A stretch of DNA of 52,063 bases from NCBI GenBank assembly GCA_947461225.1, contig CANHJV010000005.1, forward strand, positions 1 through 52,063, given 5' to 3'. This DNA is from Gemmatimonadota bacterium. GTDB lineage: Bacteria; Gemmatimonadota; Gemmatimonadetes; Gemmatimonadales; Gemmatimonadaceae. Each line of letters opens with the position of its first letter. Within the stretch, counting starts at the first letter, position 1. This document shows positions 1-52,063 of this stretch, one piece after another. The notes under the pieces are model-generated. The model ran no database searches, was not told the DNA's origin, and saw nothing but the letters and a program-made list of their open reading frames with translations. A program made the translations under genes and the position numbers.

Positions 1-84
1 GTGCAAGGGAGGGGCCAGCAGATGGGGCCACGGCCGACGGGAACGGCGCGCGCGATCGCGGCGCGCACCGGGCGTCGGGGAGCG
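1..84. other. window edge, no gene recognised
   Basis: This GC-rich stretch lies downstream of the DUF92 gene. A plus-strand frame open from base 1 runs to 411 but is the antisense shadow of that gene and resembles no family. A short palindrome-rich run (gcgcgcgatcgcggcgcgc, about 48-66) could form a hairpin behind the DUF92 gene, but it has no T-tract. Confidence 0.4.
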
Positions 85-984
85 TTAGGCCAGCATCGAC
101 GCCAGTCGCCACGCCAGCACGGCGGCCGACGCCGTACACAGCAGGTTGACCTCGTCGTTGCCAAGCCATCGCCAGCCTCCGCGATGGCGGGTGCTCATGC
201 CGCAGGAGTGGCGCATCTGTTCGGTCGGGGTCTCACAGGAGGGGCACCAGCGCCGTTGCTGCAGCAGCGCCCCCGCGACGGTATCGACGACCGCGCCGAA
301 TACCCCTGCGACCGCCACGATCCACCAGTGTGGAGCCGACACAAGCCCGATCGCCACCGCCACGGCCGTCAGGCCGAGCGCACTGCCCACCATGGACACG
401 CTCCCCGCTAGGCTGACCGCGCCCGACGTACCCGTGGGGACCGGGCGGCCGGTACGCACGGAACGCGGTGCGCCGCCGATCCAGGTCCCGATCTCGGTGG
501 CCATGGTATCCGCGCCGGCGGCGGCGAGTGCCGCCGCGCCCCACACGGCGGCGTGGGCGGCCAGATCCCCCCGAAGCAGGGACAGGGTGGCCGCCGCGGC
601 AAAGATGCCACCGTTGGCCATCACCTGGGTCGCGTCGCGCTGCCCGCCTTTCGCGACGATGCCCGCCGTGCGCGCCTCCTTACGCGCGCGCCCCAGCCGT
701 GTGCCGAGCGTCACCCACGCGAACCACACAATCAGGAAGCCGCCCCAGCTCCAGCCGGCGTGCAGGGCGATCGAGCCGACCACGGCGGCCGCGATCGCGC
801 CGCTGGGGCGCAGACTTCCTTTGGACCACGCGGTGGCCGCAATGACCGTCGCCAAGCCGATCGCCACGGGCGCAGACGGACCCGCCACGCTCCCCCACGC
901 GGACAGGGTCGCCGCATGCCGTGGGATGTCGGCGAACTCGGTGAGGGACGCGACCGGCGCGTCGGGTGGGAGATGCTGATCCAT
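85..984 (-). CDS. DUF92 family integral membrane protein
   Basis: The predicted protein has 299 residues and several hydrophobic helices. It shows the DUF92 (TIGR00297-type) signature: a glycine-rich membrane core with the segment GADTMATEIG in the middle, then a C-terminal block with CPSCETP, a further Cys-Gly and the motif WLGNDEVNLL. DUF92 proteins are distant relatives of the phosphatidate/dolichol kinase membrane fold, and the plant member VTE6 is a phytyl-phosphate kinase; the bacterial role is mostly unknown. The ATG at 984 is chosen because the frame upstream, which is open to 1335, is low-complexity Arg/Ser-rich sequence overlapping the divergent gene. No enzymatic assignment is justified from the sequence alone. 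The family call is confident, the function is not. Confidence 0.8.
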   Translation of the reverse strand: MDQHLPPDAPVASLTEFADIPRHAATLSAWGSVAGPSAPVAIGLATVIAATAWSKGSLRPSGAIAAAVVGSIALHAGWSWGGFLIVWFAWVTLGTRLGRARKEARTAGIVAKGGQRDATQVMANGGIFAAAATLSLLRGDLAAHAAVWGAAALAAAGADTMATEIGTWIGGAPRSVRTGRPVPTGTSGAVSLAGSVSMVGSALGLTAVAVAIGLVSAPHWWIVAVAGVFGAVVDTVAGALLQQRRWCPSCETPTEQMRHSCGMSTRHRGGWRWLGNDEVNLLCTASAAVLAWRLASMLA

Positions 985-1098
985 CGATGGAACACGAAGC
1001 CTGCGGAGTCGCCGTCGCGCAAGCGCACGAGCCGCGCACTGGACCGGGCGGTCCTGCCGAGCTCGTTGGGTTCGGTGTGTCTTTGTGTCGTCCCGCGC

Positions 1099-1128
1099 TT
1101 GTAATCGTGACTGTCGACACGTTAGCAT
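1099..1128 (+). promoter_or_regulatory. promoter for leaderless V4R-like gene
   Basis: TTGTAA (1099-1104) and TAGCAT (1123-1128) are separated by 18 bases. The -10 box ends 7 bases before the GTG at 1136, where transcription would be expected to start, so the mRNA should be leaderless. There is no Shine-Dalgarno sequence. Confidence 0.55.
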
Positions 1129-1135
1129 CCACCGC

Positions 1136-1819
1136 GTGTCCTCTCTGATTGACGGCCGGCCCGCCCGCGCCACTGCCCCGGCTGAATCCACGTTGGTGTT
1201 GTCCGGCAAACCGCTCGACGCGCGGCTCCCGCTGGCGCTGCTCGAGGCCGTCAAGGCGATCGATACGCCGGAAGCGGAACTCGATGCCGAGCTGGTGCAT
1301 GAGCTGCGCAACAAGCGGCTTGGCCTCAGCGACACCGTCTACCACCAGATCCGCCGCTACAGTGACGCGGTCCGCGCTCGCCAGCGTGTGGGGTTCGACG
1401 AAGTGCTCGCGCTGGCGCGCCTCATTGGCCGTCGTCCTGATGCCGACCTGGCGTTCCGCGAAGCCGGACGGCGCTGGGCGCTCTCGTACGTGATGACGAT
1501 CAGCGGTCTCCAGCGCAGCGCGGCCCGTTCGCTCCCGTCCTTGATCGGGCGACCGATCGCCTTGCGACTGCTGCGGAAGCTGTCTCGGCGGTATATGAAC
1601 GGCGTCCTCATGCGTCAGGGCAGCACGTTATTGCTCGACGTGGAGTCGCCCGTCACCGCCGACGCCGCACCGCGTGCCGCCGGCTGTGGCCTCTACGAGG
1701 CGGCCTTCAGGGAAGCGCTCCTCCTGCTGGCCGATGCCGATGGAGCGATCGAGCATGTGATGTGCCGTACGCGCGGTGATCGCCACTGTCAGTGGCGCGC
1801 CGAGTGGCGTCGCCGCTGA
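1136..1819 (+). CDS. V4R-like domain protein, function unknown
   Basis: The predicted protein has 227 residues and no signal peptide or membrane segment. The last 45 residues contain a small-molecule-binding-like signature: GCGLYEAAFREA, then HVMCRTRGDRHCQW. The paired cysteines around a G-D step are typical of V4R (4-vinyl-reductase-type) domains. The N-terminal half is helical and Arg-rich and I do not recognise it. The GTG at 1136 is preferred because a TAGCAT box ends 7 bases upstream; the same frame is open from 1085 but that extension is unlike protein. It is followed after 70 bases by an M24 peptidase on the same strand. It could be a ligand-sensing regulator, but no DNA-binding motif is seen. 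The V4R assignment rests on a short motif and is moderate. Confidence 0.6.
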   Translation: MSSLIDGRPARATAPAESTLVLSGKPLDARLPLALLEAVKAIDTPEAELDAELVHELRNKRLGLSDTVYHQIRRYSDAVRARQRVGFDEVLALARLIGRRPDADLAFREAGRRWALSYVMTISGLQRSAARSLPSLIGRPIALRLLRKLSRRYMNGVLMRQGSTLLLDVESPVTADAAPRAAGCGLYEAAFREALLLLADADGAIEHVMCRTRGDRHCQWRAEWRRR

Positions 1820-1864
1820 TTTGTGGAGAGGCTCCGCCGAATCGTCGGCGGGGCGTCGTAGGTG

Positions 1865-1870
1865 TACTGT
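1865..1870 (+). promoter_or_regulatory. possible -10 box (TACTGT) before M24 gene
   Basis: TACTGT lies 19 bases before the ATG at 1890. If it is used, the leader would be only about 13 nt with no Shine-Dalgarno sequence. No clear -35 element was identified. Confidence 0.3.
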
Positions 1871-1889
1871 TCCCGACATCCCGACTGCC

Positions 1890-3071
1890 ATGTTGACCCC
1901 CGAAATGCTGCCGCGTCTGCAGCAGTTGCTTGCCGACGCCGATCTCGACGGATGGTTGTTGTACGACTTCCGCGGTACGAACGCCATCGCATCGGGACTG
2001 CTGGGCTTCGACGGCCTCGTGTCGCGCCGCGTCTTCGCGCTGATTCCCCGCCACGGGCTGCCGATCGGTATCGCGCACGCGATCGAACCCGGCCCGTGGG
2101 CACAGTGGCCGAAGGCGTGGCCGCTGCGGACCTACAGCGGTTGGCGCGCGCTCGAGGCGGAAGTGGCATCGCTGGTACAAGGCAAGCGGGTGGCGATGGA
2201 GTACTCGCCGGGGGACGCGATCCCGTATCTCGACCGCGTGCCGGCGGGCGTGCTGGAAATGGTGCGTGCGGCCGGCGCAACGGTGGTGTGCTCGGGTGAT
2301 CTCGTGTCACAGATCTACGCGACGTGGACCCCTGAGCAGCTGCGCTCGCACGAGCGCGCCGCCGAGCGCATCATGCACATCGCCCACGATGCCATCGCGT
2401 ATGCCGGCGGGATGGTCGCGGCGGGCACGCCGGTGGCCGAGCATGAGGTGCAGGCGCGCATTCTCGAGGCGTTTGAGCGCGCCGGACTCGAAACGCATCA
2501 CGGCCCCGATGTCGCCGCCAGCGAGAATGCGGCCAATCCGCACTACATGCCGTCGGCGGCCACGCCCCGGCTCATTCAGCGCGGCGATACGCTGTTGATC
2601 GACTTGTGGGCGCGCGAGAAGCACGTCGGTGTGTACGCCGATCAGACCTGGATGGCATCGATGGGCGCCCCGACGGAGCGCGTGGTGACGGTCTGGGAGG
2701 CGGTGCGCGATGCGCGCGACGCGGCGCTCACGTTGCTGCAGGGCCGGATCACCGCCGGCCTCCCGGTGCGCGGCGGGGAAGCTGACGACGCGGCGCGCGC
2801 CGTCATCGAGGCGCGTGGCTTCGGCCCGCAGTTCTGGCATCGGACCGGGCACAGCATCGACTCGCGCGAGCTGCACGGGTCGGGGCCGCAGATCGACAAT
2901 CTCGAATCGCGCGACGATCGCCTGCTCATTCCCGGCGTCGGGTTCTCGATCGAACCGGGTATCTACCTGCCCGGCGAGTTGGGGGTGCGGTCGGAAGTGA
3001 ACGCGTACGTGGCCGAGGATGCGTTGCTGGTCACGCCGGGCGTGGTGCAGCGCGACCTGATCGTGGTTTGA
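1890..3071 (+). CDS. M24 family metallopeptidase (Xaa-Pro aminopeptidase-like)
   Basis: The predicted protein has 393 residues: an N-terminal creatinase-like domain (about 1-150) followed by the pita-bread M24 catalytic domain. The expected dinuclear metal ligands are visible in order: Asp in LLIDLWA, Asp in ADQTW, His in HRTGHSID, Glu in SIEPGIY and Glu in RSEVN. Enzymes of this family remove N-terminal residues next to proline from peptides in the cytoplasm. There is no signal peptide. The ATG at 1890 (MLTPEML) is chosen because the family N-terminus starts about here; the upstream frame overlaps the previous gene. The stop codon overlaps a possible TTG start of the following lipoprotein gene, so the two genes are probably co-transcribed. 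Exact substrate preference is not predictable. Confidence 0.9.
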   Translation: MLTPEMLPRLQQLLADADLDGWLLYDFRGTNAIASGLLGFDGLVSRRVFALIPRHGLPIGIAHAIEPGPWAQWPKAWPLRTYSGWRALEAEVASLVQGKRVAMEYSPGDAIPYLDRVPAGVLEMVRAAGATVVCSGDLVSQIYATWTPEQLRSHERAAERIMHIAHDAIAYAGGMVAAGTPVAEHEVQARILEAFERAGLETHHGPDVAASENAANPHYMPSAATPRLIQRGDTLLIDLWAREKHVGVYADQTWMASMGAPTERVVTVWEAVRDARDAALTLLQGRITAGLPVRGGEADDAARAVIEARGFGPQFWHRTGHSIDSRELHGSGPQIDNLESRDDRLLIPGVGFSIEPGIYLPGELGVRSEVNAYVAEDALLVTPGVVQRDLIVV

Positions 3072-3097
3072 CGGCTCGCGTGCACGACGGTCGTTCA

Positions 3098-3937
3098 ATG
3101 GTGCGGTTCGCGCCGCTGGTGGTGGCGCTGGTGGTGGCGCTGGTCGCGTGCGGCGAGTCGCGCACGACGAATGAGGCGAACGGACGCATTGCCGACGTGT
3201 CGGTGACGCCCGGTTCCGATCATGCGACCGCCGTGCCGCGCGACAGCGGGGTGCTGTCGCTGGCGCGGGCGGCGGGGGGCGCCGACGGCACGCAGTACAC
3301 GGTGTCGGCACAGGCCAGCAGTGGATTCATCGTGGGCAAGATCGGCGGTGGCGAACCGCGGGACACGAGCATCGCGCCTACGCACGATCTCTCGGTGTGT
3401 CGTCCGTTCACCGAGTCGCTGGTGCCCAGTCGCGATGGTGGTGTGGGCAACAGTGTGGTGTGGCTGGTGGGCGTCGCCACCGGACCGCGTGACAACGCGC
3501 CGCGGCGCGTTCGCGTGATGCTCGACGGCTGTCGCCTCGATCCGCGCGTGCAGCGGGTGGCGGCCGGCGGTACGGTCATGATCACGTCGCGCGATGCCAT
3601 GATGACGCGTCTGCAGTTCATCGACGTGGGCGGCGTGTCGTCGTCACGCGGCACGGCCCTGTTCAACGACGCGGGGCAGGTGGTGCCCACCAGCGACGCG
3701 GCCAAGGCGCCCGGGCTCGTGCAGATTCGCGATGATCTGCATCCGTGGGTGCGCGCCTACCTGGCGGTCACGCCGCATCCGTTCGTGGCGGTCACCGCGG
3801 CCGACGGGCGGTTCCGCTTCGACAATATCCCGCCGGGATCGTATACGCTGGTCGTGTGGCACGAGCGCTTCGGCACCAAGCAGCAGCGCGTGCGGGTCGA
3901 TGCACATGTGGAAACGCGGGTGGAGCTGGCGTACTGA
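3098..3937 (+). CDS. lipoprotein with carboxypeptidase-regulatory-like C-terminal domain
   Basis: The predicted lipoprotein has 279 residues. The N-terminus is a hydrophobic signal ending in a lipobox-like ALVACGES, giving an acylated Cys near residue 18. The middle resembles secreted cupredoxin-like or methylamine-utilisation-associated proteins without obvious copper ligands. The last 60 residues form a carboxypeptidase-regulatory/transthyretin-like beta-sandwich: a D-L-HPW segment, HPFVAVT, DGRFRFDNIPPGSYTL and VWHERFG. This C-terminal pattern is common in plastocyanin-like and CarboxypepD_reg-like secreted proteins. The ATG at 3098 starts directly before the signal sequence. A TTG overlapping the M24 stop is an alternative but would add ten polar residues. 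It probably sits on the periplasmic side of a membrane. Function is not known. Confidence 0.75.
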   Translation: MVRFAPLVVALVVALVACGESRTTNEANGRIADVSVTPGSDHATAVPRDSGVLSLARAAGGADGTQYTVSAQASSGFIVGKIGGGEPRDTSIAPTHDLSVCRPFTESLVPSRDGGVGNSVVWLVGVATGPRDNAPRRVRVMLDGCRLDPRVQRVAAGGTVMITSRDAMMTRLQFIDVGGVSSSRGTALFNDAGQVVPTSDAAKAPGLVQIRDDLHPWVRAYLAVTPHPFVAVTAADGRFRFDNIPPGSYTLVVWHERFGTKQQRVRVDAHVETRVELAY

Positions 3938-3965
3938 ACTGCTCTGGACTCGCGGCGCGGCCCGG

Positions 3966-4050
3966 CCACTCACGTGAGTGGGGAGTTGTGAGTTCACGTG
4001 AGGAGTCGTGAGTGGGCGAACCGTCGTGGCTTGACCCACGACTCCAAACG
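3966..4050. repeat. short imperfect repeats and palindrome in convergent gap
   Basis: The gap between the lipoprotein gene and the convergent ABC gene holds a perfect palindrome, ACTCACGTGAGT (3968-3979), and a second CACGTGAG copy nearby (3995-4002). It also holds GTCGTGAGTGGG facing CCCACGACTCC (about 4004-4045), which could pair into a stem. It may serve as a bidirectional terminator or be a degenerate dispersed repeat. No gene is seen. Confidence 0.4.
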
Positions 4051-4104
4051 TCAACGCAACACGCCGAACTCACCCGCCTACGCAGCCGCCACACCGTCAG
4101 CCGA

Positions 4105-5868
4105 TCAGCTCAGCTGATGCAACCGCGCAAACAGTCCATTCTCGCGCCCCAGCAGTTCGTCGTGACTGCCGGTCTCCACGATGCGGCCGTGGTCGAGCAC
4201 CACCACGCGGTCGGCACGACGTACGGTGCTGAGACGGTGCGCGATCAGCAGCGTGGTGCGTCCCTGCAGGAGCTGTTCGAGCGCCTGCTCCACATAGCGT
4301 TCGCTCTCCGTGTCGAGACTCGACGTGGCTTCGTCGAGGATCACCACCGCGGGATCCTTCAGAAACACGCGGGCGATGGCGATTCGCTGTCGCTGACCGC
4401 CGGAGAGCTTCACGCCGCGCTCGCCGACGCGCGTGTTCCACTGCTCGGGGAGCCGTTCGATGAACTCCCACGCGTGCGCGGCCTGCGCCGCCCGCAACAC
4501 CTCGGCGTCGCTGGCATCAGGGCGCGCATAGGCAATGTTCTCGCGAATCGTCCCGCTGAACAAGACCGGCTCTTGCGGCACGATGCCGATCGACGTGCGC
4601 AGCGAATCGAGCGAGAGCGAGCGGATGTCGATGCCGTCGAGTGTGATGCGTCCCGAGGTGACATCCCAAAAGCGCGGTAACAGACTCGCGATGGTGGTCT
4701 TACCGGCGCCCGAGCGCCCAACCAGCGCCACGACCTCGCCCGGCGCGATCTCGAGAGAAATATCCTGTACCACGTCGGGCAGGTCGGGCTGATACCGGAA
4801 CGCCACCGCCTCCAGCGTCACCGCACCGCGTACCGGCTCGGTGAACCGATGCGGATGCTCCGGCTCGCGCACCGTGGGCTCGGCATCGAGCAGTTCGAAC
4901 ACCCGAGTGGCGGCGCCGGTGGCTTCCTGAAAGTTGCCGAACAAGGTAGCCAAGGTGCCGACCGCCGCCGCGACGAACAGCGCGTAGAACAGGAACGCCA
5001 CCAGCGTGCCGGCCGTGAGCTTGCCCTCGACCACCTGCGCGCCGCCCTGCCACAGCACCGCCGCGACCGAGCCGAAGGCGACGAACCCCACCACGCCAAA
5101 AAAGAGTGCGCGGATGCGCGCGCGATAGACCGCCACACCCACGAGATCGTGCAACAGCGCGCCGAAGCGCTGAGTCTCGATCCCTTCACGCGTGAAGCTC
5201 TGCACGGTGCGAATGGAGCCGAACGATTCGTCGGCCATGCCCATCGCCTCACCGATGCGGTCCTGCACGCTCGTGCTGGCTTTGCGCAGCGCGCGGCCGA
5301 AGGTGAACGCCGCGCCGACCACCAGCGGAACCACGGCCAGCGTCGTGAGCGTGAGACGTGGGTTCGTCACGAACATCATCACGATGCCGCCAATCAGAAA
5401 CAGCGTCTGACGCGACAGTTCGGAGATCCACGTGCTGAGCAGCGACTGCAGTAGCGCCAGATCGCTGCTGAGACGACTGGTGAGTTCGCCGGTGCGGCGC
5501 TCGGTGAAGAAGGCCGGCGACAGTCGGATGAGATGCGCATACGTCTGCTCGCGCAGCGCGGCGACAATCCGCTCGGTGGAGGAGCTGAGCAGAAAGACCT
5601 GTACGAAGTTCGCGACGCCCTGCACCGCGAAGACGCCCAGCAGCCCGAGGGCAATGCGGTCGAGTGCGCCGCGATCCTTCAGCTCGAACGCGGCGTCGAG
5701 CAGGTACCGCAGTACGGCAGGGAACACGAGCCCCGCCGCCGCTGCCACCACCAGAAAGAGAAACGCGACCACCAGCCGCAACGCGTACGGCCGCACCAGC
5801 GGCGCGAGACGCGCCAGCGGACGAAGTCCCAGGCGCGGGCGCGGTCGCGCCGACGCGCGGTTGCTCAC
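4105..5868 (-). CDS. ABC exporter, fused permease and ATPase (MsbA/LmrA type)
   Basis: This is a 587-residue half-transporter. The N-terminal six-helix exporter domain (about 25-310) has the family marker SPAFFTERRTGELTSRL near its start. The ATPase domain (about 345-587) contains Walker A GRSGAGKTT, a Q-loop (VPQEPVLFSGT), signature LSGGQRQRIAIAR, Walker B AVVILDEATSSLD and the H-loop IAHRLST. All catalytic residues are present, so it should act as a homodimer. Lipid or drug export is likely; the substrate is unknown. The GTG at 5868 is chosen because it overlaps the ctaB stop by 4 bases (GTGA), a coupling arrangement. The longer frame to 6111 runs antiparallel inside ctaB and is unlike protein. 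It is the last gene of a three-gene minus-strand operon. Confidence 0.93.
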   Translation of the reverse strand: MSNRASARPRPRLGLRPLARLAPLVRPYALRLVVAFLFLVVAAAAGLVFPAVLRYLLDAAFELKDRGALDRIALGLLGVFAVQGVANFVQVFLLSSSTERIVAALREQTYAHLIRLSPAFFTERRTGELTSRLSSDLALLQSLLSTWISELSRQTLFLIGGIVMMFVTNPRLTLTTLAVVPLVVGAAFTFGRALRKASTSVQDRIGEAMGMADESFGSIRTVQSFTREGIETQRFGALLHDLVGVAVYRARIRALFFGVVGFVAFGSVAAVLWQGGAQVVEGKLTAGTLVAFLFYALFVAAAVGTLATLFGNFQEATGAATRVFELLDAEPTVREPEHPHRFTEPVRGAVTLEAVAFRYQPDLPDVVQDISLEIAPGEVVALVGRSGAGKTTIASLLPRFWDVTSGRITLDGIDIRSLSLDSLRTSIGIVPQEPVLFSGTIRENIAYARPDASDAEVLRAAQAAHAWEFIERLPEQWNTRVGERGVKLSGGQRQRIAIARVFLKDPAVVILDEATSSLDTESERYVEQALEQLLQGRTTLLIAHRLSTVRRADRVVVLDHGRIVETGSHDELLGRENGLFARLHQLS

Positions 5869-6773
5869 CGCGTGAGCGCCCGATCGACCGCCATCGCGAG
5901 GAAGAGCAGGGCCAGATACAGCAGCGAATACTTGTAGACCCACCACGCCGGACCGGTCCACGGCTTGGAGGCCCGCGCGGCGAAGAGCACCTTGAGCACG
6001 CCGCCCATCAGCAGCGCATTCAACACGATCGCCGACAGCAGATACAGCGTGCCAAAGGCGCCGAACAGCACCGGCAACAAGGTGAGCGCGATGAGGATCA
6101 CGGTGTACCACACCATTTGATGCATCGTCTCGCGTTCACCCCAAACCAGCGGTGCCATCGGGACCTTGGCGCGCCCGTAGTCCACCTGCTTGAGGAGGGC
6201 GAGTGCCCAGAAATGCGGCGGCGTCCAGTAGAACACGATCAGGAACAGGCACAGCGCGGACACATCGAGCGTGCCGGTCACCGCCGCCCATCCCACCAGC
6301 GGCGGGAACGCACCAGCGGCGCCGCCGATCACGATGTTCTGCGGCGATGACCGCTTGAGCCACCGCGTGTAGATGAATACGTAGAAATAGAATCCGGCCA
6401 GCGCGAGGCCCGCCGTGAGCACGTTCACGAACTGCGCCAGCATCCACGTGGCGAAGGCCGCGCAAGCCACCCCGAAGGCCAGCACCTGAATCGGCGACAT
6501 CCGCCCGCTCGGAATCGGCCGCAGGCGCGTGCGCGCCATGACGTCGTCGATGTCGCGGTCGAGGTACATGTTCACCGCGTTCGCCCCGCCTGCCATCAGA
6601 TAGCCGCCGATGGTGACCAACAGGACGGTGAGCCACGTCGGCGAGCCCGCGGCGTACATCGGCGCGACCGTCGTGACGAGCAGCAGCGAGATGATGCGCG
6701 GCTTGGTCAGCGCGATCAGATCGCGCGACAGCGGCGTGGGGGCCTTCTCGGGGTCCAGCGCGACTCCGGTCAC
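5865..6773 (-). CDS. ctaB: protoheme IX farnesyltransferase (heme O synthase)
   Basis: The predicted protein has 302 residues and about nine membrane helices. It belongs to the UbiA prenyltransferase superfamily, COX10/CtaB branch. It converts heme B to heme O by adding farnesyl from farnesyl diphosphate, a step in making heme-copper oxidase cofactors. Visible motifs are LTKPRIISLLL near the start, the first Asp-rich motif NMYLDRDIDDVMARTR, RPIPSGRM, and the second polar loop YWTPPHFWALAL followed by DYGRAKVPMAP. The GTG at 6773 overlaps the stop of the upstream mini-gene by 4 bases and is therefore preferred. Its neighbours are a COX2-anchor-like peptide upstream and an ABC exporter downstream. 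No oxidase subunit operon is in this window. Confidence 0.96.
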   Translation of the reverse strand: MTGVALDPEKAPTPLSRDLIALTKPRIISLLLVTTVAPMYAAGSPTWLTVLLVTIGGYLMAGGANAVNMYLDRDIDDVMARTRLRPIPSGRMSPIQVLAFGVACAAFATWMLAQFVNVLTAGLALAGFYFYVFIYTRWLKRSSPQNIVIGGAAGAFPPLVGWAAVTGTLDVSALCLFLIVFYWTPPHFWALALLKQVDYGRAKVPMAPLVWGERETMHQMVWYTVILIALTLLPVLFGAFGTLYLLSAIVLNALLMGGVLKVLFAARASKPWTGPAWWVYKYSLLYLALLFLAMAVDRALTR

Positions 6774-7015
6774 AGGGGCAAGGCGCGATACGCGCCAACA
6801 AAGACGGCGATCAGTCCACCAACCGGCAGGACCACCCACAGGATCTCCGTAAGCCGATGTGGCGTTGGCACCTGAGACGAGGACGGCAGGATCGGCAGCG
6901 TACGAAAGACGGCGCGCAAAATGAACACTTGCGCGATCACGCAGACCAGGACGGCGCTCCAGAACAGCGCGGTCACGACAGCCGGCGGAAGGGACACGGT
7001 GAGGACGGAGGTCAT
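6770..7015 (-). CDS. small membrane protein resembling COX2 transmembrane anchor
   Basis: The predicted protein has 81 residues and two hydrophobic helices (about 12-36 and 58-77). The second helix begins with HRLTEILWVVLPVGG, which resembles the second helix of cytochrome c oxidase subunit II, where a similar E-x-x-W-x-x-x-P pattern is conserved. The periplasmic CuA cupredoxin domain is absent and there are no Cys or His ligands. It is the first gene of an operon with ctaB, coupled through a GTGA overlap, so a role in oxidase assembly or as a small oxidase subunit is plausible. Upstream on the minus strand TACTTT lies 9 bases before the ATG. The similarity is a visual motif match only; it could be an unrelated two-helix protein. 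Confidence 0.65.
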   Translation of the reverse strand: MTSVLTVSLPPAVVTALFWSAVLVCVIAQVFILRAVFRTLPILPSSSQVPTPHRLTEILWVVLPVGGLIAVFVGAYRALPL

Positions 7016-7067
7016 AGCCTGTGAAAAGTAGACGACGGCACCCCGTGCGGTACTGCGCGCGGCGTAC

Positions 7068-7073
7068 TACCAT
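7068..7073 (+). promoter_or_regulatory. -10 box (TACCAT) for leaderless APC permease mRNA
   Basis: TACCAT ends 6 bases before the ATG at 7080 and there is no Shine-Dalgarno sequence. This matches the recurring TANNNT-N6/7-start arrangement of the window. It sits in the 64-bp divergent gap facing the COX2-like gene. Confidence 0.5.
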
Positions 7074-7079
7074 AGCGTC

Positions 7080-8462
7080 ATGACCTCACCTTCGGTTTCC
7101 TCGACCAGCACAAATTCCAGCGCCAGCACGGAATTGCCGCGTCGCTTAGGACTGTGGAGCGCCATCGCCGTCCTGGTCGGCACCACGATCGGCTCGGGAA
7201 TCTTCCGGTCCCCGGCTGGGATCGCCGACAAGCTCCCCGGCCCATTGCCCCTGATGGCCGTCTGGGCGACTGGCGGCATCTTCGCGCTCTGCGGCGCCCT
7301 GACTTTGGCTGAACTGGCCGGGGCGATGCCACGGACCGGTGGCTACTTCGTGTACATCCGCGAGGCCTGGGGGCGCCTGCCCGCCTTCCTCTATGGCTGG
7401 TCGGAACTCACCCTCATCCGGGCCGCGGCCCTCGGCGGCATCTCCACCACCTTCGCCGAGTACCTGCTGCGCGGACTCGGCTACAATCCGTCGCTGGCGC
7501 CATACGATACCTACGCGCATTGGATCGCCGCCGCGACGGTGGCCCTGATGGCGGTGATCAACGTCGTGGGGCTCAAATGGGGCGCGCTGGTGCAGAACTT
7601 CACCACGGTCGCCAAATATGGCGGCCTCATGCTGATCATTCTGCTCGCGCTCATTCTCGGTCTGCCGCAAACGGGTGGCCACTTCACGCCGGCCATGCCG
7701 CCCGGCAGCTTCTCCGTGTCCGCCTTCGGGCTGGCACTGGTGTCGGTGCTCTGGGCCTTCGACGGATGGGGCGACCTCAGCAAGGTGGCCGGTGAGGTGA
7801 AGGACCCCGAGAAGACGCTGCCCAAGGCGATCGTCCTCGGCACCCTCAGCATCATCTTCATCTACATTTTGGCGAACATCGCCTACCTGTCGGTGCTCTC
7901 GGTTGACGAGATCCGCGGCGCCCGGCTGGTGGCGGCCGACGTGGCCGAACGCCTGATCGGCCCGATCGGCGTTACGCTGGTCGCGATCACGGTGCTGCTG
8001 TCGACCTTCGGGTCGGTGAACGGCTCGCTGCTGACCGGCCCGCGCATCTTCTTCGCGATGGCCGACGATGGCCTGTTCTTCAAGAAGGTGGCGGCGGTCC
8101 ACCCGACCTTCAAGACGCCGTATGTGGCGATTCTGCTCACCGCCACGATCGCCATCGCGTTCGTGCTCGTGCGCACCTTCGAGCAGCTGGCCGACATCTT
8201 CGTAACGGCCTCGCTGGTTTTCTATATCATGAGTATCGGCGCGATTTTTAAGTTGCGTCGTCGCCCCGACTGGAATCCACCGGTCCGCACGCCGTGGTAT
8301 CCCTTGGTCCCTGCGATGTTCTGCCTCGGCACGCTGTTCCTCTTGGTGAACGCGCTCATGGACGACGCCCAGCGGGTGCCCACGCTCGGGGTATTCGGCG
8401 TGATTCTGCTCGGGGTGCCGGTGTATTACTTGACGGTTGGGAGAAAGGCCGCAAGACCCTAA
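7080..8462 (+). CDS. APC family amino acid permease
   Basis: The predicted protein has 460 residues and about twelve membrane helices. The first helix carries the amino-acid/polyamine/organocation (APC) consensus GTTIGSGIFRSPAGIA, with the unwound GSGIF segment that binds substrate. Later landmarks are GGYFVYIREAWG after helix 2, DGWGDLSKVAGEVKDPEKTLP in the middle (the family's E-[IV]-x-[ND]-P loop) and GSVNGSLLTGPRIFFAMA. The overall pattern is closest to the LAT-like exchangers, so amino-acid uptake or exchange at the inner membrane is likely. Specificity cannot be read from sequence. The N-terminal 20 residues are Ser/Thr-rich and cytoplasmic. The ATG at 7080 is supported by the -10 box at 7068-7073. 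It is a single-gene unit; the 3' end runs directly into the long hairpin repeat. Confidence 0.93.
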   Translation: MTSPSVSSTSTNSSASTELPRRLGLWSAIAVLVGTTIGSGIFRSPAGIADKLPGPLPLMAVWATGGIFALCGALTLAELAGAMPRTGGYFVYIREAWGRLPAFLYGWSELTLIRAAALGGISTTFAEYLLRGLGYNPSLAPYDTYAHWIAAATVALMAVINVVGLKWGALVQNFTTVAKYGGLMLIILLALILGLPQTGGHFTPAMPPGSFSVSAFGLALVSVLWAFDGWGDLSKVAGEVKDPEKTLPKAIVLGTLSIIFIYILANIAYLSVLSVDEIRGARLVAADVAERLIGPIGVTLVAITVLLSTFGSVNGSLLTGPRIFFAMADDGLFFKKVAAVHPTFKTPYVAILLTATIAIAFVLVRTFEQLADIFVTASLVFYIMSIGAIFKLRRRPDWNPPVRTPWYPLVPAMFCLGTLFLLVNALMDDAQRVPTLGVFGVILLGVPVYYLTVGRKAARP

Positions 8463-8467
8463 CTGCT

Positions 8468-8577
8468 AACACCTTAGGTAGCAGGGGGGAGGGGATCAGG
8501 GGGCAGGACGCAGGAACGGCGCGCCGTTCACCTGCCTCCTCTCCCCTGATCCCCTCCCCCCTGCGTGCTAGGGAGTT
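8468..8577. repeat. long hairpin repeat, solo copy of the 12-kb inverted-repeat family
   Basis: Two arms of about 47 bp (8468-8514 and 8530-8577) are inverted copies with a few mismatches. They flank a perfect 16-bp palindrome, GAACGGCGCGCCGTTC (8514-8529). The arm core gcaggggggaggg-atcaggggg recurs in the two arms that enclose the four-helix-bundle gene at 12.06-12.64 kb, and the outer ends carry the same ctaggga/gtt edge. This looks like a gene-less member of the same element family. It starts 6 bases after the permease stop codon and could also terminate transcription. Confidence 0.85.
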
Positions 8578-8613
8578 GGCCGTCGGGCGTGACCTCACGG
8601 TTACACCCTTCGG

Positions 8614-8642
8614 TTGCCCGTATGTAACGGCGAACCTAGCTT
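8614..8642 (+). promoter_or_regulatory. promoter upstream of Oar-like receptor
   Basis: TTGCCC (8614-8619) and TAGCTT (8637-8642) have ideal 17-base spacing. Transcription would start near 8649, giving a leader of about 68 nt before the ATG at 8717. Confidence 0.45.
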
Positions 8643-8716
8643 TGGGGGTCTCGGTGGCGGGTCTGGTCTGTCCGGCGCCGAGAGACGTCTCCTCCACAAA
8701 CGGACAAACTGCATCT

Positions 8717-11700
8717 ATGCGTATCCAACGTTGGCTTAGCCTGGCCCTTACGGTCGCGGCTCTCGCCGTTGGTTCCACGTCGCCGCTCGCGGCGCAGGGA
8801 ACAACGACGGGCGCGATTACCGGCACGGTGACGGACGAAAAGAATGCCCCGGTACCGAACGTGTCGGTCGAAGTGGTCAATCGCGTCAATGGCGCGAAGG
8901 CCAGCCAGATCACGCGCGACAACGGTCGCTTCTTCATCCCAAACCTTGAAGTCGGCACCTACTCCGTCACTGCCCGTCGCATCGGCTTCGCGCCGCAGAC
9001 GCGCGCTGACATCGTCGTCAGCCTCACGCAGGCCACGCGCCTCGACTTCCAGCTGAAGGAGCAGGCGACGCAGCTCGCCGCCGTTCGCACGGAAGCGGTC
9101 ACGACCACCTCCGACTTCGCGGCGACCCGTCAGGGCGTACAGACCGTCCTCACCGATACGCTGGTGCGTCGCCTGCCGACGCTCAACCGTGACGTGACGG
9201 ACCTGATCCGCAACTCGCCGCAGGTCAACGTGTCGCAGGACGGCCGCATCTCGGCCGCTGGTCAGAACAACCGCTTCAACAACATCCAGATCGACGGTGT
9301 GTCGCTCGCCAACCGCTTCGGTCTTGGCGCCTCACCGACGGTCGGTGCACAGGTCGGTGGCCGCGCGCTGCCGCTCGACGCCATCAAGGAATTCCAGGTG
9401 CTCGTGTCGCCGTACGACGTGCGGCAGGGCAACTTCACCGGCGCGCTGGTCAACGCCGTGACCCAGTCCGGCACGAACGAATTCACGGGCTCCGCGTTCC
9501 TGTACTATCGCGACCAGCAGATGGGCCGCGACACGGCATTCCTTCGCACGGCGCCGTTCGTGCGTCGCCAGTTGGGCGCCTCGGTGGGCGGCCCGATCAT
9601 CAAGGACAAGTTGCGCTTCTTCGCGACCGTCGAAACGAGCCAGAACGTCTCGCCGTCCTCCGGCCCGTTCTTCGATCCGACCGCTCCCACGGGCATCGTG
9701 AACTCCACGTCGGCGACGGCGCGCATCAGTCAGGCGCAGGTCGACTCGTTCGTGAACTATCTGTCGGCCAAGGGCATCAACGCCGGTACGGCCAGCCTGA
9801 CCTCGAACGTGAATCCGCTCCTCAACACGTTCGTGCGCCTCGACTATCAGCTGTCGGGCAACACCCGTGTCGTGCTGCGCAACATCTACAACGATCAGGA
9901 AGCGTACGATTTCTCCCGCTCGCTGGGCACGTTCAACTTCACGTCGAACGGCTTCCGCCGCACCGAGAAGTCCAACCAGGTCGTCGGGCAGGTGTTTACG
10001 AACTTCGCGAACGGCTTCTCCAACGAGTTCACCGTCGGCCTCACGAAGACGCGCTTCAAGCGCAATCCGGACGTGATCGCGCCGCAGGTGCTGGTGCAGA
10101 ACATCGGCGGCACGGGCACCGGGATTGCATTCCGCGCCGGTACCGAGAACAGCTCGCAGGGCAATGAGCTGCGTGAAGACCTGTACGAAATCCAGAACAA
10201 CTTCACGATGCCGCTCGGCAACCACATCGTGTCGATCGGAACGCGCAACGAGATCTACAAGGCCTACAACGCGTTCCTGCAGAACTCGTACGGCAACTAC
10301 ACTTTCACGAACCTCGCCGATTTCGTGTCGAACCGGGCGCCGAACGCGTTCTCCGGATCGGGCGGACTCGGTGGTGACGTGGTCGCCAACTTCACGGCCG
10401 CGCAGCTGGCCGGCTACATCCAGGACCAGTGGACGGTGACGCCGCGCTTCACGACGACCCTCGGTCTGCGCATTGACGTTCCGCTGTTCTTCGACAAGCC
10501 GTCGTTCGCCGCCTCTGTGCAGCGCGATTTCGGCCGCAGCACGGCCGACCTGCCGTCGGGTAACCTGCAGTTCTCGCCGCGTCTCGGCTTTAATTGGGAT
10601 GTCACGGGCGACCAGCAGAATCAGGTGCGCGGTGGTATCGGTCTGTTCCAGGGCATCCCGGCCTACGTGTGGATGTCGAACCAGTTCCAGAACACCGGCG
10701 CCGGTCTGGCGCAGTTCACGTGCGGTACGTCGGTCGCCACGACCAACGGCACCGCGCCGCTGTTCAACGCCACCCCCGTGTCGCCCCGCGGCTGCGCGGC
10801 GAAGACCAACGGGACGCCGGGACGCAGCCTCGATGACGGCACCTTCCTCGGTACCGTGAACCTGGCTGCCAAGGACCTCCAGTTCCCGCAGCTGCTCCGC
10901 GCCACGCTCGGCTACGACCGCAAGCTGCCTGGCGGCGTGATCGCCACGTTCGACGGGCTCTACTCGAAGAGCATCAACAGCTTCTTCTACAACAACATCA
11001 ACATCCCGCAGACCGGCCGGGTGGATGCGCAGGGACGCACGGTGTTCGCGAATTTCGCGGCCACGGGCATCCCCTCCGTCTCTCCGCGGTTCCCGGTGTA
11101 CGGCACGAACGTCATCGATCTGTCCAACCAGAGCAAGGACTACTCGTACAGCGGCACGGGCCAGCTCCGGAAGCGCTTCAGCGGCGGGTTCGAAGGCTCG
11201 GTGGCTTACACGTACAGCCGCAGCTTCTCCGTGACGGACCTCACGTCGTCGGTGGCGCTTTCCAACTGGCAGTTTGGCCGCGTGTACTCGGGGCTGCAGA
11301 CGGACCAGCCGGTGAATGCCTCGCTGTTCGATCAGCCGCACCGCCTGCTGATCAACGGCACCTACACGGCGCCGTGGAAGTCGAACCAGACCAACATCAC
11401 GTTCTACTACAGCAAGCAGTCGGGAACGCCGTACGCGTTCGTGTACACCGGCAGCGGTGGCCGCGGCGACATGAACGGCGACGGCTCCAACGCCAACGAC
11501 CCGATCTACATCCCGACCGGTCCGAGCGATCCGAAGATGGGCTTCGTGTCGACGACTGTTGGCGGTGTGACGCTGACGCCGGCGCAGCAGGCCGCGTCGT
11601 TCGATCAGTTCATCAAGGACAACAGCTGCCTCGACAAGCAGCGCGGCACGATCATGCAGCCGACGTCCTGCCGCAACCCGATGTTCGATCGGTTCGACAT

Positions 11701-11980
11701 GACCATCGAACAGCAGCTCCCGTCGATCCGTGGCGAGCGTGCGACGCTCCGCTTCGATATCTTCAACGCGGCCAACCTGCTCAACAGCAAGTGGGGACGG
11801 ATCAAGTCCGCCACGGGCAACGGCAATGCCTCACTGCTCACCGTGCAGTCGTACACGAGCGCTGACGCGGCCACGCAGGTACCGAACGTGACGTTCACCA
11901 ACAACTTCATCACGAACTTCACGCCGCTGAACTTCAGCCAGTTCTATCAGATTCAGGCGAGTCTGCGGTTGTCGTTCTAA
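8717..11980 (+). CDS. Oar-like TonB-dependent outer-membrane receptor
   Basis: The predicted protein has 1087 residues. A signal peptide (about 1-27, ending PLAAQG) precedes a carboxypeptidase-regulatory-like domain (about 30-115, GAITGTVTDEKNAPVPNVSV and DNGRFFIPNLEVGTYSVTA). A plug domain (about 125-260, LPTLNRDVTDLIRNSPQV) and a long 22-strand-type barrel follow. The segment GDMNGDGSNANDPIYIPTG in the barrel and the C-terminal stretch with FDIFNAANLLNSKWG are typical of the Oar family. Myxococcus Oar is known to be needed for export of the protease PopC; other members import oligomers. The last residue is Phe (RLSF), as expected for BAM-inserted proteins. The ATG at 8717 is set by the signal peptide; the open frame upstream to 8294 lies inside the permease. 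A terminator follows at 12009. Confidence 0.92.
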   Translation: MRIQRWLSLALTVAALAVGSTSPLAAQGTTTGAITGTVTDEKNAPVPNVSVEVVNRVNGAKASQITRDNGRFFIPNLEVGTYSVTARRIGFAPQTRADIVVSLTQATRLDFQLKEQATQLAAVRTEAVTTTSDFAATRQGVQTVLTDTLVRRLPTLNRDVTDLIRNSPQVNVSQDGRISAAGQNNRFNNIQIDGVSLANRFGLGASPTVGAQVGGRALPLDAIKEFQVLVSPYDVRQGNFTGALVNAVTQSGTNEFTGSAFLYYRDQQMGRDTAFLRTAPFVRRQLGASVGGPIIKDKLRFFATVETSQNVSPSSGPFFDPTAPTGIVNSTSATARISQAQVDSFVNYLSAKGINAGTASLTSNVNPLLNTFVRLDYQLSGNTRVVLRNIYNDQEAYDFSRSLGTFNFTSNGFRRTEKSNQVVGQVFTNFANGFSNEFTVGLTKTRFKRNPDVIAPQVLVQNIGGTGTGIAFRAGTENSSQGNELREDLYEIQNNFTMPLGNHIVSIGTRNEIYKAYNAFLQNSYGNYTFTNLADFVSNRAPNAFSGSGGLGGDVVANFTAAQLAGYIQDQWTVTPRFTTTLGLRIDVPLFFDKPSFAASVQRDFGRSTADLPSGNLQFSPRLGFNWDVTGDQQNQVRGGIGLFQGIPAYVWMSNQFQNTGAGLAQFTCGTSVATTNGTAPLFNATPVSPRGCAAKTNGTPGRSLDDGTFLGTVNLAAKDLQFPQLLRATLGYDRKLPGGVIATFDGLYSKSINSFFYNNINIPQTGRVDAQGRTVFANFAATGIPSVSPRFPVYGTNVIDLSNQSKDYSYSGTGQLRKRFSGGFEGSVAYTYSRSFSVTDLTSSVALSNWQFGRVYSGLQTDQPVNASLFDQPHRLLINGTYTAPWKSNQTNITFYYSKQSGTPYAFVYTGSGGRGDMNGDGSNANDPIYIPTGPSDPKMGFVSTTVGGVTLTPAQQAASFDQFIKDNSCLDKQRGTIMQPTSCRNPMFDRFDMTIEQQLPSIRGERATLRFDIFNAANLLNSKWGRIKSATGNGNASLLTVQSYTSADAATQVPNVTFTNNFITNFTPLNFSQFYQIQASLRLSF

Positions 11981-12008
11981 GCTGGGCGCTGGTGGTGGTG
12001 TAAGGAGA

Positions 12009-12034
12009 GCGGCGCCGGAAACGGCGCCGCTTTT
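12009..12034 (+). terminator. intrinsic terminator of Oar-like receptor gene
   Basis: There is a nine-base-pair GC stem (GCGGCGCCG / CGGCGCCGC) with a GAAA tetraloop at 12018-12021, followed by TTTT. It lies 28 bases after the receptor stop and just before the inverted-repeat element. Confidence 0.85.
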
Positions 12035-12058
12035 CCGTTGTGGTTGCTGGGAACGGCG

Positions 12059-12115
12059 AACTGCGAACTCCCTAGTAAGCAGGGGGGAGGGTATCAGGGG
12101 GCAGGAGGCAGGGGG
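12059..12115 (+). repeat. left arm of 57-bp inverted repeat
   Basis: The arm begins with aactgcgaactccctag, continues with the G-rich core aagcaggggggagggtatc and ends in caggaggcaggggg. Its reverse complement recurs at 12585-12641 with one mismatch. Confidence 0.95.
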
Positions 12116-12174
12116 ATGCGTTCGCGCGTTGCTGGCGGCGGGATTTCGGTGACACGGTTGTCGCGACGCACCGC

Positions 12175-12180
12175 TATCCT
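12175..12180 (+). promoter_or_regulatory. -10 box (TATCCT) for four-helix-bundle gene
   Basis: TATCCT ends 7 bases before the ATG at 12188, inside the inverted-repeat element. The gene therefore appears to carry its own promoter and to be leaderless. No convincing -35 was found. Confidence 0.5.
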
Positions 12181-12187
12181 CGGCGGC

Positions 12188-12574
12188 ATGCAAGATCCCG
12201 CCAACATCCACGCGTGGCATCGCGCGATTGCTCTAGCCGTGCGCGTGCACCGGATCAGTCGCGGTATCAAACGCACGCAGGCGCCAGGGCTCCGCTCGCA
12301 AATCGATCGCGCCGTGGACTCGATCCCCTCCAATATTGCCGAGGGCGTTGCTCAACCGAGTGCCGCCGACTGCGCGCGATTTCTCAGTTATGCGGTGTCG
12401 TCGGCCTTCGAAGTCGAAAGCCACCTCATTCTCGCCGACAAGCTGGGGCTCGACCTCGTCGGCATCGAGGAAGCACTCGACGAGACGCGCCAGATCCGCC
12501 GCATGACGTTCAGCCTGCGAAAGCACTACGTCGCGAAAGCGAAAGGCGAAAAACCAAAGGGGCGCGACAGCTAA
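12188..12574 (+). CDS. four helix bundle protein (S23/IVP, TIGR02436-like)
   Basis: The predicted protein has 128 residues and is all-helical. Family landmarks are the N-terminal W-x-x-A motif (IHAWHRAIALAVRVHRI), a central helix with QIDRAVDSIPSNIAEG, then FLSYAVSSAFEVESHL and a final helix with LRKHY. The IP-x-N-IAEG motif is diagnostic of 23S-rRNA-intervening-sequence proteins and their relatives, including the Avd accessory proteins of diversity-generating retroelements. These form homopentameric barrels that bind nucleic acid. No reverse transcriptase is nearby. The ATG at 12188 is supported by the TATCCT box. The Lys/Arg-rich tail (about 112-128) could contact nucleic acid. The gene is enclosed by a 57-bp inverted repeat, which suggests the protein acts on, or spreads with, that structure. 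Confidence 0.9.
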   Translation: MQDPANIHAWHRAIALAVRVHRISRGIKRTQAPGLRSQIDRAVDSIPSNIAEGVAQPSAADCARFLSYAVSSAFEVESHLILADKLGLDLVGIEEALDETRQIRRMTFSLRKHYVAKAKGEKPKGRDS

Positions 12575-12584
12575 CTGTCCACGC

Positions 12585-12641
12585 CCCCCTGCCTCCTGCC
12601 CCCTGATACCCTCCCCCCTGCTTCCTAGGGAGTTCGCAGTT
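12585..12641 (-). repeat. right arm of 57-bp inverted repeat
   Basis: This is the reverse complement of 12059-12115 with one mismatch. It begins 11 bases after the stop codon of the four-helix-bundle gene. Confidence 0.95.
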
Positions 12642-12666
12642 TGCAGTTCGCAGTTCGCAGTTCCTA
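12633..12666 (+). repeat. heptamer repeats at right edge of element
   Basis: Four imperfect copies of the 7-mer ttcgcag (one is tttgcag) run to ttcctag. They extend outward from the right arm to the mlaD stop codon. The left arm has a shorter related series (gaacggc, gaactgc, gaactcc) at 12051-12071. The TAG stop of mlaD on the minus strand lies at the very edge (12664-12666). Confidence 0.8.
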
Positions 12667-13551
12667 GAAGATCCTCAGATTGATGTACTTCTTCGGATTC
12701 TTCTTCAAATCCATCACCAGCGAATCCACCCGCAGCAGCAGCGTATCCAGGCGCGCGTACACCGCCGGATCGTTCAGCAGCTTGCCCGCCGTGCCGGTGC
12801 CGTTGCTCACCTTGTCGAGTACACCCTGCACCTTCACGTTCGTCTGCTTGAAGTCGCGCGTGAGCTGCTCGAGTTGCGCCGACGTGGCCTGCAGATTCTT
12901 GACCGTCGAATCTACCTTGGTGGAATCCACGCTGGCCAGCGTGCGCCGCACCGACTGCTGCGTGAGCGTGAGCTGCTTCGACTGTTCGGCCGTGACCGCG
13001 CTCAGCTGCGCCACGAGCTTCGTAAGATCGGCCACCGTCTGCCGCACATCTTTCACGCCGCCGCCTTCCACGAACTGCGCGCGCGTTTCGTCGGTGAGGG
13101 CGCGGATATTCAGCGCGATCGAATCGCCCTTGCTCAGCAACTCGGGGACGCCCGGTGAGCCGACGCCCGTGGGAATCGTGTCGCCGGCCGCCATGTAGCC
13201 CTGACGGCCGATGACCGGCGTGAGGGCAATCAGCTGGTCGCCGAAGATGCCGTTGGCTTGAACGGTGGCCGTGGTGCCGGCCGGCACCTGGTACTGCGAC
13301 TGCAGCTTGAGCGTCACGGCGATCGTGCCGTCGGGGATCAGGTCGACCTTGTTCACATACCCGACCTGTACGCCGGCCAGCAGCACGGGCTGTCCTTGCT
13401 TGAGGCCAGCGCCCCACTTGAAGCGGGCAAACATCGGATAGCCGCTGGAGAGGCCGCCACGGGCAATCCAGATAGTGCCGCCGATGCCGAGCACCGCGGC
13501 CACCAGCAGGAGCAGACCGACAAGCAGTTCGTCGCGTCGTTTCGTCGTCAT
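12664..13551 (-). CDS. mlaD: MCE-family lipid transport protein (MlaD-like)
   Basis: The predicted protein has 295 residues: one N-terminal membrane helix (about 9-29, LLVGLLLLVAAVLGIGGTIW), then a single MCE domain (about 37-120) with GAGLKQGQPVLLAGVQVGYV and GIFGDQLIAL, and a long helical C-terminal part (about 145-285) rich in Gln, Thr and Leu. MlaD-type proteins form hexameric rings on the periplasmic side of the inner membrane and carry phospholipids to or from the outer membrane. The long C-terminal helix could form a needle-like tunnel or a coiled coil. It lies 21 bases behind the MlaE gene on the same strand, so the two form a unit. No MlaF ATPase is present next to them. The 3' end touches the inverted-repeat element. 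Confidence 0.9.
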   Translation of the reverse strand: MTTKRRDELLVGLLLLVAAVLGIGGTIWIARGGLSSGYPMFARFKWGAGLKQGQPVLLAGVQVGYVNKVDLIPDGTIAVTLKLQSQYQVPAGTTATVQANGIFGDQLIALTPVIGRQGYMAAGDTIPTGVGSPGVPELLSKGDSIALNIRALTDETRAQFVEGGGVKDVRQTVADLTKLVAQLSAVTAEQSKQLTLTQQSVRRTLASVDSTKVDSTVKNLQATSAQLEQLTRDFKQTNVKVQGVLDKVSNGTGTAGKLLNDPAVYARLDTLLLRVDSLVMDLKKNPKKYINLRIF

Positions 13552-13572
13552 GTATGGAGAGAGAGCAGGCCG

Positions 13573-14364
13573 TCAGGCCTGAATGAAAGGAGCAAGGACG
13601 GCAGCCACGAGGGCATCGAGCACCAGAATGCTCACCGACGCGATCACGACGGCGAGGGCGGTGGAACGCCCCACGCCTTCGGCGCCCGCTTCGGTGACGT
13701 AGCCCTCGTACGAACAGACGAACGAAATGGCCGCACCGAACAGGAACGCCTTGATCAGGGAGTACACCACTTGGAAGGCCGTAAACGCCAGCCGCAGTCC
13801 ATCCAGAAAGTCACTGGTGCGCACATCGGTGGCGGTGACCAGGATGCCCCACGCGCTCACGATGGCGGTCGTATTGGCCAGAACGACCAATACCGGCAAC
13901 ATCACGATCCCAGCCAGAAACCGCGGCAGCGCGAGATAGGCCACTGGGTCGAACGAGAGCGTTTCGAGCGCGTCGATCTGCTCCGTCACGCGCATCGTGC
14001 CGATCTCGGCCGTCATGCGTGCGCCCACGCGCCCAGTGAGGACCAGTGCCGTGAGCAGCGGTCCCAGTTCGAGCACGATGCTCTGTCGCGTGATCAGACC
14101 AACGACCGATAGCTGGACGCCGGGGAACAGCTGGTAGCGCGTCTGGAAGGCCGTCACGCCGCCCAGGAAGGCCGCGACGATGATCGTGAGCGGTACGGAC
14201 TCGACGCCCACCGTCCGCATCTGTCGGATCGTTTCGGGGATCCACGTTTCCGGATCGCGCAGCCCGCGCACGATATCGCGCGCGAAGTAGCCGCGCTTGC
14301 CAAGCGCGCGGAGAATGCCCTCGGCGCGTCGCTCGGCCAACCGAGCAACCATGCCCATTGGCAT
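13573..14364 (-). CDS. mlaE: MlaE-family ABC transporter permease
   Basis: The predicted protein has 263 residues and about five membrane helices. Family landmarks are FLGGVTAFQTRYQL at the first helix, LGPLLTALVLTGRVGARMTAEIGTMRVTEQIDAL (the conserved coupling region, shown here in part as GRVGARMTAEIGTMRVTEQI), and YEGYVTEAGAEGVGRSTALA near the C-terminus. It should be the membrane subunit of a phospholipid transporter. The ATG at 14364 overlaps the lptG stop by one base (TGATG), which supports this start; two further ATGs follow within five codons. The expected ATPase subunit (MlaF) is missing from the operon and must be encoded elsewhere if the transporter is active. It is translationally coupled to LPS-export genes. 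Confidence 0.92.
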   Translation of the reverse strand: MPMGMVARLAERRAEGILRALGKRGYFARDIVRGLRDPETWIPETIRQMRTVGVESVPLTIIVAAFLGGVTAFQTRYQLFPGVQLSVVGLITRQSIVLELGPLLTALVLTGRVGARMTAEIGTMRVTEQIDALETLSFDPVAYLALPRFLAGIVMLPVLVVLANTTAIVSAWGILVTATDVRTSDFLDGLRLAFTAFQVVYSLIKAFLFGAAISFVCSYEGYVTEAGAEGVGRSTALAVVIASVSILVLDALVAAVLAPFIQA

Positions 14365-15449
14365 CAGGTCCGCACCCGATAGAGCAGCACGAGCGCGAAC
14401 AGCCCGCACGCCAGGTTGGGGACCCATGCCGCCATGTCGGGGGGCATGAGCCCCTTCCCACCGATCGCCTTGGTCAACTGAATGAGCACGAGAAAGAGAA
14501 TGGTCGTGGCCAGGCTGACCGCGATACCGTACGCGGCGCCACCGCGCTGTGAACTGGTCGCCAGCGGCGCGCCGAAGAGTGCAATGATGAGACACGTGAC
14601 CGGAATCGCCAACTTCAGCATCCGCTCCACGCGCAGCAGGTTCACGTCGGCCCCCGAGCGCTCGAGTGCGGTGATGAACCGCGACAGATCCGCGAAGTTC
14701 ATTTCACTCGGTTGCCGCTCGGTGGCCTGAAGTTCCTGTGGTTTCTCCGTGAACTGCCGGTCGACCAGGGAATCGAAGGCCACGGCGCGATCGGTAGAGT
14801 CGTTGGGGACCACATGCACCATCCCCGACTTCAGCACCCAACCGCGATTGTTGTACCACGACGCGCTCTTGGCCGCCACCAAGAGCCCGGGCCGCTTGAC
14901 CGACCCCCGCTCTTCGATTTCCATGTTCTCCACGAGCCGTGCCTTCACATCGAGCGTGTAAATCCGGTAGACGCGCCCCGTCTCGCTCGCGAAGGCGAAG
15001 TTGTAGCGATTGTTATCGCGGTCCTGACCCTTTCCCGCCAGCAGCTTGAGACGCTGGGCATTGGCTGGTGGCGCAAGCTCGGCGAACACCAGGTCGATCC
15101 CCATCGCAATCATGGCCATGAAGAGAATCGGCGCGATGAATCGGTAGAAGCTGATACCGGAGGCCTTGGCGGCGGTAATCTCCGAATAGCGTGTAAAGGT
15201 GCCGATGGAAAACACCGTCGCGAAGAGCACCGCCGCGGGAAGGACCATGAACAGCGTGTCGGGAATCCAGTACACGTAGCTCAGGGCGACCGCTTTGAAC
15301 GCCAGTTTGCGTTCGGTGTACTTGCGCAGGTTGTCGACCAGGTCGATCACGAACACCAGCACGGGGAAGCCCAGCGTCGTGACCGTGAAGATGCGCGTGA
15401 ACTCGGCCGCCACGTAGCGATCGAGCGGCGTAATGAAGCGACGGCTCAT
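14364..15449 (-). CDS. lptG: LPS export permease LptG/LptF-type
   Basis: The predicted protein has 361 residues: an N-terminal membrane helix after DRYVAAEFTRIF, two further helices with SEITAAKASGISFYRF (the conserved coupling-helix motif that contacts LptB), a periplasmic beta-jellyroll (about 130-265) and three C-terminal helices. It belongs to the YjgP/YjgQ family. With LptF and LptB it extracts LPS from the inner membrane and pushes it to the LptC-A-D bridge. The ATG at 15449 overlaps the stop of the upstream gene (ATGA). It is called LptG because it is the second, shorter paralogue; the F/G distinction is not secure. LptB and LptC are not in the window. Confidence 0.88.
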   Translation of the reverse strand: MSRRFITPLDRYVAAEFTRIFTVTTLGFPVLVFVIDLVDNLRKYTERKLAFKAVALSYVYWIPDTLFMVLPAAVLFATVFSIGTFTRYSEITAAKASGISFYRFIAPILFMAMIAMGIDLVFAELAPPANAQRLKLLAGKGQDRDNNRYNFAFASETGRVYRIYTLDVKARLVENMEIEERGSVKRPGLLVAAKSASWYNNRGWVLKSGMVHVVPNDSTDRAVAFDSLVDRQFTEKPQELQATERQPSEMNFADLSRFITALERSGADVNLLRVERMLKLAIPVTCLIIALFGAPLATSSQRGGAAYGIAVSLATTILFLVLIQLTKAIGGKGLMPPDMAAWVPNLACGLFALVLLYRVRT

Positions 15450-17143
15450 GCGCTCACCGCTGCGTTCGATCCGTTGCCTGCGGCTTTCGCGGCCTGTTCC
15501 CGCTTCATCTGTAGCGCCAGCGCCCGGCGCGCGCCGCGATCGGCCCACCAATCACGGAGCCCACCGCCGCGCGAGGTATCCGTCGTCGATTCCACCCGCC
15601 ACAAGAGCACCACACCGGCCAGCGTGAAGATGGCATTCGCGATCCACATCGCGATCGATGCCGGCACCATGCCCTTGTCGGCCAGCGCTTCGCCACCCAT
15701 CAAACAGACGTAATACAACCCGAACACGCCAATGCTCACGCCAATCGTCGCGCCCACCCCGCCGCGCGGAAACCGCAGCGCGATCGGCGGGCCGAACAAC
15801 ACGAACACGAAACAGGCAAACGAGAGCGCGAACTTCTTGTGGATCTCGACGGTGAGGCCGTCGAGTCCTTCACGTGACGCCACCAGCTGCGCATCGGCCG
15901 CGTTCATCGCGCCGCGATACACGGTGAGGGTGTCGGGCGTCGGCGGCAGCGGTGCTGCCGGCGCGACCGTGGGTGGCGTCAGCACTGCCGCGCCGAGGGT
16001 GTCTCTCAGGGTGTCTCTGAGCGTATCGCCCGCGGGCGTGACGGCGGGCGTGACGGCGGGCGTGACGGCGGGCGTGACGGCGGGCGTGACGGCGGGCGTG
16101 ACGGCGGGCGTGACGGCGGGCGTGACCACCGGCGCTTGCGGGGTGGGGGGCACGACGGGCGCCTGCGCCTTGGCTTTCTTGGGGAGAAAGAGCGACGGCA
16201 ACGTGACGCAATAGAAGCGCGCTAATCCTTCCTGAACGGGCCGGTCACGCGGCGCCCTGAGCGTCTTGGTGCCCGGTGCGACCAGTCGGCTGGCGTACAT
16301 GATGTATTCCTGCCGCACCCGCCGGAACTCCAACGCGTCGACGGCGTACCGCCGGTGCATTTCGCACACGGTCATCTCGCGGTCGCTGCGGAAATCATCG
16401 TTGCTGGTGCTCTCGAAGCCGCGCGTGATGCCGCGCACCTTCACGGTCTGATCCATGAAGAAGCTGCGCTGTAGCCGCTTGGGGTCACCGCGCACGAATT
16501 CCTGTGAGTAGCCGTCGAACAGCTGCAGCAGCAGGTCCTGCCCGTTCTTGGTCAGCGAGAACACGCCGCTGTCGGCGTAGATCGTCTTGCGCTCCGGCCC
16601 CTTGGTGAGATCGTAGATCACGACGTCGTACATCTTGTTCGTGTTCGCGTCGCTGCGGGCGATCCGCAGGAAGAACTGGTCCGTGACCGCATTCATTGCC
16701 TGGTCTCGCAAGGCGAGCGTCGGCTTCGTTTTCGCGATATCGTTCTGCAAAATGCGCAGTTGGTGGTTGGCGCGCGGCAGTACCTGATCGTTGAACGCGA
16801 CCATCGCGATCGACAACAGGAAGGCGCAGGCCAACACCGGCAGCATCAGGGTGCGGACACGCACACCACTCGCCTTGAAGGCGGTGATCTCGTGTTCGGC
16901 GGCCATACGGCCGAAGGTGAACAAGGTCGCCACGAGCACGGCCATCGGCATCGTCATCGCGATGGTGAATGGCAGCGAGAGGACGAAGAATTTGCCGATG
17001 GCCGACCAGGGGAGTCCCTTGCCGGCAAGGTTCGCGAGCTGGCGCGCGACGTACTGCAGCATAAGCAGCGACGTCAGCGCAGACAGCGCAAACAGGAGAG
17101 GTCCGACGTGCTCGCGCACGACATAGCGGGTAACAAGCTTCAC
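15446..17143 (-). CDS. lptF: LPS export permease LptF with repeat-bearing insertion
   Basis: The predicted protein has 565 residues, against about 360-400 usual for YjgP/YjgQ proteins. The first three helices include EHEITAFKASGVRVRTLMLP, the LptB-coupling motif. A periplasmic jellyroll follows, then an insertion of roughly 130-140 residues (about 290-425), and then the last helices (RFPRGGVGATIGVSIGVF). The insertion is Pro/Thr/Val/Ala-rich and holds eight tandem TPAV units (about 340-371) and a DTLR repeat. It is probably a flexible periplasmic linker, so repeat number may vary between strains. The start is a GTG at 17143 preceded by AAGGA nine bases away. It is the first gene of the lptF-lptG-mlaE-mlaD operon, 61 bases from the divergent sprA. 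Confidence 0.9.
   Translation of the reverse strand: MKLVTRYVVREHVGPLLFALSALTSLLMLQYVARQLANLAGKGLPWSAIGKFFVLSLPFTIAMTMPMAVLVATLFTFGRMAAEHEITAFKASGVRVRTLMLPVLACAFLLSIAMVAFNDQVLPRANHQLRILQNDIAKTKPTLALRDQAMNAVTDQFFLRIARSDANTNKMYDVVIYDLTKGPERKTIYADSGVFSLTKNGQDLLLQLFDGYSQEFVRGDPKRLQRSFFMDQTVKVRGITRGFESTSNDDFRSDREMTVCEMHRRYAVDALEFRRVRQEYIMYASRLVAPGTKTLRAPRDRPVQEGLARFYCVTLPSLFLPKKAKAQAPVVPPTPQAPVVTPAVTPAVTPAVTPAVTPAVTPAVTPAVTPAGDTLRDTLRDTLGAAVLTPPTVAPAAPLPPTPDTLTVYRGAMNAADAQLVASREGLDGLTVEIHKKFALSFACFVFVLFGPPIALRFPRGGVGATIGVSIGVFGLYYVCLMGGEALADKGMVPASIAMWIANAIFTLAGVVLLWRVESTTDTSRGGGLRDWWADRGARRALALQMKREQAAKAAGNGSNAAVSA
16032..16127 (-). repeat. 12-bp tandem repeat (8 units) inside lptF
   Basis: There are eight head-to-tail copies of gcgggcgtgacg on the plus strand, the last ending in c. 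In lptF they read TPAV repeatedly. Unit gain or loss keeps the reading frame. Confidence 0.98.
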
Positions 17144-17191
17144 GACGTAAATTCCTTAGTGACCACCCGCATTATCAAGGGCGCGTCGGCC

Positions 17192-17197
17192 TAGAGT
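17192..17197 (+). promoter_or_regulatory. -10 box (TAGAGT) for leaderless sprA
   Basis: TAGAGT ends 7 bases before the ATG at 17205 and no Shine-Dalgarno sequence is present. It lies in the 61-bp divergent gap shared with lptF. Confidence 0.5.
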
Positions 17198-17204
17198 CGA
17201 CAAT

Positions 17205-20200
17205 ATGCGCTCGCAGTTTTTGACCGTACGGCGGCGACAGGGCTGGCCGCTGGTACCCCACGACCGGAGTTCGGTGCGCAGGCAGCTCCAGACATGGGCG
17301 CTCGCGGCCTGGCCTATGGCATGGTCCATGGCATGGCCGGTGGCGTTGCTCACCGCCGCTGTGCTGGTCGCAGCTCCGCTTGAGGCGCAGCAGGTCGCTC
17401 CTCGGCCCGCGCAAATGCCCTCAGGGGCGCGCCTGGCCGCGGATTCGCTGCGCCTCAAGGTCCCCTCCATCCTCGGCCCCTTTGGGGTCGCTACGGCCTT
17501 GCGCCCCGATCCCGCCTGGGTCGCCGATCGCGCGGTCGCCATCGCCCGTCGCCGCCGCGAGGAGCGGATCGTGGCCCGTTGGGGACAAACCGTCGTCCGC
17601 GGGCTCGCGTCGCCCGGTCCGACCGTCGCCGACCGGTCTGACGGTGGCCCGCCCCCCGGCGCCCTGGTGCCCCTCGCCCCGCAACGCCGGGCGGGGGCCG
17701 ATGCCGCCACCCAGATCGCCACCGACCTGCTGGGCGATATCGGCGACCTTGGGATCTCCCTCCAGTCGCGCCTCGAGTCGAAGGTGCAGCGCAGCCGCAA
17801 CGAGCGATGCACCACCGCGCAGCTCACCATCCTCGGCAACAACTGCTTCGGCATCTTTCAGCCCGCCTTCGACTTTCAATTCAACGTGCGCACCGGCGGC
17901 GTCGTGGCCGATCGCGTGTATGTGAATGTCGACTACGACTCGCAGCGCGAGTTCGATGCGTCGAACAACATCTCGGTGCGCTATCAAGGGAAGTCGGACG
18001 AAGCCCTGCAGACGCTCGAAGTGGGCAACGTCACCTTTCAGCCGCCGGCCTCGCGCTTCCTGACGTCGGGCATCCCGTCGGGCAACTACGGCATCCAGGC
18101 CACCGGACAGATCGGCCCCATGCGCTTCACCTCCATCGTGGCGCAACAGAAGGGCAATGTCTCCAAGGACAACGTCTTCACGATCGGTGAACGCTCGCAA
18201 CAGCAAGTTGATCGCGTGATCGAAGACATTCAGGTGGAAACGCGCCGTTTCTTCTTCACCATCGATCCGCGCCTGCTGGGCGGCTACCCGAACATCGATC
18301 TGTTGAATCGGCAGCAGATGCAGCAGCTGGCGGCGTCGCTCCCCGATTCGGTGCGACCGGCGCGATTGTACGTGTATCGCCAGCTCATCGGCGCCGCGAA
18401 CCAGAATCCGCGCGGCCCACAGTTCTCGGTGCGCGGGGCGCGCAATCCGTCGCGGCAGATCTATGAAGTCTTGCGCGAGAACGTGGACTACTATGTTGAC
18501 CCGTCGCAGCTCTGGATCGCGCTGGTGCGCCCGCTCAATCCCAACAACGAGCGGTTGGCCGTGGCGTACGAAGTGAATGTGGCGGGCAGGCCGGGGCGGA
18601 ACGTGAACACCGGCGGCACGCCCGACATCGAGTTCACCGCCGATCCGCAGTACGCGAATCTGCTCTGGGAACCGGAACTGCAGCCCACCAACACCGCCTA
18701 CTTCCTGCGTGAGCTGAAGTCGGTGTATCGCTTGGGCGGTGAAGATCTGCAGCGACAGACGATCAAACTCAAACTCGTGACCGGCACCTCCGGCGACCAG
18801 GAGAAGCCGATCGACGCGTCGCGTGGCGAGACGTATCTGCAGCTGTTCGGCCTCTCGCAGGCGACCAACTCGGCGGCCTTCGACGTCGAGAACCGCGTCT
18901 GGCCACGCCCCAATGATCCGAATACGCTGGCGTCGTTCGCCGGCGGCAACGGACAGCAGAAGCTGATCCGCGACTACTTCGTGTTCTATCCGTCGCTGCA
19001 GCCGTTCGCGCGCGGCGGACTGGCGCAGCCGCTGGCCAATCCCGCCAACGACACGCTGTACCGGTATCCCAACGAATACCTGTACTCGTCGCAGCGGCCG
19101 CAGGCGATCTATCGCATGGTGGCCAGCTACCTCTCCGAAGGCGGTGGTAGCACCCAGTCCATCAAGCTCAGCACGATTCAGGTGCGCCCCAACTCCGAGC
19201 GCGTGTCGCTCGACGGCCGCTTGCTGACGAAGACCACGGACTACGAGATCGATTACGACCTCGGCATGATCACCTTCAATCGGCCGGATACCCTGTTCGC
19301 CACGCCGAGGCAGGTGTCGGTGCGCTACGAGGAGAACCCGCTGTTCGCCGCGGCGCCCACCACCATTCTGGGGTTTGCGTCGCAGTTCCCGCTCGAGAAC
19401 GGTCAGCTGGCCTTCACCGCCATCTCGCAGAGCCAGCGCTCGGGATACAACCGACCGCCGCTGGGCTTCGAGCCGGTGGGCTCGCTCGTGGCTGGCGTGA
19501 CCGGCAATCTCGCGTGGGATGCCCCGCTGCTCACGCGCGCGCTCGGCAAGCTCCCGTTCAAGCAGAGCGCCACGCCGTCGCGCGTGAGCCTGCAGGGCGA
19601 GTTCGCGATGAGCAAGCCGCAGCCGAATGCCGCGGGGCAGGCGTACCTCGAATCGTTCGAGGGCGAAGGGGCGATTCCCGGTATCTCGCTCTCCGAAGGC
19701 TCCTGGTACTACAGCTCGCGCCCGTCGCTCGGCAACACGCTGGCCGCGCGCTTCGGGAGCAGCACGTTCTCGGTGAACCGCGCGGCCACGATGGCGTTCC
19801 AGAACAACGGGGTCGACGTGGGCGGCAACTTCATCCAGTTCAATATCCAGCAGATCGATCCGTCGGTGCGCATCGTGGGCAGCGGCGTGCAAGCGGCCGA
19901 GCAGCTGCTGTGGATGACGCTGTATCCGCTCAAGACCGGCGGCATCTTCGATTTCGAGCCGGGCACCGCCAAGCGCCGGTTCGCCTGGACGGTCGGCGAC
20001 AACACGCTGGTGGGCAACACCCCAACCGGACGGCGCTGGCGCTCGCTGCGCACGGTCATCAATCCCAGTGGCGCCGATCTCTCGCGCACGGAGAATATCG
20101 AGTTCTTTGCGCTCGTGCAGTCGGAGCAGTCGAAGGTGAAGCGCAATCCCACGCTGGTGTTCGACTTCGGTGAGATCAGCGAGAATAGCGTGGCGTTCGC

Positions 20201-23200
20201 ACCCGAAACGCTCACCGTGAATGCGCCGGTGCGTGCGGGACTCCCTGCCGACTCCACCTATCGCGGCAAGCGGCTGGTGGGCTTCGATCGCTTCGATTCC
20301 GAACGCGATAAGTTCTCGCGTGCATTCAATGCGGTCGAGAACGACAAAGGATTACCCGGCGACGTGGCGGATACGCTCGTGGTCGTGAATCGCACCGGCC
20401 CGTCGCCGGTGATCTCGACGCAGAACAAGGTCGCGATCTGCACGCAGGCCGTGCAGATCGTACAGGTCCTCGGCGACAGCCGCGCGAATTGCGGCGCGCG
20501 CAACAACCGGCTCGACGAAGAGGATATCGATCTCGACGGCCAGCTGAACATCCCCAACGCCGCCATCGATCAGGAGCAGTACAAGCGTTTCGTGGTCGAC
20601 CTGGCGGACAAGCGCAATTGGACGCGCGTGGGCAAGTGCTATCAGCAGCAGGACTCAACGGTGAACGGCGTGGTCAGCGATTCGCTCTGCTGGGTGCAGG
20701 TGCGTCTCAACTGGCGCGCGCCGGCCGAAGAGCAGAACAGTCCCAACGACCGGCGTGTGCGCGCGTTGCGGCTCACGATGGTGTCGAGCGCCGAGTCGGC
20801 CGACGATGCGTTCGTGCGTGTGGCGCTGACGCGACTCAAGCTGGTTGGCGCGCCGTGGCTCAAGCGCAGCGTCGAACCGCTGTCGGGGATGGCTGGCGAC
20901 TCCGCCGGTGTGATCGGCGGCTACGTGATCGCCAGTGTGATCGGCACGCTCGACTCCACCTCGTTGGTGCCGTACACGCCGCCGCCGGGTGTCATCGAGG
21001 CGCCGGAGAACCGGCAAACCGGTTACGAGAACAACCGACTGCAGGTGAACGAACGCGCGCTGCGATTGCAGGCGGGTATCCCGGGCCGTCAGTTCCGTCC
21101 GTTCGATCGGGCCGAAGCGTTTTTTCGCTTCCAAGAGGGCACCAAGACCTTCATGGGCTACAAAACCCTGCGCTTGTGGATGCGCGGCCGCGGCAACGGG
21201 TGGGGGCAGAACGGGGAGTTGAATGGCTACGTGAAGATCGGCCGTGACGAGAACAACTTCTACATGTATCGCACGCCGGTGAACGCGGGTGTGGGGCTCA
21301 GTGCGTGGGAGCCCGAGGTGCGGGTCGATCTGCAGAAATTCCAGATCTTGCGTGCACAGCTCGAGAACAACTTTCTGAAAGGCTCCACCGACTCGGTGTC
21401 CTGTTCCGGCGCCGACCTCGAACTGATCCGTCGTTCGGGCTTGCCGCGTGGCGTGGCGGTGCGTCGCTATGCCGTATGTCAGGATGGCTACATCGTGTAC
21501 AGCGCCGATCCCACCGTGACGCCACCCAATCTGGCCGGCGTGCAGGAAATGGCGGTGGGCCTGGTGCGCGTGGATAGTGTGCCGCGTGGTGGCACCGGCA
21601 TCATGAGTAACGACACGCTCGAACTGTGGATCAACGACATTCGCCTCGCCGATGTGGTGGATGACATCGGATTCGCCGGTGAGCTCGGCCTGGCGGTGAA
21701 TGCCGGCGATCTCGCCGACTTCCGCATGAATGTGAGTCGTCGCGATCCCAATTTCCGTCAGCTCAATGAAACGCCGTCGTTCCTCACCACGAGCGGCGTG
21801 AGCGTGGGCACCACGCTGCATCTTGAGCGGATGTTGCCGCAACGACTGGGCATCGTGATGCCGTTCAGCGTGGACTACGTGGGCAGTGGGGTCGATCAGC
21901 TGTTCATCAATCGCACCGACGTGCGCGCCAATGGCATTCAGGGGCTGCGCAATCCCAGTGATCGGCGCCTGAACTATTCACTCGCGTTGCGACGGGCGAC
22001 GCCGATGGGTGGCGGATGGTATGCCCCACTGGTAAATGGCCTCGCACTCAACGGTACATGGTCGAACGCCGCGTCGCAGAGCGCGTTTCAGGAAGCGACG
22101 AACAGCGCGTATGCGTTTGGGGCGTCGCTCAATCTGTCCGGCGACCGCCGCGAGTCGAAGTTGCCGCGGGTGGTCGATGCGCTGTTCGGCATCCTGCCGC
22201 GCGGCCTGCGTGAGAGCGACGCGATTCGGAACTTTCGTGGACAGCGATTGCGCTGGTCGCCCACCGCCTTCCGTTTGTCGAGTTCCTTGGCACGCAACGC
22301 GAACTCGAGCACGTCGTTCACGAAGGCGGCCGAGTCGCCCACGGATACCGGTCAGGTCGCGAACGGACTCACGCACTTCTGGCAGAACAGCGGCACCCTC
22401 GAGTTCCGCCCGTCGGCCGGCCTGACGGCCTCCATGAACGCGCGGCAGCTGCTGGACCTACGTGACTACCGCACCACGTCCGTATTGCCCGACAGCACCG
22501 ATCGCGGGCAGGCCGCGGCCGCTGAGCGGTTACAGCTGCTGGGTACCACGCTGGGGCTCGAGCGCGAGCGTTCGCTCACGTCGGCCATCCTGTTTCAGCC
22601 CACACTCGCCGTGTGGCTGCGACCGCGCATCGACTTCAACTCCACGTTCAACCTGAACAAGGATCCGAACGCGCGCGCGCTGTTGCGCGAGCAGGACTCC
22701 ACCGGGGCGTATCGCCTGCCCAAGCGGCTGGGGGCGGCCCAGACCCTCAGCACCGGCACCACCTTCGACTTCGGTCGCCTGATCACCACGCGCACCAAGG
22801 AGAAGACGCTGGTGAATCGATTCGGGCGGATGTTCGCGCCCATCGACGTGTCGTGGCAGCAGAGCCTCACGTCGAACTACGACAACACCGCGTTCATTCC
22901 CGGCTGGGGGTATCAGGCGGGGCTGGGTAGCATTCAGTCGTTCCGTGGACTCGACTCACGGCTGGCTACCACGGCCGGGCGGCTGCGTCGCGCCACCGCC
23001 ACGGGCTCGTTGAACTTGCCCTTCTCGCTCACCGTACAATCCCGCTTCGAGAACGGCACCACCGAAACGTGGACCCGGCGGACGTTCGACGGATTCCAAG
23101 CGGTCATCACCAGCACGCAGCTGGTGAAGCCCGATTACTCCGTGCGCTGGAGCTGGCGGCCGGTCCGGCTGCGGAAGGTGATCACCATGCTGAACGTGAA

Positions 23201-23762
23201 CGGGCGCTATCTCGTGAGCGAACAGGAAACGATGATCCCCAACGAGACCGGCGGCCTGGCCGACCGCAGCCGGACCACGGCGCGTAGTCAGCCGCTGTCG
23301 GGTGCGATCACCTGGGCCTTCCTGGGCGGACTGACCACCAATGCGTCGCTCGACCGCACCCATCGCGAAGACAGTCGCCCCGGATCGCTCACCAACGGCG
23401 ACACCCGGCGCATGGCGTTCGACGTGGCACGGCGCTTCAAGGTGCCCAAGCGCTTCACCGCGCGGAACGCCACCGTGCGCACGTCGCTCTCGTATCAGAG
23501 TGAGGCGTCGCAGTCGATCGTGCAGGGATCGTCGTCCTCCAATGCGGCCGGTGACGTGGTCACGATTCCCCCGTCGGTGCTCACCGACAACGGCCGTCGG
23601 GCGTTCAACTTCAACGCCGATACCGATCTGTCCGAGCTCCTCACGTTCAGTCTCACCGGATCGCGGGTGGTCAATTTCGACCGCAACTTCAACCGACAGA
23701 CGTCGAACCTGATCTTCAGTGCGGTGCTGCAGCTCCGGTTCTTCGCGGGTGATCTGAAGTAG
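17205..23762 (+). CDS. sprA: SprA-family giant outer-membrane protein
   Basis: The predicted protein has 2185 residues. A basic N-terminus and hydrophobic signal (about 35-62, ending PLEAQQ) lead to a very long beta-rich protein. Features typical of SprA (Sov) proteins are the early repeat of DIEFTADPQYANLLWEPEL-type segments, RVSLDGRLLTKTTDYEIDYD followed by GMITFNRPD, and repeated beta-strand pairs to the C-terminus, which ends in RFFAGDLK. In Bacteroidota, SprA is the roughly 36-strand translocon of the type IX secretion system and is about 2400 residues long. Here it is slightly shorter and no other type IX component (GldKLMN, PorV) is nearby. It is expected in the outer membrane as an export channel. 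The ATG at 17205 is supported by a -10 box. It is divergent from the lpt/mla operon. Confidence 0.85.
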   Translation: MRSQFLTVRRRQGWPLVPHDRSSVRRQLQTWALAAWPMAWSMAWPVALLTAAVLVAAPLEAQQVAPRPAQMPSGARLAADSLRLKVPSILGPFGVATALRPDPAWVADRAVAIARRRREERIVARWGQTVVRGLASPGPTVADRSDGGPPPGALVPLAPQRRAGADAATQIATDLLGDIGDLGISLQSRLESKVQRSRNERCTTAQLTILGNNCFGIFQPAFDFQFNVRTGGVVADRVYVNVDYDSQREFDASNNISVRYQGKSDEALQTLEVGNVTFQPPASRFLTSGIPSGNYGIQATGQIGPMRFTSIVAQQKGNVSKDNVFTIGERSQQQVDRVIEDIQVETRRFFFTIDPRLLGGYPNIDLLNRQQMQQLAASLPDSVRPARLYVYRQLIGAANQNPRGPQFSVRGARNPSRQIYEVLRENVDYYVDPSQLWIALVRPLNPNNERLAVAYEVNVAGRPGRNVNTGGTPDIEFTADPQYANLLWEPELQPTNTAYFLRELKSVYRLGGEDLQRQTIKLKLVTGTSGDQEKPIDASRGETYLQLFGLSQATNSAAFDVENRVWPRPNDPNTLASFAGGNGQQKLIRDYFVFYPSLQPFARGGLAQPLANPANDTLYRYPNEYLYSSQRPQAIYRMVASYLSEGGGSTQSIKLSTIQVRPNSERVSLDGRLLTKTTDYEIDYDLGMITFNRPDTLFATPRQVSVRYEENPLFAAAPTTILGFASQFPLENGQLAFTAISQSQRSGYNRPPLGFEPVGSLVAGVTGNLAWDAPLLTRALGKLPFKQSATPSRVSLQGEFAMSKPQPNAAGQAYLESFEGEGAIPGISLSEGSWYYSSRPSLGNTLAARFGSSTFSVNRAATMAFQNNGVDVGGNFIQFNIQQIDPSVRIVGSGVQAAEQLLWMTLYPLKTGGIFDFEPGTAKRRFAWTVGDNTLVGNTPTGRRWRSLRTVINPSGADLSRTENIEFFALVQSEQSKVKRNPTLVFDFGEISENSVAFAPETLTVNAPVRAGLPADSTYRGKRLVGFDRFDSERDKFSRAFNAVENDKGLPGDVADTLVVVNRTGPSPVISTQNKVAICTQAVQIVQVLGDSRANCGARNNRLDEEDIDLDGQLNIPNAAIDQEQYKRFVVDLADKRNWTRVGKCYQQQDSTVNGVVSDSLCWVQVRLNWRAPAEEQNSPNDRRVRALRLTMVSSAESADDAFVRVALTRLKLVGAPWLKRSVEPLSGMAGDSAGVIGGYVIASVIGTLDSTSLVPYTPPPGVIEAPENRQTGYENNRLQVNERALRLQAGIPGRQFRPFDRAEAFFRFQEGTKTFMGYKTLRLWMRGRGNGWGQNGELNGYVKIGRDENNFYMYRTPVNAGVGLSAWEPEVRVDLQKFQILRAQLENNFLKGSTDSVSCSGADLELIRRSGLPRGVAVRRYAVCQDGYIVYSADPTVTPPNLAGVQEMAVGLVRVDSVPRGGTGIMSNDTLELWINDIRLADVVDDIGFAGELGLAVNAGDLADFRMNVSRRDPNFRQLNETPSFLTTSGVSVGTTLHLERMLPQRLGIVMPFSVDYVGSGVDQLFINRTDVRANGIQGLRNPSDRRLNYSLALRRATPMGGGWYAPLVNGLALNGTWSNAASQSAFQEATNSAYAFGASLNLSGDRRESKLPRVVDALFGILPRGLRESDAIRNFRGQRLRWSPTAFRLSSSLARNANSSTSFTKAAESPTDTGQVANGLTHFWQNSGTLEFRPSAGLTASMNARQLLDLRDYRTTSVLPDSTDRGQAAAAERLQLLGTTLGLERERSLTSAILFQPTLAVWLRPRIDFNSTFNLNKDPNARALLREQDSTGAYRLPKRLGAAQTLSTGTTFDFGRLITTRTKEKTLVNRFGRMFAPIDVSWQQSLTSNYDNTAFIPGWGYQAGLGSIQSFRGLDSRLATTAGRLRRATATGSLNLPFSLTVQSRFENGTTETWTRRTFDGFQAVITSTQLVKPDYSVRWSWRPVRLRKVITMLNVNGRYLVSEQETMIPNETGGLADRSRTTARSQPLSGAITWAFLGGLTTNASLDRTHREDSRPGSLTNGDTRRMAFDVARRFKVPKRFTARNATVRTSLSYQSEASQSIVQGSSSSNAAGDVVTIPPSVLTDNGRRAFNFNADTDLSELLTFSLTGSRVVNFDRNFNRQTSNLIFSAVLQLRFFAGDLK

Positions 23763-23779
23763 TTCCTGTTCCCGCGGGC

Positions 23780-23797
23780 GCATCATATAGATGATGC
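23780..23797. terminator. hairpin after sprA, possible terminator
   Basis: GCATCAT and ATGATGC form a 7-bp stem around ATAG, 17 bases after the sprA stop. There is no T-tract, so termination is uncertain. Confidence 0.35.
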
Positions 23798-23836
23798 TGG
23801 CGTTGTGCGGGTTACCGCAGCGGCGTGGGCTGTCAC

Positions 23837-23842
23837 TACCGT
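23837..23842 (+). promoter_or_regulatory. -10 box (TACCGT) for leaderless comEA
   Basis: TACCGT ends 6 bases before the ATG at 23849. This supports that ATG over one 24 bases upstream (23825) in the same frame. Confidence 0.5.
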
Positions 23843-23848
23843 GGCGTC

Positions 23849-24397
23849 ATGCCCACGCCCGCGGAACGACAGGCCCTCCTGTTTCTTGCCGCCGTCGCCG
23901 TCATCGGTGGCGGTGTGCGGGCGGCCGGCACGCGGGCACTCGCCCGCGATGTCGCCGAGGCGGATCGGAGGGCGGTCCCCAACGCCGACCTGGCCACCCG
24001 CGCTCTCGACGCCCAGATCGCGGCGGTCGACTCCGCCCGCCGACGCGGTCGGGCCAATTCGGCCACCGCGCGTACCAGATCAAGCCGGAAGCGGACGGCG
24101 TCGACACTACCCAAGGGACGTGTGTCCGAGCCGGTGTCGTGGATCGACGTGAACGACGCGTCGGCCGCGGAACTGGAGCGGCTGCCACGCGTCGGCCCAG
24201 CGCTCGCCGCCCGAATCGTTGCGTGGCGCGAGCAACACGGTCCATTCACGTCGATGGAAAGCCTCCGTCACGTGCGTGGCATCGGGCCGGCGACGGCACG
24301 GATACTCGCCCCTCTGGTGACGTTTTCCGGCAGGCACAGTCCATTCCAAAGTGAGGCTCCTGCCTCGTCCACTCCACGCGTGCCGAACCCGTCTTAA
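23849..24397 (+). CDS. comEA: ComEA-like helix-hairpin-helix DNA-binding protein
   Basis: The predicted protein has 182 residues. One N-terminal membrane helix (about 8-24) anchors the protein, followed by a basic, Ala/Arg-rich linker (about 40-95). A tandem helix-hairpin-helix domain (about 100-160) has IDVNDASAAELERLPRVGP and then LRHVRGIGPATARIL, the ComEA pattern for non-specific double-stranded DNA binding. ComEA receives incoming DNA in the periplasm during natural transformation. It lies 15 bases upstream of pilB, so the cluster links DNA uptake with pilus motors. The C-terminal 20 residues are Ser/Pro-rich. The start is set by the TACCGT box. It could instead be a generic HhH protein, but the anchor and position favour ComEA. 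Confidence 0.82.
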   Translation: MPTPAERQALLFLAAVAVIGGGVRAAGTRALARDVAEADRRAVPNADLATRALDAQIAAVDSARRRGRANSATARTRSSRKRTASTLPKGRVSEPVSWIDVNDASAAELERLPRVGPALAARIVAWREQHGPFTSMESLRHVRGIGPATARILAPLVTFSGRHSPFQSEAPASSTPRVPNPS

Positions 24398-24412
24398 GCG
24401 AAATCTGTACCC

Positions 24413-26257
24413 ATGGCTGCTCCTGTTGTACCACTCTCTGGTCGAGCCACCGAACGGCTCGGCGATCTCCTTGTTAAAGAGGGGCTTCTTTCGCCTGAGC
24501 AATTGGCGAAGGCGTTGCAGGAGCAGTCTGCCACGCCGGGGCAACGCATTGGATTGACGGTCGTGAAGATGGGCTTCGTGCCGGAAACGGACGTGGTGCG
24601 CATGCTTGCGCGTCAGTTCCGCATGCCGGCCGTCGACCTCGCGCGTTTCGAAGTGGACACGCGTCTCCTCAAGCTGATCCCGGCGGAGCTGGCGTCAAAG
24701 CACACGGTGCTGCCGCTCAAGCGCGACGGACGGCAGCTCACCGTGGCGATCGCCGATCCGACGGCGATGTCGGTGATCGACGATCTCAAGTTCATCACGC
24801 GCTATGATATCGTCCCCGTGCTGGCGGGCGAGTATTCGATGCGCGCGGCGATCGAGAAGCACTATGAAGCGAATGAAGTGCACATGCAGTCGCTGCTGCA
24901 GGACATCGCGGCGGCCGAGGAAGATGATGTAGAGGTGCTGGAGGCCCAGGAAGAGGCCCAGGACGCGAGTGTGCTGGCGGCGCAGGTTGATGAAGCGCCC
25001 GTCGTCAAGCTGATCAATGCCATCCTCGTCGACGCCGTGCACAAGGGCGCGTCGGACATTCACTTCGAGTGCTTCGAGCACGAACTGCGGGTGCGCTACC
25101 GCATTGACGGGGCGCTGGCTGAAGTCATGAAGCCGCCCCTCAAGATGCGCGCCGCCCTGATTTCGCGCTTCAAGATCATGGCGTCGCTCAACATCGCCGA
25201 ACGACGCGTGCCGCAGGACGGCCGTATCAAGTTGAAAGTCGGCAAAAAGGTCATCGACTTCCGTGTCAGCGTGCTGCCCACGCTGTTCGGCGAAAAGGTC
25301 GTGCTCCGAATCCTCGACAAGGGCAACCTCACCCTCGACCTCGAGAAGTTCGGTATCGAACCGCGCGCCGAACGCGAGCTGATGGAAGCGATCTCGAATC
25401 CGTATGGCATGGTGCTCGTGACCGGCCCCACGGGCTCGGGCAAGACCACCACGCTCTATTCGGCGCTCTCGAAGATCAACAACGGGGATACGAACATCAT
25501 GACCGCCGAGGATCCCGTCGAGTACAACCTCTTCGGGATCAATCAGGTGCAGGTGCGCACCGAAATCGGTATGACCTTCGCGGCGGCGCTGAAGGCGTTC
25601 CTGCGACAGGACCCGAACGTCATCATGGTCGGCGAGATCCGGGACTTGGAAACGGGTGGCATCGCCATCAAGGCGGCCCTCACGGGCCACATGGTCATGA
25701 GCACCTTGCACACGAATTCGGCGCCGGAAACGATCACCCGATTGCTGGACATGGGTCTCGAACCGTTCAACGTGGCGTCGGCCCTCAATCTGATTTTGGC
25801 GCAGCGGCTGGTGCGCCGGGTGTGTAGCAAGTGCAAGGTGCGGTACGAGCCCGATGCGGCCGAATTCGCCGGTGCCAAGGTCAAGGCAAGCACGTCGCTG
25901 CGCGAGCTCAAATTCACCGACGAAGCGCTCGACAATGCGAAGTCGCGCGCGACACCGGAAGCGGTGCCGTTCCTGACCAACCTGTCGCTCGATACCACGA
26001 TCGGCGAGCTGCCGTACTTCAAGGGACACGGCTGCGATGCCTGCGGCGGTACGGGACTCAAGGGCCGCCAGGGTCTGTACGAAGTGATGTTCCTGACCCA
26101 GACGCTCAAGAAGCTGGTGATGCAGAACGCGGACGTGCAGGTCCTTCGGAACGCCGCCATCGACGAGGGCATGCTGTCGCTCCGCATGGACGGCTGGCTC
26201 AAGGTGCTCAAGGGCGTGACGACGCTCGATCAGGTCATCCGTGAAACATCAAGCTGA
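24413..26257 (+). CDS. pilB: type IV pilus assembly/type II secretion ATPase PilB/GspE
   Basis: The predicted protein has 614 residues. The N-terminal MshEN-type domain (about 10-150, including LGDLLVKEGLLSPEQLAKAL) can bind cyclic di-GMP in relatives. The catalytic part holds Walker A GPTGSGKTT (K344), the Asp box, Walker B (PNVIMVGEIRDLETG) and the His box (TGHMVMSTLHTNSA). Four zinc-ligand cysteines appear as CSKCK and CDACGGTG, the latter displaced by a longer than usual insert of about 65 residues between the pairs. It powers pilus extension at the inner membrane. It is the first motor gene of a pilB-pilT-pilC set and follows comEA by 15 bases. The ATG at 24413 begins the conserved domain directly. 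Confidence 0.93.
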   Translation: MAAPVVPLSGRATERLGDLLVKEGLLSPEQLAKALQEQSATPGQRIGLTVVKMGFVPETDVVRMLARQFRMPAVDLARFEVDTRLLKLIPAELASKHTVLPLKRDGRQLTVAIADPTAMSVIDDLKFITRYDIVPVLAGEYSMRAAIEKHYEANEVHMQSLLQDIAAAEEDDVEVLEAQEEAQDASVLAAQVDEAPVVKLINAILVDAVHKGASDIHFECFEHELRVRYRIDGALAEVMKPPLKMRAALISRFKIMASLNIAERRVPQDGRIKLKVGKKVIDFRVSVLPTLFGEKVVLRILDKGNLTLDLEKFGIEPRAERELMEAISNPYGMVLVTGPTGSGKTTTLYSALSKINNGDTNIMTAEDPVEYNLFGINQVQVRTEIGMTFAAALKAFLRQDPNVIMVGEIRDLETGGIAIKAALTGHMVMSTLHTNSAPETITRLLDMGLEPFNVASALNLILAQRLVRRVCSKCKVRYEPDAAEFAGAKVKASTSLRELKFTDEALDNAKSRATPEAVPFLTNLSLDTTIGELPYFKGHGCDACGGTGLKGRQGLYEVMFLTQTLKKLVMQNADVQVLRNAAIDEGMLSLRMDGWLKVLKGVTTLDQVIRETSS

Positions 26258-26346
26258 GTTCGTGTGACGGTGGGGTTTCCTCTCCACCCTCACGCTCGTC
26301 CATCTCCGGGACGCCGTGTGGCGCCCCGTTCACGCCTGCCCGCGCG

Positions 26347-27513
<1,167 letters not shown>

Positions 27514-27576
27514 GTCCAGCAACAACACCGCCTGACACCGTTGTAGTGGTTCTCCGCACTTTGACTCCCTGATACC

Positions 27577-28773
27577 ATGCCTACGTTCACCTACACCGCG
27601 CGCAGCACCAACGGTGAGTTGAGATCCGCCACGATCGACGCGCCCAGTCGCGACGACGCGGTGGCCCAACTCCGCCGCCAGCGCCTCTCGATCATCAAGG
27701 TCGACGAATCGCGCTCGACCCCGAAGAAGAGCGGTGGGTCGATCGGCATGCGCGACATCGTGATTTTTACGCGGCAGTTCTCCACGATGATCAACGCCGG
27801 CCTGCCGCTTGTGCAGGCGCTCGACATTCTGGCCCGCCAGAGCGAGAACAAGGCGTTGGCGGCGGTGGTGCGTGAAGTCGTGTTCGACGTGGAGTCGGGC
27901 AACACCGTGGCCGACGCGATGCGGAAGCATCCGAAGGCCTTCAGTGACCTCTACACCAACATGGTCGCGGCGGGTGAAGCGGGTGGTATCCTTGATACCA
28001 TTCTGAACCGCCTCGCGGTCTTTATGGAAAAGAACGACGCCCTCGTTCGCAAGGTGAAGGGCGCCATGATCTACCCCACGGTCATTTTGTGCGTGGCCGG
28101 CCTGTGCGTCGTCATCCTGCTCTGGAAGGTGATTCCGGTGTTCAGCAGCATGTTCGACAGCGTCGGCATGGAACTGCCGCTCCCCACGAAGGTCGTGATC
28201 GGGCTGTCGTATTTTCTGACGACCTATTGGTGGGCCCTGCTCATCGGCGGCGGTAGCTTCGCGTTCTTCATGAAGCGCTTCTACGCCACCCCCGGTGGTC
28301 AGCTCGCGATCGACCGGACGCTGCTGAAGGTGCCCGTGCTGGGCGACGTGCTCCGCAAGTCGGCCGTGTCGCGCTTTACCCGCACGCTCGGAACGCTGAT
28401 CTCGTCGGGTGTGAGCATTCTGGACGGCCTCGAAATCACCGCCCGCACGTCGGGTAACCGTGTGGTGCAGGACGCCATCATGGGCAGCCGCGCCAGCATC
28501 GCCGGTGGTGATACGATCGCCGGCCCGCTGCAGAAGTCGGAAGTGTTCCCGCCCATGGTGATCAGTATGATCGCCGTTGGTGAACAGACCGGCGGTCTCG
28601 ACGAAATGCTTACCAAGATCGCCGACTTCTACGATGATGAAGTGGACGCCGCCGTGGGCGCGCTGCTCTCGCTGCTCGAGCCGGTCATGATCGTGTTCCT
28701 TGGCGTGGTGGTGGGTGGTATGATCGTCGCGATGTACCTGCCGATTTTCGACATGGTGAACGCGGTGAGGTAG
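27577..28773 (+). CDS. pilC: type IV pilus inner-membrane platform protein PilC/GspF
   Basis: The predicted protein has 398 residues. The N-terminus FTYTARSTNGELRSATIDA is the usual PilC start. Two repeated T2SSF domains (about 65-190 and 265-390) include FTRQFSTMINAGLPLVQALDIL and FTRTLGTLISSGVSILDGLEI. Three membrane helices lie around 168-190, 210-232 and 370-392. It connects the cytoplasmic motors to the pseudopilin base. It is the last gene of the comEA-pilB-pilT-pilC set and is followed by a strong hairpin terminator 32 bases after its stop. Pilins, the alignment complex (PilMNOP) and the secretin (PilQ) are not in this window. Confidence 0.94.
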   Translation: MPTFTYTARSTNGELRSATIDAPSRDDAVAQLRRQRLSIIKVDESRSTPKKSGGSIGMRDIVIFTRQFSTMINAGLPLVQALDILARQSENKALAAVVREVVFDVESGNTVADAMRKHPKAFSDLYTNMVAAGEAGGILDTILNRLAVFMEKNDALVRKVKGAMIYPTVILCVAGLCVVILLWKVIPVFSSMFDSVGMELPLPTKVVIGLSYFLTTYWWALLIGGGSFAFFMKRFYATPGGQLAIDRTLLKVPVLGDVLRKSAVSRFTRTLGTLISSGVSILDGLEITARTSGNRVVQDAIMGSRASIAGGDTIAGPLQKSEVFPPMVISMIAVGEQTGGLDEMLTKIADFYDDEVDAAVGALLSLLEPVMIVFLGVVVGGMIVAMYLPIFDMVNAVR

Positions 28774-28805
28774 GGGGCGTGACACCCACGCGGTGACGTA
28801 GGGCA

Positions 28806-28835
28806 AACGGGGCCGGTCGAAAGACCGGCCCCGTT
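28806..28835 (+). terminator. strong hairpin terminator after pilC
   Basis: A perfect 13-bp stem (AACGGGGCCGGTC / GACCGGCCCCGTT) surrounds a GAAA loop at 28819-28822. Downstream is tgtcgttctc, only weakly T-rich. Confidence 0.75.
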
Positions 28836-28858
28836 GTCGTTCTCGGTTCACGGGGTCC

Positions 28859-28925
28859 GGTTCAAGGGGTCAGAGTCGTTGAACCGAGTCGTCGAACCCG
28901 TTCAACGACTCTGACCCCTTGAACC
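28859..28925. repeat. REP-like perfect 26-bp inverted repeat
   Basis: Arms 28859-28884 and 28900-28925 are exact inverted copies (ggttcaaggggtcagagtcg...) around a 15-base spacer. The core ggggtcagagtc resembles palindromes that I recall being dispersed near REP-associated (IS200-like) transposases in many genomes. No transposase gene is in the window. It may also reinforce termination after pilC. Confidence 0.85.
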
Positions 28926-28930
28926 CTCGT

Positions 28931-28936
28931 TAAATT
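28931..28936 (+). promoter_or_regulatory. -10 box (TAAATT) before secreted protein gene
   Basis: TAAATT ends 6 bases before the GTG at 28943. This favours that GTG as a leaderless start over the in-frame ATG at 28964. The right arm of the inverted repeat overlaps the expected -35 zone. Confidence 0.5.
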
Positions 28937-28942
28937 CCACGG

Positions 28943-29575
28943 GTGCCCTTACCAGGATTCCCCATGCGATCCCGCGTCCTCGGCGCGACACTCATCAGCG
29001 CCGCCGTTGCCGCGGCCCTGACCGTCGCCGTGCCCTCCCTGCTGTCCGCGCAGCGCCGTCCGGGTGTGGCGATGGGGTTCTATACGACCACGGGGCTGCT
29101 CACCGGCGAGGTCGAAGGTGGCTCCGTCTCCTCCAGTACCGCGTTGGCGGCGTCGCCCACGTTCGAGGCCTCCGTCCTGCTGACCGCGCCGCTCAAACGT
29201 ATGCCCAAGCGCGCCTGGATCGCCGGCGTCCGCGCCCGGGCGCTCGCGCTGGGTGACAACGACTACTGCTCGGTGCGACCCGAGCCCGGCGGCTGTCGGA
29301 TTCGCCGCTTCGACGAGCGAGCCGCGCTCCTCACGGGCGGCGCGTTCGATATCCGCTCGACCGTGCTGCGCGCGCTCGTTGGCCCGGCGCTCTTCCGGGT
29401 TGAAGAGCAGGGCACGCGAGTCGGCACCCAGCTTCGCCTCGACTTCGCCGCCCCGCGACTCAGCGGCCCGACCCCTACGCTCTTCTACTCGGCCACGTTC
29501 CTCGGTAGCCAGCGCGGTGAATCGGTCGCCATCGGTACGATCGGCGCCGGCTTCCGCTGGGTACGCAAGCGGTAG
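28943..29575 (+). CDS. secreted protein, probable small outer-membrane barrel
   Basis: The predicted protein has 210 residues. A signal peptide (about 8-36, ending SLLSAQRRP) precedes a mature part of about 170 residues with alternating hydrophobic strands and a C-terminal FRWVRKR. The pattern suits a small beta-barrel or beta-sandwich, but I recognise no family. Two cysteines (in DYCSVRPEPGGCRI) could form a disulfide. The GTG at 28943 is chosen from the TAAATT box; an ATG at 28964 would give 203 residues with the same signal peptide. It is followed after 25 bases by an Oar-like receptor, so the two may form an operon. Confidence 0.6.
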   Translation: MPLPGFPMRSRVLGATLISAAVAAALTVAVPSLLSAQRRPGVAMGFYTTTGLLTGEVEGGSVSSSTALAASPTFEASVLLTAPLKRMPKRAWIAGVRARALALGDNDYCSVRPEPGGCRIRRFDERAALLTGGAFDIRSTVLRALVGPALFRVEEQGTRVGTQLRLDFAAPRLSGPTPTLFYSATFLGSQRGESVAIGTIGAGFRWVRKR

Positions 29576-29600
29576 CGCTGCCGGTCTCATCGAATTCGCG

Positions 29601-32600
29601 ATGATGCGTGGACGGAACGTGTTCGTCTCGGCGGGTGCCCGATGGCTCCGACGATCGCTGATGGCCATGATCCTGCTGCCCACAGCCTTCTCGACGGCAC
29701 ACGGTCAGACCGCGGCCAGTGGCATCATCGGTACCGTGCGCGACTCGCTCGGCCGCCCAATCGATGCGGTGGTCGTGGAGGCGCGAGACGGTACCACCGG
29801 ATACGTGCAACGCGCCGCGACGAACAGCACGGGGCGGTACATCCTGCTCGGATTGCCGTTGGGCGGCCCCTACGTGGTGAGCGCGCGCCGCGTGGGCTAT
29901 CTCCGCAGCGACGTGGCGCCAATCACGCTCACCATCGGCGCGCGTGAACTCGTCGATTTCGTGCTCCACCCCGTGCCGGTACGCCTAGCCCAAGTCGCCG
30001 TCCGCGCGGAGGCGCAGGCCGGTCGCGAATCGCGCATCGGTGGAAGCACGCGGATTGCCCGCGAGCAGATCGACGCGCTGCCGATTCTGGATCGCAATTT
30101 CTCTGGGCTCGCATCACTGAGTCCCTTGGCGGGCAATCAACTGTCGTTGGGCGGGCAACGCTGGACCAGCACCGACCTGCGCATTGATGGGGCGCAGTCG
30201 CGCAACCTGTTGCGCGGCGGTGAAGCCAACGGCGGTCCGACGGCGATTTCGCTTGAGGCGGTTCGCGAGTTCGAGGTGAACACCGCGGTGTTCGATGTGG
30301 GGCAGGGGAGACAGGGCGGCGGACAGATTGCCGCGGTCACCCGTGCCGGCACCAACACCGCCGAGGCCCGTCTCTACAGCGGCTTCCGCAACGAGCAGCT
30401 CGCCGCACGCCGCGACTTCCAAGGCCGCACGAGATCCGCGCGCACCGCCCAGTCGCTGCAGAATGCCTTCTCGGCGGGAGGTCCCCTCGTGCGAGATCGC
30501 GCCCACTACTTTCTCGCCTACGAGCGACAGGATGCGAGCGATCCGCTCACCACGGGCGACGTGAGTACCCCAGAGGCGCAGGTGGCGTCGGGCATCGCGC
30601 GGGACACGCTGGCACGACTACTCGATGTGTTGGCGCAGCAATACGGGACCAGCCCCGTCATGGCGCAGACCGGTCGGTTGGGTCGGCGGGCGGTGTCGCA
30701 AACGCTGTTTGCTCGGGTGGACGCGCAGCTCTCCACGGCTCATCGTGGCACACTGCGGCTCACCGCCAGCGATTGGGAGAGCCCACTCAGCGGCGGCGTG
30801 GATCAGGCTATTGCCCTGCGCGAGGCCCGCTCGGGGTTCACATCGCGCGAGGCGCAACTGCTCGCAACGCTCACGTCGCGCGTTGGCGCGAGCGCGCTCA
30901 ACGAAGTGCAGATCGCGTTCGGTACGTCGCGTCGCGCGCTGATCCCCGAGTCGCCCGGCATACCCCGCGGCTTCGTACAAGTGCGCTCGCTGCTGCCGAA
31001 CGGCACCAACGGAAACTCCACTATTCAGTTCGGCGGGAACCGGCTCGCCCCCGACGACAGTCGCGAGTGGCAGCTCCAACTTCTCGATCGCGTTACCGCA
31101 CAGCGCGGGCCGGTATTGTGGACCGTGGGCACCGACAATGCACTGGTGTCCACGCGCACCCTCATCGCGGAAGCGCAGAGTGGACTCTTCGTGTTTCCCT
31201 CGTTAGCCGCGCTCGAGGCACGACAGCCGAATCGGTTCACGCGCACGGTGCCACTGGCCGGCGCGTCACCGGTCACGCGGCAACATGTCCTCGAACTCGG
31301 CGCGTTTGCTCAAACGGATTGGCAGATCACCGATCGCCTCACGTGGACGAACGGCCTCCGATGGGACGCCACCGCGTTTCTCGATGCACCGGCGACGAAT
31401 GCGGTGATTGACCGCGTTTTTCGCGTGCGCACGGCGCGCGCGCCGCGTGATCTGGTGCAGCTGCAACCCCGCACCCAGTTCGTGTGGCGACGGCAACACG
31501 AACCACGCGACATCATTCGCGTTGGGGCAGGCGTGTTTACCGCGCAGCTGCCGTACTACGCCGGACACAACCAGCTGCTGTATACGGGCAGCGCGCTTAC
31601 GGATATCGATCTGCGCGGCGTGGCGGTACCCACACCGAATTTCCTGAGCTATCGCGCGGCGCCGCTCACCGTACCAGGGCTTCCGGCGGGAGCGGTACTG
31701 TCGCCCGCGTATGTGAATGTGACGGGAGCGGTACGTGCGCCGCGCACGCTGAAGGCATCGGCGTCGTGGTGGCACCGCGTGAGTGGGGGAACCACGGCGA
31801 CGCTGGGCGTGCACGCGTCGCGGATGCGCGATGGCTACGCGTATGTCGATCGCAACCTGCGCAACGCGCCGGCCTTCCGACTCGCGGCCGAGGGCAACCG
31901 CGCGGTGTGGGTCCCGGCGAATACGATCTCAGCGGCCACCGGTGTGACCGACGTGCGAAACGCGTCGGAACACCCGGCGTATGCGCGTGTGCTGGCGCTG
32001 GAGTCCGCCGCACGCGCGCAACAGGTCGCGGTTACTGGTGAATTCGCCTTCCGTGTCAGTGATCGCGCCAATAGCACGATGGGGTATGCGTGGTCGCGCG
32101 CACGCGATAACTCCACCTACGGCTGCTGCCTGGCGCGCACCGCGACGACCTTCACGCCCGTTGTGGACGATCCGCGAGCGCTCGACCAAGCGTGGGGGGC
32201 GTCCGATTTCGACGCCCGGCATCGTATCGCGGGCGCGCTGAGTGTACGCGCGCCATTTAAGGTCGCGATCACCGCGCGCTATGTGGGTACCAGCGGGCAG
32301 CCATTTTCCCTGGTGGTCGACGGCGACATCAATGGCGACGAGGCGAACGGCAACGATCGCGCGTTTCTCTTCGACCCAGACCATCCGAACACGCCTTCGG
32401 ACGTCGCGGCCTCGATGCGTCGCCTGCTCGCCAACCCCGGCAACCTCGCGCGGCAATACATCGCCTCGCATCTGGGACAGGTCGCGGGGCGCAACACCAT
32501 CACGACGCCGTTCACCAACCGTGTCGACGCACGCATCGCACGCCTGTTCCGGGTGCGTGGAGCGGGCGCGATGCGAAGCGCCGAGCTGCTCATCGATGTC

Positions 32601-32825
32601 TATAACGTCGGCAATCTGCTGAATCCGCGCTGGGGCGCGCAGTACGTGCTTCCGGTCGGGATTTCGTCGCAGAATCCGGTCGTGAACCGGGTGCCCCTGT
32701 TGCGCGTCGTCGGCTTCGACGCCGCCACGCAGCGATATCGCTATAGCGTCAACGAATCGGCTGGTGTGTTGCCCAAGGGTGGCGATCCATATCAGGTGCA
32801 GATCGGCGTGCGGCTCGCACACTGA
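29601..32825 (+). CDS. second Oar-like TonB-dependent receptor
   Basis: The predicted protein has 1074 residues. A signal peptide (about 14-36, ending TAHGQT) leads to a carboxypeptidase-regulatory domain (about 38-125, SGIIGTVRDSLGRPIDAVVV), a plug (about 145-260, IDALPILDRNFSGLASLSPL) and a long barrel. The loop GDINGDEANGNDRAFLFDP has an Asp/Asn-rich, EF-hand-like spacing, as in the receptor at 8717-11980. The end resembles other Oar proteins (LLIDVYNVGNLLNPRWG). Unlike the first receptor, the last residue is His, not Phe. It is about as long as the first but clearly diverged from it. The ATG at 29601 is set by the signal peptide; a second ATG follows immediately. The open frame upstream is a shadow of the preceding gene. 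Substrate unknown. Confidence 0.9.
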   Translation: MMRGRNVFVSAGARWLRRSLMAMILLPTAFSTAHGQTAASGIIGTVRDSLGRPIDAVVVEARDGTTGYVQRAATNSTGRYILLGLPLGGPYVVSARRVGYLRSDVAPITLTIGARELVDFVLHPVPVRLAQVAVRAEAQAGRESRIGGSTRIAREQIDALPILDRNFSGLASLSPLAGNQLSLGGQRWTSTDLRIDGAQSRNLLRGGEANGGPTAISLEAVREFEVNTAVFDVGQGRQGGGQIAAVTRAGTNTAEARLYSGFRNEQLAARRDFQGRTRSARTAQSLQNAFSAGGPLVRDRAHYFLAYERQDASDPLTTGDVSTPEAQVASGIARDTLARLLDVLAQQYGTSPVMAQTGRLGRRAVSQTLFARVDAQLSTAHRGTLRLTASDWESPLSGGVDQAIALREARSGFTSREAQLLATLTSRVGASALNEVQIAFGTSRRALIPESPGIPRGFVQVRSLLPNGTNGNSTIQFGGNRLAPDDSREWQLQLLDRVTAQRGPVLWTVGTDNALVSTRTLIAEAQSGLFVFPSLAALEARQPNRFTRTVPLAGASPVTRQHVLELGAFAQTDWQITDRLTWTNGLRWDATAFLDAPATNAVIDRVFRVRTARAPRDLVQLQPRTQFVWRRQHEPRDIIRVGAGVFTAQLPYYAGHNQLLYTGSALTDIDLRGVAVPTPNFLSYRAAPLTVPGLPAGAVLSPAYVNVTGAVRAPRTLKASASWWHRVSGGTTATLGVHASRMRDGYAYVDRNLRNAPAFRLAAEGNRAVWVPANTISAATGVTDVRNASEHPAYARVLALESAARAQQVAVTGEFAFRVSDRANSTMGYAWSRARDNSTYGCCLARTATTFTPVVDDPRALDQAWGASDFDARHRIAGALSVRAPFKVAITARYVGTSGQPFSLVVDGDINGDEANGNDRAFLFDPDHPNTPSDVAASMRRLLANPGNLARQYIASHLGQVAGRNTITTPFTNRVDARIARLFRVRGAGAMRSAELLIDVYNVGNLLNPRWGAQYVLPVGISSQNPVVNRVPLLRVVGFDAATQRYRYSVNESAGVLPKGGDPYQVQIGVRLAH

Positions 32826-32849
32826 ATATGGCGCCGCCCCGCCGCTCGC

Positions 32850-32855
32850 TAGATT
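32850..32855 (+). promoter_or_regulatory. -10 box (TAGATT) for leaderless SEC-C gene
   Basis: TAGATT ends 6 bases before the ATG at 32862, again without a Shine-Dalgarno sequence. Confidence 0.55.
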
Positions 32856-32861
32856 CCCCGC

Positions 32862-33653
32862 ATGGATAGAAACGCTCCCTGCCCGTGTGGCTCCGGTAAG
32901 AAATTCAAGAAGTGTCACGGCGCGGCCGTGCCCCCCGAAGCGGCCGCCTTGCCCGCGAACGCGCGCGCCGAATGGCTGCGCGGCGATGTGGTATTGCAGC
33001 GCCAGAAGCGGGTCGGGCAGGAACTCCTCGACTGGGCCGAGAAGAAGCTGACCGCCGAGTGGATCGATAAGTCGCTCGATGCGTGGGGCATCAAGGAGGA
33101 CGAGGACGTTGACGAAGGCGTCGCTGACCTGTTCACCACCTGGTCGCTCTTTAACTACGAGCCCACCGCACTCGGCAAGACCGTTGCCGCCGCGTGGCTC
33201 GACGACGCCGCCGGCAAGCGGGCCGACGCCGATACGCGTGCGATGGTGAATGCCGCCATGCGTGCTCCGCTCGGACTGTGGGAAGTCGAGACGGTCGAAG
33301 CCGGGGTGGGCGCCACGATCACCGATCGACTGAGTGACACCACCTGTTTCGTGCACGAACCCGACCTCACCCACGACCTCGGCCCCAGCGAGTTCCTGCT
33401 GGCGTACGTCATCGAGGCCGACGGCGTACGCGTGTTCTCTGGACTGCACGCCGATACGCTGGTGATCGTGGATGCGAAGGAGTTACTGGGCGATGTCTGT
33501 GCCGATGCCGGTGTCAGCGCGGCGCCGCTTCCCGCTGAGCTGCAGCGGGACCCCGCGTGGCAGGTGCGGCTCTCTCGGCGGTTTTCGGAGACGGCCGCGG
33601 CGAGTTACGGCGATGAGGCGGGCGAGCCCGACGGCGACACCGATCCGGAGTGA
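32862..33653 (+). CDS. N-terminal SEC-C zinc-motif protein
   Basis: The predicted protein has 263 residues. The first twenty residues hold a SEC-C motif, [14 protein letters not shown] (C7, C9, C18, H19), which binds one zinc ion. In SecA the same motif is at the C-terminus and contacts SecB and ribosomes; in stand-alone proteins it is often N-terminal or C-terminal to unknown domains. The remaining 240 residues are acidic and soluble and resemble no family that I know, apart from a C-terminal third with beta-strand character. It has no signal peptide and should be cytoplasmic. The ATG at 32862 fits both the motif position and the TAGATT box. Function is unknown; a link to secretion or translation is only suggested by the motif. 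Confidence 0.8.
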
Positions 33654-33673
33654 AGTAACGCCGAGAAGCGGGC

Positions 33674-33681
33674 GATACTCT
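33674..33681 (+). promoter_or_regulatory. possible -10 box before unknown gene
   Basis: gaTACTCT ends 4 bases before the ATG at 33686; read as GATACT it ends 6 bases before. Either fits a leaderless start. Confidence 0.4.
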
Positions 33682-33685
33682 CCGT

Positions 33686-34288
33686 ATGGCGTCGTTCGCG
33701 CTTCACACCCCGATGATTCATTCCGTGCGACGCATAAGCGCGCCCGGATCGTTTCCCGTATTCTCGCCCGGCGACGGCGTGCAGTTTCAGGTCGCTGGAG
33801 GTCTCGTTCGCGGGCGTGTGGTCGGAATCGACACGCAGGCGCGGAAAGATCTCCCGCTCGGCTTCCCGTACCGCGTTGGTGTCTTTGCGGCGCCGCCGCA
33901 GAGCGGATACACGGCCGGGGCCGACTGCACCATTCGTGCGGCCTGCCTCGAGCTGGATCCGACGGCGCCGGGATACGAGCGCTCGCTCGCTGTCGCGTCG
34001 ACCGTGGTCGTCGCGCCCGCGGCGCTGCCACCACGGCCCAGTATCCCCACCTTTCTCGTGGCGTACATGCGGGAAGGCGGCAACTATCCCATCCAGGGAA
34101 CCCTGCTGGTGCAGGGCGCGACGCTCGACGCGGCGAATGCGGCGGCGACCTCGTATCTGAACACCGAGCTCGCGTCCGACGTGAGCGAGGGCAGGGAACT
34201 CGCCGAAGCCATGGTGATGCTGCTCAATGCCGCGGACGTGCCGATCGCCCCGGTCGATGACGCGGTGGTGGCATCGGTGAGCTGGTAG
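33686..34288 (+). CDS. hypothetical protein
   Basis: The predicted protein has 200 residues and no membrane helix. It is rich in beta-strand patterns (GDGVQFQVAGGLVRGRVVGID and similar, about 30-50) with Pro/Ala-rich joins. The C-terminal 70 residues look alpha/beta (MREGGNYPIQGTLLVQG, then ELAEAMVMLLNAADV). I recognise no family. Codon use and GC match the neighbours. The ATG at 33686 has a -10-like box just upstream; ATG 33713 would shorten it by nine residues. It follows the SEC-C gene by 32 bases and converges on the BON-domain gene. Confidence 0.6.
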   Translation: MASFALHTPMIHSVRRISAPGSFPVFSPGDGVQFQVAGGLVRGRVVGIDTQARKDLPLGFPYRVGVFAAPPQSGYTAGADCTIRAACLELDPTAPGYERSLAVASTVVVAPAALPPRPSIPTFLVAYMREGGNYPIQGTLLVQGATLDAANAAATSYLNTELASDVSEGRELAEAMVMLLNAADVPIAPVDDAVVASVSW

Positions 34289-34312
34289 CGCACGCCGCCG
34301 TCATCGCTCGCG

Positions 34313-34669
34313 TTACTTGACGATCAAGTTGTTCACAACGGTGTAGTCCGGCGCCTTCGTTTTCGCGACGGTTTCGGCACGGGCCTTCTGCGCTTCGCTC
34401 TTTACGCTGCCGTTCAGCGTAACTGTCTTCGTGTCCCGGTTCGTATTCACATTCACGTCACTGGCGTCGACCGTGGCATCGGCCATCAAGGCCATCTTCA
34501 CGTCGGCGGTCTCGGCCGCCGCATCCATCGATCCACCCACGTTCGCCGCGGCGTCACTCGTGGCATCGGCCGCGTTCTTGGTGTCTTCCTTGGCACCGTC
34601 AGCGGTGTTGCCACACGCGGTGGTGATGGCCATCGTGCTGGCCAGCAGCAGATAGGTGATTCGTGTCAT
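34313..34669 (-). CDS. BON-domain secreted protein, possible lipoprotein
   Basis: The predicted protein has 118 residues. The signal sequence TYLLLASTMAITTACGN ends with a Cys that could be lipidated, though the lipobox is weak. An Ala/Asp/Thr-rich spacer (about 20-50) follows, then a BON domain (about 55-118) with VKMALMADATVDASDVNV, KTVTLNGSV and VVNNLIV. BON domains bind phospholipid membranes, as in OsmY and DolP, and serve in envelope-stress resistance. The ATG at 34669 is chosen because GGAG lies 6 bases upstream, one of the few clear Shine-Dalgarno sites here; an in-frame ATG four codons earlier (34681) overlaps that site. It is a single-gene unit, 159 bases after the ABC fusion gene on the same strand. 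Confidence 0.85.
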   Translation of the reverse strand: MTRITYLLLASTMAITTACGNTADGAKEDTKNAADATSDAAANVGGSMDAAAETADVKMALMADATVDASDVNVNTNRDTKTVTLNGSVKSEAQKARAETVAKTKAPDYTVVNNLIVK

Positions 34670-34675
34670 CGTTGA

Positions 34676-34679
34676 CTCC
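34676..34679 (-). promoter_or_regulatory. Shine-Dalgarno site (GGAG) of BON-domain gene
   Basis: GGAG on the minus strand has a 6-base spacing to the ATG at 34669. It decides that start over ATG 34681. It also shows that not all genes here are leaderless. Confidence 0.7.
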
Positions 34680-34828
34680 ATTTCGCTGAAGACGCAAATG
34701 CGTTCGTGGCCTCAGCGATTCCTTGTGCAACAGCCGTGCCGACGCGTTACGCGTGGTGAACCCAGTGCCGTTCTCAACGGCGAATGTCGCGTGGCCCCGG
34801 CACGACAACGCGTCCGCCACGAGGCGCG

Positions 34829-36430
34829 CTACCGAGTACGCGAACGGCGCAGCCGCGGGTCCGTCGCGCGCTCCAGATAGCCGAGGCCGCGCATGAGCAC
34901 GGCTGCAATGATGAAGTACAGCACGGCGACCATGATCAGCGGGAAAAACGCGTCGAAGGTCCGACTGCGGATGATGTCGCTGGCTTTCGTAAGATCCTGC
35001 ACCGCGATGTACCCGACGATGGAGGTCATCTTTACCATCGAGATGCATTCGCCCTTGTATACCGGCAGAATGCGTTGGATCATCTGCGGCAAGACGACGT
35101 ACCGGAACGTCTGCACGTGGGTGAAGCCCATCGCCGTACCGGCTTCCGACTGACCCGCGTCGATTCCCTCAATGCCAGATCGGAAGATTTCTGCCACGTA
35201 CGCCGCGAAATTCATGCCGAACGCGATCACGGCAACCAGCACCGGGTTGATGTTGATCGAGCCGAAGACGACATAGAACATGATCATGAGCAGGACCACC
35301 ACGGGCGTACCGCGTAGCACGGCGATGAACGCCTGCGCGCTTCCGCGCACGAGCGCCCCCCGCGACATGCGCATGAAGCAGATCACGGCGCCAAGCAGCG
35401 TGCCGAAGAGGGCGGATAGGACGGCAATCAACACCGTCGTGGTCAGGCCATCCCAGATGAGCAGGTAGCGCTTCTCCTGCATGATGTTGCTCTGGAAGCT
35501 GGACACGACCCCGTCAATCCACGACGCGCGCGCGGCATCTGGTGCCGGCGCCGCGCTTGGTGCCACCGTGTTCACCTTGTTGGTGAAGGCCACGTTCGCC
35601 TGCGCGAAGTAGGCGTCGGAGAAGTCGATACTCTTCTGTCGTTCCTCGGTGATGTACATGTCCGCGATGATCACATCGACCTTGCCGCTCATCAGCGCGG
35701 CGATCAGCCCTCCGAATTCCTGATCGGCGAAGCGGACCTCCTTGCCGAGCGACGCGCCGAAGCGTCGTGCGAGCTCGATATCGAAGCCAGCAAGTTCACC
35801 ACCCTGCACCGCCGCGAACGGAAAGCCGCCGCTCGACAGCCCGACCACCAGCACGCCGTTCGGCGCGGCCGCGGGGAGCGGGGGCATGGTCCGGTTGTGG
35901 GTCTTCATCCACCGGGTCACCATGTCGTCGTACACGCCATCGGCACGGATCTGCGCGAGGAACGCGTTGAACGCACGCCGCAGTTCGGTGCTCGACTTGG
36001 CGAAACCGGCGCCAACCGGCGAGGAGAACAGGGGCTCGCCGAACGGCACCAGCGTGGTGTTGGTCAACATCAACTCGGCCAGCGTTTCTACATCGCTGAA
36101 CCCCGCATCCACCTTTCCCGCACTGACGGCCAGCGTCATGTCCTGATACGAGGGAAACTGCACGACCGTCGCGCGCGGGTAGGTCTTCGTGGCGTAGAGG
36201 TCGTAGACCGTCCCGAGCTGCACCCCGAGACGCTTGCCGTCCAGGTCGGCGGTCGATGACAGCCGCGCGGCGGTGGCTGGTGCACTCGTAGATGCACTCT
36301 TAGATGCACTCGTAGATGCGGCGGTCCGGCCGGCGCGGTCCGCATCCGACGTCGGACCGTTTTGCCCGCAGGCCACAGGCAGTAGAAGCGAGGCAAGCAG
36401 CGCCGTGGCGCGGCAGAAAGATTTGATCAT
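34829..36430 (-). CDS. amino-acid ABC transporter: permuted binding domain fused to permease
   Basis: The predicted protein has 533 residues. A signal ends in PVACGQ and is followed by an Ala/Ser/Thr/Lys linker with a 12-bp repeat. A segment (about 60-180) resembling the second half of a family-3 solute-binding protein (DLDGKRLGVQLGT ... DGVYDDMVTRWM) comes first. A segment resembling the first half (about 190-290, VLVVGLSSGGFPFA, GFDIELARRFG, ITEERQKSIDFSDAYF) comes second, so the order is swapped. A permease domain of the HisM/GlnP type (about 325-520) follows, with the ATPase-contact loop EAGTAMGFTHVQTFRYVVLPQ (partly IEGIDAGQSEAGTAMG). It should bind and import amino acids with a separately encoded ATPase, which is not nearby. 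GAGAG lies about 6 bases before the ATG. Confidence 0.88.
   Translation of the reverse strand: MIKSFCRATALLASLLLPVACGQNGPTSDADRAGRTAASTSASKSASTSAPATAARLSSTADLDGKRLGVQLGTVYDLYATKTYPRATVVQFPSYQDMTLAVSAGKVDAGFSDVETLAELMLTNTTLVPFGEPLFSSPVGAGFAKSSTELRRAFNAFLAQIRADGVYDDMVTRWMKTHNRTMPPLPAAAPNGVLVVGLSSGGFPFAAVQGGELAGFDIELARRFGASLGKEVRFADQEFGGLIAALMSGKVDVIIADMYITEERQKSIDFSDAYFAQANVAFTNKVNTVAPSAAPAPDAARASWIDGVVSSFQSNIMQEKRYLLIWDGLTTTVLIAVLSALFGTLLGAVICFMRMSRGALVRGSAQAFIAVLRGTPVVVLLMIMFYVVFGSININPVLVAVIAFGMNFAAYVAEIFRSGIEGIDAGQSEAGTAMGFTHVQTFRYVVLPQMIQRILPVYKGECISMVKMTSIVGYIAVQDLTKASDIIRSRTFDAFFPLIMVAVLYFIIAAVLMRGLGYLERATDPRLRRSRTR
36281..36316 (-). repeat. 12-bp tandem repeat (3 units) in ABC fusion gene
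   Basis: Three copies of tgcactcgtaga (the middle one has tta for gta) encode a Ser/Thr/Ala/Lys-rich linker between the signal and the binding domain. Confidence 0.95.
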
Positions 36431-36708
36431 CAGCAGCTCTCAATGTTGAGATCGAATGCACGTCGGGGAGCGGCGCGGGACCGCCTGCAGGCGCTGCGCA
36501 ATCGTCGTAGGGAAGGATCGCGCGGAGCGGCCGGGTTCGCTACAGGGCGCCACGCGGGACGATACTCCGTCTGTGGCCGGCTCAGCTCGCCGCGCGACGG
36601 TGGCGCACTGACCCACGGTCGGCCCAGCGCACCCTGTTAAGGCGCAGCCCCTCGCGTTACCGTTCACCAGCCTGAGCGGTAACGTTGCCGCGTCTTCTCC
36701 CTCGCATT
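36431..36708. promoter_or_regulatory. divergent intergenic region with hairpin
   Basis: These 278 bases lie between the ABC fusion gene and the STAS gene. No convincing gene is present. A perfect 8-bp inverted repeat, CGTTACCG (36655-36662) and CGGTAACG (36677-36684), overlaps a possible -10 box TAACGT (36680-36685) for the STAS gene. This could be an operator, but that is only positional evidence. Confidence 0.35.
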
Positions 36709-37059
36709 GTGACCCACGTGTTAACTCTGACCGAACGGCGGCACGACGGCGTCGGCATCATGTCGGTGGCTGGGCGCGTTGATCCCACCACCGTCGCGGA
36801 GCTTGAAGCCGGTCTAGAGGCGCTGCTGCCAGATGTCGGCTATCGACTGATCATCGATCTGACGAAAGTCGCGTTCGTCAGTAGTCTCGGCCTGCGGGTG
36901 CTGATGACGACGCTTATCCGCATTCGCGCCGAGAAGGGAGCGCTCGTGATCTGTGGTCTCAATGACGACCTCACCACGCTCTTTCGTGTCTCGGGATTCC
37001 TCGGATTGTTTGACGTGACCGCAAACGAAGCCGACGCACTCGCGATTCTCGCGGGCTGA
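36709..37059 (+). CDS. STAS-domain anti-sigma-factor antagonist-like protein
   Basis: The predicted protein has 116 residues, essentially one STAS domain. The pattern LTERRHDGVGIMSVAGRVDP, then RLIIDLTKVAFVSSLGLRVLM, matches SpoIIAA-like antagonists; the Ser-Ser before LGLR includes the residue phosphorylated in that family. These proteins bind switch kinases or anti-sigma factors to release a target. The start is uncertain: GTG 36709, GTG 36718 and TTG 36685 are possible and none has a Shine-Dalgarno sequence. The next gene, 80 bases downstream on the same strand, also begins with a STAS domain carrying the same F-V-S-S-L-G motif, so the pair probably works together. No cognate anti-sigma kinase is beside them. 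Confidence 0.85.
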   Translation: MTHVLTLTERRHDGVGIMSVAGRVDPTTVAELEAGLEALLPDVGYRLIIDLTKVAFVSSLGLRVLMTTLIRIRAEKGALVICGLNDDLTTLFRVSGFLGLFDVTANEADALAILAG

Positions 37060-37139
37060 GTCTCCTCGCGCGAGTCGCGTCGCGCGAGTTGCCCTTCGCG
37101 TCGCCGCTCATCGCGATGCTCACCCCTGCACTTCGTTCC

Positions 37140-39308
37140 ATGGCCCTCGAGATTTCCGTTGACGCTGACCTGCTGATCCTCACCGGTCGCCTCGATGCGG
37201 CCGGGGCGATCGCCCTCGATGCCTGGAAGGCCGAGGCGGTATCCGTTCCCGCGATCTGGGATCTGCGGGCGCTCGCGTTCGTGTCGAGCTTGGGCATCCG
37301 GAGTTTGATCACGCTCGACCGGCGTGTCCGAGCGGCAGGACAGCGGGTGCAGGTGGTGTACGTGGCGGAATCGTTCGTGGCCGACGTGTTGTCCGCGGCT
37401 GGCCTCACGTCGCAGTGGCCGATGCACACCGATCTCGCGGCTGCGCGCGCGATGCAGCAGGCCGGCGCACCCGCGGCACCGTCGGCCGCGTGGACCGGCG
37501 CTGATGGCGATCGCTATCAGCGCACGCCGGCTAACGGGCCGGGTCGCGTGTCTCGCTTTCGCGTGGCCACCGACGCCGCGCCGATGCTGGTGCGCTTCGA
37601 CGAGTTGGGGTTGGCGTTCGGCGTGGGCGGATTCGGCTCCGGCTCCGCTGACGAACCGGCGTCTGCGCTCATGGCCACGGGAAGCACGGTGTTGGTTCGC
37701 ACGGCCGACGGGCTGACCGATCTGCTGGATACGGTCGCACCGAAAACCACCTTCGCCCGCATCGTCGACGCGGTTCGCTTGGAGCTCGACGCCGCCGAGC
37801 GGTGGGGCGCTGAGGGCGACGTTACGTGGGGACGGCTGCGCGCCGACCTACAGGCGCAGGCGGCCACCACCGGCACGGGGACGTATGCCGCCGGCGTATT
37901 GGCCTTCTGGGACGACCGGCCGTGCGTGCTCCTCATGTTCGCCGACGAGGGCGACGCCATTGGCGACGCCATTGGCGAGGCGTTGCGCGAGGTGGGGCTG
38001 CGCGCCGTGGCCGACCCCAGCACCATGACGCATACGGGCGGCGCGACCACGCTGGCCGAGGCCGCGGCCGCAATCGCCCGCGGCGACGAGGTGGAGGTGG
38101 GCTGGCCCAGCGACGACACCACGCTGCGTGGTGTCCGCGTGTGGTTCGCGCCAACGCCGACCATCGTGGACGGCGGCGCGCACCGGTTGATCATCGAAGC
38201 GGCCGAGCCGGTGGCGGACGCCTGGGAGCGGATCATCCGCTCCACCTTCGCCGACGAGGCCCGCGTAACGCTGCGCCGCCTCACCGGCGGCTTCATGGCG
38301 TCCACCTTTGCCACGGACACGCACGACCGGTACGGCCGACGCACGCTCCCCAGCGTGCTGAAGATCAGTCCACGGGCCGTCACCGCACGTGAGGAGTCGG
38401 CGTATCAGCAGTACGTGCGGCCGTTCATCCTGAACAACGCCACCGTGCTCATGGCGCAGGCGGTGCATGGCGAGTACGCGGGGCTGCGCTACAACTTTCT
38501 GGGGATCACGGGCGCCGAGTCGCGGCTGCAGCCGCTGGAGTCGCTCTACCTCGGCGACACGCCGGCGGAGGCCTTGACGGCCATCCGGCAGACACTCACC
38601 AACGTACTCCGGCCGTGGTACGGACAGGCCGTGGTCGCCCCGGTCTATCCCTTCGTTGACCACGATCCGCGAGGGCTGTTCACCGCCTTGCCCGCCGTGG
38701 CGCAGGAAGTACTCGGCATCGACCCCGACGACCCGCGCATCGACTGCCCGCCACTCGGGCGCAGCGTGCCCAATCCGTACTATTTCTTGCAGCACCGATG
38801 GGATGCGCTACGCGGGTACAGCGCGTCCTGGGCCACGTCGATTACCCACGGCGACCTCAATCTCAACAACGTACTGGTCGACGAACGGCGCAACATCTAC
38901 GTGATCGACTTTTCCGAGACGCGGGTGCGTAACGTGGCCGCCGACTTCGCGCGGCTCGAGGCCATCGGCATGCTGCAGCACACGCGACTCGAGTACGACG
39001 ACGACGCCCGCGCGGTGCTTACGCACGTGGCCCGCTCGCTCGAAGGGTCCATCTGGACGCCGCCCGCCGCCGTGGCGCAGGAGCCCATGCTGGCGCGCGC
39101 GGCGGAGTTGGCGGCCGACGTGCGTGGGCTGGCGTCACAGCGTGTGGCGGACCCCGCACACGAGGCGGCATATCTCCTGCCGCTGCTCGAGTGGAGCATG
39201 CCGATCGTGGCGTTCCGGCAAGTCGAACGCGTGCGGAAACAGGTCGCCGTGTGGTCGAGCGGCATGATTCTGGAGCGCCTGTTGCGCGCACTCGATCTGC
39301 CTGAGTGA
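37140..39308 (+). CDS. STAS domain fused to phosphotransferase-type kinase
   Basis: The predicted protein has 722 residues. A STAS domain (about 2-100, with ALAFVSSLGIRSL) is followed by an Ala-rich linker, a middle region of about 280 residues that I do not recognise, and a C-terminal kinase-like domain (about 370-700). The kinase part has the catalytic loop THGDLNLNNVLVDE (D572) and the metal motif YVIDFSETR (D590), as in aminoglycoside/choline phosphotransferases. An N-terminal lobe begins near TLRRLTGGFMASTF. The overall style recalls the ternary-complex-associated kinase domains (TCAD9-like) described in predicted conflict systems; this is from memory and unproven. The start is uncertain (ATG 37140, ATG 37116 or TTG 37089); 37140 begins right at the STAS fold. 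It is convergent with the pseudokinase gene. Confidence 0.8.
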   Translation: MALEISVDADLLILTGRLDAAGAIALDAWKAEAVSVPAIWDLRALAFVSSLGIRSLITLDRRVRAAGQRVQVVYVAESFVADVLSAAGLTSQWPMHTDLAAARAMQQAGAPAAPSAAWTGADGDRYQRTPANGPGRVSRFRVATDAAPMLVRFDELGLAFGVGGFGSGSADEPASALMATGSTVLVRTADGLTDLLDTVAPKTTFARIVDAVRLELDAAERWGAEGDVTWGRLRADLQAQAATTGTGTYAAGVLAFWDDRPCVLLMFADEGDAIGDAIGEALREVGLRAVADPSTMTHTGGATTLAEAAAAIARGDEVEVGWPSDDTTLRGVRVWFAPTPTIVDGGAHRLIIEAAEPVADAWERIIRSTFADEARVTLRRLTGGFMASTFATDTHDRYGRRTLPSVLKISPRAVTAREESAYQQYVRPFILNNATVLMAQAVHGEYAGLRYNFLGITGAESRLQPLESLYLGDTPAEALTAIRQTLTNVLRPWYGQAVVAPVYPFVDHDPRGLFTALPAVAQEVLGIDPDDPRIDCPPLGRSVPNPYYFLQHRWDALRGYSASWATSITHGDLNLNNVLVDERRNIYVIDFSETRVRNVAADFARLEAIGMLQHTRLEYDDDARAVLTHVARSLEGSIWTPPAAVAQEPMLARAAELAADVRGLASQRVADPAHEAAYLLPLLEWSMPIVAFRQVERVRKQVAVWSSGMILERLLRALDLPE

Positions 39309-39313
39309 GCGGT

Positions 39314-39346
39314 CACCGTCGGCGAGGTGCACCGCGCGCGACGGTG
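39314..39346. terminator. possible bidirectional terminator hairpin
   Basis: CACCGTCG (39314-39321) and CGACGGTG (39339-39346) can pair across 17 bases in the 38-bp gap between two convergent genes. There is no T-tract on either side. Confidence 0.4.
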
Positions 39347-42300
39347 CTACCCCGCGAGCATCATCAGCACGTCGCGCGGTGACATGACACGTCCCGCCGA
39401 CACCAGCGCATCCAACAGCTCCTGACCGATCGTCGCACGCGCCGCTTGGATCTGACTGCCCATCTCGTGGCCCATGGGATGGTCGACCACTACGCCGGTG
39501 CGTTCCGACAGGGCATCGGCGGCGGCGGCGATCGTGACGGCACGTTCAGCACGGTCATCGGCCGCGTCCGCGGCGGCGAGTCCAGTGAGCGCCAACCCGA
39601 CACCGCGCGCGCTGCCCACTTCGTCGTACACGCGCAGGGACCGACGGAACGCCTCGCGTGCCACCGCGAGGCGCGACGCGCCAAGCGCCGTCCACCCGAT
39701 TTCACTGTGCACGCGCGCCAGCTCCGGCCGGTCACCAACCCGCGTGAACGACGCGATCGCTTGCCCGTAGAGTTCGAACGCGCGACCCACGTCGCCTCGC
39801 GCGGCGGTCATCTGTGCGAGAAAGCTGAGGGCGAGGCCGCCACCTTCGTCGTCGCCGATTCGCCGCTGGATGTTTCGCGCTTCCGTTACCAGTGCGAAGC
39901 CCGCCTCGAGCGTGCCGCAGACGAACAGCTGCAGGCCTTTCATCGACATCGAGAGTGACAGCAGGAAGTCGTGCTGCGCCCGCTGACCGAACGCGATGGC
40001 CTCGTCCAGCGCCGCACCCGACTCCTCCATATGCCCCAGGCTCATGTGCCCGTACCCGGCACACATGTGCGCTTCGGCCAACAGCGCGTCGTCGGCCAGT
40101 GCGCGCGCGTCCGCCAGTGCGCGCGCCAACTCGTCCGCGCCGCGCTCCATCTCGCCGGCGTTCATCGACAGCATGCCACTCGCCAGCAGCGACCGCGCTC
40201 GCCCTCGACTTGGCGCGCGGTCGCTCGCCATCGGCATCAACGCGTCGATCGATGCGCGCGCCGTGACGTGCCGCCCGTCGATATGCCAGAACCAATACAG
40301 CGAACCGCACAGCAGGAGCCCGTGCTCCACCGCATCCGCCGCGGTAGGATCGAGCGGCGATCGGTCGTGATGCGCCTGCCCGGTCAACCAGTGGAGCGCC
40401 GCCGTCAGGTTGGCGTTGTCGCGTCGAGCACGCTGCATGGCCGCGCGCTGCGTCGTACCGGTGATCCCCGCGTGCACGTCGTCCGCGAGCGCACGGAATG
40501 CCATGGCGTGCGCTCGGTGCACCGACGCCGCCTCGCCGTGCTCACGCAGTGACTCGGCCGCGAACGCCCGGATGGGTTCCAGCAGGTCGTAGCGCTCGCC
40601 CGCGTCGAGCACCTGTACGAGGCCGTTGTCCACCAGCGCGCGCAGCTCTTCGCGCGCGCCCCCCAGATCGGGCGCCGAGTAGCACACGGCTTCCATCTCC
40701 GCGAATGCCCACCCATCGGCGAAGACCGACAGGCGCCGCAACAGCTGCTGTTCGGCGGCATTCAGCAGCGAAGCGCTCCACGCGATTGTTGCACGCAGGG
40801 TGCGCTGGTGCGCGGAGGGATCGCGATCGTCCGAGGTCGGCTGATCGATCGCGTGCGCCAGCTGCTCCCGCAGCGCGGCCGGTTCGAACAGGCGAACGCG
40901 CGCCGCCGCCAGCTCAAGCCCCAACGGCAAGCCCTCGAGTCGGATGCAGATCGCTGCCACGTCGGCGCTGTTGGCCGGCGTGAGCGCAAACGCGGGTTGC
41001 GTCAGGGCCGCGCGCTGTACGAAGAGCGCGACGGCGGCAGAGCGCGGCGACGCGTCCATTGCGGTCGCGGTCGCATGCGCGTCGGGTAGCGTCAACGGTG
41101 GTAACGCGAGCTCGTGCTCCACGCCGATCGCGAGCGGCGTACGACTGGTCGTGATCACGCAGACGCCAGCACAACACGATACCAGTTCGGCGATGTCGGC
41201 GGCCACGTCGCGGGCGTGCACGATATCGTCGAGTAGTAACAGCACGCGACCATGGCCGATCACCGTCGCAATCGCACGCACCGCCGACCGGCCATGGGCT
41301 TCGGCGATGCCGAGCGCCGTGCTGACCGTGGGCATGACCGCACTCGCATTGGTCACCGCGGCGAGCGACACGTAGGCCGCACCGACTGGATAGTCGTTCC
41401 GCAACTGCGCGAAGAGTTCGATCGCAAGGCGTGACGTGCCGGTGCCATCAGCGCCGGTAATCGTCAGCACGCGCGTTCCGCCACGCACCCGTTCCATCGC
41501 CTGCGCCAAGGCGACCTCGCGGCCCACGAGGGCGTTGGCTGGCGCCGGTGCGGCGCGGGCGATCACGGGGGCCGGCGGCGCTGCGCTTGCGGTGGGATGA
41601 CGACCGCTGGCGCGCGCGAGCGCTCGCCGCCACTCCTCGACCGAGGCGAAGCGATCGATCGGCGATTTGGCCAGCGCGCGCGCCACGATCTCGATCACTG
41701 GCCTCGACACAGACGCACGACGCGCGCTGAGTTGCGGGACCGGCTCGATGGCATGCCGCATCATCACTGTGATCGGCGTGGGGCCCGTGAACGGCGGCGT
41801 GCCGGCGAGCATCTCGTACACGATGCATCCCAGGGCGTACAGGTCACTCCGTGCGTTGCACACGTCGCCGCGAGCCTGCTCAGGGCTCATGTAGGCGGCT
41901 GTGCCCAACGCCACGCCGGCCACCTTCACCTTCGCGTCACTCGATGCGCCAACGGCTTGCGCGATGCCGACGTCGGCGAGGATCACGTGGTCATGCTCGA
42001 GGAACACGTGCTCCGGCGTCAGATTCCCATGCAGGACGCCACGCGCGTGGGCATAGCTCAGCGCGTTCGCGATCTCGTCCGCGAAGCGGAGCGCGTCGTC
42101 GATGGGCAGGGGCCCATCGCGCGCAAGACGGGCGCGCAGGCTTTCGCCCTCCACGAATGGCATCACGTAGAAGAGCCAGCCCGCCCCCGCTCCCGAGTCG
42201 TGCAGTGGCATGACGTTGGGATGCCGCAACTCAGCCGCGGTGGAGATCTCGCGCAGAAACCGATCGTGCCCCAGCGTGGCCGACAGCTCGGGGCGCAGCA

Positions 42301-42430
42301 CCTTCACCGCCACCTGTCGTTGGTGTCTGAGGTCCTCGGCCAGAAAAACGGTCGCGATGCCATCGGCGCCGATCTCACGCTCGAGGCGATAACGGTCAGA
42401 CAGGGCCAACGACAATCCCAGATCAATCAT
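39347..42430 (-). CDS. predicted pseudokinase-STAND ATPase-TPR protein
   Basis: The predicted protein has 1027 residues. An N-terminal Ser/Thr-kinase fold (about 13-270) keeps the glycine loop (IGADGIATVF) and the lysine of VAVKVL (K43). However, the catalytic loop reads HGNLTPEHV (134-142) instead of HRDLKPENV, so the catalytic Asp, the Lys and the metal-binding Asn are all replaced, and DFG is DVG (153-155). A STAND-type NTPase (about 295-600) follows, with P-loop GADGTGTSRLA where Lys is Thr, a normal Walker B (VLLLLDDI) and the TTSRTPLAIGVEHE motif. The C-terminal 400 residues are TPR-like helical repeats. Such proteins are signalling scaffolds or switches; here both catalytic sites look impaired. 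The start ATG 42430 is set by the fold; ATG 42472 is possible. Confidence 0.85.
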   Translation of the reverse strand: MIDLGLSLALSDRYRLEREIGADGIATVFLAEDLRHQRQVAVKVLRPELSATLGHDRFLREISTAAELRHPNVMPLHDSGAGAGWLFYVMPFVEGESLRARLARDGPLPIDDALRFADEIANALSYAHARGVLHGNLTPEHVFLEHDHVILADVGIAQAVGASSDAKVKVAGVALGTAAYMSPEQARGDVCNARSDLYALGCIVYEMLAGTPPFTGPTPITVMMRHAIEPVPQLSARRASVSRPVIEIVARALAKSPIDRFASVEEWRRALARASGRHPTASAAPPAPVIARAAPAPANALVGREVALAQAMERVRGGTRVLTITGADGTGTSRLAIELFAQLRNDYPVGAAYVSLAAVTNASAVMPTVSTALGIAEAHGRSAVRAIATVIGHGRVLLLLDDIVHARDVAADIAELVSCCAGVCVITTSRTPLAIGVEHELALPPLTLPDAHATATAMDASPRSAAVALFVQRAALTQPAFALTPANSADVAAICIRLEGLPLGLELAAARVRLFEPAALREQLAHAIDQPTSDDRDPSAHQRTLRATIAWSASLLNAAEQQLLRRLSVFADGWAFAEMEAVCYSAPDLGGAREELRALVDNGLVQVLDAGERYDLLEPIRAFAAESLREHGEAASVHRAHAMAFRALADDVHAGITGTTQRAAMQRARRDNANLTAALHWLTGQAHHDRSPLDPTAADAVEHGLLLCGSLYWFWHIDGRHVTARASIDALMPMASDRAPSRGRARSLLASGMLSMNAGEMERGADELARALADARALADDALLAEAHMCAGYGHMSLGHMEESGAALDEAIAFGQRAQHDFLLSLSMSMKGLQLFVCGTLEAGFALVTEARNIQRRIGDDEGGGLALSFLAQMTAARGDVGRAFELYGQAIASFTRVGDRPELARVHSEIGWTALGASRLAVAREAFRRSLRVYDEVGSARGVGLALTGLAAADAADDRAERAVTIAAAADALSERTGVVVDHPMGHEMGSQIQAARATIGQELLDALVSAGRVMSPRDVLMMLAG

Positions 42431-42545
42431 AGAAGGATACTGCCGGCCACGGGTGGCACACGCAATCGCCATCGACGGCCGGTGATTACCTTACCGTCGT
42501 ACGGATTTGGCGTCCGGGCATCCGCCCGTGCTCCACGTCGCCACC

Positions 42546-42549
42546 GGAG
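42546..42549 (+). promoter_or_regulatory. Shine-Dalgarno site (GGAG) of small gene
   Basis: GGAG lies 6 bases before the ATG at 42556. It is the main evidence that the 53-codon frame is translated. Confidence 0.55.
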
Positions 42550-42555
42550 CTGCAC

Positions 42556-42717
42556 ATGAAGAAGAAACACAACACGGCCGTCCCGGACTTCTCCCGCAAG
42601 CGTCCGACGCCTGGCACACCGTCCACCGCGGCGGGTGAGAAGTCTACGCAGCCGAGCCCCCGGCAGCCGCAGAAGCCGCCTACGACGGCGAAGAATGGTG
42701 GGCGTCGCGGCACCTGA
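42556..42717 (+). CDS. small basic Pro/Thr/Lys-rich protein
   Basis: A 53-codon frame begins MKKKHNTAVPDFSRKRPTPG and ends in KNGGRRGT. It is very basic, disordered in character and has no membrane segment. Support comes from a well-placed GGAG six bases upstream and from its position between the divergent pseudokinase gene and the thioredoxin-fusion gene, 40 bases before the latter. I recognise no family. It might be a short nucleic-acid-binding or ribosome-associated peptide, but nothing beyond composition indicates this. It could also be a chance frame. Confidence 0.5.
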   Translation: MKKKHNTAVPDFSRKRPTPGTPSTAAGEKSTQPSPRQPQKPPTTAKNGGRRGT

Positions 42718-42746
42718 CCGGCCTGCAATCACTCCCCGCCGCGGGG

Positions 42747-42752
42747 TATCGT
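42747..42752 (+). promoter_or_regulatory. -10 box (TATCGT) before thioredoxin fusion
   Basis: TATCGT ends 5 bases before the ATG at 42758 and overlaps the 3' side of a small stem (CCCCG CCG CGGGG). This favours the short start over the frame open from 42635. Confidence 0.45.
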
Positions 42753-42757
42753 TCAGT

Positions 42758-43495
42758 ATGCCTGTTGCTCTGCTGACTGATGGTGCGTTTGCCACCGACG
42801 TGCTCGCTCACCCGGGTCTCGTCGTGGTGGATGTCTGGGCCGAATGGTGCACGCCCTGCCGTGCTCTCGTCCCGATTTTCAACACCCTAGCCGATCGCTA
42901 CGACGGTCGGGTTCGCGTGGCCAAGCTCGATGCCGATGCGAATGTGGAAACCGTGACGCGCTTCGACGTACGTGCGCTGCCGACCGTCCTGATCTTTCAA
43001 GGCGGGGTCTTGGTGGAGCGGCTGAGCGGAGCCCGCGCCCTTGGCTTTTACGTCGACGCGATCGACGCGCATCTGGCCCGCGCGGGCGCGGAGGCCGATC
43101 CGGTGGCCGTGCCGTCGGTGACGCGTCCCACGGTGCCCCCGTCGCCGGATTCGGGCCGGGTGGACAGCGCGGCCATTCGCGAAGCGCGGGAGCTCATGGC
43201 GCATCACGAGGCGATTCTGGTGTTCAAGCACAGCAACAGCTGTCCCGTGTCATTCACCGCCAAGCGCCAGTTCGATCAGTTTGTGGCGGCCCATCCCGAC
43301 GTGCCCACGCGCCTCGTGGTCGTGCAGCAGGAGCGCGACCTCTCGAATGCGCTGGAAACGGTGAGCCGGCTTCGCCACGAGTCGCCGCAGGCGCTCATCG
43401 TGCGGGAGGGGCGGGTGCTCTGGGATGCCTCGCACGGAGGGATCACGAAGCCGCGTCTCGAGCAGGCCTTCGTGGCGGTGCAGCCTCCGCGATAG
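42758..43495 (+). CDS. thioredoxin-bacilliredoxin (YtxJ-like) fusion
   Basis: The predicted protein has 245 residues. A complete thioredoxin domain (about 3-105) has WAEWCTPCRAL (C31, C34) and the cis-Pro segment RALPTVLIF. A Pro/Ser-rich linker (about 108-135) leads to a second thioredoxin-fold domain (about 138-240) that resembles YtxJ/BrxC monothiol bacilliredoxins: ILVFKHSNSCPVSFTAKRQF, with a single active Cys (C162). YtxJ removes bacillithiol from proteins in Firmicutes and relatives. A fusion would let the dithiol domain recycle the monothiol domain. Whether this organism makes bacillithiol cannot be seen here. There is no signal peptide, so it is cytoplasmic. The start is set by the thioredoxin fold and the TATCGT box. 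Confidence 0.88.
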   Translation: MPVALLTDGAFATDVLAHPGLVVVDVWAEWCTPCRALVPIFNTLADRYDGRVRVAKLDADANVETVTRFDVRALPTVLIFQGGVLVERLSGARALGFYVDAIDAHLARAGAEADPVAVPSVTRPTVPPSPDSGRVDSAAIREARELMAHHEAILVFKHSNSCPVSFTAKRQFDQFVAAHPDVPTRLVVVQQERDLSNALETVSRLRHESPQALIVREGRVLWDASHGGITKPRLEQAFVAVQPPR

Positions 43496-43556
43496 TGCAG
43501 CGGGGGCCCCACGGGCGCGATCACGGCCGCGCGGCCACGCGATTGCGCCGGTTGAA

Positions 43557-44003
43557 CTAGGCGAGCGCTTGCCGGATCGCCCGCGCCATCGTTTCCCACG
43601 CAAAGGGCTTTTCCACGAGCGGCGTCTCCGCTTGCCCCGAGGTCTGCGGCGTCATCAGATCCGCGGCGTATCCACTCATGTAGAGCACGCGGATGCCAGT
43701 GCGCAGCCCCTGCATGTGCTTCGCGAGCGTTACGCCGTCCATCTCCGGCATCAGCACGTCGGTCAGCAGCAGATCGATCGCGCACGGCTCCGCGCGCGCG
43801 ACGTCCAGCGCCTGGGCGCCATGCTCCGCTTCGAGCACGTGGTACCCGAGGCGTGTCAGCATGCGCGCCGTCACGCGACGCACCGCGACCTCATCTTCGA
43901 CCAGCAGAATCGTTTCGTCGCCCCCCGGTGGCGTTGAGCCCGTCGGAAGGGGAAGTTCAGTGTCGTGCACAAGTGTCCTGGCAAGGTCTATGAAGTCGGG
44001 CAT
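43557..44003 (-). CDS. single-domain response regulator
   Basis: The predicted protein has 148 residues. A short N-terminal extension (1-28) precedes a receiver domain: ILLVEDEVAVRR (acidic pocket E36-D37), LLLTDVLMPEMDG (phosphorylated D82), the conserved Ser of MSGYA and Lys of VEKPF. No output domain is present, so it acts through protein contacts, like CheY or the detached receivers that pair with hybrid kinases. The LMPEMDG and SGYA pattern is typical of receivers attached to PAS/hybrid histidine kinases. It is divergent from the hybrid histidine kinase at 44328, with a 324-bp gap. Upstream on the minus strand TACAAT ends 4 bases before the ATG, consistent with a short or absent leader. 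Confidence 0.9.
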   Translation of the reverse strand: MPDFIDLARTLVHDTELPLPTGSTPPGGDETILLVEDEVAVRRVTARMLTRLGYHVLEAEHGAQALDVARAEPCAIDLLLTDVLMPEMDGVTLAKHMQGLRTGIRVLYMSGYAADLMTPQTSGQAETPLVEKPFAWETMARAIRQALA

Positions 44004-44327
44004 TTCAATTGTAGCGAACTGGACCGATCCCGTGTGGTAGACTGTAGTCGAATCCGCTCGTCCCGGTAAATATGCCGTTCGCCGGGGCGAAGCGCGCCTT
44101 CCGGGAACTCGGGCAATCGCTCGGGCCGTAGCTTGGGCAGCCATCCGGCTGCATTGCTGAGCGGAGCCGGATGGCCGTACATTGCTCCCGAGGGCGTCGC
44201 GCGGCCGTTGCAGGCCGAGTACGTCCGCGGCACTGGGTCACGCGGTCGGTTCTTGCACGAATCTGTGTCGCTGATGATCGAGCACCGATCACATCGAGTT
44301 CGTCGTCTCGATTAGAGCAGGGGCAAT
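44004..44327. promoter_or_regulatory. divergent regulatory region with hairpin and micro-ORF
   Basis: These 324 bases lie between the response regulator and the hybrid kinase. On the plus strand a 19-codon frame (44072-44131) starts two bases after TAAAT. It is followed by an 11-bp stem, GCCATCCGGCT (44140-44150) and AGCCGGATGGC (44165-44175), with a 14-base loop. A leader or attenuator is possible but no known riboswitch was recognised. On the minus strand TACAAT near 44008-44013 is the probable -10 box of the response regulator. No larger gene is convincing. Confidence 0.4.
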
Positions 44328-46055
44328 GTGTCGGAGTACTCGTCGGTGATCACGAACGCAGCCGGCCAGGTGGCCCCGGTGGTGGCCCCGGTGGTAGCCC
44401 CGGTGGTGGCCCCAGTGGTGGGCGACGGCGGTGACCTCTCCGCAGGTGAGCGCCCCTCCTCTCAGGAGCCGCGCGATTCCGAACGATTGCGTCGGCTCTC
44501 CGAAATCATCGTGTCCTTCCATGCGGCCGGCACCGTGGCCGATGTCGTCAAAGGGCTCGGCGACGAGTTGCTGCGATTGTGCGCCGCCGACCGTGTCGAT
44601 GTCGAGGTGCTTCGCGGAGCGCGTCGCACCGAGCACCACGCCATCCGGGAGGGATCGGGGCCGATCGCCAGTGACGCCGTATCCGACCACGAGCCGCTGC
44701 GCATCGCCCTGCCGCGACGCGATGGCAGTCGACTCGGCACACTCGTGCTCACGCGGCTGTCCGCGCCCTTCAGCGCCGACGAGATTTCGATGGCCGTACA
44801 GGTGGCACAGGTCGGGGCGGTGACGATCGAGACGCTCGACTTGATCGACGCCCTGCGTGATGCCGACGAGCGGAAGGATCGCTTTCTCGCCACGCTGGCC
44901 CACGAGCTGCGCAATCCGCTCACGCCGATCGTGAATGCCGTGGCCATGCTCGATCGCGTGGCGGCGTCGCACAGCGGGGTGGCACGCGCGAAGGCAACGA
45001 TCGACCGCCAGTCCAGTCAGCTGGTGCGGCTGATCGACGATCTGATGGACGTCAGCCGCGTGACGCAGGACCGCCTCGAATTACGTCGGGACGTCGTGTT
45101 GTTGCGTGATGTGTTTGAACTGGCGTTCGAGGCCATCCGGCCCGTGCTCATCGAGCGCAACCTGCACCTGACCGTCAACATGCCCGACGAGCCGATCGGA
45201 CTGTTCGTCGATCCGGCGCGTCTGGCGCAGGCCCTCACGAACATCCTGAGCAACGCCGTCAAGTACACCGACCCGAACGGCGACGTGACGGTGACCGTGC
45301 ACAACACCGACGCTGCCGTGCGCATCGAAGTGTCCGATACCGGCATCGGGATACCGCCCGAGCAACTCGATCACGTGTTTGAGATGTTCACGCGGGTGTA
45401 CGACCACGGCAGTCGCATGCCCGCCGGGCTGGGCATTGGGCTCGCGCTGGCGCGCCGACTGGTCGAAATGCACGGCGGCACGATGACCGCGCATAGCGCC
45501 GGCGCGGGGCAGGGCAGCACGTTCCGCGTCACCCTGCCGCGCGTCGTGAGTGCCGATGCCCATCACGATCAACTCCTCAAGGTGAGCGCCGACCGATCGA
45601 ACGCCTCGGCGGAGATTCCGGCCGTGCCGTTGCCGATGGCCGCGCCCCGGTTTGTGCCACGCGTCGCCGGTCGGCGCGTGTTGGTGGTCGACGACAATAT
45701 CGACGCCGCCGATAGCCTCGCCCTGTTGCTGGAGCGAGAGGGGCATCAGGTCTCCGTGGCGTACGATGGTGAGCACGCCGTGCGGGTCTATGCCGAACAG
45801 CATCCGGAAGCGGTCGTCCTGGACATCGGCCTGCCACTCCTCGACGGCTACGAAGCCGCCCGGGCCATGCGATTGGCGCAAGGCGATCATCCCCTGCTGC
45901 TCATCGCACTGACGGGCTGGGGGCAAGGCGAGGACCGGCGGCGGTCACAGGACGCCGGATTCGACCATCATCTGGTCAAGCCGATTTCGCCCCGGACGAT
46001 TCATGCGTTGCTGGTCGAGCATACCCGCCTCGCGCCGTCTGCTCCAACGAGCTAG
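44328..46055 (+). CDS. hybrid histidine kinase with receiver domain
   Basis: The predicted protein has 575 residues and no membrane segment. A repeat linker (about 15-30, APVV units) leads to a divergent GAF-like sensor region (about 50-175), then a HisKA domain with LAHELRNPL (phosphorylated H192), a HATPase domain (N-box ALTNILSNAVKY, G1 DTGIGIP, G2 GLGIGLALA) and a C-terminal receiver (about 440-565) with DDN and LDIGLPLLDG (D499). It should be a cytoplasmic hybrid kinase that can pass phosphate to its own receiver or to the separate response regulator at 43557-44003. The start is a GTG at 44328 set just before the repeat; no Shine-Dalgarno sequence is clear. The M1 peptidase gene begins 42 bases downstream. 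Confidence 0.93.
   Translation: MSEYSSVITNAAGQVAPVVAPVVAPVVAPVVGDGGDLSAGERPSSQEPRDSERLRRLSEIIVSFHAAGTVADVVKGLGDELLRLCAADRVDVEVLRGARRTEHHAIREGSGPIASDAVSDHEPLRIALPRRDGSRLGTLVLTRLSAPFSADEISMAVQVAQVGAVTIETLDLIDALRDADERKDRFLATLAHELRNPLTPIVNAVAMLDRVAASHSGVARAKATIDRQSSQLVRLIDDLMDVSRVTQDRLELRRDVVLLRDVFELAFEAIRPVLIERNLHLTVNMPDEPIGLFVDPARLAQALTNILSNAVKYTDPNGDVTVTVHNTDAAVRIEVSDTGIGIPPEQLDHVFEMFTRVYDHGSRMPAGLGIGLALARRLVEMHGGTMTAHSAGAGQGSTFRVTLPRVVSADAHHDQLLKVSADRSNASAEIPAVPLPMAAPRFVPRVAGRRVLVVDDNIDAADSLALLLEREGHQVSVAYDGEHAVRVYAEQHPEAVVLDIGLPLLDGYEAARAMRLAQGDHPLLLIALTGWGQGEDRRRSQDAGFDHHLVKPISPRTIHALLVEHTRLAPSAPTS
44370..44417 (+). repeat. 12-bp tandem repeat (4 units) in hybrid kinase gene
   Basis: Four copies of gtggccccggtg (the third gta, the fourth with an a near the end) encode VAPV-type repeats at residues 15-30. 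Confidence 0.97.
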
Positions 46056-46097
46056 ACATTAGGGACGCTGTTTCATCGCTCCCCGGCCCCTTTGCCG

Positions 46098-48242
46098 ATG
46101 TCTCCGTTTCTCGTCGTTCGCCACCGCCCTGCCGTCGCGGCTGCACTGCTGTCGCTCGCGGCCGCAGCCCCCGGTCGGTTGCATGCCCAAGCCGTGTCTG
46201 CTGCCGCGCCTGCCGCGGCCGCGGCCACATCCCCCGCCAACTCCGCCACGCCGCCGCGCGCTGTTCGGCGCGATGTGCCGCTCACGAATAGCATCCGTCG
46301 CGCCTACGCGGCGGGCACGCGTGATTCCACGGGACGACCGGGGCGCAACTACTGGCAGCTGCGCACCGATTACGCGATCGACGTGTCGCTCGACGCGGCC
46401 ACGTCGCGACTGACCGGCACGGCGCGTATCACGCTGCACAACAGCAGCCCCGACCCCCTGCGCGACATCGGTCTCCGCCTCGATCCGAATCACTTCCTCG
46501 GGAACGCGCCGCACGCGGCCCCGTGGGTCCCGGCCGAGGTGACCGATGGTATGGTCATCTCGCGCATGACGATCGACGGCAAGCCCGTCAACCTCGCGTC
46601 CAACGCGGCGCCCGCCGGCGATGGCGGATCGGGCGCGCGCGCGATCGTGGCCGCACAACAGAACGCCGCCAACGCGCCCACGGGCGAAGCCGTCCTGCGC
46701 AACGGACGGTCCACGGCCGCCAGCGTGCGACTCGGGACGCCGATCGCGGCCGGCGCGAAGGCGGTGCTCGAGATCGCCTGGTCGCACAAGCTCCCCGGCG
46801 GGCCCGGCACCGGACACCGCATGGTGCAGCGATGGGCGGATACGCTCTATCAGCCCACGCAGTGGTACCCGCGCGTTGCCGTGTACGACGATCTGCGCGG
46901 CTGGGATAATGAGCTCTACGTCGGCCCGTCGGAGTTCTACAACAACTTCGGCACGTTCGATGTGAATATCGACGTGCCGGCTGGTTGGATCGTGAGCGGC
47001 ACCGGGGTGCTGCAGAACCCCGAGCAGGTGCTCACCGCGGCCGCGCGGGAACGTCTCACCAAGGTCACGCAGTCCGACGCCGTCACCACGATAGTGGGTC
47101 CCGATGAAATCGGTCCGGGGTACGCCACCGCCATGGGCAATGCCGACGGACGACTCGTGTGGCGTTTTCACGCCGACACGGTGAACGATTTCGCGTGGGC
47201 CACCGCCAAGAAGTACGTGTGGAACGCGACCCGCGCCACGATTCCCGGCAAGGGCGCAATCCCGGTGCATATGCTGTTCTTGCCTGGTCGGGCCAATCTG
47301 TTTGCCAAGGCGGGCGAGATCAGTCGCCATGCGCTCGAGTTCTACTCCGCGCTCTGGTTCCCGTATCAGTTCCCGCAGCTCACGCTCCAAGACGGGCCGA
47401 GTTCGGGGATGGAATACCCCATGGTGATCAACTCGAATGCGGGCGCTGCCGACCACGAGACGGGACACATGTGGTGGCCCATGGTCGTCAGCAACAACGA
47501 GACGTGGTACGGCTGGATGGACGAGGGCTTCAATCAGTACATGAACATCCTCTCCGATGCCGACGCCGCGTCGAAGGCGCCGGTGTTCGATGGACTGGGC
47601 CAGAGCTACGGCCGCACCAGTGGCGCGGAAGCCGAGCCGCCGATGATGTGGAACGCCAACTACGCGGGGCCTGGCTTCTACGGGTTCACCACCTATCAAA
47701 AGACCCCGCTGATGCTCTCGGCGCTGGGCGGTATCGTCGGCGACAGCGCCGTGCAGCACGCGCATCGCGCGTGGGCGCAGGCCTGGATGTTCAAGCATCC
47801 GTCGCCGTGGGACTACATGTTCTTCATGAACAAGGCGCTCGGTCGCGATCTCAGTTGGTTCTGGAACAGCTGGCTGTTCACCACCGAAAGCGTGGACGGT
47901 CGCCTGGCCAGCGTGAAGACGCAGGGGATCCGCACCACGGTGACGGTGGCGCAGGACGGCAACATGCCCTCGCCGATCGTCCTTGAAGTGAAGTTCGCCG
48001 CCACCGGCCCGGCCATTCGACCCATGAAGAATGCGGTCATGACGGATAGCGTGACCGCGCTGGTCACCTGGCCGGTGGATGTCTGGTTCGGCGGCCGGCG
48101 GAGCATCACGGCCGACCTCGTGTTCGGCGGACGGAAGATCGAACGCATCACCCTCGACCCGGCGCGGCGCTTCCCCGACCGGAGCCCCGCCGACAACCAA
48201 TGGCCGGCCCCAGCGCCAGCGGTCGTCCCCCCCGCGAAGTAG
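46098..48242 (+). CDS. secreted M1 family metallopeptidase
   Basis: The predicted protein has 714 residues. A signal peptide (about 1-28, ending RLHAQA) shows it is exported. The M1 catalytic features are in order: GMEYP (437-441, replacing GAMEN), zinc motif HETGH (453-457) with the third ligand E476 in WMDEGFN, giving HEXXH-X18-E. The GMEYP variant is common in the bacterial branch close to ERAP/leukotriene-A4-hydrolase-like peptidases of Bacteroidota. A C-terminal beta-rich region follows. It should cleave N-terminal residues from peptides in the periplasm or outside. The ATG at 46098 starts the signal peptide; a TTG six bases earlier is the only other start. It may be co-transcribed with the hybrid kinase 42 bases upstream. 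Confidence 0.92.
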   Translation: MSPFLVVRHRPAVAAALLSLAAAAPGRLHAQAVSAAAPAAAAATSPANSATPPRAVRRDVPLTNSIRRAYAAGTRDSTGRPGRNYWQLRTDYAIDVSLDAATSRLTGTARITLHNSSPDPLRDIGLRLDPNHFLGNAPHAAPWVPAEVTDGMVISRMTIDGKPVNLASNAAPAGDGGSGARAIVAAQQNAANAPTGEAVLRNGRSTAASVRLGTPIAAGAKAVLEIAWSHKLPGGPGTGHRMVQRWADTLYQPTQWYPRVAVYDDLRGWDNELYVGPSEFYNNFGTFDVNIDVPAGWIVSGTGVLQNPEQVLTAAARERLTKVTQSDAVTTIVGPDEIGPGYATAMGNADGRLVWRFHADTVNDFAWATAKKYVWNATRATIPGKGAIPVHMLFLPGRANLFAKAGEISRHALEFYSALWFPYQFPQLTLQDGPSSGMEYPMVINSNAGAADHETGHMWWPMVVSNNETWYGWMDEGFNQYMNILSDADAASKAPVFDGLGQSYGRTSGAEAEPPMMWNANYAGPGFYGFTTYQKTPLMLSALGGIVGDSAVQHAHRAWAQAWMFKHPSPWDYMFFMNKALGRDLSWFWNSWLFTTESVDGRLASVKTQGIRTTVTVAQDGNMPSPIVLEVKFAATGPAIRPMKNAVMTDSVTALVTWPVDVWFGGRRSITADLVFGGRKIERITLDPARRFPDRSPADNQWPAPAPAVVPPAK

Positions 48243-48249
48243 CCAACAT

Positions 48250-48277
48250 TCAAGTCCTCTTCGTCCCAATCCGATAA
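48250..48277 (+). promoter_or_regulatory. sigma-28 (FliA)-like promoter before chemotaxis receptor
   Basis: TCAAGTCC (48250-48257) and TCCGATAA (48270-48277) are separated by 12 bases. The FliA consensus is TAAAGTTT-N11-GCCGATAA. The -10 matches 7 of 8 positions. Transcription would begin near 48284, at the start of the hairpin below. Confidence 0.5.
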
Positions 48278-48283
48278 TCGGAA

Positions 48284-48320
48284 TAGAGAGCCTGCGAACT
48301 ATTTCCTCGGAGGCTCTCTA
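48284..48320 (+). other. hairpin in 5' leader of chemotaxis receptor
   Basis: TAGAGAGCCT (48284-48293) and AGGCTCTCTA (48311-48320) form a perfect 10-bp stem with a 17-base loop. It would sit at the very 5' end of the mRNA made from the sigma-28-like promoter and may stabilise it. It does not fit the cyclic-di-GMP riboswitch consensus. Confidence 0.6.
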
Positions 48321-48371
48321 TCGCCGGCGGCGCAGTCGGCCACTTCGGACGGATCCCTGGGCTATCACATC

Positions 48372-50354
48372 ATGTTTGCACTTCGCTCGCTGCGTGCCCG
48401 CCTGCGCACGATCGCGCTGATCGGCGCCGTTGGAATTCTTGCGGTCGCGGTGTCCGGTCAGGTGGCGCTTCGCGTTGCGAAGGCGGCCACCGCTGATCTG
48501 GGCGACAACAATGTGGCGCAGCGCTATCAGATGGATAGCGACATGATGCATGACGCCATGCGGGCCGATGTGCTCGAAGCCATGCTCATGGGACAGCGGG
48601 GAGACAGCAGCGGTGTCAGCGCGGCCCGCGAGGCGCTGCGCGAGCACGGCACGCGATTCGTGACGTCACTCGACAGCGCAGCCGCATCGATCAAGGACTC
48701 GACGATCGTGGCGTCGCTCCCGGCAACGCGTAAGGACGTTGTCGCCTATGTGAGCGCGGCCGCCGCGGTCATCAACGTCGCGTTGCGCGATCCCGAACAG
48801 GCGCGCACGAATTACGAGGCGTTCCGTACCCAATTCACCGTGGTCGAAGAGCGCATGGAAGCGTTCGGCGATGCGATTCAGGGGAGCTCACGGGCCGTCG
48901 AAGTGAGTACCGCGTCGCGCTTCGCACAGGCGAGCCAGCTCATCTGGGCGATCTTCGCCCTCTTCTTCGTGGTTGGCCTTACGTACGCGTGGCGCATCGC
49001 TCACTCGCTGGGTGTCCGGATGGAGCGCATTGCGGCGCAGGTGGCGCTGTTGCAGCAGCAGGGCGTGGAAGTGGTGTCGCGCGCCTTGGCGTCACTCGCG
49101 CGCGGCGAGATGGTCGCCATCTCGTCGCAGGCGATCACGCCGCTCACTGATCAATCGCCGGACGAACTCGGTGCCGTTGCGGCGGCGGTCGATCGGATGG
49201 CTGCCGAATGTACAGAGTCGCTGGCCGCGTGTGGCCGAGCGCAGCGGGCGGTCACGCACACCGTCCAGGAAATCGAACGGATCGCCGGCCAGGCGCGCCA
49301 AGGCATTCTCGATGGACGCAGCGATCGCACCGCCGTGCAGGGCCGCTACGCCGACGTCCTCGCGGGTGTGGACGGACTGATGACCGCGATCGCGACACCG
49401 CTGGCCGCAGCGCAGTATGCGCTATCCGAAATGGCGGACCGCAATCTCGAAGTGCGCATGGATGGCGAATTCGCCGGCGAGTTTGCGCTGGTGCAGGAAT
49501 CGTTGAACGCGGCCGTAGGCAACATGGCGACCGCGCTCGGCCAGGTGCGCGCCTCGGCCTTCCAGGTCGACGACGCGGCGGGCCAGCTGTCCTCGGGCGC
49601 GCAGCAGTTGGCGGACGGTGCTTCGACGCAGGCGGCCAACGCCGAGGAAATCAGCGCGGCGGTCACGGAATTGCAGATCGTGGCGCAGCGGTCCGCAACG
49701 CAGGCCGTCGAAGTGCAAACCGCCGCCCGCCTCGCGCGGGACAGTGTACAAGTGGGTGCCGAGTCGATGGTGGCGATGGGCGAAGACATGCTGCGCATCA
49801 AGCAATCGGCCGATGCCACGCAGCGCATCGTGAAGACGATCGATGAGATCGCATTCCAGACGAACTTGCTCGCCCTCAATGCCGCCGTGGAAGCCGCGCG
49901 CGCCGGAGATGCCGGTCGCGGATTCGCGGTGGTGGCGGAAGAAGTCCGCGCGCTGGCGATCCGGTCTGCGGAAGCGGCCAAGCAGACCGCCGCGTTGATC
50001 GAGGAAGAAATTCAGAACGTGAGTCGTGGGGTGCAGCGCGAGCAGTCGGTGCGCGAGCAACTCGTCACCGCGCGGGCTCAGGTGGAGCGCGTTGGCCTCG
50101 TCGTCGAGGAGATCGTGACGGCGTCGGCCCTGCAGGCGCGCGGGCTCGACGAAGTGAGTCGCGGTGTGTCGCTCATGAGCGAGGTCACGCAGACGGTGGC
50201 CAGCAATGCCGAAGAAAGTGCGGCCGCGTCGGAAGAGCTCCTCGGACAGGCCGGCGCACTGACCGAGGCCGTGAGTGGCTTCAAGACGCGTGAGATCGAA
50301 ACGCGTGAGGACGATTCGCACTCGCTGAACGCTCGGCGCCGAAAGGTCGCGTAG
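48372..50354 (+). CDS. methyl-accepting chemotaxis protein
   Basis: The predicted protein has 660 residues. Two membrane helices (about 13-35 and 188-207) enclose a helical periplasmic sensor of about 150 residues (four-helix-bundle type, with an early MLMGQRG segment). A HAMP-like region and a second helical stretch (about 210-400) follow. The signalling domain (about 415-640) has the canonical tip [20 protein letters not shown], then [16 protein letters not shown]. It senses a periplasmic signal and controls CheA. No CheA, CheW or flagellar genes are in the window. The sigma-28-like promoter upstream suggests co-regulation with motility genes. There is no obvious C-terminal CheR/CheB pentapeptide (it ends in RRRKVA). 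The ATG at 48372 begins the first helix. Confidence 0.94.
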
Positions 50355-50426
50355 TCGCGACGGCCGTTGCTGTTGGCCGTTGTTGTTGGCGCCTGCCGTC
50401 CCTCTGTCGCCGCGCCGAGAAATGGG

Positions 50427-50432
50427 TAGCTT
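50427..50432 (+). promoter_or_regulatory. -10 box (TAGCTT) for leaderless amidase gene
   Basis: TAGCTT ends 6 bases before the ATG at 50439, again with no Shine-Dalgarno sequence. The 84-bp gap upstream also holds gttgctgttggc and gttgttgttggc, a short direct repeat. Confidence 0.5.
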
Positions 50433-50438
50433 CGGCGT

Positions 50439-51995
50439 ATGACCCGACACGCCCAGTTCGCCACGGCCCTGCTGCTCGCCGCCACGTCCGCCACGACGAT
50501 CGGCGCGCAGCCGGCTCGTCGCCCGTTTCGCCTTGAAGAGGCGACCATCGCGCAGATCCATGCCGCGTTCAAGGCGAAGACGCTCACCTGTCGCACGCTC
50601 ACGAAGGCGTACCTCGATCGCATCGACGCCCTCGACAAGCGAGGCCCGGCGATCAATGCCATCATTCTCGTGAATCCGCAGGCACTCGCCGTGGCCGACT
50701 CGCTCGACAAGCGATACGCCGCTGTCGGCCCCACGGGACCGCTGCATTGCATCCCGATGATCGTGAAGGACAACTTCGAGACCGTCGGCCTGCAGACCAC
50801 CGGCGGGTCGCTGGCGCTCGAAGGATGGAAGCCGCTGCAGGATGCGACCATGGTGCGGCAGATCAAGAACGCCGGCGCGATCGTGCTGGCCAAATCGAAT
50901 CTCGCGGAGTGGGCGTTTACGCCATACGAAACCGTGAGTTCGATCCTGCCGGGCTATTCGCATAACCCGTATGCGCTCGATCGGGTCACCGCCGGCTCGA
51001 GCGGCGGCACTGCCGCCGCCGTCGCCGCCAGCTTCGGGGCCGTCGGACTCGGCACGGATACCGGCAACTCGATTCGCGGTCCCTCGGCGCATCAGGCACT
51101 GGTCGGCATTCGGTCCACCATGGGCCTCACGTCGCGCGCTGGCGTGATCCCGCTCAACGCCTCGGCCGACGTGGCCGGCCCGATGGCCCGCACCGTCGCC
51201 GATGCCGTGGCGGTGTTCGATGTCGTGGTGGGCAGTGATCCCGCCGACTCCGTCACCGCACCAGCCGACGCGAAGCGCAGCGCGTCGTATGCGAGCTTCC
51301 TGGTGCGCGGCGCGCTCAAGGGCGCGCGCATCGGCATTCTGCGGCAAGCCTACGAGCGCCCCACGCTCGACGCTGAGGTGCAGCGCGTCTTCGAGCGCGC
51401 CGTGGCCGACTTGCGGGCACAGGGCGCCGTGATCGTCGAGGCGCGCGTCGACTCGCTCGACGCGATTCAGCGCCGCCAGCAGGGTGGCTGCAATCGATTC
51501 AAGGCCGATCTCGAGCGCTACTTCGCGGCTCGTGGCTCGAATGCACCGGTGAAGACCATCGACGACATCATTCGCAGCCGGAAGTTCCATCCCACCGTCG
51601 AACAGCGACTGCGCGATGCGGCGCCGGCAACCGAACTCCCCGAGGCCAGCGCCGGCTGTCAGAGCCGTGAGCGTGTGCGTTCGGCGCTGCGCGACGCGGT
51701 GCTGCAGATGATGGATTCGCTCAAGATCGACGCCGCCATCTATCCCACGTGGAGCAACCCGCCTCGTCTCATCGGCGACCTGAACACGCCGCATGGCGAC
51801 AACAGTCAACTGTTCTCGCCGAGCACCGGCTTCCCGGCCATCACCGTGCCGATGGGCTATACCCGCGACAATCGCCTGCCCGCGGGCATCAGCTTCCTGG
51901 GTCGCCCGTGGAGCGAAGGGCGGCTCATTCAGCTCGTCTACGACTACGAGCAGACCACCACGCACCGCCGCGCGCCCGTGCTGTCGGCGCGTTGA
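50439..51995 (+). CDS. secreted amidase signature family enzyme
   Basis: The predicted protein has 518 residues. A signal peptide (about 1-23, ending TIGAQP) indicates export. The amidase-signature catalytic triad is visible: Lys in IVKDNFE (K110), the cis-Ser in AGSSGGT (S187/S188) and the nucleophile Ser in DTGNSIRGP (S211). The usual DTGGSIR is changed to DTGNSIR, a change next to the nucleophile. The enzyme hydrolyses amide bonds of small molecules or peptides; the substrate cannot be deduced. It is longer than gatA-type amidases only through the signal peptide and no other gat genes are present, so it is not the tRNA amidotransferase. The start is supported by the TAGCTT box. Confidence 0.92.
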   Translation: MTRHAQFATALLLAATSATTIGAQPARRPFRLEEATIAQIHAAFKAKTLTCRTLTKAYLDRIDALDKRGPAINAIILVNPQALAVADSLDKRYAAVGPTGPLHCIPMIVKDNFETVGLQTTGGSLALEGWKPLQDATMVRQIKNAGAIVLAKSNLAEWAFTPYETVSSILPGYSHNPYALDRVTAGSSGGTAAAVAASFGAVGLGTDTGNSIRGPSAHQALVGIRSTMGLTSRAGVIPLNASADVAGPMARTVADAVAVFDVVVGSDPADSVTAPADAKRSASYASFLVRGALKGARIGILRQAYERPTLDAEVQRVFERAVADLRAQGAVIVEARVDSLDAIQRRQQGGCNRFKADLERYFAARGSNAPVKTIDDIIRSRKFHPTVEQRLRDAAPATELPEASAGCQSRERVRSALRDAVLQMMDSLKIDAAIYPTWSNPPRLIGDLNTPHGDNSQLFSPSTGFPAITVPMGYTRDNRLPAGISFLGRPWSEGRLIQLVYDYEQTTTHRRAPVLSAR

Positions 51996-52063
51996 TCTCC
52001 GACCGCGACAGCAACAGCCAGAACACGGATGACACCGAAGTCACTGAACCAACACGGATAAAA
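51996..52063. other. window end, short direct repeat only
   Basis: No gene is seen. The 9-mer aacacggat occurs twice (52021-52029 and 52051-52059), possibly the start of a dispersed repeat that continues beyond the window. Confidence 0.3.

Follow-up and report, generated by a model that had tools for sequence, protein, structure and literature searches.

The element described here lies between protein genes in a 52,063-nt stretch of a Gemmatimonadota contig (CANHJV010000005.1), which was analysed whole and is called the window. Upstream is a gene presumed to be of the TonB type, and a gene that we take to be MlaD-like converges on the element from the other side. The element consists of an S23/23S-IVP family gene encoding 128 amino acids, enclosed by two inverted arms (Table 1). 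Upon recomputation, the arm cores 12059–12115 and 12585–12641 are identical at 56 of 57 positions, the figure given in an initial annotation of this DNA. The inverted-repeat score is 59, compared with a maximum of 13 over 500 mononucleotide shuffles of both flanks. The main feature of the arms, which the initial annotation missed, is that they are arrays of heptamers; the units in the window are diverged.

The IVP gene is the sole gene between the arms, as initially described, and no transposase gene is found there. The protein matches PF05635 (81 bits, E 6.6e-23) and TIGR02436 (90 bits), which bears out the proposed family. It also matches PDB 2gsc (protein XCC0516, E 1.8e-11) and has a pI of 9.7. 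A (G/A)TGACA...TATCCTC block recurs 5′ of the IVP gene in close relatives. The −10 box once assigned to the gene was not confirmed, because no sigma-70-type promoter was found. The element does lie just past a terminator-like hairpin; one such hairpin is seen, and shuffling gives a mean of 0.7. A scan of the window for Rfam families gave no match, hence no rRNA. With protein genes as neighbours, the S23 open reading frame between two arms thus represents the layout of an intervening sequence outside rRNA, as had been claimed.

Elsewhere in the window, a 12-bp tandem repeat of about eight copies (16020–16151) lies in a minus-strand coding frame (15446–17143) and encodes a VTPA-type peptide repeat.

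Table 1. Features of the element and of its context in the window
Feature	Position	Strand	Remarks
Left arm, core 12059–12115	12047..12115	+	Diverged heptamer array, AGG about every 7 nt
Left arm, outer part	within 12047..12115	+	GAACTGC-type units outside; 7-nt phase read directly
S23/23S-rRNA-IVP four-helix-bundle gene	12188..12574	+	PF05635, TIGR02436, PDB 2gsc
Right arm	12585..12653	-	Inverted copy of the left arm, 65/69 positions matched with 12047–12115
Outer GAACTGC-type heptamers beyond the right arm	12645..12667	-	Extend to the TAG stop (12664–12666) of the presumed MlaD-like gene
Geneless copy of the same element	8461..8583		Arms 53 nt, loop 16 nt
Intrinsic-terminator-like hairpin (context, outside the element)	12004..12035	+	3′ of the presumed TonB-type gene (stop 11980)
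Presumed MlaD-like gene (context, converging on the element)	12664..13551	-	Marker for the orthologous site

Geneless copies and the stem

The initial annotation proposed a search with the arm sequence in this and related genomes. In the genome of the window (264 contigs, 88.7% complete) the search yields 30 places, mostly geneless palindromes of ~124 nt, and the arms recur in relatives. The 30 places resolve to the window element, 13 geneless arm-loop-arm copies (one truncated at a contig end) and three single arms (one at a contig edge). Geneless derivatives are present in this genome. The geneless copy in the window shares its first bases with the TAA stop codon that ends the upstream gene (7080–8462). 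The two other IVP genes in the genome are also found inside inverted repeats, of different sequence, with arm lengths of 80 and 40 nt and matches of 84% and 85%, respectively. Geneless copies are more numerous than gene copies in this genome. This favours an explanation in which the arrays are independent REP/MITE or STRR-type repeats that are moved otherwise, and the IVP gene is their cargo or captor.

The predicted stem was assessed by covariation in 43 of 47 geneless candidates from this and related genomes; of the other four, one was empty, one was truncated where its contig ends, and two (L131 and one L244 copy) were left out by hand. Stem pairs changed on both sides number 23 of 54, a value reached by 3 of 500 shuffles. 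Double-change cells number 115, compared with 73.9 +/- 8.4 in shuffles (0/500 reach the observed number) and 13–49 in slid versions. The stem thus covaries across the 43 copies, but since these are related, and partly orthologous, copies that are not independent, the covariation is support and not proof. Predicted folding of three geneless relatives gives z values of -10.7 to -13.8.

The MlaD site in related genomes

With a cut-off of E 0.001, 14 of the 30 genus genomes contain the arm family, at as many as 42 places; it was not found in the other 16. The MlaD-like gene was located in 27 of the 30. An IVP gene is present at 12 of these 27 loci (own locus included; two partial, one inverted), as sought with the window protein alone, by which a very diverged IVP could be missed. 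In close relatives, two IVP gene types pair with two arm types, and four more distant relatives (G016, G021, G022 and G025) have other IVP genes at the site. With an IVP gene at fewer than half of the loci and at least two gene/arm types, the gene is neither constant nor constantly same-armed. Fixation of the gene with identical arms at this locus, which the initial annotation had named as the finding contrary to mobility, is therefore not what is seen in the genus. Inverted repeats were analysed at 25 of the 27 loci (L106 and L108, on cut contigs, were left out); some loci hold geneless palindromes, and seven have no inverted repeat scoring above 14. Three loci (L084, L090 and L095) comprise only 326, 268 and 192 nt of the site. 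Genomes G006 and G018 (L088, L096) have a common geneless palindrome of ~190 nt at the spot occupied by the IVP element in the window.

At the amino acid level, the IVP protein is under strong purifying selection in this clade, with dN/dS of 0.03–0.06 within a type and 0.12 between types. Synonymous divergence gives opposite orders for the two genes in two genome pairs: dS is 0.315 for IVP and 0.547 for MlaD between the window genome (G000) and G020, and 1.24 for IVP and 0.393 for MlaD between G000 and G029. Such discordance suggests replacement of the gene at the site and not simple descent.

Sites of geneless copies were compared by a search with their flanks, which covered 8 of 12 scripted sites (both sites on contig C113, L044 and L049 were left out). 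By hand count, the two flanks lie on a single contig in 33 site-genome pairs. In 30 pairs the gap is about 90–160 nt, the size of a copy, judged by gap length and not by single alignments. Two pairs, both in G015, have no copy-sized gap, and alignment shows that part of an arm is kept. In the one other pair, ~4.3 kb extra lies between the flank matches (G029:C1:5065391-5069678).

The element is old at the window locus, because dN/dS is low within a type and most of the tested geneless copies are common to relatives; across the clade of the window the element family is old, and most of it is inherited. No support was found there for recent mobility, and the two clean absences retain an arm remnant. 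These data bear on a second explanation, namely, that at this locus IVP is a non-mobile host gene, passed on vertically, whose hairpin serves regulation or processing. Strong purifying selection, the repeated occupation of the same site in the genus and the geneless copies common to several species are in its favour. Against it are the discordant histories of IVP and MlaD, the inverted orientation in one relative, and the presence of other palindromes, or none, in others.

Inverted arrays around S23/IVP genes of many phyla

The flanks of 125 IVP loci were compiled: 33 from the window genome and its relatives (3 own and 30 taken from a longer list), 12 from plasmids (out of 15 records) and 80 from public genomes. 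The last were the 80 top-ranking hits among 581 matches to a single motif and thus do not form a random sample; they span close to twenty phyla (hand count of titles) and include one archaeal bin. As the remaining loci were cut by contig ends, 124 loci entered the inverted-repeat test and 123 the period test.

At 73 of the 124 loci (own genome and relatives 16/32, plasmids 8/12, broad sample 49/80), inverted repeats exceed the 99% control level; the other 51 have no significant inverted repeat. The control consists of shifted placements at the same locus, where 2 of 214 score 15 or more. A cross-locus control was dropped, as it was contaminated by shared arm families. A periodic tract is present in at least one flank at 107 of 123 loci. 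Tracts of period 7 are found in 136 of 246 immediate flanks, compared with 26 of 924 control windows, and tracts of period 8 in 29 of 246 compared with 4 of 924. Periods 6 and 9 show no enrichment in the same flanks and windows.

The tracts have a common orientation and composition: reading inward, G exceeds C in 150 of 165 tracts, and AG is present in 135 of 165. The two arms of one element have units that differ by 0–1 letters in 49 of 59 cases, compared with 166 of 3422 between-element pairs (900 pairs unequal in unit length). Thus, the arms are inverted tandem arrays of 7-mers, sometimes 8-mers, with a unit specific to the element, and this anatomy recurs far above controls in many phyla. 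IVP genes of many phyla bearing such arms with unrelated units are unlike chance cargo, which argues against the cargo explanation.

Two ideas on the arrays themselves were considered. A G-quadruplex as the common feature was set aside because many units, e.g. GAGAGTT, AGTGGTT and GGTGTCT, have no runs of three G. Stop codons in all three frames are found in 26 of 64 arms read inward, compared with 11 of 64 when the arms are read outward and with 12% after shuffling; a stop-in-every-frame device is therefore an enrichment and not a rule. No match was found in phages. Of the 80 broad loci, 60 were scanned for RNA families and gave no rRNA hit.

Position at gene ends, and sites with and without the element

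The upstream arm lies, at its outer edge, at most 15 nt from the stop of a frame of at least 80 codons in 45 of 73 cases, compared with 73 of 1103 random placements, although part of this proximity can arise because the arrays contain stop triplets. The stop beside the upstream arm is TAG in 24 of 56 cases, compared with 59 of 331 elsewhere.

The genes nuoC and nuoD are adjacent in this order and are normally co-transcribed. Ten of the 80 broad loci (L152, L154, L162, L164, L168, L171, L175, L178, L194 and L207) lie just 5′ of nuoD, in the nuoC-nuoD gap of alphaproteobacteria. This gap is a repeated home of IVP elements, and the heptamers differ among copies. Across the ten loci, IVP identity is 51–89% and NuoD identity 75–98%. 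The copy in Rhizobium leguminosarum (L162) has a stop codon inside the IVP gene. IVP elements also lie between cas6 and cas4 in CRISPR operons of cyanobacterial plasmids (L139, L144); in another plasmid (L270), with 98.9% identity over the matching parts, this gap is occupied by different repeat-like sequence.

Plasmids of Nostoc provide sites with and without the element. At a spot 3′ of a TraM-like gene, in 9 of 17 matching plasmid records that were read, two have an IVP element, three have other repeats and four have nothing. At a second spot (7 of 17 records read), the element is present in three plasmids and absent from four. The empty form is TTCTAG-GTT-ATG, and the filled form consists of TTCTA, heptamer arm, IVP gene, heptamer arm and TTCTAG-TT-ATG. 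At a third spot, one gene further, a different IVP element is found in one of seven plasmids, and the preceding stop and following start are intact. Within a single strain, ATCC 53789, three plasmids differ in the presence of elements. Gene and arms arrive together and leave the neighbouring genes intact, because the empty sites hold no array. In one insertion, some 45 bp of the spacer seen at the empty site are missing. The Nostoc plasmid sites show no clear target duplication; TTCTA at the second spot and ATG at the third are on both sides, possibly a coincidence of the heptamer unit or of the start codon. On plasmid pNPM1 (L276), a shortened IVP gene is followed by a stretch with its own heptamer arrays.

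Thus, sequence comparison of sites with and without such an element in other bacteria supports mobility of the unit, as the initial annotation supposed; recent movement in the clade of the window is unsupported.

Helper enzymes and heptamer tracts without an IVP gene

Among 61 genomes, IVP is found in 52, Y1 transposase (RAYT) in 21 and reverse transcriptase in six. Of the 52 IVP-positive genomes, 31 have neither RAYT nor reverse transcriptase (hand count; many genomes are incomplete), so neither enzyme appears to be required. Both were rejected as a shared helper, and no shared enzyme was found among these two in the 61 genomes. Their distribution also argues against repeats that carry IVP as cargo. 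The same is true of the single RAYT gene of the window genome, which adjoins a different palindrome, TCAAGGGGTCAGAGTCGTTGAAC.

A 33-nt near-perfect palindrome (GGTTCAAGGGGTCAGAGTCGTTGAACC...) is found in the window at 28859–28925, at L051 and L035, beside the only RAYT gene found and on contig C113. It is a separate REP/RAYT family.

Cyanobacterial STRR sequences are heptameric intergenic repeats. In three of four cyanobacterial genomes, heptamer unit counts are 290/261, 51/30 and 284/235, and 0 in the reversed control. The first 20 listed tract loci represent eight distinct tracts. One of these adjoins an IVP gene and is the starting locus, L211; the other seven have no IVP gene beside them, and none of the eight is an inward pair under a strict pattern. 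In cyanobacteria, heptamer tracts are thus far more often without IVP than with it, as would be the case if IVP were cargo. Arrays described in Xanthomonas and Nostoc with no noticed gene, in the excerpted text of PMC4692102, are on the same side.

Relation to known elements

S23/IVP proteins date back to the early studies of 23S intervening sequences, and to our knowledge no function has yet been assigned to them. Intervening sequences with an S23 ORF occur in 23S rRNA of Leptospira, Coxiella and Brucella. The layout of stem, S23/IVP ORF and stem is common to these and to the window element, whose inverted arms are predicted to form the stem. The window element differs in that it lies between protein genes and has many geneless copies. 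Excerpts of one report show that RNase III excises the Coxiella intervening sequence and that tandem heptamers precede the S23 ORF in it, and record earlier ideas on mobility (PMC4990558).

Heptameric intergenic repeats also resemble the arms, with 7-nt units that are often G-rich and near stops. Two Xanthomonas genomes have 186 and 183 GGGAATC arrays, close to stop codons, with 70 and 75 convergent pairs; Nostoc has few inverted pairs and more stable surroundings of the repeats; and no general link of the GGGNATC repeats of these organisms with mobile elements is given (PMC4692102, in excerpt). The origin of the TAACTGA repeats of Beggiatoaceae is left open (PMC4679880, in excerpt). The IVP class has such 7-nt tandem units at gene ends, diverged in the window. 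What differs is the S23 gene, which is not linked to the repeats in the available text of the two papers, where S23 and helix-bundle terms have 0 occurrences (PMC4692102, PMC4679880). The accessible parts of PMC10910872, PMC4853749 and PMC3542288 contain nothing on an S23/IVP-heptamer link. Neither this link nor a free-standing IVP element was found in the portions covered of the open-licence literature, which includes few subscription journals.

PF05635 resembles Avd of diversity-generating retroelements (PMC10053308, in excerpt), but no reverse transcriptase was found in the window genome (88.7% complete). REP/RAYT systems share dispersed intergenic palindromes close to gene ends, but a linked Y1 transposase with the same palindrome is absent here, RAYT having its own. 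Insertion sequences and MITEs with a DDE transposase differ in that the window element has no transposase gene inside.

Interpretation

The unit in the window probably (about 0.7) belongs to a widespread class of very small mobile elements, each consisting of an S23/IVP gene and two inverted arrays of 7-nt, sometimes 8-nt, units. The element class is well supported. Sites and copies were compared, and no element copy was seen moving.

At the protein level, an IVP oligomer, which in a solved relative is a pentamer, may bind the hairpin of its own element in the form of either RNA or single-stranded DNA. Using host enzymes, IVP would promote insertion of a copy of the unit immediately 3′ of a stop codon. 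At the RNA level, arms read inward would often provide stop triplets and the transcribed stem could be cut by RNase III, so that an insertion within an operon or 23S rRNA would be tolerated. On this view, intervening sequences in rRNA would be the special case of the heptamer-armed S23 element.

A different role for the protein is rather unlikely, namely, that it protects or processes a stem-enclosed transcript and that the unit spreads by ordinary recombination between repeats. The covarying stem, the elements between normally co-transcribed genes (nuoC-nuoD at 10 of 80 broad loci, and cas6-cas4) and RNase III excision of the Coxiella intervening sequence (PMC4990558, in excerpt) are consistent with such a role. 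However, the Nostoc plasmid insertions are at single intergenic spots whose empty form has no array, and recombination between existing repeats therefore fails to explain them. A fixed host gene at the window locus is unlikely, and so are independent repeats with IVP as cargo or captor.

Beyond the mobile element class itself, one may tentatively propose that the S23/IVP four-helix bundle is the mobility factor, without transposase, recombinase or reverse transcriptase, and that it copies heptamer palindromes into gene ends. Many unexplained heptanucleotide repeats could then be its footprints, and the rRNA intervening sequences its best-known insertions.

The same arrangement in many unrelated bacteria suggests a widespread and overlooked form of small mobile DNA. 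S23/IVP genes and the intergenic heptamer repeats of Xanthomonas, Nostoc and Beggiatoaceae, for which no cause was given, are now tied together, and certain insertion sites can be read at single-base resolution. This opens a direct test of the role of the protein, and of the spread of a one-gene element without a transposase.
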